From a virus: DNA of 28,915 nt. Of this stretch, positions 1-28,915 are shown piece by piece. The stretch spans positions 1 through 28,915 of IMG/VR virus record IMGVR_UViG_3300005471_000199. The stretch is one strand, 5' to 3'. Positions within the stretch are counted from its first letter, which is position 1. Each line of letters opens with the position of its first letter. The notes under the pieces are model-generated. The model saw nothing but the letters and a program-made list of their open reading frames with translations. It was not told the origin of the DNA and made no database searches. Made by a program: the position numbers and the translations under genes.

Positions 1-17
1 TCCCCGAAACGCCCTAG

Positions 18-716
18 CTAGCCGGCCGGGGCAATGTCGACGCGGTAGTGGCAGAACACGTCGACGATGTCGACCGTGCCCGTGTTCGCCATCGGAAACG
101 ACAGGCGGCCGACCACCTTCTGCAGGTCGACCGACATCAGGAACGGGGTGCCGAGGAGGATCTGCGCGGTGACCACGAGGCCCGCGCCTGTGACGCCGGC
201 CGCGCCGAGCCACGTGGCCGGGCTGGAGGTCGAGGCGCCGTCGATGGCGGTCACGACCGGGGCGGCGGCCGCCGCCGCGACGGCGGGGTAGGCGACCGAC
301 CGGATGGCGAGCGTCGGCGCAGCCGAGAGAGCCACGACGCCGACGTTGTAGACGACCTCGACCGACTTGAGGGTCATGCCCAGGCTCGACCCGTCGATGC
401 GCTGCTGCTCGAACGCGAAGTCGAAGTCGACGAGTGCGGTGGCCGCGCCCGAGGCCAGGACATGCAGGCCCTCCACGCCGGCCGCGAACTCGGTGTTCGA
501 GTATGCGATGGAGGCGACCACGATGCCCGTCAGCGCGGCGGGTGGGATGACGGTGACCATCGGATCCCACCGCGCGTAAGGCACGGCCTGGCGCGGTCCG
601 GAACCGCCGGCGATGCGGCGCACCGCCGTGGTTAGGCCACCCTTGTCCGTGACAAGGGTGTAGCCCCGCAGCGCGAGCGGGGCCTTGAGGCGGGCGAGCT
701 CGATGACGGGTCTCAC
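18..716 (-). CDS. Probable virion protein, 232 aa
   Basis: The start is a GTG at 716 with GAAGGAG 7 bases upstream, in the tail of the preceding gene. The first residues are RPVIELARLKAPLALRGYTL. The body is Ala/Val-rich and β-prone (MVTVIPPAALTGIVVASIAY, and VEVVYNVGVVALSAAPTLAI), ending near VDIVDVFCHYRVDIAPAG. Soluble with no signal. By place after the capsid gene it is a neck, tail or capsid protein; no family recognised. A longer frame upstream overlaps the previous gene and is rejected. Confidence 0.72.
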   Translation of the reverse strand: MRPVIELARLKAPLALRGYTLVTDKGGLTTAVRRIAGGSGPRQAVPYARWDPMVTVIPPAALTGIVVASIAYSNTEFAAGVEGLHVLASGAATALVDFDFAFEQQRIDGSSLGMTLKSVEVVYNVGVVALSAAPTLAIRSVAYPAVAAAAAAPVVTAIDGASTSSPATWLGAAGVTGAGLVVTAQILLGTPFLMSVDLQKVVGRLSFPMANTGTVDIVDVFCHYRVDIAPAG

Positions 717-720
717 CGGC

Positions 721-1113
721 CTACTCCTTCTCGGCCGGGGCTGCCTTGACTGCCTTGGCTGCCCTGGCCGCGCGAGCGGCCGCGAGGCGGTCGGGCTTGG
801 CCTGCTCGGGCTCGATGCCCTTTGCCTTGAGGTGCGCAGCGACCTCCTCCGGCTCACAGGCGACGATACGCGCCGGCCGGTCGGTGCCGGGCAGCTTCTC
901 GAGCATGGCGATCCGCACCGCCGCGGTGTCGGTCACCTGCATCGGCACCGGGATCTGCTTGCTGTGGTCGGGGTGCCCATCACGCAGAACGGTTGGCGCG
1001 TGCACGTGCTCGATCTTGAGCTCGGCCGGCCCGCCATCCTCGCTCATCTCGAGGACCTCCTGGTAGAACGACGCGCGTGGGTGGGCCGCTTTGACCCAGA
1101 TCTTGCCTGGCAT
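721..1113 (-). CDS. Small probable head protein, 130 aa
   Basis: AGGAGG lies just before the ATG, about 70 bases after the capsid gene. The product begins MPGKIWVKAAHPRASFYQEV and is mixed α/β, with KIEHVHAPTVLRDGHPDHSK. A C-terminal Ala/Lys/Arg-rich helix (LAAARAARAAKAVKAAPAEK) follows. A neck, completion or capsid-associated role is possible by place. A 608-aa frame that contains it is a shadow except for this end. Confidence 0.7.
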   Translation of the reverse strand: MPGKIWVKAAHPRASFYQEVLEMSEDGGPAELKIEHVHAPTVLRDGHPDHSKQIPVPMQVTDTAAVRIAMLEKLPGTDRPARIVACEPEEVAAHLKAKGIEPEQAKPDRLAAARAARAAKAVKAAPAEKE

Positions 1114-1181
1114 GCGGAAACCTCCTGAGTGGGATGGATGTGCGGGCTGCCTCGGACCCGGCAGTTGGGCAGAGCGGCTCT

Positions 1182-2435
1182 TTAGACGAAGGTCAGGGTC
1201 GAGCTCGCGAGGGCGAGGAACTTGTCGAATCCGATCACCTGGCTCACGACGATTTCGTTCAGCTGTGAGCGGATGTCTTTGTCGGTCTCTGTCAAAGCCG
1301 AGTTCTTCTCGACCAGCTGCTCGATGCCGAACCGCTTGTCGAGGCCGACCAGTAGGCCACCCGGGGCCCAAGGGTGGTAGACGAGGTTGACGTTGACGCC
1401 GTAGATGTTTACGGACATCGACAGCTTGCCGGTCTGTACGCGCTGGTCCGGCTGCTGGAGCAACGCCAGCAGGGTGAGTGGGTCGACGTTGGGGAACTGC
1501 AGGGTGAGCACCTGGAGCAGCTCGTTGAGCCGCCCGATGACGGTGGTCATGTGCAGCGGATAGAGGGAGGCACGGAAGATGAGCCAGGCCTTGTAGGTCA
1601 GGCCCTTGGTGATGGTCGACGTCTGGCTGGTCACCAGGTCGGTGACGGTGCCGGGGCCCGCCGGCGCTGCGGGGTCGAGCGACGAGGCGTTGAAGTTCGG
1701 CGCCGCGTTGCCGTTGCCGTCGCCGTTCTGCAGGATGTTGATGGCGTGGGTGGCCAGGTCGAGCTTGATCTGCATCGCGATGCGGGCGAGGAAGAGCGAG
1801 AACAGGTCGACGCGCAGGCGGCGGTAGGTCTCGTATGTGCCCTTGAGGGCGACGCCGTACTTCTGCAGCTTGACGTTGTTCTCGAAGGTGGCGATGGTGA
1901 TCGGTGGGATCTCTGCGCCCTCTTCGACCCTCTGCAGCTGGCGCTGTGACTGCCCGGGCGCCGTCTGGATGTTGTCGTTGAGGTAGATGGCCTTGTACGT
2001 GTCGGTGTCGATCGGGGTCACCTGGGCCACGATGTCGCCGAGCACATCCTCGGGCAGGGGGATGATCCTCATCTGCCGGTTGATGAACTCCGGGTAGAGG
2101 ATCCAGGACTGCGGCTGGTCGCTGGCGAAGAACCGGGTGCCGTCGGGCTTGATCGGGTTGTAGAACTCCTCGAGCCGCGAGGCGGGCTTCATCAGACGCA
2201 AGTCCGGCTTGGTCCTGATGTTGAAGTGGTGCAGCTGGCGCTCGAAAGCGTCGAGCTTTCCAAGCGACGAGTACTCGCCCGAGTCGGGGTATCGCTCGCT
2301 CGGATCGACTTCCTCGAGCTTGGCCGACAGGCGCTTGCGCTCGTTGCGGCACTCGCGCACGATCTGCCAGTCGGCTCCCTCGGCCTTGAGGATCTCCTGG
2401 AACGACGGCTTGAACTGCGTGATGGTGGGGGCCAC
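1182..2435 (-). CDS. Major capsid protein (HK97 fold)
   Basis: GTG start with AGGAGG about 10 bases upstream. The 417-residue product has a helical, charged N-terminal arm (SFQEILKAEGADWQIVRECR, ~1-95), which may be cleaved by the protease, and an HK97-like core: RVEEGAEIPPITIATFENNV, KLQKYGVALKGTYETYRRLR and the spine helix FSLFLARIAMQIKLDLATHA (about 170-237). It forms the capsid shell. The order protease-scaffold, decoration, capsid is classical. Confidence 0.88.
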   Translation of the reverse strand: MAPTITQFKPSFQEILKAEGADWQIVRECRNERKRLSAKLEEVDPSERYPDSGEYSSLGKLDAFERQLHHFNIRTKPDLRLMKPASRLEEFYNPIKPDGTRFFASDQPQSWILYPEFINRQMRIIPLPEDVLGDIVAQVTPIDTDTYKAIYLNDNIQTAPGQSQRQLQRVEEGAEIPPITIATFENNVKLQKYGVALKGTYETYRRLRVDLFSLFLARIAMQIKLDLATHAINILQNGDGNGNAAPNFNASSLDPAAPAGPGTVTDLVTSQTSTITKGLTYKAWLIFRASLYPLHMTTVIGRLNELLQVLTLQFPNVDPLTLLALLQQPDQRVQTGKLSMSVNIYGVNVNLVYHPWAPGGLLVGLDKRFGIEQLVEKNSALTETDKDIRSQLNEIVVSQVIGFDKFLALASSTLTFV

Positions 2436-2483
2436 TCGGGTCGTTTCCTCCTTTCGGGTTGGTGTGGCTGGCCGGGTGGCCGC

Positions 2484-2912
2484 CTAGTTCTTCTTGACGA
2501 GGCAGACGGTGTTGCCGGTCGCCGGGTCGACCACAAAGCCGACGCATACGGCCTGCTTGTTGGCCGCCGTCTGTGTGACCTTGCCGGTGCCGTCGACGCC
2601 AACCGCGACGTTCGGGGCCGGGTTGGTCGCCACGAATGCGAAGGTCATGTAGCCGCGGTCCTGGACCGACATCATGCCGTCGGTCGAGACCTGCTTGACC
2701 TTGCCGTAGAGCTCGTTGCCGGAGGCGCCCAGGCCGACGAGCGGCGTGCCGGTGCCGACGTTGGTGAGCGTCACGGCGAGCTTCAACGAGGTTGAGGGGA
2801 CGAAGCCGCCGGCGCCGAGGGTAGGCAGGTTGATGGTGCCGTCGCCGAGGATCGTCGCGAAGTGAGCGTCGAGCTCGTCCCAGGCCGTGGAGAGTCGGGG
2901 GTCGTTCGCCAT
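2484..2912 (-). CDS. Capsid decoration protein candidate, 142 aa
   Basis: AGAAGGAGG lies before the ATG. The product is β-rich and Gly/Thr/Val-rich, with STSLKLAVTLTNVGTGTPLV, YMTFAFVATNPAPNVAVGVD and a Lys-ended tail (LVKKN). It sits directly between scaffold and major capsid genes, the usual place of head-decoration proteins. No named family is certain; the call rests on place, size and strand content. Confidence 0.6.
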   Translation of the reverse strand: MANDPRLSTAWDELDAHFATILGDGTINLPTLGAGGFVPSTSLKLAVTLTNVGTGTPLVGLGASGNELYGKVKQVSTDGMMSVQDRGYMTFAFVATNPAPNVAVGVDGTGKVTQTAANKQAVCVGFVVDPATGNTVCLVKKN

Positions 2913-2957
2913 CTGTCGGTTAGCCTCCTTCTAGGGCGTGGTGGTGGGTGGGGCGGA

Positions 2958-4076
2958 CTACCAGGGGTTGGTCTTGAAGAGGTCCACGTTGACCGCGGCG
3001 GCCACCGCCGCGGGCAGCTTGGTCTTCGTCGGAGTGCCCGGCAGCAGGCCCGGTGTCGTCTGCCGGCCGACACGGTCCACGAGCGATGGCAACCAGTCCG
3101 GGCGCTCCTCCACTGGGGCGTTCGCGAAGCGCTTCCAGGCGTCGCGCTCGAACTCCTTGGTCAGCTCCTCGATCTGTCCGAGCTCCATCGAGGGCAGCAA
3201 CCGCTTGTAGAGCTCGGCGTTGAAATCGGTGCCTCGCGCGCGCACACCCCAAGCCAAGAGCTCCCCGGCGACGGCGCGGCGGTAGTCGCGTCCAGCTTTG
3301 GCCTGCGCGACCAGGGCGCGGATCGCAGCGAACTCGGGGGCGCGTAGCGCCGCCTCGAGTTGCAGCGCGCGCCTGGCCCTGGCCTCATGGTCGGCCGAGC
3401 GACCTGGCACCAGGACGGGCTGGTCGTGGGCCGAGCCTCCGGGCCCCGGCCCGATGGCGCTCGACGTAATCGGGATGGCGTCTTCGGCCGACTGCTGCTC
3501 AACGTCCTGCTCGTCCTCCTGCGCGTCGGTCGCAAGAAGGTCCGAGATAATGCCGTTGATGGTGCCCAGAGCCGACTTGACCTTGGCATCGAGGTTGGCG
3601 CCCGCGTTGCCGATGGCGATTGAGCGCGATCGTCCGCCACCGATGCTGCCATTGGGCGGCATGGTGCCGTTGCCGGTTCCGTTTGGCGTTGCGCCGGGCC
3701 CGTAGTCGAGCGTCTTGAGGCCAGCGGCTTGTCCGGGCTCGAGGTCCTCCTGCGACGCCATGTTGTCCGGCAGCCCGTACTGCATGCCGCCCTCAGCGCC
3801 AATGCCGACCAAAGTCTTGAGCGCCTTGAGCGCCTCGGCGTGAGCATCGTGCGCGTCGGCCATCTGGTCGAGGATTCCCTGCATCTGCGATGCCATGTCC
3901 GGAGCCATCGCGGGGCCTGCGCGCTTGAGCATCGACGCCGCGACGCGGTTCACGAGGTCGGGGGTCACATCGTCCGGATTGACGCTGATCAGCGCATCGA
4001 CAACGCGCTCGCGCTCGGCGACCGGCATCCTTACGCCGGCGAGGTTGGCGAAGGTCTCTGGGTCGAGTGGCGTCAT
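2958..4076 (-). CDS. Nested in-frame scaffold product (internal start)
   Basis: Inside the protease-scaffold frame, an ATG at 4076 (residue 526) follows AAGGGAGG at 4 bases, as strong a site as at many independent genes here. The resulting 372-residue product begins MTPLDPETFANLAGVRMPVA and contains the helical scaffold half only. Lambda C/Nu3 uses the same arrangement: a scaffold made alone in excess and also as a protease fusion. A weaker site (AAGGAG before ATG 4619) could give a third product. Inference from sequence only. Confidence 0.55.
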   Translation of the reverse strand: MTPLDPETFANLAGVRMPVAERERVVDALISVNPDDVTPDLVNRVAASMLKRAGPAMAPDMASQMQGILDQMADAHDAHAEALKALKTLVGIGAEGGMQYGLPDNMASQEDLEPGQAAGLKTLDYGPGATPNGTGNGTMPPNGSIGGGRSRSIAIGNAGANLDAKVKSALGTINGIISDLLATDAQEDEQDVEQQSAEDAIPITSSAIGPGPGGSAHDQPVLVPGRSADHEARARRALQLEAALRAPEFAAIRALVAQAKAGRDYRRAVAGELLAWGVRARGTDFNAELYKRLLPSMELGQIEELTKEFERDAWKRFANAPVEERPDWLPSLVDRVGRQTTPGLLPGTPTKTKLPAAVAAAVNVDLFKTNPW

Positions 4077-5651
4077 GTTGCCTCCCTTGTTGGATTTCAC
4101 CCTGCCCTCGTCGTCGACCTCTATACCGAGCGTCTTGGCATGAGCCTTGACGTGGCTGAGTGCGCTCGACTTGGCGGCGTCGCTGACGTCTGACTGTGGG
4201 ATCCGCGCGAGGGCGTTTCGCACGTGCGCCTCGTCCAACTTGCCCGCGTCATCGTGATGAGGGAAGTGGCGGAGCGACCGCGGCGTGGTCTTGCCTTCCT
4301 CGTCCTTCTTGCCTCCAGGCTCGATGTAGGCAAAAGCTGAGTCGGGTAGATCGTTCATCATCGCGGTCGACCAGGTCGCTCGTTCGAGTGCGCTCGCTTT
4401 CTCCCAGGTCTTGCCACTCACGAACAGGGAGAAACGCCCTCGCGCAGCAATCGCCACTCGACGCTCGACTTCCTCGCGGCCGAGAAATTCGACCGACTGG
4501 CGCGCGTGGGCTGGCAGCAGCTCGACCCACCTGTCGGCCGGCGTGTCAGCGTGGTCATGCTCGGGTCGCGAGTCCTCGTGGTCGTGCTCGAACTCGCTGT
4601 GCTTGTGTGGATGCTCCATGCGCTTGCTCTCCTTCGCGCGGTTGATGGGAGTAACGGTTGTGGTGATGGTCACGGGAGTCGGCTCGCCGAGGGTGACCTT
4701 GCCGCCGTCATCGATCGAATAGGTGGCCTGGTAGCTGCCAGCCTTCGATCCGCCGGTGACGGTCCAAGCAACATCCGTGTCAGTGGTGCGGTCAAGGTAT
4801 GCCCACTCGTCATCACCCGGGTACAACTTCTGCACGGCGTTCTGGATCGCCTTCTGTCGGTCCTCATAAGCCGTGGGAGTGCGATCGCCGCCGGGCTCGG
4901 GAGGACCACCAGCTGACGGAGCCACGCTGCGAATTCGAGTGCGATACAGACGCTCGAGTCGGGCGACCTGCTTGGCATCGAGTTGCCCCGCTGCTGCCAT
5001 ACGCTGCGCCTTGTCGATCATGGCGCGCGGGGTGGCGCCATCAAAACAAAGGGAATGCTCGAGAGCGTGACCGTCGACAATCAGCGCCTCTGCGCGCTTC
5101 CCGCCGTAGGTCAGCCCGGGCATATGGATGCACGAGCTCTCGCGCTCGTACATGTCGCCACCGCAGATGGTGCAGCGGTACTCCGCTTCATCGTCGAAGT
5201 GGACGCTGACGTCGCGAACCACGCCAGCCTCAATCGCGCGCACCAGGTCGTCCGTGGGGACGCCGTTGATGTTGATGCCGCGAAGGATGTAACTCTTAAC
5301 CACCGCGGCAGTACGGGCGGGGTCGTTGGAGTCGCCCTCGCGCCCTCGCTGCTCGAGGGCCGCATCGAAGCTCGTGCCGAGGGGAAGCTCTTCCGTTCGG
5401 TGGGAATTCATCAGAGACCGACCTTCCTTGAAGTCGTCGACGAAGTTGGGGAGGGTGGTCTCCGGATCCATGGTCGTGAAGTACGAATCGCGCAGTGAGT
5501 TGCTCGTTTCGGTCTGTACGACGAAGACATCGTTCTTCGTCAGAGGCTTCAGAGCGCGTGAGTTGATGATCTGGAGGTCATCGTCGCTCGGTTCCCCGAG
5601 AGGCTTGAGAGCTCTCTGCATCTGGTAGGCGATGTCGACGGCGTCAGACAT
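2958..5651 (-). CDS. Prohead protease fused to scaffold, 897 aa
   Basis: AGGAGG precedes the ATG. The N-terminal ~215 residues look like the HK97-type prohead serine protease: H84 in MNSHRTEELPLGTSF, S149 in VVRDVSVHFD, and LEHSLCFDGATPRAMI, with an inserted zinc-like C160-x2-C163...C174-x-H176. A His-rich linker (HPHKHSEFEHDHEDSRPEHD) and a second domain follow, ending near SLRHFPHHDDAGKLDEAHVR...KTLGI. The last ~370 residues are helical and low-complexity, suited to scaffold. The protease matures the capsid and the scaffold shapes it. Internal starts at 4619 and 4076 could yield separate products. Confidence 0.82.
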   Translation of the reverse strand: MSDAVDIAYQMQRALKPLGEPSDDDLQIINSRALKPLTKNDVFVVQTETSNSLRDSYFTTMDPETTLPNFVDDFKEGRSLMNSHRTEELPLGTSFDAALEQRGREGDSNDPARTAAVVKSYILRGININGVPTDDLVRAIEAGVVRDVSVHFDDEAEYRCTICGGDMYERESSCIHMPGLTYGGKRAEALIVDGHALEHSLCFDGATPRAMIDKAQRMAAAGQLDAKQVARLERLYRTRIRSVAPSAGGPPEPGGDRTPTAYEDRQKAIQNAVQKLYPGDDEWAYLDRTTDTDVAWTVTGGSKAGSYQATYSIDDGGKVTLGEPTPVTITTTVTPINRAKESKRMEHPHKHSEFEHDHEDSRPEHDHADTPADRWVELLPAHARQSVEFLGREEVERRVAIAARGRFSLFVSGKTWEKASALERATWSTAMMNDLPDSAFAYIEPGGKKDEEGKTTPRSLRHFPHHDDAGKLDEAHVRNALARIPQSDVSDAAKSSALSHVKAHAKTLGIEVDDEGRVKSNKGGNMTPLDPETFANLAGVRMPVAERERVVDALISVNPDDVTPDLVNRVAASMLKRAGPAMAPDMASQMQGILDQMADAHDAHAEALKALKTLVGIGAEGGMQYGLPDNMASQEDLEPGQAAGLKTLDYGPGATPNGTGNGTMPPNGSIGGGRSRSIAIGNAGANLDAKVKSALGTINGIISDLLATDAQEDEQDVEQQSAEDAIPITSSAIGPGPGGSAHDQPVLVPGRSADHEARARRALQLEAALRAPEFAAIRALVAQAKAGRDYRRAVAGELLAWGVRARGTDFNAELYKRLLPSMELGQIEELTKEFERDAWKRFANAPVEERPDWLPSLVDRVGRQTTPGLLPGTPTKTKLPAAVAAAVNVDLFKTNPW

Positions 5652-5659
5652 TTGGCCTC

Positions 5660-6520
5660 CTATCGGGGGTTCTGGGTGTAGGTCCCGAAAGCGCCAGGGA
5701 TGGCGTTGGGGTCGGTGCCGGAGATGTACGACGGGTCGTTCGCCTTCGGCTTCGGATGGGCGATCATCGCCGCAGGCGGGGGTGCGAGGCCGGCTATGTA
5801 GCCGGTGACGAGGCCGAGGTAGTAAGCAGCGTCCTCGAACATCGCTGATTCCTCGTGACGCCAGTCGACATCGATGATCTCGCTGAAGGAGTAGGAACGA
5901 AATTCGCGCGGCACCTTGCGCTGCATCCGTTTACAGAGGTGAGCTGCGCACGCTGCCTGCGTCGCGGACTTGAGGTTGGCCAGGTCGCCCTGCTCGGTCA
6001 CGTCCTCGGGGCCGACCGCGCCGATGGCGCCGATCGCCGGGCCCGCGAGCGAGAATGCAAGCAGGCTGTAGATCCCGCCGGGCGTCAGCCCCGCCTGCTG
6101 TAGGAACTCCTGAGTGGCTGCTGTGCCGACATATACGTCGTACGACTGGATGCCGGGCGAGGTCGGGATGGTGATGTCGAGGCGTTGACCGACGGTGATC
6201 ACTTGCGATGCCTCGACGCCGGGAGGCGATGGTATGCCGGCTGCGCGCGCAACGAGAATGACGTAATAAGTCGCTGCGAGCAGCGAGGTTGGTGGCGAGA
6301 CGGTGGTTGCAGCGAGCACCGGTGCAGCTGGCTGCGTGAGCTGCATGATGAGCGCCCAAGCGGGGAGTTGCTTCATTACGAACCGCTCGCCGGCGCCGAG
6401 CACCCACGGGTGCAGCAGCACGTCGTCGCCGAGCTCGCTGGGCTCGAACCCAAGCATTTCGCGGATGCCGCCGAGGTCGTCGGGGCTCGTGAGTATCTGC
6501 CCGAAATCGGCTGTCGGCAC
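5660..6520 (-). CDS. Head-tail connector candidate with an inserted Ig/Fn3-like domain
   Basis: The GTG lies 2 bases after the upstream stop behind GGAGG. N-terminal DLGGIREMLGFEPSELGDDV and an aromatic helix up to MKQLPAWALI resemble the first helices of gp6/gp15-type connectors. A β-rich insert (about residues 65-140, with ATYYVILVARAAGIPSPPGV and IQSYDVYVG) looks like a fibronectin/Ig-like domain. The connector part resumes around ANLKSATQAACAAHLCKRMQ. Connectors join portal to tail. The assignment is moderate; it rests on shape and place. Confidence 0.6.
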   Translation of the reverse strand: MPTADFGQILTSPDDLGGIREMLGFEPSELGDDVLLHPWVLGAGERFVMKQLPAWALIMQLTQPAAPVLAATTVSPPTSLLAATYYVILVARAAGIPSPPGVEASQVITVGQRLDITIPTSPGIQSYDVYVGTAATQEFLQQAGLTPGGIYSLLAFSLAGPAIGAIGAVGPEDVTEQGDLANLKSATQAACAAHLCKRMQRKVPREFRSYSFSEIIDVDWRHEESAMFEDAAYYLGLVTGYIAGLAPPPAAMIAHPKPKANDPSYISGTDPNAIPGAFGTYTQNPR

Positions 6521-6522
6521 CG

Positions 6523-6831
6523 TTAGGTAACCTCCGAGGCCGCGACGACCTCGTAGTCATAGATCGCCGTCCTGATCGTCGGCGTGGCGTCCACCGTGAT
6601 CTGCGCTGCCGCGCGGAACTGCCCGAGGGTGGCGGCCGCCGGCAGCGTGATGGCGACCTGGTTGCCGCTGATGGTCACGACCGGCGAGCCGGTGATGTTG
6701 CCCTTGGTCCGGATGTTTGTCACTGTCACCGTCACGGGACCGGTTGGGGTGACCGGCGTTACGCCATCGGCCTTGAAGACGTCGACCTCGAAGGTGGGCG
6801 TGTCGCCAATGGCGTAGCGGTCGAGCGCCAT
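6523..6831 (-). CDS. Ig-like β-sandwich protein, 102 aa
   Basis: AGAAGGAG lies upstream of the ATG, within the preceding gene. The sequence YAIGDTPTFEVDVFKADGVT, PTGPVTVTVTNIRTKGNITG and IRTAIYDYEVV is the strand pattern of a bacterial Ig-like (BIg-type) domain, spanning almost the whole protein. Such domains decorate phage capsids, necks and tails and are thought to bind host surfaces or carbohydrates weakly. The TAA is part of the next gene's ribosome region. Confidence 0.75.
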   Translation of the reverse strand: MALDRYAIGDTPTFEVDVFKADGVTPVTPTGPVTVTVTNIRTKGNITGSPVVTISGNQVAITLPAAATLGQFRAAAQITVDATPTIRTAIYDYEVVAASEVT

Positions 6832-6832
6832 G

Positions 6833-7612
6833 TCAGGGCCTTCTCCTTCTCAGTTGGGTGGCGCGGTTGACCGCCTGGGCCACGCGCCGGGTGACGCTCG
6901 TCGCTTGGCGGGCGACCGTGACGAGGCGAACCCGGGCGACGGCCAGCAGCACGGGCGCGTGGGCGACGACCATGAGCAGGTACTCGAGCGCGGGCGGGAG
7001 TTGTGGCGCGAACACGAGCCATGCAGCTCGCCGGCGCGCTGCGGCCGCCTGTGTGCGCCGCCGCTGCGGGAAGGGTGGTGGCGGAACGACTACGGCCGGG
7101 GGCGGCGTTGGCACGAACGCCTGCCTGAAGCGCCGCACGAGGGCACCGAGGCGCCGCCGTGCGGGCGCGGCGGGGACGGCCTCCGCCACGGGCACGGAGC
7201 CAGCCCGCCGGCGGACCAGCTGCGTGGCGATCCGCCGGGCCCTGGTGAACATGGGCATCATCGGCGGCGGGAACAAGGCCACCACGAATCCAGGGCGCAC
7301 CCGGCGCACCGCTGCCGCGAACCGCCTGCGTACCGCGATCACCGGGGCGGCGGGCTGTTCCGGCAAGACAGCCGCCTGCCGGCGCGACCTGGCTGTCTGC
7401 ACGCCCCTCGTGCGACTTCGTGCTGGGGTGGGGGCGATGGCTGGAGTGTCGGTCGGTGAGAACCCCGGCGCACGGCGTCGGGAGAGCCCCGCTGCCCGCC
7501 TGGTCCCGCGGGGTACCTCTGGTGCGGGCACGGCATCGAGCAGGGCTGCGCCAGCCACCCTGCGGGGGCGTGGGGCGCGGCGCAGGGCCCTCGCAGGCTG
7601 CGTCGCAGGCAT
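6833..7612 (-). CDS. Arg/Pro-rich repeat protein of unknown function, about 259 aa
   Basis: The frame is made of imperfect repeats of a basic stretch followed by a Pro-rich one: AVRRRFAAAVRRVRPGFVVA then LFPPP, ARRRLGALVRRFRQAFVPTP then PP, and QRRRTQAAAARRRAAWLVFA then PQLPP. Arg is exceptionally frequent. The end (QLRRRRP) is encoded by the ribosome site of the next gene, whose ATG overlaps the stop by a few bases. ATG 7612 is used here but has no ribosome site; a CTG at 7654 behind GGGAG is an alternative. Function unknown; DNA binding inside the head is conceivable. Confidence 0.65.
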   Translation of the reverse strand: MPATQPARALRRAPRPRRVAGAALLDAVPAPEVPRGTRRAAGLSRRRAPGFSPTDTPAIAPTPARSRTRGVQTARSRRQAAVLPEQPAAPVIAVRRRFAAAVRRVRPGFVVALFPPPMMPMFTRARRIATQLVRRRAGSVPVAEAVPAAPARRRLGALVRRFRQAFVPTPPPAVVVPPPPFPQRRRTQAAAARRRAAWLVFAPQLPPALEYLLMVVAHAPVLLAVARVRLVTVARQATSVTRRVAQAVNRATQLRRRRP

Positions 7613-7658
7613 GGGCGTCGGGTCCGGGGCCAGCGGGCCCAGGAGAAGGGTCAGGCCG

Positions 7659-8417
7659 CTACCGCTCCCACCAGCCCACCTCGGGCGCGTAGGAACTCGC
7701 GGCCGACTGCGACGGCAGCCAGATGTGGACGGCGGCCGAGCCGCCAGGGGCGACGATGACCGGAGGCAACTGGACCGTGCGCACCGCGACGGTCGAGGTG
7801 GTGTTCTCGTCGTTCGCCTCGACGCCGCCAAAGTTGGCGAGGAACGTGTCGTTGGCGATGCCGATGGCACCCTTGAGCAGCCGCGCGGCCACGACGGTGC
7901 GCGAGTCCTTCGACGAGGCCGCGAGCACGAGCGGGGTCGCGCCGCCCGACCACCACCGCATGATGGATGCCTGCCGGGCGACGTTGCCGTTCGGGTTGGA
8001 GATGTTGGCGGTGAGCTCGGTCCCGGTCGCTGCCGGGGCCCGGAAGGTGTTGTCGACCGTGACGGCGAGGAAGATCGCGGTGCCTGCGGTGCCGGCCGCC
8101 GTGACGATCAGGTTCAGCCAGTCGAGGTAGGCCGACTTGTTCTTGTCGTGGTTCTCGCCGTACAGGAAGGCCGAGGCGGTGTCGCTGAACACCGCCTGCG
8201 CGGCGGCGGTGGCGAGGCCGTTGACGCCCGCGCCGTTGTTCACGACGAAGTACGAGCCCTCGTCGGCAAGCGCATGGGTCTTGCGAACCATCGGCATGAC
8301 GTAGAGCTCGCGGTAGCGACCGGAGCGCACGGCCTTGGTGTTCTCGAAGTCGTCCGTCGTGAAGCCGGGAATGATGCGGGCGACGAACGCCCTAATGTCT
8401 ACTGCTGCGCCTGCCAT
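7659..8417 (-). CDS. Probable virion structural protein, 252 aa
   Basis: GGAGG precedes the ATG. The protein is β-rich with several long strands: RYRELYVMPMVRKTHALADE, LNLIVTAAGTAGTAIFLAVT and a C-terminal segment PGGSAAVHIWLPSQSAASSY ending EVGWWER. I associate this C-terminal signature with uncharacterised virion-region proteins of GC-rich phages. No known enzymatic motif. A capsid decoration, neck or fibre-like role is possible. Confidence 0.75.
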   Translation of the reverse strand: MAGAAVDIRAFVARIIPGFTTDDFENTKAVRSGRYRELYVMPMVRKTHALADEGSYFVVNNGAGVNGLATAAAQAVFSDTASAFLYGENHDKNKSAYLDWLNLIVTAAGTAGTAIFLAVTVDNTFRAPAATGTELTANISNPNGNVARQASIMRWWSGGATPLVLAASSKDSRTVVAARLLKGAIGIANDTFLANFGGVEANDENTTSTVAVRTVQLPPVIVAPGGSAAVHIWLPSQSAASSYAPEVGWWER

Positions 8418-8698
8418 CTGGCCTCATCCTCCATAGTGGGGACCGCCTCCCCACGTGATAGCGATTCCACCGCGAACGCGATCCGGTCGAGCTGCCTGAG
8501 CGTCTGTAACTGGAAGTCGCGCAGGTCGAGCTCGTCGGCACGGAGGATGCGGCCCTCCTTGTCGCCGATGCTGACCACCTGCATCTCGACCGTGGCGAGC
8601 GAGCCGTCGCCCTGCTCCACGGTGATCTCGAGGGTCCGGGCGAGGCCCGGCGCGCCGGTCGAGACCGGCGCTATGGGTACGTTGCGCTCGACGGCCAT
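8399..8698 (-). CDS. Small probable virion-associated protein, 99 aa
   Basis: GAGGAG lies upstream of the ATG. The product starts with β-prone VSTGAPGLARTLEITVEQGD and a further strand, then a helical half (DLRDFQLQTLRQLDRIAFAV). It overlaps the next gene by 19 bases. No family recognised; likely structural by context. Confidence 0.68.
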   Translation of the reverse strand: MAVERNVPIAPVSTGAPGLARTLEITVEQGDGSLATVEMQVVSIGDKEGRILRADELDLRDFQLQTLRQLDRIAFAVESLSRGEAVPTMEDEARWQAQQ

Positions 8699-8707
8699 CA
8701 GCCGCCG

Positions 8708-9220
8708 CTACTCCTCGTCGGTGACGCTGAGGGTGAACAGGTGGCCGGCCGGCAGCGCGTTGCCGATGTTGACGAACGCGATGCCGTTGGCCGCGGCCTG
8801 GTCGCCGATGAGCTCCTCGATGAGCTCCCACGGCAGGTCGAGGCCCTGCTGCGTGTTGAAGGTCCACTCGTCGAGTTTCTGCGCGGCCAGGGTCGGACCC
8901 GCAGTGCCGGCGGCCGCCGCCGTGGTCACGTCGATGCCGGTGATCTGGCTCGGCATCGAGCGCGGGTCGAGCGCCTGCGGGACCAGGGTCGAGAACCCGG
9001 TGCCGGTGGGTCGCACCGTCTGCCGGTAGAGGGCGATGGTCACCTGCTGCGAGGTCGGGGGCCCGGTGCCGGCGCGGACGCCGATCTTGATGCGGCGGCA
9101 CTTGAGGTTGGCCGACGCCCCGGCGACGATGGCGGCCCAATAGCCGTTGAATGTGACGCCAGACGGCAGGCCGGCGGGCTGCGCGAGTTGCGACTCGACG
9201 ACGGTGGTGAACCTGCTCAC
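8708..9220 (-). CDS. Probable virion structural protein, 170 aa
   Basis: The GTG overlaps the preceding stop (GTGA) behind a G-rich ribosome site. The product is β-rich: LKCRRIKIGVRAGTGPPTSQ then VTIALYRQTVRPTGTGFSTL, and later DEWTFNTQQGLDLPWELIEE and IAFVNIGNALPAGHLFTLSV. From memory, related uncharacterised proteins occur near other GC-rich phage head genes, which suggests a capsid- or neck-associated protein. Function not established. Confidence 0.75.
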   Translation of the reverse strand: MSRFTTVVESQLAQPAGLPSGVTFNGYWAAIVAGASANLKCRRIKIGVRAGTGPPTSQQVTIALYRQTVRPTGTGFSTLVPQALDPRSMPSQITGIDVTTAAAAGTAGPTLAAQKLDEWTFNTQQGLDLPWELIEELIGDQAAANGIAFVNIGNALPAGHLFTLSVTDEE

Positions 9221-9504
9221 TTCGCCCCCCTCGCCGCGACCGTGGCGGCCCATCCCTTCGGCCGGTCGGTCGGCGGCCTCACGGGGTGACTGTTGTGAAC
9301 CGGCTCCTGGTCGAGCAGGCGCTTGGCGAGGTCGACCTCGCGCTCCTCCTCGTCGTGCAGGTGGCCGACCAGGTCGGCGCCGTGGGCGAGTGTCGCCTCG
9401 AGCTGCTGCAGGCGCGGCTCGTGCGTTCCGTGCTCGTCCTCGAACCGCTTGCGCATCGCCTTGCCGACCTCGGCGAGCTTCGACAGGGCCTCCTCGCGGG
9501 TCAT
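9217..9504 (-). CDS. Small charged protein, 95 aa
   Basis: The start at 9504 is chosen for its AAGGAGG 5 bases upstream; ATG 9525, which overlaps the previous stop as ATGA, is the alternative. The product begins MTREEALSKLAEVGKAMRKR and is helical and charged, with GADLVGHLHDEEEREVDLAK and a Pro-rich end. It resembles a small virion- or scaffold-associated protein, with no named family. The stop overlaps the next GTG (GTGA). Confidence 0.65.
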   Translation of the reverse strand: MTREEALSKLAEVGKAMRKRFEDEHGTHEPRLQQLEATLAHGADLVGHLHDEEEREVDLAKRLLDQEPVHNSHPVRPPTDRPKGWAATVAARGAK

Positions 9505-9521
9505 GGTCGCCTCCTTGGTGG

Positions 9522-9947
9522 TCATTCGGCCGAGTACGCCGGCTGCTTCTTGCCGGGGTGGCATTTGTGCGTCTTGAGCGCGGCCAGGCCCTTCGCGGTC
9601 GCCTGCTCCTGATGGCTGCACTTCTCGCAGGTGAGCGGGATGCGGTGGGCGTGGGCGTGCTCGAGGTGCTCGTCGAGGGTGTGGGACTTCTCCGCGTGGT
9701 CGTGGGTGGCTTTGAACGCATCCTCATCGAGCCTGTAGGCGGCGGCCTGGGCCTCCCGCTCGTCGAGGACGCGTTGGGACGCCGCGACCTTGTCGGGGTC
9801 GAGGCCGACCTCGTGGATCGCGAGCCGACCGAGGTACTCGACCGCCTCGAGGTAGCCTTCGGGCATGTCCGGCGGCTCCGGGGTCTGCCACCCCTCGCCG
9901 CAGATGCCGCACGAGGTGTGCGCGAGGTCTAGGCGCTTGACTGCCAT
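9522..9947 (-). CDS. His-rich double zinc-motif protein, 141 aa
   Basis: AAGGAGGAGG lies directly before the ATG. The product has an N-terminal SCGICGEGW pair, a His-rich middle (KATHDHAEKSHTLDEHLEHA) and a C-terminal CEKCSHQEQATAKG...HKCH cluster that could form a CCHC/CCCH zinc site. Function unknown. The next gene's ATG at 9525 overlaps its stop. A zinc- and His-rich protein inside a virion module is unusual. Confidence 0.7.
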   Translation of the reverse strand: MAVKRLDLAHTSCGICGEGWQTPEPPDMPEGYLEAVEYLGRLAIHEVGLDPDKVAASQRVLDEREAQAAAYRLDEDAFKATHDHAEKSHTLDEHLEHAHAHRIPLTCEKCSHQEQATAKGLAALKTHKCHPGKKQPAYSAE

Positions 9948-9956
9948 TCCTCCTCC

Positions 9957-10445
9957 TTAGTTGAGCGGCGACATCGCCGACTGGATCTCGAATGTGCCCG
10001 TCTGCGCCGCCGCCCCGTTGACGTACACGAAGCGGATGAACCGCAGCAGCGACTTGGTCGGCACGATGCGCGCACCAAAACTCGTGGCGGCGACGGTGCC
10101 CGGCGAGCCGTGGGTCGCGGGCTCGGCGGCGGCCGCCTGGGTCGCGACCTGGTAGATGTTCGCGCCCGAGGCCGCGCTCGACTCGTCCATGAGCAGGGTG
10201 CCCGCCTGGCCGCCGGACACGTTCGACTTCGCGCCGGCCCAGTTGTAGTTGGTCGTGTCGCGCATCGACCCGGTGAACGTGGCACTCGACCCGAGCAGCG
10301 CTGTGGTCTCGGCGTTGAACTGCGAGATGTCCTGCACGGCCTGCCCTGGGTTCGTGAACAGAAGCGTGCCGCCGTCGTCGGTCACGTCGGTCTTGCCCGC
10401 GGCCAGGCGAACAAGGTCGCGGGTGTATTCCTGCTCCTGCTTCAA
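9957..10445 (-). CDS. Probable virion protein, 162 aa
   Basis: A TTG with GGAGG 7 bases upstream overlaps the MuF stop (TTGA). The product is Gly/Ser/Thr/Ala-rich and β-prone, with the segments TNPGQAVQDISQFNAETTAL and SLLRFIRFVYVNGAAAQTG. No signal or Cys. The composition and place after MuF fit a small structural protein, perhaps a capsid or neck part, but the family is not recognised. Confidence 0.72.
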   Translation of the reverse strand: MKQEQEYTRDLVRLAAGKTDVTDDGGTLLFTNPGQAVQDISQFNAETTALLGSSATFTGSMRDTTNYNWAGAKSNVSGGQAGTLLMDESSAASGANIYQVATQAAAAEPATHGSPGTVAATSFGARIVPTKSLLRFIRFVYVNGAAAQTGTFEIQSAMSPLN

Positions 10446-11641
10446 CCTGCTTCCTCCAAATCTCCGCCGGCCCACGGCGTGGTCGGCAGGTGCCAGTCGT
10501 CGGGAATCACTGGAGACCAGTAGTGTGTGCAGCGAGGGTGGATAGGGATGAGGCTCACAGCCTCGTCCGAATCCACGTCAAAGCGTTCACCGACGTACTC
10601 GTCGCAAATGTCGCCGCTGTATCCGCCGTCAACCTCGACTTGCGCGACGTCGTTCTCGCGATATGTGTCGAGTTCGGCAGCAGCTGACGCACGCGCCATC
10701 TCCGTCGACGCGATCGTGATGCCGCGCACTGTGCTCGCTTCGTCCCAGGTCTCGTCGATCGCCTCTGCTTTCTCGACGATCGTTCCGTCGCTGGCGAGGA
10801 TTGCACGCAGAATCTCGGCCGTTGTCTCGTCGATGCCGACGATCCGATCGAGGAGCAGCGCGTCGACGCGCTCTTGAAGCTTCGGATCGTCGATTGAGAA
10901 GTCGCCACCGACCACGAGCCCACCGTCGCGCCTGGCTTTCCTACGGAAATCCTCCGCTCGTAGGATGTCGAGCGCATGCTGTCCAGCTGCCCGATAGGCA
11001 TGGCGCTGATGCGGGAGCAGCCCTTTGGCGTCGAAGTGGGGATTCCAGCCGGCCAGCTCGTCGTGGTTGGTGACTCCATGGTCGACGTGGGTGAGTAGAC
11101 CTGTTGCCCGGGCCCACATGTCGAAGGCTGCCTGTTGCCGGCGAAACTCGAGGCGAACCGCGGCGACGTATGCGCGCCAGATGGTGACGCCGCCGGGCAG
11201 TCGCAGCAGGTTGCCGGGCGGTGTCTCCGACTGTGTGCGCGCAACGTCGCCCGAGGCTCGCATCGCGGCTATAGCTAGCGCGCGGGCCCGCTCCTGTGCC
11301 GCCCAGGCGAAGTAGCGCCGCAGGGTGGCGGGTTGCGGGTCCTCCTTGATGCAGGCCCACAGGCCCTCGAGGGTGACGACGCGCGCGAAGGCGGTCAGCT
11401 CGCCCGCCGGCGGCGGCAGTTTGCCAAGAGCTTCGACCAGGTCACCCTTTACCGGGCTTCGCCAAAAGCGGGCGTCGAGGTGACGCTCCAGCTCGTGCCC
11501 CTCGCGGAGCAGGAGCTCCTGTAGCCCTACAGCGAGGCGGTCACTTTTTCTTTGCGCGGGAGGCTGACTTGGCAGCGCGTGCCGAGTGCTTCGCGGTCCG
11601 GACCCTCGCGTGATGGCCACCGTGGCGGTTGTGGTGCCCAC
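10442..11641 (-). CDS. MuF-like minor head protein (start uncertain)
   Basis: The C-terminal ~130 residues carry the Mu F/SPP1 gp7 pattern: GITIASTEMARASAAAELDT, then SGDICDEYVGERFDVD and a final LIPIHPRCTHYWSPVIPDDW with the conserved Cys/His. Upstream is a long helical part with RQQAAFDMWARATGLLTH. MuF proteins attach to the portal inside the head and some carry toxins; no toxin domain is seen. No ATG or ribosome site is found near the expected start. GTG 11641 or 11620, both inside the 40-aa frame, are the only non-CTG options; a frameshift from that frame is the alternative. Confidence 0.85.
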   Translation of the reverse strand: MGTTTATVAITRGSGPRSTRHALPSQPPAQRKSDRLAVGLQELLLREGHELERHLDARFWRSPVKGDLVEALGKLPPPAGELTAFARVVTLEGLWACIKEDPQPATLRRYFAWAAQERARALAIAAMRASGDVARTQSETPPGNLLRLPGGVTIWRAYVAAVRLEFRRQQAAFDMWARATGLLTHVDHGVTNHDELAGWNPHFDAKGLLPHQRHAYRAAGQHALDILRAEDFRRKARRDGGLVVGGDFSIDDPKLQERVDALLLDRIVGIDETTAEILRAILASDGTIVEKAEAIDETWDEASTVRGITIASTEMARASAAAELDTYRENDVAQVEVDGGYSGDICDEYVGERFDVDSDEAVSLIPIHPRCTHYWSPVIPDDWHLPTTPWAGGDLEEAG

Positions 11642-11663
11642 CCGTTTTGACCGTCTTTGCCAC
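11541..11663 (-). CDS. Small very basic protein, or N-terminal part of the MuF protein, 40 aa
   Basis: A GTG one base after the portal stop opens a 40-codon frame. The product has a His/Gly-rich start (KTVKTGGHHNRHGGHHARVR) and then only Lys, Arg, Ala and Ser residues to a final AKKK. It would be strongly DNA-binding. The MuF frame lacks a clear start. A +1 slip at the AAAAA run near 11545 would join this frame to MuF, so it may be the true N-terminus of that protein. Confidence 0.5.
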   Translation of the reverse strand: MAKTVKTGGHHNRHGGHHARVRTAKHSARAAKSASRAKKK

Positions 11664-11664
11664 G

Positions 11665-13323
11665 TCAGCGGTAGCGCTCGAGCATGCGCTCGACCTCGCG
11701 CTGTGCGGCGATATGTGCATACACGAGACCCATACCTGGGCCGGAGCGCACGATTGTTTCGGCCCACCGCGCGGGCTCACCAGCTGCAGCTTTTCCACCC
11801 GGAGCAGGTGGAGTGCCGGGTGGCATCGGCTGAGGCATTCCCTTGGGCGGCGCGAGCGGCGCGGGCGAGGGTGATGGCGCGGGCCCGACTGCATCGGACT
11901 CGGTCACCTCGTTGGACGCGTCGTCCTGCGAGATCCAGCCCTGGTCGCGCTTGTTTGCGGCGTTCTCGATCTCCTGCGCTTCAGCCATTGCATCCTGCAG
12001 GCGCTGCGTGGTCCGGATGGGGGCCCACTCGTGCTGCACCTCGCACTGCACGCCACGGAATTGCAGCGCGACAGTGAGGGCTCGAACCAGTACCTCGGCG
12101 ACTATCTCGCGCAGGGTCACGCATGAGGCGCCATAGATCTCGTACTCGACCGTTCCGTAGGTCTCGGTCTCACCCTTTCCCTGTCCCCCACCGTGAAAGA
12201 TGGGCAGCGTCTTGAGAGCGACGATGAGCTGGTCGCGAAAGATCGCGACGATCTTCTCAGGCTCGAGCGCGCGCCCACCGCTGCCTCTTCCACCCTGACC
12301 CATTTCCTTGTGGTGGTCGGCGCTGACGAAGTCCCAGTGGATGAAGGCGTCCTCGGGGGCCATCGAGTTGTAGGCCGCAACGAGCTCCTGCATCCGCGCG
12401 GTCATCCATGCGTACTTCGCGCCCTCATCCTCGAGCACCTCGGCCGGCATGGTCGGCTCGAGCAACTCGTACACCATCGTCAGGTCGACGCGCGGGAACC
12501 CCATCTGGTGCATCACTCGCTGCAGGTCGCGGAGGATTGAGACGAGACCGAACACGATCTGGAGCGCGGCTGCAGCCGGCGCTCGGCCATAAGGGTCGTC
12601 GATGAACGGGTCGACAGGGTTGTAAAAGAAGGTCTCCTCGTTCATCATCCGGTACGGGTACGCAGCTGCGAGGTTGCCCCAGATCGCCTGCCGCTGGAAG
12701 GGCACGAGCTTTTGCTCCTCGTCGCGCTGGAACCAGATCGAGTCCGGGTTGACGGCGTAGATGTCGTCGAGGTCCTTCAGGTTCTTCGTCGGCGCGGCCT
12801 CGGCGCACACCGCGCCCTGGAGGTAAGCGCTGAGGAGCAGCTGACGAGTCAGTGCATCGATGCCGCCGAACTGCGGGTTGGTACCGAGGATGAGGTCGTC
12901 GAGATGCTTCTGGCCCTGCGGGAACTCCTTGCCATTGGGGGTGACCGCTGTGAACTTCAGGTCGGTACCGCAGGTGCGCAGATATGACCAGACGGCTATC
13001 GAGAAATCGGGATTGAGGTCGGGAAGGATGGCGAGGAGCTGGTCGGCCGTGAACTGCGTGACATCGAGCTCCTCGACGTCGATCTCTTGGTACTGACGCT
13101 TCGGGATGAAGTACCACCCGCTCAGCCCGAACGGGTTGTAGTTCATCGGCTGCGTCTGCCGTCCGGCAGTCGCAGGCGGGAAGGCGTACTTGTCGGAGAT
13201 CGCCCTCGTGGCCGGCGTCATCAGGTTCTTCGTTGGCCGGCTGCGCTTTCGCGCCATGCGCGGCAGTTGGGGCAGTCGCGCCCAGTTGCGCGCTGCGTTT
13301 TCGAGGTCGCGCCTGTTCGCCAT
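11665..13323 (-). CDS. Portal protein
   Basis: The 552-residue product has portal features: a basic N-terminus, a body with SGWYFIPKRQYQEIDVEELD, the QGAVCAEAAPTKNLKDLDDI and VNPDSIWFQRDE wing segment, and a stem region with FIDDPYGRAPAAAALQIVFG leading to QRVMHQMGFPRVDLTM. A long Pro/Ala-rich tail follows. The portal forms the dodecameric DNA entry ring and binds the terminase motor. Order relative to terL and MuF supports this. The ATG overlaps the upstream stop by one base (TGATG). Confidence 0.9.
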   Translation of the reverse strand: MANRRDLENAARNWARLPQLPRMARKRSRPTKNLMTPATRAISDKYAFPPATAGRQTQPMNYNPFGLSGWYFIPKRQYQEIDVEELDVTQFTADQLLAILPDLNPDFSIAVWSYLRTCGTDLKFTAVTPNGKEFPQGQKHLDDLILGTNPQFGGIDALTRQLLLSAYLQGAVCAEAAPTKNLKDLDDIYAVNPDSIWFQRDEEQKLVPFQRQAIWGNLAAAYPYRMMNEETFFYNPVDPFIDDPYGRAPAAAALQIVFGLVSILRDLQRVMHQMGFPRVDLTMVYELLEPTMPAEVLEDEGAKYAWMTARMQELVAAYNSMAPEDAFIHWDFVSADHHKEMGQGGRGSGGRALEPEKIVAIFRDQLIVALKTLPIFHGGGQGKGETETYGTVEYEIYGASCVTLREIVAEVLVRALTVALQFRGVQCEVQHEWAPIRTTQRLQDAMAEAQEIENAANKRDQGWISQDDASNEVTESDAVGPAPSPSPAPLAPPKGMPQPMPPGTPPAPGGKAAAGEPARWAETIVRSGPGMGLVYAHIAAQREVERMLERYR

Positions 13324-13832
13324 CAGGCGGCGCGACCGAGTGCGCGGACCTGCGCCTCGAGACGCTTGCCCTGCTCGACGAAACCGATATTCGGGCTCGT
13401 TTGGGGCCGACGGATCCGGACGGCGGTGAGAGCAGCGTCCCAGTCAACGTCGAGCGCGGCCATGTGCAGGCATGTGTCAAGCAGCCCGCTCCGGCTGATG
13501 CCCGCAGCACACAGATCGATCACGTGATAGCCCCGCCGCAGCACTGTGAGCAGCGTGCCCACGAGCACGATGAGCTGATCGTCGGGCAGGCAGCCCTCAG
13601 GCGAGTCCTCGATGCCCACATATACGTAGGCGAGCACCTTCGCGCGATGGTCGACGAGGCGTTCATAGTCCCACGCCCGCGCCTCGACGTTCATCGCGAC
13701 GATGACGAGGCCCTTCTCTGTGGCGGCCTCGACCGCCTTGAGGCCTTCGTCGTCGAGCATCCCGCCTTGCCAGATCGAGCCCCAACCAGGCCGCAGGCCG
13801 TCGAGGTCGATGCGGTCTCCGGACCAGGTCAA
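13323..13832 (-). CDS. Dual-specificity phosphatase-like protein
   Basis: The 169-residue product (TTG start overlapping the upstream stop, TTGA) has the cysteine-phosphatase loop HVIDLCAAGISRSG with C108 and R114 in the C-x5-R spacing. An IEDSPEGCLPDD segment upstream could supply the general-acid Asp. A helix DWDAALTAVRIRRPQTSPNI follows, as in dual-specificity phosphatases. The residue before Cys is Leu instead of the usual His, so activity could be reduced. Such enzymes remove phosphate from Ser/Thr/Tyr or other substrates. Its place immediately before the portal (TGATG overlap) is notable. Confidence 0.82.
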   Translation of the reverse strand: MTWSGDRIDLDGLRPGWGSIWQGGMLDDEGLKAVEAATEKGLVIVAMNVEARAWDYERLVDHRAKVLAYVYVGIEDSPEGCLPDDQLIVLVGTLLTVLRRGYHVIDLCAAGISRSGLLDTCLHMAALDVDWDAALTAVRIRRPQTSPNIGFVEQGKRLEAQVRALGRAA

Positions 13833-14323
13833 TCTCGCGGAATCTCGTGCGGGTTCTCTGCGGTCAGGTTGATGGTGACCCACTCCGTGCCGCCCTCGAG
13901 CTCGGCATGACCGGTGACAGTTGCCTTGAACGGTCCGACCCCGAGCTTCCCTGAGTCGATCAGGGATTCACATGCGGACTTGGATGCGCGCAGCTGCTCC
14001 TCGACGCGCTCACGCAACGCGAGGTTGCCATCGAACGCCGGCAGCACGCCAGCGATGGCCTCGTCCGCAGATGCGGGAAAGTCGGCGCCCGCTATCGCGA
14101 CGACCTGGCCGTCGCTCATCTTCGGGATGCTGATGCCGTAGCTCATTTCGAACTCCTCCGGCGCTTTGCGCGCTCTGGTTGGCTTCTTTTTCGCGAGCTC
14201 ATCGGCTCGCAGCGCTGCGTCCATGCGGTCATCGAGGCGGGTCCGGGCTTCCTCACGCCACACTGTGTCCAGTAGGGCCTCGAGATCGTCTTGTGGCGAG
14301 CTCGGCGCAAAGGTGTCGGGCAT
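13829..14323 (-). CDS. Hypothetical protein, 164 aa (alternative internal start)
   Basis: The ATG at 14323 has GGGAGG 9 bases upstream. The N-terminal ~60 residues are charged and helical (DTVWREEARTRLDDRMDAAL). The C-terminal part begins at a second ATG (14146) with a stronger GGAGGAG 6 bases before it and reads MSYGISIPKMSDGQVVAIAG, then mixed α/β to VTINLTAENPHEIPRD. Either one long protein or two nested products is possible. The TGA overlaps the TTG of the phosphatase-like gene (TTGA). Function unknown. Confidence 0.68.
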   Translation of the reverse strand: MPDTFAPSSPQDDLEALLDTVWREEARTRLDDRMDAALRADELAKKKPTRARKAPEEFEMSYGISIPKMSDGQVVAIAGADFPASADEAIAGVLPAFDGNLALRERVEEQLRASKSACESLIDSGKLGVGPFKATVTGHAELEGGTEWVTINLTAENPHEIPRD

Positions 14324-14347
14324 TCCGCGCGACCTCCCACCCGGGGA

Positions 14348-15118
14348 TCAGTTCGTGAGGTAGCCGTTCCTCAAAAAGCCGTGCCACTGAGAAGCGCCCT
14401 GGCCACTCAGAATCGAGCCGGCGCCGGCCGTGCATGTGACGCCGTTCTGGTCTGCGGTGAGATCGGGGGGTGTCCCGTGCAGGATCCAGCAGTGGTGGTT
14501 CCGGTAGTCCGGGTCAGTGCCGTCACCACCGTCCTTGCGCTTGCCGCAGTTGCTCGCCTGGTTGTCGGGCATCCAATCAGTGCCGTTCGGGAGCCTGACC
14601 ACGACGGGATGCCCGCCAACCTGTGGTCGCCAACTCTTGCCGATCCACCAGGCCCACCACATCGCGCCTGGGGGCGCTTGTCGCAGCGTCATCAGGTCGG
14701 GATGCTGCATGTCGGGCGTGATGTCGTTGCGTCGGTACATCAGGTCGTAATTGACCTGCCATGGATCCTCAGCAGCGAATTCGTATCCGCAACTGGCGCA
14801 TGAGGTCGGCCATCGCGGATCCTCATGCGGGATCTCGTTGTGCTGTGACCGAGTGACGTGCACCCACGAGTCGTCTCTTGTGAAGTCGGGCACGCTGCCC
14901 GTCACGTGATCGAGCTCCTGCCAAGTCCCGGCCGCGGCGTTCCACACGTGGCGAGCGAACGTGGCGTCGACGATCGCGATGATGCCGGAGGTCGCGTCGT
15001 GATAACTCATCGGGCCCAGGCACTCCGCGCCACCATCATTTGAGGATCGGTAGCGCCGAAGCGTGACCATCGCCATGTGTGTCGGTTCGAGCAGGAAGCA
15101 CCGCACCGGCTCAGCCAA
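14348..15118 (-). CDS. Hypothetical protein with zinc pair and Trp-rich core, about 256 aa
   Basis: The product shows a CASCGYEFAAEDPWQVNYD segment (CxxC) near residue 105, a Trp-rich stretch (GAMWWAWWIGKSWRPQVGGH), and a C-terminal Cys-containing part (HHCWILHGTPPDLTADQNGV). It is full-length and soluble. I recall similar uncharacterised proteins in actinophage head regions, but cannot name the family. The start is uncertain: TTG 15118 overlaps the preceding gene by 8 bases, GTG 15106 is an alternative, and no clear ribosome site marks either. Confidence 0.7.
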   Translation of the reverse strand: MAEPVRCFLLEPTHMAMVTLRRYRSSNDGGAECLGPMSYHDATSGIIAIVDATFARHVWNAAAGTWQELDHVTGSVPDFTRDDSWVHVTRSQHNEIPHEDPRWPTSCASCGYEFAAEDPWQVNYDLMYRRNDITPDMQHPDLMTLRQAPPGAMWWAWWIGKSWRPQVGGHPVVVRLPNGTDWMPDNQASNCGKRKDGGDGTDPDYRNHHCWILHGTPPDLTADQNGVTCTAGAGSILSGQGASQWHGFLRNGYLTN

Positions 15119-15305
15119 CGCGTCGGATCTCGATCCATTGCGGCCGCGAGAGCCCCCAGACCATCCCGGCCGCGAGACTCACAGACCAGATCAGCCCCAC
15201 GCAAGCGCCTACCTTGCGGATGGAACGCGGGTCATGATGCCAAGCGTCGCGGGCATCCCACGCGTGCCAGGCGACGGCCAGCAGCGCTTTTGCGAAGGGG
15301 TTCAC
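15111..15305 (-). CDS. Small membrane protein, 64 aa
   Basis: The GTG overlaps the preceding stop (GTGA). The product has an amphipathic N-terminal part (NPFAKALLAVAWHAWDARDA) and one transmembrane helix (VGACVGLIWSVSLAAGMVWG) followed by a short basic tail. No family recognised. It follows the exported protein directly, so the two may act together at the cell envelope (inference). Confidence 0.6.
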   Translation of the reverse strand: MNPFAKALLAVAWHAWDARDAWHHDPRSIRKVGACVGLIWSVSLAAGMVWGLSRPQWIEIRRVG

Positions 15306-15694
15306 GGCGCGTCGTCGGAGTCGATTCGGAACACGAGTCCATCGGGGTCGATCCACAGGACCATTAGCTGGTTGCTCGTTCCTGATCCGCTGAATTCGAA
15401 AAGAAAGCCGCCATCGGCCGACTGGCCGAGAGCAACGGATTGATCTCGCCCACGGTCCGCCGCCAGCCGTTGCAGGCCGGCGTCGCCGTCGTACCCGAGC
15501 CGAGTCGCAAGAGACTGCATGTTTGGACTCAGGCAGGCATAGCTGCCAGGCACGATTGCTCTCGGACTGCTCAAGGCATGGGCGACGCGGTCTGCGCAGA
15601 ACTGACCGTGCGGAAGGGATGCTGGCATCGCAGCGGCAAGAGGGAGCAGCGCGATGACCTCGGCGAGGACGAGCGCGCGGAGCAATCGCCTCAT
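15302..15694 (-). CDS. Exported small protein with signal peptide, 130 aa
   Basis: GAGGTG lies 8 bases before the ATG. The N-terminus has a basic start and a hydrophobic core (MRRLLRALVLAEVIALLPLA) followed by AAMPAS, a probable signal-peptidase I site near residue 25. The mature part has two or three Cys (HGQFCADRV, GSYACLSPN) and ends with a β-rich LMVLWIDPDGLVFRIDSDDA. An exported protein in a packaging module is unusual; a role at the host envelope, such as superinfection exclusion, is a guess. Confidence 0.68.
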   Translation of the reverse strand: MRRLLRALVLAEVIALLPLAAAMPASLPHGQFCADRVAHALSSPRAIVPGSYACLSPNMQSLATRLGYDGDAGLQRLAADRGRDQSVALGQSADGGFLFEFSGSGTSNQLMVLWIDPDGLVFRIDSDDAP

Positions 15695-15723
15695 TGGCAG
15701 TTCACCTCGTGTCGGATGCAGGC

Positions 15724-15969
15724 TTAGACGCGCACGGCGGTGTTGAACCAGTCGCGGGTCTGATGAAACGTGCAGTTGCACACGCTCTCGCCGCGCTTCA
15801 CTCCGCAGTCGGTGTGGTCGCACGACACCCGGCCATGTAGCTGGTCATCGTCGATATCGCCCCAATGCCCGCACTCAGGGCACCTGAGCTGCCAAACGAG
15901 AGCACCGTCGCGAAGGTGCTGCCGGAGCTCGCCGCGTGGGTCGCAAGGTGTGGCCTCAGCTGGGCTCAC
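15724..15969 (-). CDS. Small zinc-finger protein, 81 aa
   Basis: The GTG overlaps the membrane-protein stop (GTGA). The product has LRCPECGHWGDIDDDQLHGR followed by VSCDHTDCGVKRGESVCNCTF, a Cys4-type zinc module with further Cys residues. It begins SPAEATPCDPRGELRQHLRD. Function unknown; the type is frequent in GC-rich phages. The frame upstream of the GTG overlaps the preceding gene and is not used. Confidence 0.7.
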   Translation of the reverse strand: MSPAEATPCDPRGELRQHLRDGALVWQLRCPECGHWGDIDDDQLHGRVSCDHTDCGVKRGESVCNCTFHQTRDWFNTAVRV

Positions 15970-16175
15970 CGGCGCTGCAGCACGGCGACCACGAGTACGC
16001 CGAGCAGCAGAATCAGCAACAGAACGGGCGATAAGCCCCGCCCCCCCCACAGAACCGAGAGCACCCAAAGGGCGAGGCCCAGGGCGACGAGGTCGAGACT
16101 GAACACAACGACCCTGGCGACAGCGGCGACGAAGCAGACGAAGGCGGCGACGAGCAGGATGAATGTGAAACTCAT
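15966..16175 (-). CDS. Small two-helix membrane protein, 69 aa
   Basis: AGGAGG lies just upstream of the ATG. The product begins MSFTFILLVAAFVCFVAAVA and continues VVVFSLDLVALGLALWVLSV, then a short Gly-rich turn and SPVLLLILLLGVLVVAVL. This gives two or three hydrophobic helices and a basic end (LQRR). The form is common among phage membrane proteins; a holin is possible but no endolysin is nearby. Its TGA overlaps the GTG of the next gene. Confidence 0.72.
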   Translation of the reverse strand: MSFTFILLVAAFVCFVAAVARVVVFSLDLVALGLALWVLSVLWGGRGLSPVLLLILLLGVLVVAVLQRR

Positions 16176-16501
16176 TTCGAGCCTCCTGTCAACTCGGCCC
16201 ACTCGTGGGCGAAGGTTTCGTTCGGCATCGACCGCAAGTCGAGCAACTCGTCGCTCGAGATAGGGTCGAGCTCGCGCACGGCGCGCGGGTCGACTTCGCC
16301 AGGCTCGAGCGCGTCCACCTCGAGCGTCGCGTGCACCCATGCGCCGCAGCGCAGACACCGGGTCCTGAGTGAATACTTGCGCGGCTCGAGCTTGTCGACG
16401 TTGACCACCAGGCCTCCGCCGCGACGAGTGCCACAGCGGCCACAACGCAGGTGGTCGACCACTGCTACGACGTCCGGATTGGGGTGGTCGAAGTGCATCA
16501 T
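16172..16501 (-). CDS. Zinc-ribbon protein, 109 aa
   Basis: The start is the first ATG of ATGATG, overlapping the upstream stop. Two CxxC pairs about 23 residues apart (LRCGRCGTRRGGG and TRCLRCGAWVHATLEVD) form a zinc ribbon. An acidic helical tail with LDPISSDELLDLRSMPNETF follows. It belongs to a run of three small zinc proteins between the terminase and portal genes. Function unknown; the stop overlaps the membrane protein start (ATGA). Confidence 0.72.
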   Translation of the reverse strand: MMHFDHPNPDVVAVVDHLRCGRCGTRRGGGLVVNVDKLEPRKYSLRTRCLRCGAWVHATLEVDALEPGEVDPRAVRELDPISSDELLDLRSMPNETFAHEWAELTGGSK

Positions 16502-16881
16502 GCCGCGACCTGTTGGGCGCGTTCGATCGCGCGCGAAAGGAACTCCCTCTGGCGCGTCCTGTCGACAACCAGGTTCTGGATGACTTTCCACATGCGCCGG
16601 AGTTGTCGACCGACCTGGTCGGGCGTGCCCATCGAGGGCAGATGGCGAGAGGCATATCGGTTCTGCTTGCGCAGGAGCTCGACAAGGCGATCGAACAGAG
16701 GAGCGAGAGCTTTGCCGACCCGGCAGTCGAGGCAGGCGCCGTCGCGGTGCTCGCTTGCCGGCCGCTCCTCGCGGCAGATCATGCACGTGGCCACGATCAG
16801 GGTCGGCGTGACGGGAACCTGGGCCAGCAACCCGCCATCCGGGAGGACAATGCGAGAGGTTGCAGGGGCGCTGGCGCTCAT
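16498..16881 (-). CDS. Zinc-knuckle protein, 127 aa
   Basis: The ATG at 16881 has AGGAGG closely upstream (spacing 6 bases). After a β-rich opening (ATSRIVLPDGGLLAQVPVTP) comes a C-x2-C...H...C-x2-C cluster, CMICREERPASEH then CLDCR. A basic helical half follows (RQLRRMWKVIQNLVV, RTRQREFLSRAIERAQ). A nucleic-acid-binding protein is likely, but no family is identified. The longer frame to 16998 is rejected because it would overlap terL. The TGA overlaps the next ATG. Confidence 0.72.
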   Translation of the reverse strand: MSASAPATSRIVLPDGGLLAQVPVTPTLIVATCMICREERPASEHRDGACLDCRVGKALAPLFDRLVELLRKQNRYASRHLPSMGTPDQVGRQLRRMWKVIQNLVVDRTRQREFLSRAIERAQQVAA

Positions 16882-16891
16882 TTCTCTCCTC

Positions 16892-18493
16892 CTACCGGCG
16901 GCCGCGGCCGCCGGCGGCGACCATCGGAAATACCGGAGTCGGCTTGGTCGCGGTCGACTCGGGCCGGCGACGCTTGATGCGGTCAGCTGACCAGCCACCT
17001 GTGCCGGCCTGAGGCATGAGACGGCTGACGTCGCCCCGCGGCATACGCGCTTTTCGTTTCTCCTTGTCGTCGTAAAGGCCGAACAACTCGGTCAGCGCCC
17101 ACACGAGCGCATCCATGCGGTTCGGGCTCTCGCGGGCCTCATCTGGCACCCATCCTGTCTGCTCACGCTCGAGTTCCGGAAAGAAGCCGACATGGTGGAC
17201 GATGTGGCGGTCGTAGAGCATCGAAACCGGCTCGGCGCGCACCGCCTTGCCGCGGCTGGCCCGAACGACCTTGACCGCAATGTTGCGGTGGCCCGCGCCA
17301 TGGATCGTGTTCTCGACCATGTCGCCGCCGAAGTTGACCTCGGCGATCACCTTGTCCGCGTGCCGGGCCGAATAAGTCCCGTCGAGTCTCGGCACCCAAA
17401 TGTCCGGACCGCCCTTGGCCGACACGTCGTCGAGGACGTAGGCGTGACCGTCGTTGCCTTTGGCCACGGTGAGGATGCCGTTCTCGGTGCGGCCGCCGGC
17501 GGGGTCAACGCCGCAGACGACACGGACCAGGCGCAACCCCTCGTCGAGGCGCTTCTCAAAAGCCCCGACGGTAATCCGATCGATGTCGATCGCCGATTGC
17601 TTCCAGAGCGAGCCCTCGAGCTCCTCGAGGATGTCGCCGTAGACCTCCTGCCGGCCGAGACGCGAGTGCTCGACGTCGGCGATGGTCTCCTGGAACTCTT
17701 CGGCCAGGTTGGTGAAGTTGTCGTGCGAGGAGCGAACGGTCAGAGCTGCTCGCGGATGTGCCGATAGCCACTTGATGACCTTGTGGTTCTTCGGCGTCGT
17801 CGTGATGATCAGCTTCACGCCGCCGTGCTTGTGCTTGACACGCATCGTGTAGCGGATCTGGTCCCACGCCTCGTCGAGTCGCTTCCACGCCGCAAGCTCA
17901 TCGAGCCATGCGCGCACGAACTGCACGCCGCGGAAGCGATCCGGATCATCAGCTGACCGCAGCTCGACGATCACGTCGTTGGGAAACGTGAGGCGCAACT
18001 TCGACGGCTCGTAGTCGGGCATGAAGTCCGGCGGCGCTACCTTCAGGACCGAGGAGGGCCCGACCTCGACCATCGTGTCTCGGACGTCTTGCGCCGTAGG
18101 ACCGCCCATGAGCAAGGGACCGATCCCGGCGCGCGCCCACTCGATGATCGCCTGGGCTCCCGTCTCGGTCTTGCCGAAGCCGCGGCCGCAGCGAAGCAGC
18201 CAGTAGACCCACGAGTCATCCGTGACCGGATCCCCGCTTTCGCCAGACGGCAGCTTGGAATCGACAGTTGCGGCCCAACGAGCTCCGGTTGCTGCTGGGG
18301 TGCCGGGCAGGAGCTGCTCGGGCCGCGCCTTTCCGTCCTGAAACGCCGGCGCGCGGGCGAGACGATCGCGTGCCTGCGTCTCGACGAGGGCTGCCTCATA
18401 ACCACGTGGCCACGGGACTTCCCCGCGCCACGCCGGCCGGTCGTTCTCTTCATCGGCGAACAATTCCGCCGTGCGAGCAAAGACGCCCGTCAC
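16892..18493 (-). CDS. terL: Terminase large subunit (packaging ATPase-nuclease)
   Basis: The 533-residue product has the packaging ATPase core. Walker A is RCGRGFGKTETGA (about 101-113, K108), Walker B is FVRAWLDELAAW (D198, E199), and the coupling motif is LIITTTPKNH. The RNase H-like nuclease follows with VCGVDPAGG (D330) and a late acidic residue in SPNRMDALVWALTELF. It translocates and cuts concatemeric DNA at the portal. The length is normal for phage large terminases. The GTG start overlaps the small-subunit stop (GTGA). The basic C-terminal tail (DRIKRRRPES) may contact the portal or DNA. Confidence 0.95.
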   Translation of the reverse strand: MTGVFARTAELFADEENDRPAWRGEVPWPRGYEAALVETQARDRLARAPAFQDGKARPEQLLPGTPAATGARWAATVDSKLPSGESGDPVTDDSWVYWLLRCGRGFGKTETGAQAIIEWARAGIGPLLMGGPTAQDVRDTMVEVGPSSVLKVAPPDFMPDYEPSKLRLTFPNDVIVELRSADDPDRFRGVQFVRAWLDELAAWKRLDEAWDQIRYTMRVKHKHGGVKLIITTTPKNHKVIKWLSAHPRAALTVRSSHDNFTNLAEEFQETIADVEHSRLGRQEVYGDILEELEGSLWKQSAIDIDRITVGAFEKRLDEGLRLVRVVCGVDPAGGRTENGILTVAKGNDGHAYVLDDVSAKGGPDIWVPRLDGTYSARHADKVIAEVNFGGDMVENTIHGAGHRNIAVKVVRASRGKAVRAEPVSMLYDRHIVHHVGFFPELEREQTGWVPDEARESPNRMDALVWALTELFGLYDDKEKRKARMPRGDVSRLMPQAGTGGWSADRIKRRRPESTATKPTPVFPMVAAGGRGRR

Positions 18494-19125
18494 GTAGTCG
18501 GCTCGATCAGCGCCAGCTGCTCGCGAAACAGCTCGCGGACCTGGAATGTCTGCTGCTGCGTCAGGCTGAGGACGATGGTGAGCTTCGCGACGAAGCGCCG
18601 GCCGACCTCGGCGAGCATCTGGGCCTGTTCCTCGAGGACCTGCACCTTGCGCTCCTCGATGCCGGCATCCTTCGCCATCTTCGCGAAGTGAGCGGCCCGT
18701 TTCTGGGCCTCGTTGTATTGCTCGATGAACACATGCGCCTGGGTCGCACCTTGAGCACCGGTCACCACCAAGCCGTTGCCATGCAGATCGACACCACCGC
18801 GCTTCAAATCGGCCACAAGGTGGCTCCAGAAGGCAACATCACCGTAGGAGATCCAGAGCATGTGCAGGAGCGCCTGTGTGGGGTCCACCTCGACTGCAAT
18901 GCCCAGCTGCTTGCCGGCGTCCGCAAGCGCCACGCGCTGCAGCGCCTTTGCTCTGACCTGGGGTGAGGTCCCGCCATGGGTGTCACAGACGGTCCCGCCG
19001 TGCATCCGGAACTTCGTGCAGGGCCCGCCGTTGGAGCGATGGGCAACGCAGCTTGGAACCATCCTGCCACCGCGTGTCATCCGTTCGTGAACGCGACCGC
19101 ATTTAGCGCACGGCTGTCGCTCCAT
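18490..19125 (-). CDS. terS: Terminase small subunit (probable)
   Basis: The 211-residue product starts with zinc clusters (QPCAKCGRVHER) followed by CVAHRSNGGPCTKF and TVCDTHGGTSPQVRAKALQR. The latter motif often opens small terminase subunits of actinophages. The rest is helical, ending in a long helical stretch (IEERKVQVLEEQAQMLAEV) suited to oligomer formation. The small subunit recognises phage DNA and regulates the motor. Assignment rests on the motif, length and place directly before terL (GTGA overlap). The start is uncertain: ATG 19125, GTG 19128 and TTG 19131 are adjacent, and no strong ribosome site is seen. Confidence 0.72.
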   Translation of the reverse strand: MERQPCAKCGRVHERMTRGGRMVPSCVAHRSNGGPCTKFRMHGGTVCDTHGGTSPQVRAKALQRVALADAGKQLGIAVEVDPTQALLHMLWISYGDVAFWSHLVADLKRGGVDLHGNGLVVTGAQGATQAHVFIEQYNEAQKRAAHFAKMAKDAGIEERKVQVLEEQAQMLAEVGRRFVAKLTIVLSLTQQQTFQVRELFREQLALIEPTT

Positions 19126-19138
19126 CACCAACCGCCGC

Positions 19139-19552
19139 TCAGGCGTCGAGACTGTCAGCGCCGGCCGCAAAAATCAGTTCGCGAGGTCCGGCGCCGCCGC
19201 GAAGAGCAGCTCGCATGAGCATTTCCCCTCGCTCGCCAGCGGGCCGCGGGGCTGTTCGTCGTTTTCCGGCAGTCGGTCGCGGAAAGCGGTCGGCCCAGAC
19301 GTGGCGCATCACCAGCATCAGCCAGGCCTGCACCCTTCGCTTGCTCCGTGAACGCGGCGGGCGCTCCACCATCCGGAGGTAGGCCTCCTGGACGAGATCT
19401 TCGGCGGCGTCCTGGTTGCGGGTCAGATGGATGGCTGCGGACAACAGGACCGGACGAACGGCGGCCGCCGTGTCAGCGAGTGCCTTTTGCAAATATCCCT
19501 CTATTAATAGAGACGGGCGCTCATGGGTGGGGCAAAACGTGATAGTTGGCAT
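19139..19552 (-). CDS. Sigma-70 region 2-like protein lacking region 4
   Basis: The 137-residue product contains, at about residues 36-92, SAAIHLTRNQDAAEDLVQEA then YLRM and AWLMLVMRHVWADRF, the region 2 pattern of ECF sigma factors. Here the DAAEDLVQEAYLR helix contacts core RNA polymerase and the AW...R...D..R part lies near the -10 contact. After it comes only a basic, low-complexity tail of ~45 residues, too short and unlike region 4. ECF sigmas are normally 160-200 residues with both regions. The ATG lies one base after the stop of the region 4-like gene. It is placed directly before the terminase genes. Confidence 0.72.
   Translation of the reverse strand: MPTITFCPTHERPSLLIEGYLQKALADTAAAVRPVLLSAAIHLTRNQDAAEDLVQEAYLRMVERPPRSRSKRRVQAWLMLVMRHVWADRFPRPTAGKRRTAPRPAGERGEMLMRAALRGGAGPRELIFAAGADSLDA
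19499..19512. promoter_or_regulatory. 14-bp perfect AT-rich palindrome CTCTATTAATAGAG
   Basis: The palindrome lies inside the sigma region 2-like gene about 40 bases after its start. It is written in codons (CTA, TTA, ATA) that are rare elsewhere in this GC-rich window, so a DNA-level function such as an operator or promoter element is plausible. No protein binding is shown. Confidence 0.4.
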
Positions 19553-19553
19553 A

Positions 19554-20153
19554 TCAGGCTGTCCGGCCATGGGTTTTGAGGCCCTTGAGGAGCATTTCTC
19601 TCGCCTCCGTACAGATCTCACAGTGAGCTTCCGCGGCCAGCGGAGCCATCAGCCGCAGAGACCGATCCAGCTTCCACGCACCGTTGAGAATCAGTTGCCG
19701 AACCGCGGGCTCGAGGCGCTCGAGTAGATCCGCTATCGGCCCCAGCTCGAACCCGGCGTGGTGGAGTGCTAGAGCATTCGCCTCCGCCGGCTTCAGGCCT
19801 GCCCAGTCGTACACAGCGTCGACGCCGTCTTTCGGCTTCTTTACCAGCAGGCTTCTCAGCACCGGAAACGCGCTCAGGTCGGCGCCGTAGCGTTCGTGCC
19901 ATTCCACGACCGGCGCCGGCGGGCGCAAGGCTCCGGATTTGTCGGGCCGGCCAGCGCAGGTCGTGTGATGAATCCGGGCGCACAGCCTTCCGTTGACGAC
20001 GTCGTCCTCGTCGCCTACACCGCAGTCGCATGGGTCTCCGTCCGGCAACATGTCGGCGTTGCCATCGGCCATCACCGCCTCGACCATCAGCTCGGCGAGG
20101 CGTGTCTCCGCTGACTCGAGCGTCGGGAAGGATTGCTCATAGGATTTCGTCAC
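19554..20153 (-). CDS. Zinc-binding protein with sigma region 4-like HTH
   Basis: The 199-residue product has a Cys/His cluster at about residues 42-66 (CDCG...CARIHHTTC). At 119-167 it has a segment matching sigma-70 region 4: LKPAEANALALHHAGFELGP-IADLL, then AVRQLI and KLDRSLR. The L-x2-x-E...G-x4-IA-x-LL...VR...L spacing is that of region 4.2, which contacts the -35 element. A further CEIC lies near the end. No region 2 is present in this protein; a region 2-like protein is encoded immediately downstream (1-base gap). The GTG start overlaps the upstream stop (GTGA). A generic HTH remains possible. Confidence 0.65.
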   Translation of the reverse strand: MTKSYEQSFPTLESAETRLAELMVEAVMADGNADMLPDGDPCDCGVGDEDDVVNGRLCARIHHTTCAGRPDKSGALRPPAPVVEWHERYGADLSAFPVLRSLLVKKPKDGVDAVYDWAGLKPAEANALALHHAGFELGPIADLLERLEPAVRQLILNGAWKLDRSLRLMAPLAAEAHCEICTEAREMLLKGLKTHGRTA

Positions 20154-20593
20154 AGGGCGCGGTGAAAGTCCGAGAGCTCGCCGTGGGATCCCTGCTCATC
20201 GTCGACGCGCGGGATTCGGAGTAGCGCATGCTCCGGTTCTCCCATTGCGCGCTGGATCTCGCGGGTGACGACCACATTGCAGACGTCGCACAACAGGGTG
20301 GGCGTTTCGTGACCGCAGAGCTGGCAGTAACCCATCGGATCCTGGATGAGCTGCGCCATGCACCCACCGCAGGTCGTGTGATTCGCCGAGCAGGCCTCAT
20401 TGCATAGCTGACAGTGGCGATGACTCAGCGCGCCCCAATCGATGTCGCAGGACCGCCCCGCCGGCCAGCCGTCCGGACGAAAGCACCCGGCTGCGACTGC
20501 CCGGACCTGGCGCATATGGTGACCGCGCAGAAACCTGTCGTTCGCCGGACGGCCGCACCCACACTTGCAGAAATGTGGGTCGACGTCAGCCAA
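20150..20593 (-). CDS. Multi-zinc-finger protein, 147 aa
   Basis: A TTG start is inferred, with GAGGGGG 9 bases upstream and an 8-base overlap with the resolvase gene. The product carries several Cys/His clusters: FCKCGCGRPANDRFLRGHHM, CQLCNEACSANHTTCGGC and CQLCGHETPTLLCDVC. That is enough ligands for about three zinc sites. The first cluster resembles a knuckle seen in phage HNH-associated proteins, but no nuclease core follows. The TGA overlaps the next GTG (GTGA). It sits just before two sigma-like genes, so a role in transcription is conceivable but unproved. Confidence 0.75.
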   Translation of the reverse strand: MADVDPHFCKCGCGRPANDRFLRGHHMRQVRAVAAGCFRPDGWPAGRSCDIDWGALSHRHCQLCNEACSANHTTCGGCMAQLIQDPMGYCQLCGHETPTLLCDVCNVVVTREIQRAMGEPEHALLRIPRVDDEQGSHGELSDFHRAL

Positions 20594-21125
20594 CGTGCTG
20601 AGCCCCCTCGAGCAGTGGCATGCTCGCCGGCGACTTCCGCTTGCGGACCTTCGGCTCCGGCTTGTCGAGGCCGAGTTCCTGCCGGCGCTGGCACATGGCT
20701 ACGGCCCAGGCATCGAGTGTGTCCTGGGATGCGTACTCAACGCCGTAGCGCTTGTAGAGCTCGACGGCAGCGTTCTTCTTGCTCAGCGCACCGTTGCCGC
20801 AGAGAATTTTCTTCCACGTACCCGGCGCGATGACGTGCAGGGGGATCCGTGCCTGGTGGATGGCGAGCTTCATCACTCCGCCCAGCTCGCCGATGCTGAA
20901 TGCGCGCGTGTGCCCTTGCGGTGAGCCGTAGGAATAGCCTTCGATTGCGACCTGGTCGAGGCGGTTCTCGATGACGGTTCGCCGGATCCAGGTGTTGAAC
21001 ATCTGCAGGCGCTCCGTCTCGCGCAGGGTGTGGCTACCGACCACGCCATGCCACACAACGTGGTCCTCGTCGAGCAGCACATAGCCCGTCGACGTCAGCG
21101 AGAGGTCCAGTCCGAGGATTCTCAT
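20586..21125 (-). CDS. RuvC-like Holliday-junction resolvase
   Basis: The 179-residue product has the RNase H-like resolvase core: ILGLDLSLTSTGYVLL (D7), VAIEGYSYGS (E62), and a final DTLDAWAVA (D135, D138), giving the four acidic metal-binding residues. Between them, IAPGTWKKILCGNGALSK matches the conserved loop of phage RuvC proteins. The enzyme cuts four-way or branched DNA; in phages it clears replication and recombination intermediates before packaging, which fits its place just ahead of the terminase genes. GGAG lies 5 bases before the ATG. A Lys/Arg-rich tail (KVRKRKS) may bind DNA. Confidence 0.88.
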   Translation of the reverse strand: MRILGLDLSLTSTGYVLLDEDHVVWHGVVGSHTLRETERLQMFNTWIRRTVIENRLDQVAIEGYSYGSPQGHTRAFSIGELGGVMKLAIHQARIPLHVIAPGTWKKILCGNGALSKKNAAVELYKRYGVEYASQDTLDAWAVAMCQRRQELGLDKPEPKVRKRKSPASMPLLEGAQHVG

Positions 21126-21235
21126 GACACTCCGCACTCTCGTGCGATCCCGAGCGCTCCATACACAACCAACAGGGCGCCGATGACGAGCGTCAGCACC
21201 AACACTAGGGCGAAGACTCTCTCCTCTCGACTCAT
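21122..21235 (-). CDS. Small single-pass membrane protein, 37 aa
   Basis: A strong AGGAGG lies 8 bases before the ATG. The product begins MSREERVFALVLVLTLVIGA and continues LLVVYGALG, so one transmembrane helix of about 21-23 residues follows a short charged N-terminus. The TGA overlaps the ATG of the RuvC-like gene (ATGA). Such micro-proteins are frequent in phage; a membrane regulatory or antiholin-like role is possible but unsupported. Confidence 0.7.
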   Translation of the reverse strand: MSREERVFALVLVLTLVIGALLVVYGALGIARECGVS

Positions 21236-21289
21236 GGCAGCTTCCTCCTCAGCAGTGATGTGGGCGGCGGGCATTGCTGCGGCGTTAGA

Positions 21290-21568
21290 TCAGCTGCCAG
21301 GCGCCTCCTCTCTTTCCCGCGGAAACGGCTGGCCTCCGTGAAACACACCCTCAGCGATGAGCTCGCGGAGTTGGATCGTGGCGCCGGCGCAGAAGGCCCT
21401 CTGCCAGACCGACCGGAAGACGTCGACCATGATCGGCATCGACACGCCCATGCGTCGCAGAGCTGACTGATCGACGGTGTTCAACATGCGAGGCCACTCC
21501 TCGGCGAACTCCTCCAGGGCGCGCATCTTGATGTCGTCGACCAGACGGGTCTTCTTGAGCTCCTTCAT
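21290..21568 (-). CDS. Hypothetical helical protein, 92 aa
   Basis: The ATG overlaps the stop of the C-terminal HAD frame (ATGA), which implies coupling to an intact HAD gene in the ancestor. The product begins MKELKKTRLVDDIKMRALEE and is charged and helical. A hydrophobic middle (MGVSMPIMVDVFRSVWQRAF) is followed by a Pro/Glu/Arg-rich end. No cysteine motif beyond a single Cys and no family recognised. Ribosome site weak, consistent with translational coupling. Confidence 0.68.
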   Translation of the reverse strand: MKELKKTRLVDDIKMRALEEFAEEWPRMLNTVDQSALRRMGVSMPIMVDVFRSVWQRAFCAGATIQLRELIAEGVFHGGQPFPREREEAPGS

Positions 21569-21845
21569 GGAAGCCCTACACGTGACGCCGTGAGCGGCCG
21601 GCCCGTGTTGGGCTCAACAGCAACGACCCGGTCATCCCAGAGCTCCAGCATCGTGAAGTCTTTCTGGTCGGTCACCGGGAGGCGCCTGCCGATGTGGCGC
21701 TCGCACCATGCCTCGATGACGGCAATCTGTTCGGGACCGTTGGCGACTCGCGCGGTCCCGGCTCGCCGATGTGATCAGCGCCTTTCCAGCCGTCGTAGTG
21801 AGCGAGCGTGCCGTCGAGGTCAACGCCGACCCAGCCCTTGCTCAT
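21565..21845 (-). pseudogene. HAD-family phosphatase broken by an out-of-frame deletion
   Basis: The start (ATG 21845, ATGA-coupled) encodes GWVGVDLDGTLAHYDGWKGA then DHIGEPG, the nucleophile motif DxDGT of small phage HAD phosphatases. The frame then becomes nonsense and stops at 21672. A second frame, without a start, resumes with TARVANGPEQIAVIEAWC and then LPVTDQKDF and ELWDDRVVAVEPNTG, the family's C-terminal half with its metal-binding DD, ending at 21565 in an ATGA overlap with the next gene. About 20 residues expected between GEP and FTAR are absent. The join is at about 21757-21758. It is either a true pseudogene or an assembly deletion. Confidence 0.85.
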
Positions 21846-22108
21846 CGGTGCTCCTCGCAGGCGAATCGCCTGACGAATTCCGGGATGCGCAGAGTCACGA
21901 GGTGATGCCAAGCTGGATCCGCTGCCGTGCAAGCCATCATCGGAAACCACTCGCGATGGAAGCGAACCGCGGCACCCTTCGCGGCTGACTGAGGTTCGTC
22001 ACGGACCAACCAGCGCTCGAAGTGCCCACCGAAGAGGCGACGAAACCAGCGGTGCTCGATGAGCGGGTCCTGGATGAAACGCGGCAGTGAGCGAACCAAC
22101 TGCCTCAT
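21842..22108 (-). CDS. Hypothetical basic protein, 88 aa
   Basis: The ATG overlaps the upstream stop and the TGA overlaps the start of the HAD gene (ATGA at both ends). The product begins MRQLVRSLPRFIQDPLIEHR and is rich in Arg, Phe and Trp, with several His (DPAWHHLVTLRIPEF). No known domain is recognised. A longer frame extending to 22249 is rejected because it would run through the preceding gene. Confidence 0.65.
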   Translation of the reverse strand: MRQLVRSLPRFIQDPLIEHRWFRRLFGGHFERWLVRDEPQSAAKGAAVRFHREWFPMMACTAADPAWHHLVTLRIPEFVRRFACEEHR

Positions 22109-22323
22109 GTGTCGCCGTCCTCGCCGGCAGAGCTCTTTGCTTTCAGCGCCTTGACGACCAGGTCCTCGTGGTGCTCCCAGCACGCACCGAGCACTCCAGA
22201 CCAACCGTTCCACGTGAACTCGATGATGGTTTCGGCGACGCGATCGCATACCGGCTTGCCACAGAGCAGCGTCGAGCGCGCGCCTTCCCCGGTGAGGCTT
22301 GTCACGCCGCGGTCGGTGGCCAT
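22105..22323 (-). CDS. Small Cys/His protein, 72 aa
   Basis: The gene follows the recombinase by 19 bases and ends in an ATGA overlap with the next gene. The product has LCGKPVCD near residue 22 and GACWEHHEDLV further on, a C-x4-C...C-x2-H arrangement that may bind zinc, with a Trp-rich centre (FTWNGWSG). Many short phage proteins share this form; no function is assigned. The start may be the ATG at 22323 or the TTG just before it; no strong ribosome site is visible. Confidence 0.65.
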   Translation of the reverse strand: MATDRGVTSLTGEGARSTLLCGKPVCDRVAETIIEFTWNGWSGVLGACWEHHEDLVVKALKAKSSAGEDGDT

Positions 22324-22342
22324 CAAGCGACCACCGCGAGGG

Positions 22343-23080
22343 TTAGGTCGGCGGCGGGGTCGGAATGTAGCCGGGTCGGGTCGTGGTCAGGGCTTCCGTG
22401 ACGACGTCGGTTTTCAAACGAAAGTGTTTCACCGGCTGAGCTCGAGCCACGACCCGAGAGATCGTCGTCCAGCCCCACATGCCGCCCGCCGGCGCCGCGA
22501 TGTTCTCGCTGTTGAGCTTCTCGGCAATCGCCTCGTAGGACTTTCCGCTGCGTCTCATGCGCAGGATCCGCTTCTCGAGGTCTGGCGTGATCAAGCGAGC
22601 TCGGCCGAGTCGTGTGCCGCGCGCCTTGGCCACCGCCAGTGCCTCTCTCGTCCGCTGGCCGATCATTTCCCGCTCGAACTGAGCAACGTTGGCCAGGACG
22701 CCGGCAATCAACTTGCCAGTTGGAGTCGACGTGTCCATGTCGAGCTCGAGCATCACCACGTGCCAGCGCTGCTTGCTCGCTGTCTCGAGCAGCGTCGCGA
22801 AGTCGATCGTGCTGCGAGAGATCCGGTCTAGCTTGGTCGCGACCAGGGCATCGGCTCGATGGGCTTTCAGGTCGGACAGTGCCGCCTGCAGCTCGTGCCG
22901 GCCGTTCATGGTCTTCCCGGAGGCAACGTCCTTCGCGATTCGGACTAGCTCCCAGCCCTTCGATCGAGCCTTGAGGGTGATCGCCTCGACCTGAGCTTCG
23001 AGGCCCAGACCTGAGCGGCCCTGGTCGCTGGTCGAGACCCGAACGTAGCCAATGACGCGTCGAACTTCGTCCCTCGTCAT
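22343..23080 (-). CDS. Small serine recombinase (resolvase/invertase family)
   Basis: The 245-residue product begins with the resolvase catalytic core: VIGYVRVSTSDQ with the nucleophile at S16, ALVATKLDRISRS with the paired active-site arginines, and an E-helix around GVLANVAQFEREMIGQRTRE. A C-terminal helix-turn-helix follows (RRSGKSYEAIAEKLNSENIA). The size fits resolvases and invertases (about 180-250 residues), not the 450-600-residue large serine integrases. It could resolve multimers, invert a segment, or act as a minimal integrase. The ATG at 23080 is preferred over an upstream ATG because it starts just before the catalytic strand. Confidence 0.88.
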   Translation of the reverse strand: MTRDEVRRVIGYVRVSTSDQGRSGLGLEAQVEAITLKARSKGWELVRIAKDVASGKTMNGRHELQAALSDLKAHRADALVATKLDRISRSTIDFATLLETASKQRWHVVMLELDMDTSTPTGKLIAGVLANVAQFEREMIGQRTREALAVAKARGTRLGRARLITPDLEKRILRMRRSGKSYEAIAEKLNSENIAAPAGGMWGWTTISRVVARAQPVKHFRLKTDVVTEALTTTRPGYIPTPPPT

Positions 23081-23086
23081 GCTGCC

Positions 23087-23092
23087 AGAGTA
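23087..23092 (-). promoter_or_regulatory. Candidate -10 element (TACTCT) for a leaderless recombinase mRNA
   Basis: On the minus strand TACTCT (the TANNNT form) ends 6 bases before the ATG at 23080, so transcription would begin at or next to the start codon. The recombinase gene has no Shine-Dalgarno sequence, which fits a leaderless message of the actinobacterial kind. No good -35 is seen at 17-18 bases. Confidence 0.35.
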
Positions 23093-23116
23093 ACACATGA
23101 CGAAGGACAAGTGTTA
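23091..23116. promoter_or_regulatory. Dyad operator candidate (TAACAC-N14-GTGTTA)
   Basis: Two perfectly inverted 6-bp arms at 23091-23096 and 23111-23116 are separated by 14 bases. The near arm overlaps the candidate -10 element of the recombinase gene and the far arm sits where a -35 would be. A dimeric repressor or the recombinase itself could bind here. Arms this short can occur by chance. Confidence 0.35.
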
Positions 23117-23263
23117 TTGAAGCGATCCAGGCACGAGGCAAGAAGTGAGTCTTGGGGGAACTCCAGTCCCACGGGTGGGGCGGAAATCGATCAACCCGAT
23201 GTCTGTGACGCCGGCGCGTGCTCACGCTGTCCCTGAACGTTCTGAAAACTCGAGAGATCCAGA

Positions 23264-24349
23264 TCATGGCTTGTGACTCTGGATGTCGGGAAGAGACTCG
23301 CCGAGCTTGGAAAGGCCGGAGGTCCGAACGTGGGGGCGTTGCTGCTGCTTCAGGCCTTCGTTCTCGAGCTGCTGCAGTCGTGTCCAGAAGTACTCCAGCG
23401 ATGAGGGCCTGTCGTCAGGGTCGGACTCGTCCCACCAGGCGTTGAGGTGGTTGAGCAGCTGTGGACCCTCGATGGCGAAGCCTGCGATCTGTTCAGCGAT
23501 GGCGTGTTCGTGAGCAAGGGTGTCGGGCTTAACCGACATCCAGCCGTGCTTACCGAAGAACCAGTTGGTCAGCTGCAGGCGACGCTTGGTCGCGGGAAGC
23601 CGAGCCCAATCAGACCACTGGATAGGCCCGCCGTTGCCGGCATGCGTGGTGGGTGTGTCGGTGGGGACAGGCTGCTCAGGCGGCGGGTCTGAGGGACCTA
23701 CATCGTGTACGTCTCCACGTGAATGTCTTCCACTCCTTCCACTCTGTCCACTCTGTCCACTCTTTCCACTCATCCACTGGCGCGCGCGCGGGAGGGGTTC
23801 CGCTGGGGCTCCAGTTTGGCTCCGCTCGTTCTCCATTTCGTCTCCGCTGCCGGAGACATGGCGGAACCGAAATGGTTCCGGCCGTCCTCCAGAAATCCAC
23901 TCATTTGAGATCGGAGGGCCCGAAAAACCGGGCTTCTTTTTATCCTCTTGCCACTGCTCGTACAGCCGCTTGGGCAGGTGGATGCTCGGCTCCCAGCCGG
24001 GATGCGCCGGGAGGGTACTCCAGCGAATTCGGTCAACTTTTTGTGGCTGATACTTGTGCCAGTTACGAATTTGGAGGTAGGTTTTCTCGTCGAATCGGTA
24101 GAGAAGGATGAAGTGGGCGGCCTCGTCCAGGTGCTCAAAAGCCTTCCTGCAGCGGACCAGCGAGACCTCCTCGAGGTGCTGGAATACCTGGTGCCAGATC
24201 CACTTCACCGACGCGGTCAGGCGGCCCTGATCGTCGGCAAGCAACCACATGCTGATGGCCAGGTCACGCGCCACCAGGCCACCGGCGTTGATCTCCTCGT
24301 CGTCGAGGATGCCGCGGTTGCTGTACCGGTTCTTATAGGTTGCGGTCAT
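23264..24349 (-). CDS. Phage replication initiator (winged-helix, DnaD/O-like)
   Basis: The first ~120 residues show the winged-helix pattern of phage replication organisers: LAISMWLLADDQGRL, then a helix leading to FILLYRFDEKTYLQIRNWHK and YQPQKVDR. A low-complexity Ser-Gly-Pro linker (about residues 165-240, with SGKSGQSGQSGRSGR) joins it to a C-terminal helical domain containing WFFGKHGWMS and LNAWWDESD. Such proteins bind the origin and recruit a helicase loader or helicase. The linker DNA holds 9-bp repeats listed separately, as in lambda O. The start overlaps the upstream stop (ATGA). Last gene before the main intergenic gap. Confidence 0.8.
   Translation of the reverse strand: MTATYKNRYSNRGILDDEEINAGGLVARDLAISMWLLADDQGRLTASVKWIWHQVFQHLEEVSLVRCRKAFEHLDEAAHFILLYRFDEKTYLQIRNWHKYQPQKVDRIRWSTLPAHPGWEPSIHLPKRLYEQWQEDKKKPGFSGPPISNEWISGGRPEPFRFRHVSGSGDEMENERSQTGAPAEPLPRARQWMSGKSGQSGQSGRSGRHSRGDVHDVGPSDPPPEQPVPTDTPTTHAGNGGPIQWSDWARLPATKRRLQLTNWFFGKHGWMSVKPDTLAHEHAIAEQIAGFAIEGPQLLNHLNAWWDESDPDDRPSSLEYFWTRLQQLENEGLKQQQRPHVRTSGLSKLGESLPDIQSHKP
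23729..23902. repeat. Iteron-like 9-bp direct repeats inside the replication gene (candidate origin)
   Basis: On the plus strand the heptamer TCCACTC occurs at 23729, 23738, 23747, 23756 and 23765, an exact 9-bp period. A degenerate TCCACTG lies at 23773 and one more exact copy at 23896. The array encodes the Ser-Gly-x linker using AGT and GGA codons, unlike the GC-ending codons around it. An A/T-rich stretch lies at about 23923-23945. Phage initiator genes that contain their own origin (lambda O) have this layout. Binding is not shown. Confidence 0.55.
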
Positions 24350-24774
24350 GTGGCGGCCCCCTCCCGAGTGGCAAGGAGAAGGCGCAGCGCGGCCTCCTCA
24401 CGGGACGTGGATCGGGTCGCGCCGTCGCTGATCTGGATGCCCACGGGCTCGCAGTACCAGCCCTCAGGCGTGCCGTAGGAATTCGCCGGCGAGTAGCAGA
24501 ACATAACGTTGAGTTGGCCAGCCAGCCGGAGCAGGTCGAGCAGCTGGTCGAGACGTGGTACCCACGTGGCGCCGTCGACGGGCTCGCTGTGGTGGATCTT
24601 AATGAAGGGCTTCTCGGCTGGCCACACGCGCCGTTTGCTGCCGCGGCTCGCACCAGGTCTGACCAGGTGTTCAATGCCGATGTAGTAGTCGCCATGCACA
24701 ATCTGGTGCTCGAGCTGGGCCGTTCGGCAGGCCGAGACATAGTCGTCTGTGAAGGGGTGAGGGTGGGCGCTCAT
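24346..24774 (-). CDS. Hypothetical phage protein, 142 aa
   Basis: The ATG overlaps the preceding stop (ATGA) and the TGA overlaps the start of the replication gene (ATGA). The product begins MSAHPHPFTDDYVSACRTAQ, has an aromatic, Gly-rich end (YGTPEGWYCEPVGIQISDGA), and closes with a short helix (SREEAALRLLLA). The shape recalls small DUF proteins common in phage early regions, but I cannot name one with confidence. Soluble; no signal or membrane segment. Confidence 0.7.
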   Translation of the reverse strand: MSAHPHPFTDDYVSACRTAQLEHQIVHGDYYIGIEHLVRPGASRGSKRRVWPAEKPFIKIHHSEPVDGATWVPRLDQLLDLLRLAGQLNVMFCYSPANSYGTPEGWYCEPVGIQISDGATRSTSREEAALRLLLATREGAAT

Positions 24775-25898
24775 CCTTTGCCTCTTCGCTTCTTGAAGCT
24801 GCCGATGATCGTGTGGAGCTCCTCGTAGAGGCCAGCCTGTTCAGCCCGCAGCTGCTCGTTTTCGGCCTTCAGGTCGCGGGTCTCATCCTCGAGTTCGCGG
24901 CAGTAGGTACTCAGCTGCTTGAGGTCGCTGAGGAGCTCCGTGAAGGTGAGGGCCGGCCGACCGTTGCGACGTCGTGGAGGGGTTGAAACTCTATCGCTGG
25001 GCGCTATAGTCTCTGGCCCGTCCGACGGCGCCTCAGCTCCATGGCGTGCGCCACGCATAGCTGTCGAACCGGCTGTCCACCTGTCGCTCCTGCATTTCTT
25101 ACACTGCGTTTGATACCCATCAGCCTTCGACGCATTGCGATCGAATTCTTCGAAGCGTTTGTCTTGGTCGCAGCCCGAGCAGTGCTTCAGCCCCCGGTCC
25201 GCCAGCGATTCGCGATCGGCGATCTTCTGCGTGAGTGAGCCTAGCCCAGTCATCGCCTCGACCTGGACCTGGGCTGCGCGGCACTCATTGCACTTGAAAA
25301 AGCCCTTGCCTTCCGGGAATGCGCTCTTCGGCTTCTTCTGTTTGCAGCCAGGGCAGAACTTCAGCGGTTCCGATTTTGCCTCCACATTTGAGGGTCTCTC
25401 CTCCATATCTGAAGGGGCTGACTCATGTTCGGCATGCCGCTTTGCGAGCACAGGCGGAGTTGCGCGATCACTTAAATCTTTAAGTCCTTGCGCACGGAGC
25501 TCGGCATCCCGTGCCTGCTCGGCAGCTGCGACCCGAGCGACCTCTGCCTGGTTTTCGCGCGCCTTGCGATCCGACTTCTCACGGGCGGCCACGCGCTCCT
25601 CCGACGTCGCCTTCTTGGAGCGCAGCCAAGGGGTGGACTGGCCATTTTGTTTGGTGGCCGTTTCGGCTCTCGTCTTCCACTCGATGACGGCCGAATCCAC
25701 GAGCACGTCCTGATGCTTGACCGCCTGGCGTTCGTAGTGGTCGGTGGTGGATCCACAGATCGCTGTGCGCTCAAGCACCGCGGTGACGATGCAGGGATCT
25801 TCGCCGCGGAAGGCAGGGAAGGGCACGATGGGCTCGACCGGAGCCTTCTGACTTGACTTCTCAGCGAGCAGGAAGCTCAACGGCACGCGCTCGTTCAT
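24771..25898 (-). CDS. Two-zinc-finger, coiled-coil protein of unknown function, 375 aa
   Basis: The N-terminal third includes a long charged helix rich in Arg, Glu and Ala (roughly residues 95-145). Two treble-clef-like zinc modules follow: FCPGCKQKKPKSAF...FFKCNECRA and HCSGCDQDKRFEEF...QTQCKKCRS. Each has two CxxC pairs and resembles zinc fingers seen at the start of phage HNH nucleases, but no HNH core is present. A basic linker (PPRRRNGRPAL) leads to a C-terminal coiled coil of about 60 residues. Nucleic-acid binding with self-assembly is the likely mode. The ATG at 25898 overlaps the HIT stop and is preferred to an upstream TTG. Confidence 0.8.
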   Translation of the reverse strand: MNERVPLSFLLAEKSSQKAPVEPIVPFPAFRGEDPCIVTAVLERTAICGSTTDHYERQAVKHQDVLVDSAVIEWKTRAETATKQNGQSTPWLRSKKATSEERVAAREKSDRKARENQAEVARVAAAEQARDAELRAQGLKDLSDRATPPVLAKRHAEHESAPSDMEERPSNVEAKSEPLKFCPGCKQKKPKSAFPEGKGFFKCNECRAAQVQVEAMTGLGSLTQKIADRESLADRGLKHCSGCDQDKRFEEFDRNASKADGYQTQCKKCRSDRWTAGSTAMRGARHGAEAPSDGPETIAPSDRVSTPPRRRNGRPALTFTELLSDLKQLSTYCRELEDETRDLKAENEQLRAEQAGLYEELHTIIGSFKKRRGKG

Positions 25899-26236
25899 TG
25901 CTTCGACCAAGGAAGGAGCAGGCCGTCACCCTTGCGGCGCGGCACGATGTGGATGTGAAGGTGGCGCACGGTCTGTGTCGCAGCTGGACCGACCGAGGTG
26001 ATGAAGTTGCAGTCGCCGATGTCGTTCATGCCGGCCCATGCCGCGGCGCAGTTCATCGTCGTGGCCACGGTGGCTGGCCCCTCGATCGCGTCTTTGATAT
26101 GGACCTTCGGGACGACGAGCACGTGGCCTTCGGTCACTGGATGCAGCGGCTGGAAAACAATGTTGGTGCCGAAGTCGTAGAGAATCGGGCTCGGCCCGGC
26201 GTAGTTGCAGAACGGACAGCGCTTGCGGGTTCTCAT
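25895..26236 (-). CDS. HIT-family nucleotide hydrolase/transferase
   Basis: The 113-residue product carries the histidine triad HLHIHIVPR (H92, H94, H96), an N-terminal CPFC, and the HPVTEGHVLVVPK strand-loop that precedes the triad in HIT proteins. HIT enzymes hydrolyse or transfer nucleoside monophosphates, for example from AMP-NH2 or dinucleoside polyphosphates. The length matches single-domain HIT proteins. The start overlaps the previous stop (ATGA). In a phage replication operon it may act on nucleotide by-products or in host signalling; this is inference. Confidence 0.9.
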   Translation of the reverse strand: MRTRKRCPFCNYAGPSPILYDFGTNIVFQPLHPVTEGHVLVVPKVHIKDAIEGPATVATTMNCAAAWAGMNDIGDCNFITSVGPAATQTVRHLHIHIVPRRKGDGLLLPWSKQ

Positions 26237-26472
26237 TCGCTCAGCGCCCTGGAGGTCAGGCAGTTGCCGAGGTTGTTGAGCATCTCCTGGATTGCTGTGA
26301 GGTCCCAACTGTCACCAGGGTTGTCAGGGTCGATGTTGGGCGTGAATTCGTGCTGTAGATCGCGGTGATGCGAAAGGGCCGTGCTGGCGATGACCATTTG
26401 CCACGAGGCGTCGCTGAATGCGCGGCCAGCCTCAGCCAGCGCGAACCGTTGCGCGGCCGTCAGTCTTTTCAC
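26233..26472 (-). CDS. Hypothetical protein, 79 aa
   Basis: The GTG start overlaps the upstream stop and the TGA overlaps the ATG of the HIT gene. The product begins MKRLTAAQRFALAEAGRAFS and is helical with several His (ASTALSHHRDLQHEF) and an Asp/Asn/Pro-rich central loop. No family is recognised. It is supported mainly by its exact fit between two coupled genes. Confidence 0.62.
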   Translation of the reverse strand: MKRLTAAQRFALAEAGRAFSDASWQMVIASTALSHHRDLQHEFTPNIDPDNPGDSWDLTAIQEMLNNLGNCLTSRALSE

Positions 26473-26771
26473 AGTGCGGCCTCTTCTTCAAGGAGGTCCT
26501 CGAGGTGGTAGAGGAATTCCTTGCTTGGGTCAGCAGTTGCCCGGATCAGTGCTCGGCGCTCGAGATCCTTGCGGGCCTCGGCGCTGTTCTTGGCCTCGTA
26601 GTCCTTGAAGATCGCAATCGCGCGTGTGGCACGGTCAGCGAATTGCTGTTCCGCATAGCGATGAAAGGCTTCGACTGTGTCAGGCGGAAACGAGTAACCC
26701 ATCTGCTGCAACCAGTTGTTGCGGCGAACTCGCCGCGCGGCGATCTCCTCGGGAGAGAACAGGCTGGTCAC
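26469..26771 (-). CDS. Hypothetical helical protein, 100 aa
   Basis: The GTG start overlaps the preceding stop (GTGA) and the gene ends in another GTGA overlap. The product is highly charged and predicted helical, with an Arg-rich N-terminal stretch (AARRVRRNNWLQQMGYSF) and a very acidic end (LEDLLEEEAAL). No cysteine motif, membrane segment or known domain is evident. The tight coupling and regular codon use support a real gene; function unknown. Confidence 0.65.
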   Translation of the reverse strand: MTSLFSPEEIAARRVRRNNWLQQMGYSFPPDTVEAFHRYAEQQFADRATRAIAIFKDYEAKNSAEARKDLERRALIRATADPSKEFLYHLEDLLEEEAAL

Positions 26772-27079
26772 TGCGCCATCTCCATCTGCTCAGCCTCGCC
26801 GCGGCTGGCCAGCCTGATCGCATCGTTGCGGATGTCGATGAATGCACTGATGGCAATGACGCGCGCCTCTCTCAGCGGCCCGGTCGGCTTGCCTTCAGCC
26901 CTAGCTTTCAGGTAGGCACGCTCGCATCGCTGCCAGGACCTGTATGCGCGCCAGATCCTGTACTGGAGGCCGACGTCGACGCGAGCCCAATGCTGCCGGC
27001 ACATGAGCCAGGGATCACCACGCTTCGTCGTGCCAAGCCCGCGGCCGCATCCAGGCACAGGGCATCTGCGCTCAGCCAT
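26768..27079 (-). CDS. Small zinc-binding phage protein, 103 aa
   Basis: The ATG at 27079 is preceded by AGGAG at 7 bases, which lies in the end of the upstream gene (8-base overlap). Near the N-terminus are CPVPGCGRG and, about 15 residues later, MCRQHW. This gives a C-x4-C...C-x2-H zinc knuckle typical of many small actinophage proteins. A helical tail follows (YRIWRAYRSWQRCERAYLKA). Role unknown; DNA or RNA binding or protein-protein contact is possible. Its stop overlaps the next GTG (GTGA). Confidence 0.75.
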   Translation of the reverse strand: MAERRCPVPGCGRGLGTTKRGDPWLMCRQHWARVDVGLQYRIWRAYRSWQRCERAYLKARAEGKPTGPLREARVIAISAFIDIRNDAIRLASRGEAEQMEMAQ

Positions 27080-27293
27080 CGAGCAGCTCCTGACCCGTCT
27101 CAGGGTCGATGCGCGCATGCCTCAGCGCGAAGACGATCTCCGCGCGGTGATCAGAACCTCGCGTGAGGATCCCGGCGTCAATGAGGCGGGCCTCAATGAA
27201 GTCGGAAAGCCCGACTTTCTGTGCAGCTGGCATGGACCGATACTGCTGAGCGGCCCACCGAAGAGCTGGGAAGGCCAGCGTCCTCTCGCTCAT
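27072..27293 (-). CDS. Small hypothetical protein, 73 aa
   Basis: The gene starts at an ATG overlapping the ASCH stop (ATGA) and ends 8 bases inside the next gene. The product begins MSERTLAFPALRWAAQQYRS and looks mainly helical and soluble, with a charged C-terminal half (GSDHRAEIVFALRHARIDPE). I do not recognise a family. The longer frame reaching 27344 is rejected because it would overlap the ASCH gene, while the coupled ATG fits the pattern of the whole operon. Confidence 0.68.
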   Translation of the reverse strand: MSERTLAFPALRWAAQQYRSMPAAQKVGLSDFIEARLIDAGILTRGSDHRAEIVFALRHARIDPETGQELLDG

Positions 27294-27754
27294 GGCGTCG
27301 CTCCTCGCCACTCCCACAAGCCCAAGGCGCCTTTTGCCGGACACGGCTCGGGCAGCGGTTCGATGTCATACAAGAACCATGCGTACCGGCCAGGCGAGTA
27401 GTCGCCGTATTCAGTCTCAGCAGCACTTAGTCCCCACCGAGCGGCTTGGTCCAAGCGCTCGACTTTCCACACATCCCCCAGCTTCGCCGTGGCGATGACA
27501 GCCCCGAGTGGCAACGTTGCCCGGGCGGCGCCGGCGGGACCATAGAACAAGTCCCACGTGATAGCGCCCGCCTCGCGAAGATCACTGAGGAATGGCTCGC
27601 GCCACATAAGGTTCTGAGCGGAGCTCGGGAACGTCTTGGCGGCGTGAATCGCAATGGGGCCGCGGTGCTGGGTCGACCAGCTGCGCGTCTCGACCTTCTT
27701 GTAACCGCGCGCCACCAGTGTCGCCCACGGCTGCGTCAGGGTGATCGCCCTCAC
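27290..27754 (-). CDS. ASCH-domain protein
   Basis: The 154-residue product (GTG start at 27754, overlapping the exonuclease stop as GTGA) opens with AITLTQPWATLVARGYKKVE followed by TRSW and RGPIAIHAAK. These are the hallmark N-terminal strand and loop of ASCH/PUA-like domains. The C-terminal part ends in YAWFLYDIEPLPEPCPAKGA and LGLWEW, also typical. ASCH proteins bind RNA or modified nucleotides, and some cleave RNA or hydrolyse acetylated nucleosides; the substrate cannot be read here. ASCH proteins are common in phage early regions. Confidence 0.85.
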   Translation of the reverse strand: MRAITLTQPWATLVARGYKKVETRSWSTQHRGPIAIHAAKTFPSSAQNLMWREPFLSDLREAGAITWDLFYGPAGAARATLPLGAVIATAKLGDVWKVERLDQAARWGLSAAETEYGDYSPGRYAWFLYDIEPLPEPCPAKGALGLWEWRGATP

Positions 27755-28281
27755 GTCCCGCCACCTTCCATGACCGCGACGTACATCTCCCAAGCCCAGC
27801 GGACGTCGCGCTCAGCTGAGTGCATTTCGTCATCGGTCGGAACCGCAACGCCGATGGCGGCCGAGAGGTCGGGGGATTTCCATGGCGGCGGGATTCCCAG
27901 CTTTCCTGCGACGAGGGCCTCGACATCGACCAGGTGGTAGTGCCAGCCAGGACACGCGCGGTTGTTGCGCAGCAACCTGCGAAGGCGCTCCTCATCAAAC
28001 GAGATGACATTGCCGACCAGGTGGCGCCCGCGGGTGAGCTCCGAGAACTGAGCCGCGAAGTCGAACTTGGTCGTCCATTCTTTGTAATCTTTCGGGTAGC
28101 GCTCGTAGAACTTGCCGATGTTGAGCGAGTAGGGATCAGCGCGGCCTAGGTCGACCGGCAGGAACCAGTGATGGTCGCCATCGAACGGGAGCTTAAGCGC
28201 GACCTCCCAGATCTCGTGACGGTCCGCATCCAGTCCGGTGGTTTCGACGTCAACGATGGCCAGCTGGCTGTAATCGCTCAC
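27751..28281 (-). CDS. DnaQ-like (DEDD) 3'-5' exonuclease
   Basis: The 176-residue product has the DEDDh exonuclease layout. Exo I is VDVETTGLDADRHEIWEVAL (D11, E13), Exo II is LVGNVISFDEERL (D96), and Exo III is HSAERD (H154, D159, the HxAxxD form). Proteins of this fold remove nucleotides from 3' DNA or RNA ends. In a phage replication operon the likely role is proofreading or nucleic-acid turnover; no polymerase is present to say which. It is a stand-alone exonuclease domain of usual length. The GTG start is chosen because GGGAGG lies 8 bases upstream and it overlaps the preceding stop (GTGA). Confidence 0.88.
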   Translation of the reverse strand: MSDYSQLAIVDVETTGLDADRHEIWEVALKLPFDGDHHWFLPVDLGRADPYSLNIGKFYERYPKDYKEWTTKFDFAAQFSELTRGRHLVGNVISFDEERLRRLLRNNRACPGWHYHLVDVEALVAGKLGIPPPWKSPDLSAAIGVAVPTDDEMHSAERDVRWAWEMYVAVMEGGGT

Positions 28282-28457
28282 AAGCTCAGCCTCCCGTTGT
28301 CATCCAGCGAGTTCGCCCCCTGACGAAGAAGTAGGGCCGCGGCGACATGCAGCCGTCGTTGCTGCCCCGGATCCGGCTCTAGGTCCGCGCGCTCGATTGC
28401 TTTTCGAGCCTGCTGCATTAGATTCAGGGCGACCTGCACGCGCTCCTCCGGCGTCAT
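28278..28457 (-). CDS. Small protein of unknown function, 59 aa
   Basis: This short gene lies between the winged-helix protein and the exonuclease. It starts at an ATG overlapping the upstream stop (ATGA) and its own TGA overlaps the GTG of the exonuclease gene (GTGA), so it fills the space exactly. The product begins MTPEERVQVALNLMQQARKA and looks all-helical, with a charged N-terminal helix and an Ala/Leu-rich helix (HVAAALLLRQGAN). No family is recognised. The perfect coupling at both ends and high GC3 support a real gene. Confidence 0.7.
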   Translation of the reverse strand: MTPEERVQVALNLMQQARKAIERADLEPDPGQQRRLHVAAALLLRQGANSLDDNGRLSL

Positions 28458-28915
28458 CGGCGTGCGGCCTCCTCGAGGAACAGCACCGGCAGCGCGATCA
28501 CCGCGCCCTTGTGTGGGTAGTCGATCAGCTGTAGCGAACGCAGAGAGCCGAGGTAGTTGTTGAAGGTTCCAGTGTTGACGGTGTAGTTGGTTAGCTCAGC
28601 CAAGCTTTCACGAGATAGGGCCTTCGGGTAGGCAGCGATCAGCGCCATCAGGATCCGAGCTCGAGGGCCACCCAGCTTGGCGTAAAGCACTTCGTGCATC
28701 GCCTCGCTCGTGGGCGACATGTCGACCGGGCTGGCAGCTGCGCGGCCGGCGTCGGTGAGCCCGACATATCCAGCCGACGGGTAGGTGATGAGCTCCGAGG
28801 TGCGGAGTGCTCCCAGGTAGTTGTTGAACGTGCCCGTGTTCGGGGTGTAATTCGCCAGCAACGCCAGCTGGTTGCGGTTGGCAGCCAAAATGCCCACCGA
28901 CTCGTACCACGCGAG
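28454..28915 (-). CDS. C-terminal part of a protein with two winged-helix-like repeats (5' end outside window)
   Basis: The reading frame is open to the right edge, so only the C-terminal ~153 residues are seen. A GTG at 28897 could start a 147-residue protein, but coding-like sequence continues before it. Two homologous units are visible. Each has the core NY-T-NTGTFNNYLG-LR followed by LI-YP; the first then runs into GYVGLTDAGRAA, the usual end of a winged-helix domain. From memory of the family, such domains often close phage or plasmid HerA/VirB4-like ATPases, but no ATPase motif lies in the window, so the full function is open. The stop overlaps the next start (ATGA). Confidence 0.75.
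   Translation of the reverse strand, partial: LAWYESVGILAANRNQLALLANYTPNTGTFNNYLGALRTSELITYPSAGYVGLTDAGRAAASPVDMSPTSEAMHEVLYAKLGGPRARILMALIAAYPKALSRESLAELTNYTVNTGTFNNYLGSLRSLQLIDYPHKGAVIALPVLFLEEAARR

Follow-up and report, generated by a model that had tools for sequence, protein, structure and literature searches.

The window analysed here is a stretch of 28,915 nucleotides, positions 1 to 28,915 of the IMG/VR virus record IMGVR_UViG_3300005471_000199. The genes of the cassette and its neighbours are all located on the minus strand, in the order RuvC, P0004, P0002, P0001, small-terminase-like gene and large terminase, with the portal and head genes further on (Table 1). P0001 and P0002, together with their counterparts in related loci, are called R2 and R4 in the following. 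Start codons of the cassette genes were assigned by eye. With the starts chosen the chain is tight, with overlaps of 8 and 4 bases, the latter between P0004 and R4, followed by gaps of 1 and 10 bases, where the last gap separates the end of the R2 ORF from the GTG of the small-terminase-like ORF. The small-terminase-like protein is related to Pas58 of phage phiAsp2 (E 4e-6), which is annotated as a probable small terminase. In this phage, P0004 could be part of the cassette. The loci compared in two further IMG/VR contigs, 7.5-13.6 kb long, are identical in DNA sequence to the window, which makes an assembly error unlikely. When 26 ORFs of the window were scanned against PHROGs, P0001 was the only one with a match to a family of the transcription regulation category. 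Outside the cassette, a serine recombinase/DNA invertase-like gene was observed at 22343-23110 (phrog_125, 1.5e-47); the phage could be temperate or capable of DNA inversion. A protein at 23264-24349 resembles phage replication initiation proteins (phrog_1408, 1.8e-8).

Table 1. Genes of the cassette and its neighbours, with positions in the window.
Feature	Positions	Strand	Evidence
R2 (P0001), stand-alone sigma region 2 protein, 137 aa	19139..19552	-	Pfam Sigma70_r2, E 7.2e-11
R4 (P0002), 199 aa, predicted C-terminal sigma-4-like HTH (residues about 104-173), Cys/His cluster	19554..20153	-	relatives and AlphaFold
P0004, cysteine-rich small protein, 147 aa, between RuvC and R4	20150..20593	-	sub-threshold zinc-ribbon matches only
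RuvC-like resolvase, conserved upstream neighbour, search anchor	20586..21125	-	Pfam RuvC, 1e-8; phrog_159, 8.1e-27
Small-terminase-like gene, directly downstream of R2	18490..19128	-	phrog_3678, 1.4e-19 (PHROGs: function unknown)
Large terminase	16892..18493	-	Pfam Terminase_6N, 9.4e-14

Relatives of the locus were found through the RuvC neighbour, which gave 14 loci: the two identical contigs, five close relatives (L057-L061) and seven distant loci. RuvC of the close relatives was 64-79% identical to that of the window over the alignment. In all five, as in the window, RuvC is followed by an HTH protein and then by a short sigma-2-only protein. The pair, whose co-occurrence in other phages the first-pass annotation had named as a check, is present in six out of six related lineages when the window is counted, all of them IMG/VR contigs and several short (one has 62 kb, the others 8-36 kb). 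RuvC and the R4 frame overlap at the end of RuvC in L057, L058, L059 and L060, while approximately 0.8 kb in L061 and the cysteine-rich gene in the window lie between the two. Among L058, L060 and L061, the three closest lineages, codon position 3 differs most in both R4 and R2 (0.26, 0.17 and 0.47 by codon position for R4 of L058 and L061), the pattern to be expected for coding genes that are kept; the more distant pairs of lineages are saturated for the comparison. The small terminase near the cassette matches phrog_83 in L057, L058 and L061, as opposed to phrog_3678 in the window, and the best PHROG of the L059 large terminase also differs from the window's. Since different terminase families stand beside a conserved cassette, the cassette and the packaging genes appear to have undergone recombination. 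The terminase genes compared lie at 16892-19128 in the window, L059:6854-8437 and L057:7216-7680.

Beyond these lineages the searches returned little. Among the distant RuvC loci (L062-L068, 35-36% identity) the pair was found in none of the seven, of which L062 and L065 have at least 3 kb downstream and count as two informative negatives. In the stretches examined of the terminase-based relatives (L007, L008, L017-L020 and L022), no match to the R2 or R4 profiles was better than E 0.8. In viral contigs, P0001, P0002, a piece of P0002 and the small terminase as single-protein queries gave only the two identical contigs, and the RuvC alignment gave no additional lineage. An alignment of P0001 with ECF sigmas led to ten more loci in this collection, where the ORFs read were longer ECF-like chains. 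Phage genomes gave nine weak matches to P0001 (best E 0.1) and none to P0002; there, tblastn of L060 R4 found nothing, L057 R4 had two chance-level matches, both to sigma-W factor genes (E 4 and 8), and L060 R2 matched 11 records, the best at 6e-3. The plasmid search returned ECF sigmas for P0001 (best E 1e-5) and nothing beyond chance matches for P0002 (E 6 or worse). No relative of P0002 or of the RuvC alignment was found in genome contigs.

Judged by its sequence, P0001 is a sigma region 2 with nothing else recognisable. The first-pass annotation had read the product as a region 2 without region 4, and this was confirmed, as were the coordinates and the quoted peptides of both ORFs: residues 31-90 match Pfam Sigma70_r2 with 42.2 bits (cut-off 24), and the Pfam search gave no match to region 4. 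Against the PDB, P0001 matched chain 2o7g_A (sigma-C) with E 1.6e-5, and the profile of the six R2 members matched ECF sigma structures, the best with E 8.8e-11. Leave-one-out profiles recovered each of the six members with 29-76 bits (E 5e-8 to 1.7e-22, values which refer to small databases, the window R2 ORF appearing twice in those lists), while the best of 1,000 shuffles per member reached at most 12.4 bits. Besides P0001, the 24-bit cut-off of the same model, PF04542, was reached by L059 (25.6) and L060 (32.5), and L058, L057 and L061 stayed below it with 23.3, 21.5 and 15.9 bits, respectively. In a Pfam search of the whole records, seven in number, the only Sigma70_r2 matches were the R2 genes of five records; L061 R2 did not appear in that search at E <= 1, and gave 0.011 with the protein itself as query. 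Five of the six R2 proteins matched phrog_1740, within positions 65-129. Unrelated families that R2 members matched with E above 0.05 were disregarded as chance. In sigma factors, the region 2.2 segment (acidic residue, L, L or V, Q) binds beta-prime. This core-binding segment, (D/E)L(V/L)Q, is present in five R2 proteins, the sixth, L057, having H in place of Q.

With the chosen starts, the R2 proteins of the five relatives are 118, 74, 108, 74 and 74 aa long, and those of 74 aa are hardly more than the sigma-2 match itself. Alignment with L058, which starts with ATG, places the R2 start at CTG in L060 (5289) and at ATA in L061 (4937). These non-ATG starts possibly keep R2 scarce relative to R4. 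Each of the two was observed to be preceded by a purine-rich, ribosome-binding-like sequence.

R4 was less readily classified. P0002 has a cluster of Cys and His at residues 42-66, and alone it gave no Pfam, PHROG or NCBIfam match. Its HTH became visible only through the relatives, with a profile E of 3.7e-4 where the best shuffle gave 0.78, and through structure prediction with their alignment. P0002 is 28, 26 and 25% identical to R4 of L058, L060 and L061, respectively. The R4 proteins of L057 and L059 form a related pair (35% identical) and are not clearly homologous to P0002, with leave-one-out E of 20 and 0.01. The N-terminus of R4 contains a cysteine cluster in L058, L060 and L061, whereas the window has the separate P0004 gene. 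P0004 was considered as a detached N-terminal part of an L058-type R4, and this was rejected, as it was absent among the top leave-one-out matches listed.

The sigma signal was carried by R4 of L057 and L059, with all matches below the curated cut-offs; the curated region-4 cut-off was reached by none of the six R4 proteins. Residues 98-165 of L057 R4 matched the region-4 half of NCBIfam sigma70-ECF at E 0.0012, below cut-off, and the same protein matched phrog_1740 weakly (E 0.026) at positions 142-217. L059 R4 matched two sigma factor families, phrog_351 (7.6e-4) and phrog_3512 (0.0075). In the whole-record search of the seven records, PF04545 (Sigma70_r4) matched nothing at E <= 1 except these two R4 genes, and their per-record E of 9.6e-4 and 2.8e-4 were no stronger than the 0.001 and 0.0016 given by the region-4 model in unrelated genes of the window. 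For four of the six records with the cassette, that search gave nothing for region 4. At the protein level, the sub-threshold region-4 matches of L057 and L059 R4 were 0.02 and 0.054. In Pfam, HTH_50 (0.0039) and a LysR type (0.0072) came ahead of Sigma70_r4_2 (0.02) for L057 R4. Matches to PF08281 in unrelated genes of the window phage were in the range 0.001-0.003, the 0.0016 belonging to the recombinase gene, and P0002 had none.

Comparisons of profiles gave two candidate classes for the HTH. Against the PDB, the six-member R4 profile placed LuxR/GerE-type proteins first (DesR 2.2e-5, GerE 4.2e-4), with sigma 4 at 0.11 (FliA). Split by group, the profiles gave nothing significant: metallo-beta-lactamase was best for L057 and L059 (0.072; FliA 0.61), and ribosomal L32 was best for the P0002 group (0.77; DesR 0.95). 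A phmmer search of the PDB with P0002 had regulating synaptic membrane exocytosis protein 2 as its best match (0.013), which was taken as chance. With hhalign, where all values are single comparisons, R4 aligned to a two-sequence LuxR alignment with probability 94.3 and to columns 106-174 of one alignment of ten two-domain sigmas with 90.1, and R2 aligned to columns 6-72 of the latter with 98.3. By these alignments the R2 and R4 families would correspond to the two halves of an ordinary two-domain sigma profile.

AlphaFold modelling of P0002 with the six-sequence alignment gave mean pLDDT of 66-86 in the blocks of residues 111-170 (moderate confidence) and of 41-47 in the blocks of residues 1-110. 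A model made without alignment had a mean pLDDT of 42 and was discarded, so the structural evidence comes from one usable model, that of P0002. Foldseek returned nothing at E <= 0.001 for it. When Foldseek's own top chains were re-examined with VIA-align, residues 104-173 matched SigR region 4 first, over 64 residues with rmsd 2.0 and Z 10.1; the tool warns that helical bundles can commonly give Z below about 13. A second sigma region 4 structure, CnrH, followed with Z 9.9, and sigma factors made up 45 of the 50 listed chains, as judged from titles and chains. The LuxR-type rows were EsrB with Z 8.7, i.e., 1.4 under the top, and DesR with 8.3. A LuxR/GerE HTH fits R4 about as well as sigma 4 does by sequence, and the fold comparison leans to sigma 4. 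The first-pass annotation had placed a region-4-like HTH in the gene one base before R2. Of this, the position, the gap and the predicted C-terminal HTH hold, and the sigma 4 class is favoured by the model, not proven.

We consider it likely that R4 and R2 together make up a split sigma factor encoded by the phage, each being one of its two subunits. The idea of a two-subunit sigma, raised in the first reading of the locus, has gained from the sigma match of R2, from the presence of the pair in all six lineages and from the weak sigma matches among the relatives of R4; for the class of the HTH, LuxR/GerE competes with sigma 4 in sequence. Sigma factors are almost always single chains. In sigma factors as described in PMC2988020, domain 2 is the main core-binding part, docking on the beta-prime coiled-coil and recognising the -10 element, and the beta flap is where domain 4 docks, the domain that recognises the -35 element. 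SigO-RsoA shows that two chains are able to share these tasks (PMC8103513). In the present pair, R2 would bind the host RNA polymerase at its beta-prime coiled-coil and melt the -10 region, while R4 would sit on the beta flap with its HTH reading a -35-like element. Translational coupling, suggested by the 1-base gap in the window and by overlaps at the same junction in three of the five relatives (chosen starts), may help the co-production of R4 and R2. We infer that the two proteins associate physically, bind RNA polymerase and recognise promoters, and that they do so late. The pair would switch on the late operon, perhaps its own operon too. It is the gene position that points to late-gene control as the most likely role: the pair lies between recombination and packaging genes, and the late regulators RinA and Ltr of Gram-positive phages likewise lie before the packaging genes (PMC13123087). 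The stretches around the cassette were read by eye for promoters, and none is claimed.

The same position, together with the closeness of the R4 HTH to LuxR/GerE, would also suit an R4 that acts alone as a late activator, its HTH being LuxR- or sigma-4-like, and that works with the host sigma. R2 would then be a separate protein which blocks transcription of the host by sitting in the sigma-2 site of RNA polymerase. We regard this as unlikely. R2 and R4 are adjacent in every one of the six lineages, and in four of them the genes overlap or lie 1 base apart; R4 lands on the sigma-4 part in both profile and fold comparisons. Among the five R4 proteins scanned against NCBIfam (window and L057-L060), that of L057 matched sigma families only and the other four had no match at E <= 1; whatever RinA/ArpU/Ltr models the library may contain, none was among the matches. 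In addition, a sigma-2 partner is not mentioned for RinA and Ltr in the part of PMC13123087 concerned with them, which sets them apart from R4.

The layout of the proposed split sigma factor is closest to SigO-RsoA of B. subtilis, as compared by layout and description. SigO (YvrI) and RsoA (YvrHa) carry sigma 4 and sigma 2 on separate proteins and are encoded in the yvrI-yvrHa operon (PMC8103513), i.e., in the same gene order with sigma 4 first. A table in PMC10141391 gives the reverse domain assignment; it lists RsoA at 9.00 kDa, close to the size of the 74-aa R2 proteins. However, SigO-RsoA is bacterial, and its targets are oxdC-yvrL, yvrJ and its own operon.

Phages have related arrangements as well. 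The first-pass annotation knew of no described phage example, and in the broad sense this has to be corrected: T4 gp55, which is sigma-2-like, drives the late genes with gp33, its beta-flap partner, and the two are named a split sigma in PMC2988020, and SPO1 gp34, related to proteins called sigma factors, promotes late transcription along with gp33 (PMC3601020). The likeness to SPO1 is that of a sigma-related phage protein with a partner in late transcription. T4 shares with the present pair a sigma-2-like phage protein plus a partner, with the beta-flap placement seen for gp33 and proposed for R4. T4 also uses the sliding clamp gp45, and gp33 has no discernible sigma similarity and reads no DNA sequence in the account given there (PMC2988020), while R4 has a predicted sigma-4/LuxR-type HTH. 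This last difference bears on whether R2 could be a minimal sigma that reads only the -10 element, like gp55, with R4 as a coactivator contacting polymerase or DNA and no reading of -35. The T4 precedent and the 74-aa R2 proteins, with little beyond the sigma-2 match, agree with such an arrangement, and the HTH predicted in R4 makes us regard it as improbable. That R2 is a decayed ECF sigma gene without function, as an ORF lacking region 4 might suggest, is hardly credible, since one layout is kept in six divergent lineages, the codon-position pattern in the three closest is that of kept genes, and the small-terminase-like gene starts within 10 nt of R2, with no space for a region-4 remnant.

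Split sigmas are known already, SigO-RsoA from Bacillus and gp55/gp33 from phage T4 (PMC2988020). Among the titles and abstract beginnings listed from the open-licence PMC literature, none described a phage pair with a sigma-4-like partner beside a sigma-2-only gene, and such a pair in the style of SigO-RsoA appears to be new. If the pair functions in the proposed way, the SigO-RsoA layout is in use by phages too, a clear sigma-2 half lying beside a sigma-4-like half, and the six natural variants could serve to study the coupling of -10 and -35 recognition between separate chains. For the window phage, the pair is a candidate late switch. The slot before R2 holds at least two groups of HTH proteins which are not clearly homologous, P0002/L058/L060/L061 on one side and L057/L059 on the other. 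One could speculate, with more doubt than confidence, that the split sigma is modular, where a minimal sigma-2 subunit (down to 74 aa) is kept and the HTH partner has been exchanged or has diverged beyond recognition. If true, the specificity for late promoters could be re-tuned without touching the DNA-melting half.

Single-chain ECF (group IV) sigmas, including RpoE of phage phiM9, are the families to whose two halves R2 and R4 align. The ECF-like phage ORFs which were read are single chains of at least 153 aa with protein beyond region 2, unlike R2, and most of them have a region-4-like end as judged by eye. One phage ORF, L054:2920-3498, has a sigma-2-like stretch and a C-terminal half hardly recognisable by eye as region 4, and it could be another unusual sigma.

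Follow-up and report, generated by a model that had tools for sequence, protein, structure and literature searches.

The window analysed here, a 28,915-nucleotide stretch of viral DNA (IMG/VR record IMGVR_UViG_3300005471_000199), is also contained in a longer IMG/VR record of 62,462 bp; window position p corresponds to position p + 17,994 of that record. This 62-kb contig is from a temperate soil phage; an integrase gene lies close to one of its ends, and a ParB-like gene and an exonuclease gene lie to the right. The ParB-like partition/nuclease protein (L007, 6681 to 8147, minus strand) lies in the right part of the contig despite the integrase at the other end. Relatives of the terminase, ~41% identical, come from phages of Brevundimonas, Dinoroseobacter and Microcystis. 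On the minus strand of the window, one gene encodes a replication initiator with DNA repeats in its interior. The features of this gene are as follows.

23264 to 24349, minus strand: replication initiator gene, 361 aa, assigned by N-terminal PHROG matches
23990 to 24331, minus strand: N-terminal winged-helix domain, residues ~7–120, from pLDDT and PDB structure comparison
23918 to 23941, plus strand: hairpin GCCCG-AAAAAC-CGGGC followed by a T-run, from sequence and DNA folding
23896 to 23902, minus strand: distal exact copy GAGTGGA, codons GAG TGG A, from motif search
23861 to 23882, plus strand: inverted candidate iteron, GCGGAACCGAAATGGTTCCGGC (written also GCGGAACCGAAATGG), arms 87% complementary to copy 1
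23826 to 23847, minus strand: 22-bp candidate iteron copy 1, GCGGAGACGAAATGGAGAACGA, 22-bp period with a 23/30 self-match
23804 to 23825, minus strand: 22-bp candidate iteron copy 2, GCGGAGCCAAACTGGAGCCCCA, 16/22 identical to copy 1 in the 22-bp register
23794 to 23803, minus strand: partial candidate iteron copy 3, GCGGAACCCC, in the GCGGA register
23773 to 23779, minus strand: degenerate copy CAGTGGA (TCCACTG on the plus strand, one mismatch), offset 8 bp from its neighbour
23729 to 23771, minus strand: short tandem array, five copies of GAGTGGANN at a 9-bp period (TCCACTC on the plus strand), from sequence, Tandem Repeats Finder and shuffles
23345 to 23617, minus strand: C-terminal helical region, residues ~245–335, model helices of moderate confidence

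In a profile search, initiator residues 17–118 matched PHROG 1408 (E 1.8e-8) and also PHROGs 16167, 2149 and 12556 ('replication initiation protein'). It is this N-terminal winged-helix profile that places the protein among the PHROG 1408-type replication initiation proteins; no Pfam family, that of lambda O included, matched at E ≤ 1. The structure model has a pLDDT mostly between 90 and 96 over residues 11–100, and its top matches in the PDB are winged-helix DNA-binding proteins (Z up to 7.7), all of them generic winged helices. Foldseek returned no significant match to the model at E ≤ 0.001, and a PDB search by sequence found no relative. One winged helix is modelled confidently, compared with two in the Rep proteins of iteron plasmids, and the C-terminal helices, modelled with moderate confidence, could by analogy with lambda O form a partner-binding domain. 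Residues 146 to ~240, between the winged helix and the helical C-terminus, have low model confidence and are predicted to be disordered. This is the stretch that encodes the repeats, which agrees with the earlier note on this DNA, where the array had been placed in the linker of a winged-helix initiator. Close relatives of the initiator were found neither in IMG/VR, apart from the longer copy of the same contig, nor in GTDB genomes or named phages (E 1e-3). No helicase loader or P-like loader was recognised among the scanned neighbour genes; DnaC, P or DnaB genes adjoin the initiator in several homologs.

The five copies of TCCACTC begin on the plus strand at 23729, 23738, 23747, 23756 and 23765, in exact 9-bp steps, with an invariant 7-bp core and a variable 2-bp spacer. 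Tandem Repeats Finder gave the array (23728–23771) the top score in the window, 67. This 7-mer occurs six times in the gene, a count reached for any 7-mer by none of 8,000 synonymous-codon shuffles, and the 9-bp periodicity was matched by none of 3,000. The copies reported previously, five in tandem, one degenerate and one distal, are thus real and significant, and so is the codon oddity that had been described with them: all five serines of the array use AGT and all five glycines GGA, compared with 12 of 280 Ser codons and 44 of 394 Gly codons outside the array, in 13 other genes of the window. These codons bear on whether the array is a feature of the peptide, a Ser-Gly linker whose DNA became repetitive through recent 9-bp slippage duplication. 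Such a duplication would keep the frame and encode SGx repeats, low complexity is common in linkers, and the period, being a multiple of three, makes the array by itself compatible with a peptide repeat. Against this stand the rare AGT and GGA codons at all ten positions and the shuffles; furthermore, the distal and degenerate copies fall in codon frames other than that of the array, which leaves copies that a Ser-Gly repeat in the peptide cannot explain. As homologous initiators also carry DNA arrays of 7- and 8-bp period that encode different peptides (see below), we regard the peptide reading as very improbable.

A 40-mer within the array lies at the 99.3rd percentile of duplex instability on the 62-kb contig, although the array is only 47% AT, and the array has the lowest plus-strand purine fraction of all 54-bp stretches of the contig. 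It would thus supply the adjacent, easily melted region seen in lambda-type in-gene origins. We considered DnaA boxes, since TCCAC resembles the core of TTATCCACA, and rejected them because the other arrays have no such likeness. Neither the array sequences nor the peptides they encode were found in the searchable literature, from which subscription journals are mostly absent.

On the coding strand, immediately 5′ to the array and between it and the distal copy, is a second set of repeats that the earlier note had missed: helically phased 22-bp units, two full, one partial and one inverted, at 23794–23882. GCGGA recurs at nucleotides 502, 524 and 546 of the gene, exactly 22 bp apart. Only 1 of 3,000 synonymous shuffles matched this periodicity at periods of 10, 11, 21 or 22 bp, and 6 of 3,000 at any period from 10 to 34. 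Copies 1 and 2 and the inverted copy are the three best matches to their 15-mer consensus in the 62 kb. Single-strand hairpins across the repeat region were, overall, no stronger than chance in DNA folding (z −0.83). A spacing of two helical turns is classic for initiator sites that share one face of the helix, and repeated sites in helical phase within the gene of the initiator are what a lambda-type in-gene origin contains. The 22-bp repeats are the better iteron candidates; the 9-bp copies, to which the earlier note had given that name, suit strand opening better and are probably the unwinding array.

An A/T-rich patch had also been pointed out nearby. It is indeed unstable, the region 23918–23941 reaching the 99.3rd percentile of the contig, but it has the look of a terminator-like hairpin more than of the main unwinding element. 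The hairpin and T-run lie inside the initiator gene, upstream of the candidate iterons, in the orientation that would terminate plus-strand (antisense) RNA. The cumulative GC skew of the 62-kb contig has a single prominent interior minimum, at window position 23086, ~640 bp from the array, in keeping with the location proposed for the origin. The skew left of ~34 kb is at odds with a simple bidirectional origin, and we therefore count the minimum as supporting evidence only.

We then asked what homologous initiators contain. Searching named phages with the N-terminal domain of the initiator, by protein similarity alone, gave homologs in phages of Gordonia, Mycobacterium, Streptomyces, Corynebacterium, Bifidobacterium, Pseudomonas, Escherichia, Hafnia, Bordetella, Moorella and Myxococcus. 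Taken singly, their E-values are weak, but many carry a replication-initiator annotation and the conserved residues can be aligned. The actinophage homologs mostly carry GGAACAG(G) arrays with a period of 7 or 8 bp, of which OneUp has seven copies, the proteobacterial phage homologs CTGATTC at alternating 7/8 bp, and others 5–6-bp G/A units; the Nitzel homolog has GGGATN at 6 bp and the Moorella phage homolog CTTCTC at 6 bp. Relatives of Nitzel and of a further homolog, L052, found by protein, mostly have GGGAA, GGGATA or GGAACAG arrays; no relatives of the Moorella phage initiator were found. The motif nearest to that of the window is in L052 (GGAGT units), and the window's GAGTGGANN seems to belong to the same series.

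Synonymous shuffling, covering periods of 5, 7 and 8 bp, detected a short-period array in 17 of the 20 named-phage genes homologous to the initiator (p ≤ 0.05, with no correction for the two period sets) and in 0 of 24 neighbouring control genes (p ≤ 0.02). Most of the homolog arrays run out of phase with the codons, and most follow repeats of 11 or 21/22 bp. A short repeat in the peptide would not be expected to produce periods of 7 and 8 bp, and these distant homologs indicate that selection acts on the DNA of the arrays. The outcome is the opposite of a Ser-Gly linker kept with different codons and without DNA repeats, which the earlier note had named as evidence against its proposal: the linker is not kept, while DNA arrays are, with other sequences and other peptides. 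The arrays are also peaks of instability above both flanks, at the 98th percentile in the median for the proteobacterial type and the 87th for the actinobacteriophage type. In the proteobacterial arrays (initiators L180–L299), the 7/8 alternation amounts to a 15-bp super-period, and the peptide encoded there has DSLIP repeats, which possibly have a peptide role beside the DNA role.

The association also emerged from DNA patterns. Among the IMG/VR matches listed, GGAACAG triplets fell within an initiator ORF in 29 of 29 cases at 8/8-bp spacing, 10 of 15 at 7/7 bp and 0 of 34 at 9/9 bp, with the initiator-borne arrays on the coding strand in 39 of 39. CTGATTC triplets, again among the matches listed, were in initiators in 81 of 83 cases at alternating 7/8 bp, always on the coding strand, and in 0 of 37 at other spacings (9/9 bp: 0 of 17). 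The phages in both scans are related, so these loci are not independent events. The initiator profile was built on the N-terminal ~120 residues only and so does not include the array. For the window's own motif, only 2 of 32 GAGTGGA arrays in IMG/VR were within initiators, one of them that of this phage; this, like the lack of 9-bp GGAACAG arrays in initiators, counts against an origin role for the 9-bp array of the window. In bacterial genomes, 37 of 117 four-copy 8-bp GGAACAG arrays were in initiators and 80 outside, so the motif alone is not diagnostic there; 8-bp arrays outside initiators are frequent in Candidatus Viridilinea (Chloroflexi; L313, L322, L323, L344, L361 and others).

Among 89 initiators of <60% identity, chosen by array motif and by nothing upstream, the 110 bp preceding the array had their strongest repeat period at 11 bp in 40, at 21–22 bp in 26 and at 33 bp in 5. 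Phage-specific, helically phased repeats thus usually precede the short array. This bears on a rather unlikely alternative for the window, in which the TCCACTC/GAGTGGA copies are the double-strand binding sites of the initiator and the 22-bp repeats are secondary or accessory. The invariant 7-bp core with its variable spacer would suit binding sites, as would the distal exact and degenerate copies in other frames. However, the short motif of the homologs is nearly fixed per host group while the adjoining 11/22-bp repeats vary by phage, the opposite of coevolution with a diverging DNA-binding domain, and spacings of 5–9 bp lack the helical phasing of 11 and 22 bp.

The same constancy could mean that the short array serves neither the initiator nor passive melting but a host factor that binds there, such as primase or another part of the replisome. 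A host-factor site would account for host-group-specific motifs: identical motifs occur across initiators of ~30% identity, all 26 initiator-borne bacterial GGAACAG arrays for which an organism name was shown are from Actinomycetota, and proteobacterial phages use CTGATTC. Yet the motif class follows the initiator clade too, so that host and protein are inseparable here, and the window motif fits neither the GGAACAG nor the CTGATTC class. We give this explanation a low likelihood.

Alternatively, the G/A-rich coding strand might open the origin by forming a G-quadruplex, or an R-loop when transcribed. A coding-strand G3+ quadruplex motif is present in 54% of actino-type arrays and nowhere else in those genes, and the window array is the most purine-asymmetric 54-bp stretch of its contig. 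The motif is found, though, in 0 of 48 proteobacterial-type arrays, whose coding strands are rich in pyrimidines, and this rules out a universal G-quadruplex. The window itself has only a two-G version (G4Hunter 0.8), and opening by either structure appears highly unlikely.

In our preferred interpretation, 23729–23882 is quite probably the core of an in-gene origin of the lambda O or SPP1 gp38 type, with the 22-bp repeats as the iterons of the initiator and the short array as the strand opener. The winged-helix domain would bind and wrap the iterons, which resemble GCGGARCCRAAMTGGAG, are spaced by two helical turns and include one inverted copy, a step modelled on lambda O and SPP1 gp38, whose binding to in-gene repeats is established (PMC7466680, PMC6316719). 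The GAGTGGA array, a local stability minimum with extreme purine/pyrimidine asymmetry, would then melt beside the initiator complex, and one of its strands would be kept open by the initiator or a host protein, as in the strand-specific initiator binding in unwinding regions of other replicons (PMC10797057). The helicase would be loaded at the opened array. The gene presumably tolerates an origin because the repeats fall in the disordered linker.

In-gene origins are already known. In lambda O, the stretch encoded by the origin DNA is an interdomain linker, and the domain plan of the window initiator (winged helix, disordered linker, C-terminal helices) is that of lambda O. The lambda ori within gene O and the origins of Stx phages are mid-gene, with iterons flanked by an unwinding region (PMC7466680). 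The window shares with lambda an origin, as here proposed, in the middle of the initiator gene, with repeated sites and an unwinding region encoded in the linker, so that the lambda-O-like layout of the earlier note holds for a DNA-level array that is probably part of an origin. It differs in having ~3–4 repeats at 22 bp and a short array that is not strongly AT-rich, rather than 4–6 iterons and an AT-rich tract, and in lacking a lambda O Pfam match and a recognised adjoining P-like loader. In SPP1 oriL, gp38 binds direct repeats within its own gene 38, beside a DNA unwinding element (PMC6316719); compared by layout, in-gene repeats and an adjoining unwinding element are common to both, the SPP1 element being AT-rich. 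DnaA-trio and 13-mer single-strand elements and the DUE repeats of iteron plasmids are strand-specific short tandem repeats beside double-strand initiator sites (PMC10797057). The likeness is one of sequence layout: those repeats are AT-rich, or are 3-mers or 13-mers, whereas the phage arrays are purine- or pyrimidine-rich, 5–9 bp long and in-gene. For the RepA-like initiators of mycobacteriophages, likened to the window by description only, a lambda-like origin in or beside repA was suggested, and no repeated motifs were seen in the regions examined (PMC7157519).

As far as we found, a recurring two-part layout with a short, strand-asymmetric, not strongly AT-rich 5–9-bp array is undescribed in the searchable literature, from which most subscription papers are missing; examples could exist in older phage-replication reviews. 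We tentatively suggest, with much less confidence than for the window itself, that 5–9-bp arrays might be a general, DnaA-trio-like strand-opening element of phage origins: strand-asymmetric, linked to the host group, placed as a rule just downstream of 11/22-bp iterons that are particular to each phage and lie within the initiator gene, and recognised in single-stranded form by the initiator or a host replication protein. To our knowledge, most phages, nearly all actinophages among them, have no mapped replication origin. The two-part signature, 11/22-bp repeats followed by a 5–9-bp array in a winged-helix initiator gene, would let origins be called from sequence alone in many phage lineages. 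It also raises the question of what reads a short repeat that remains constant between initiators with ~30% identity, although the iterons beside it vary.

Two further patterns were seen in the homologs. In L008, L026 and L012 a C-run/G-run hairpin directly follows the short array, for example CCCCCCTACCCCCAAAGGGGG in IME307, and is possibly a third origin element. Several actinophages have a second cluster of 11-bp repeats earlier in the gene, within the winged-helix coding region; the two clusters are at gene nucleotides 172–194 and 375–397 in L012, and at 159–193 and 393–404 in L010.
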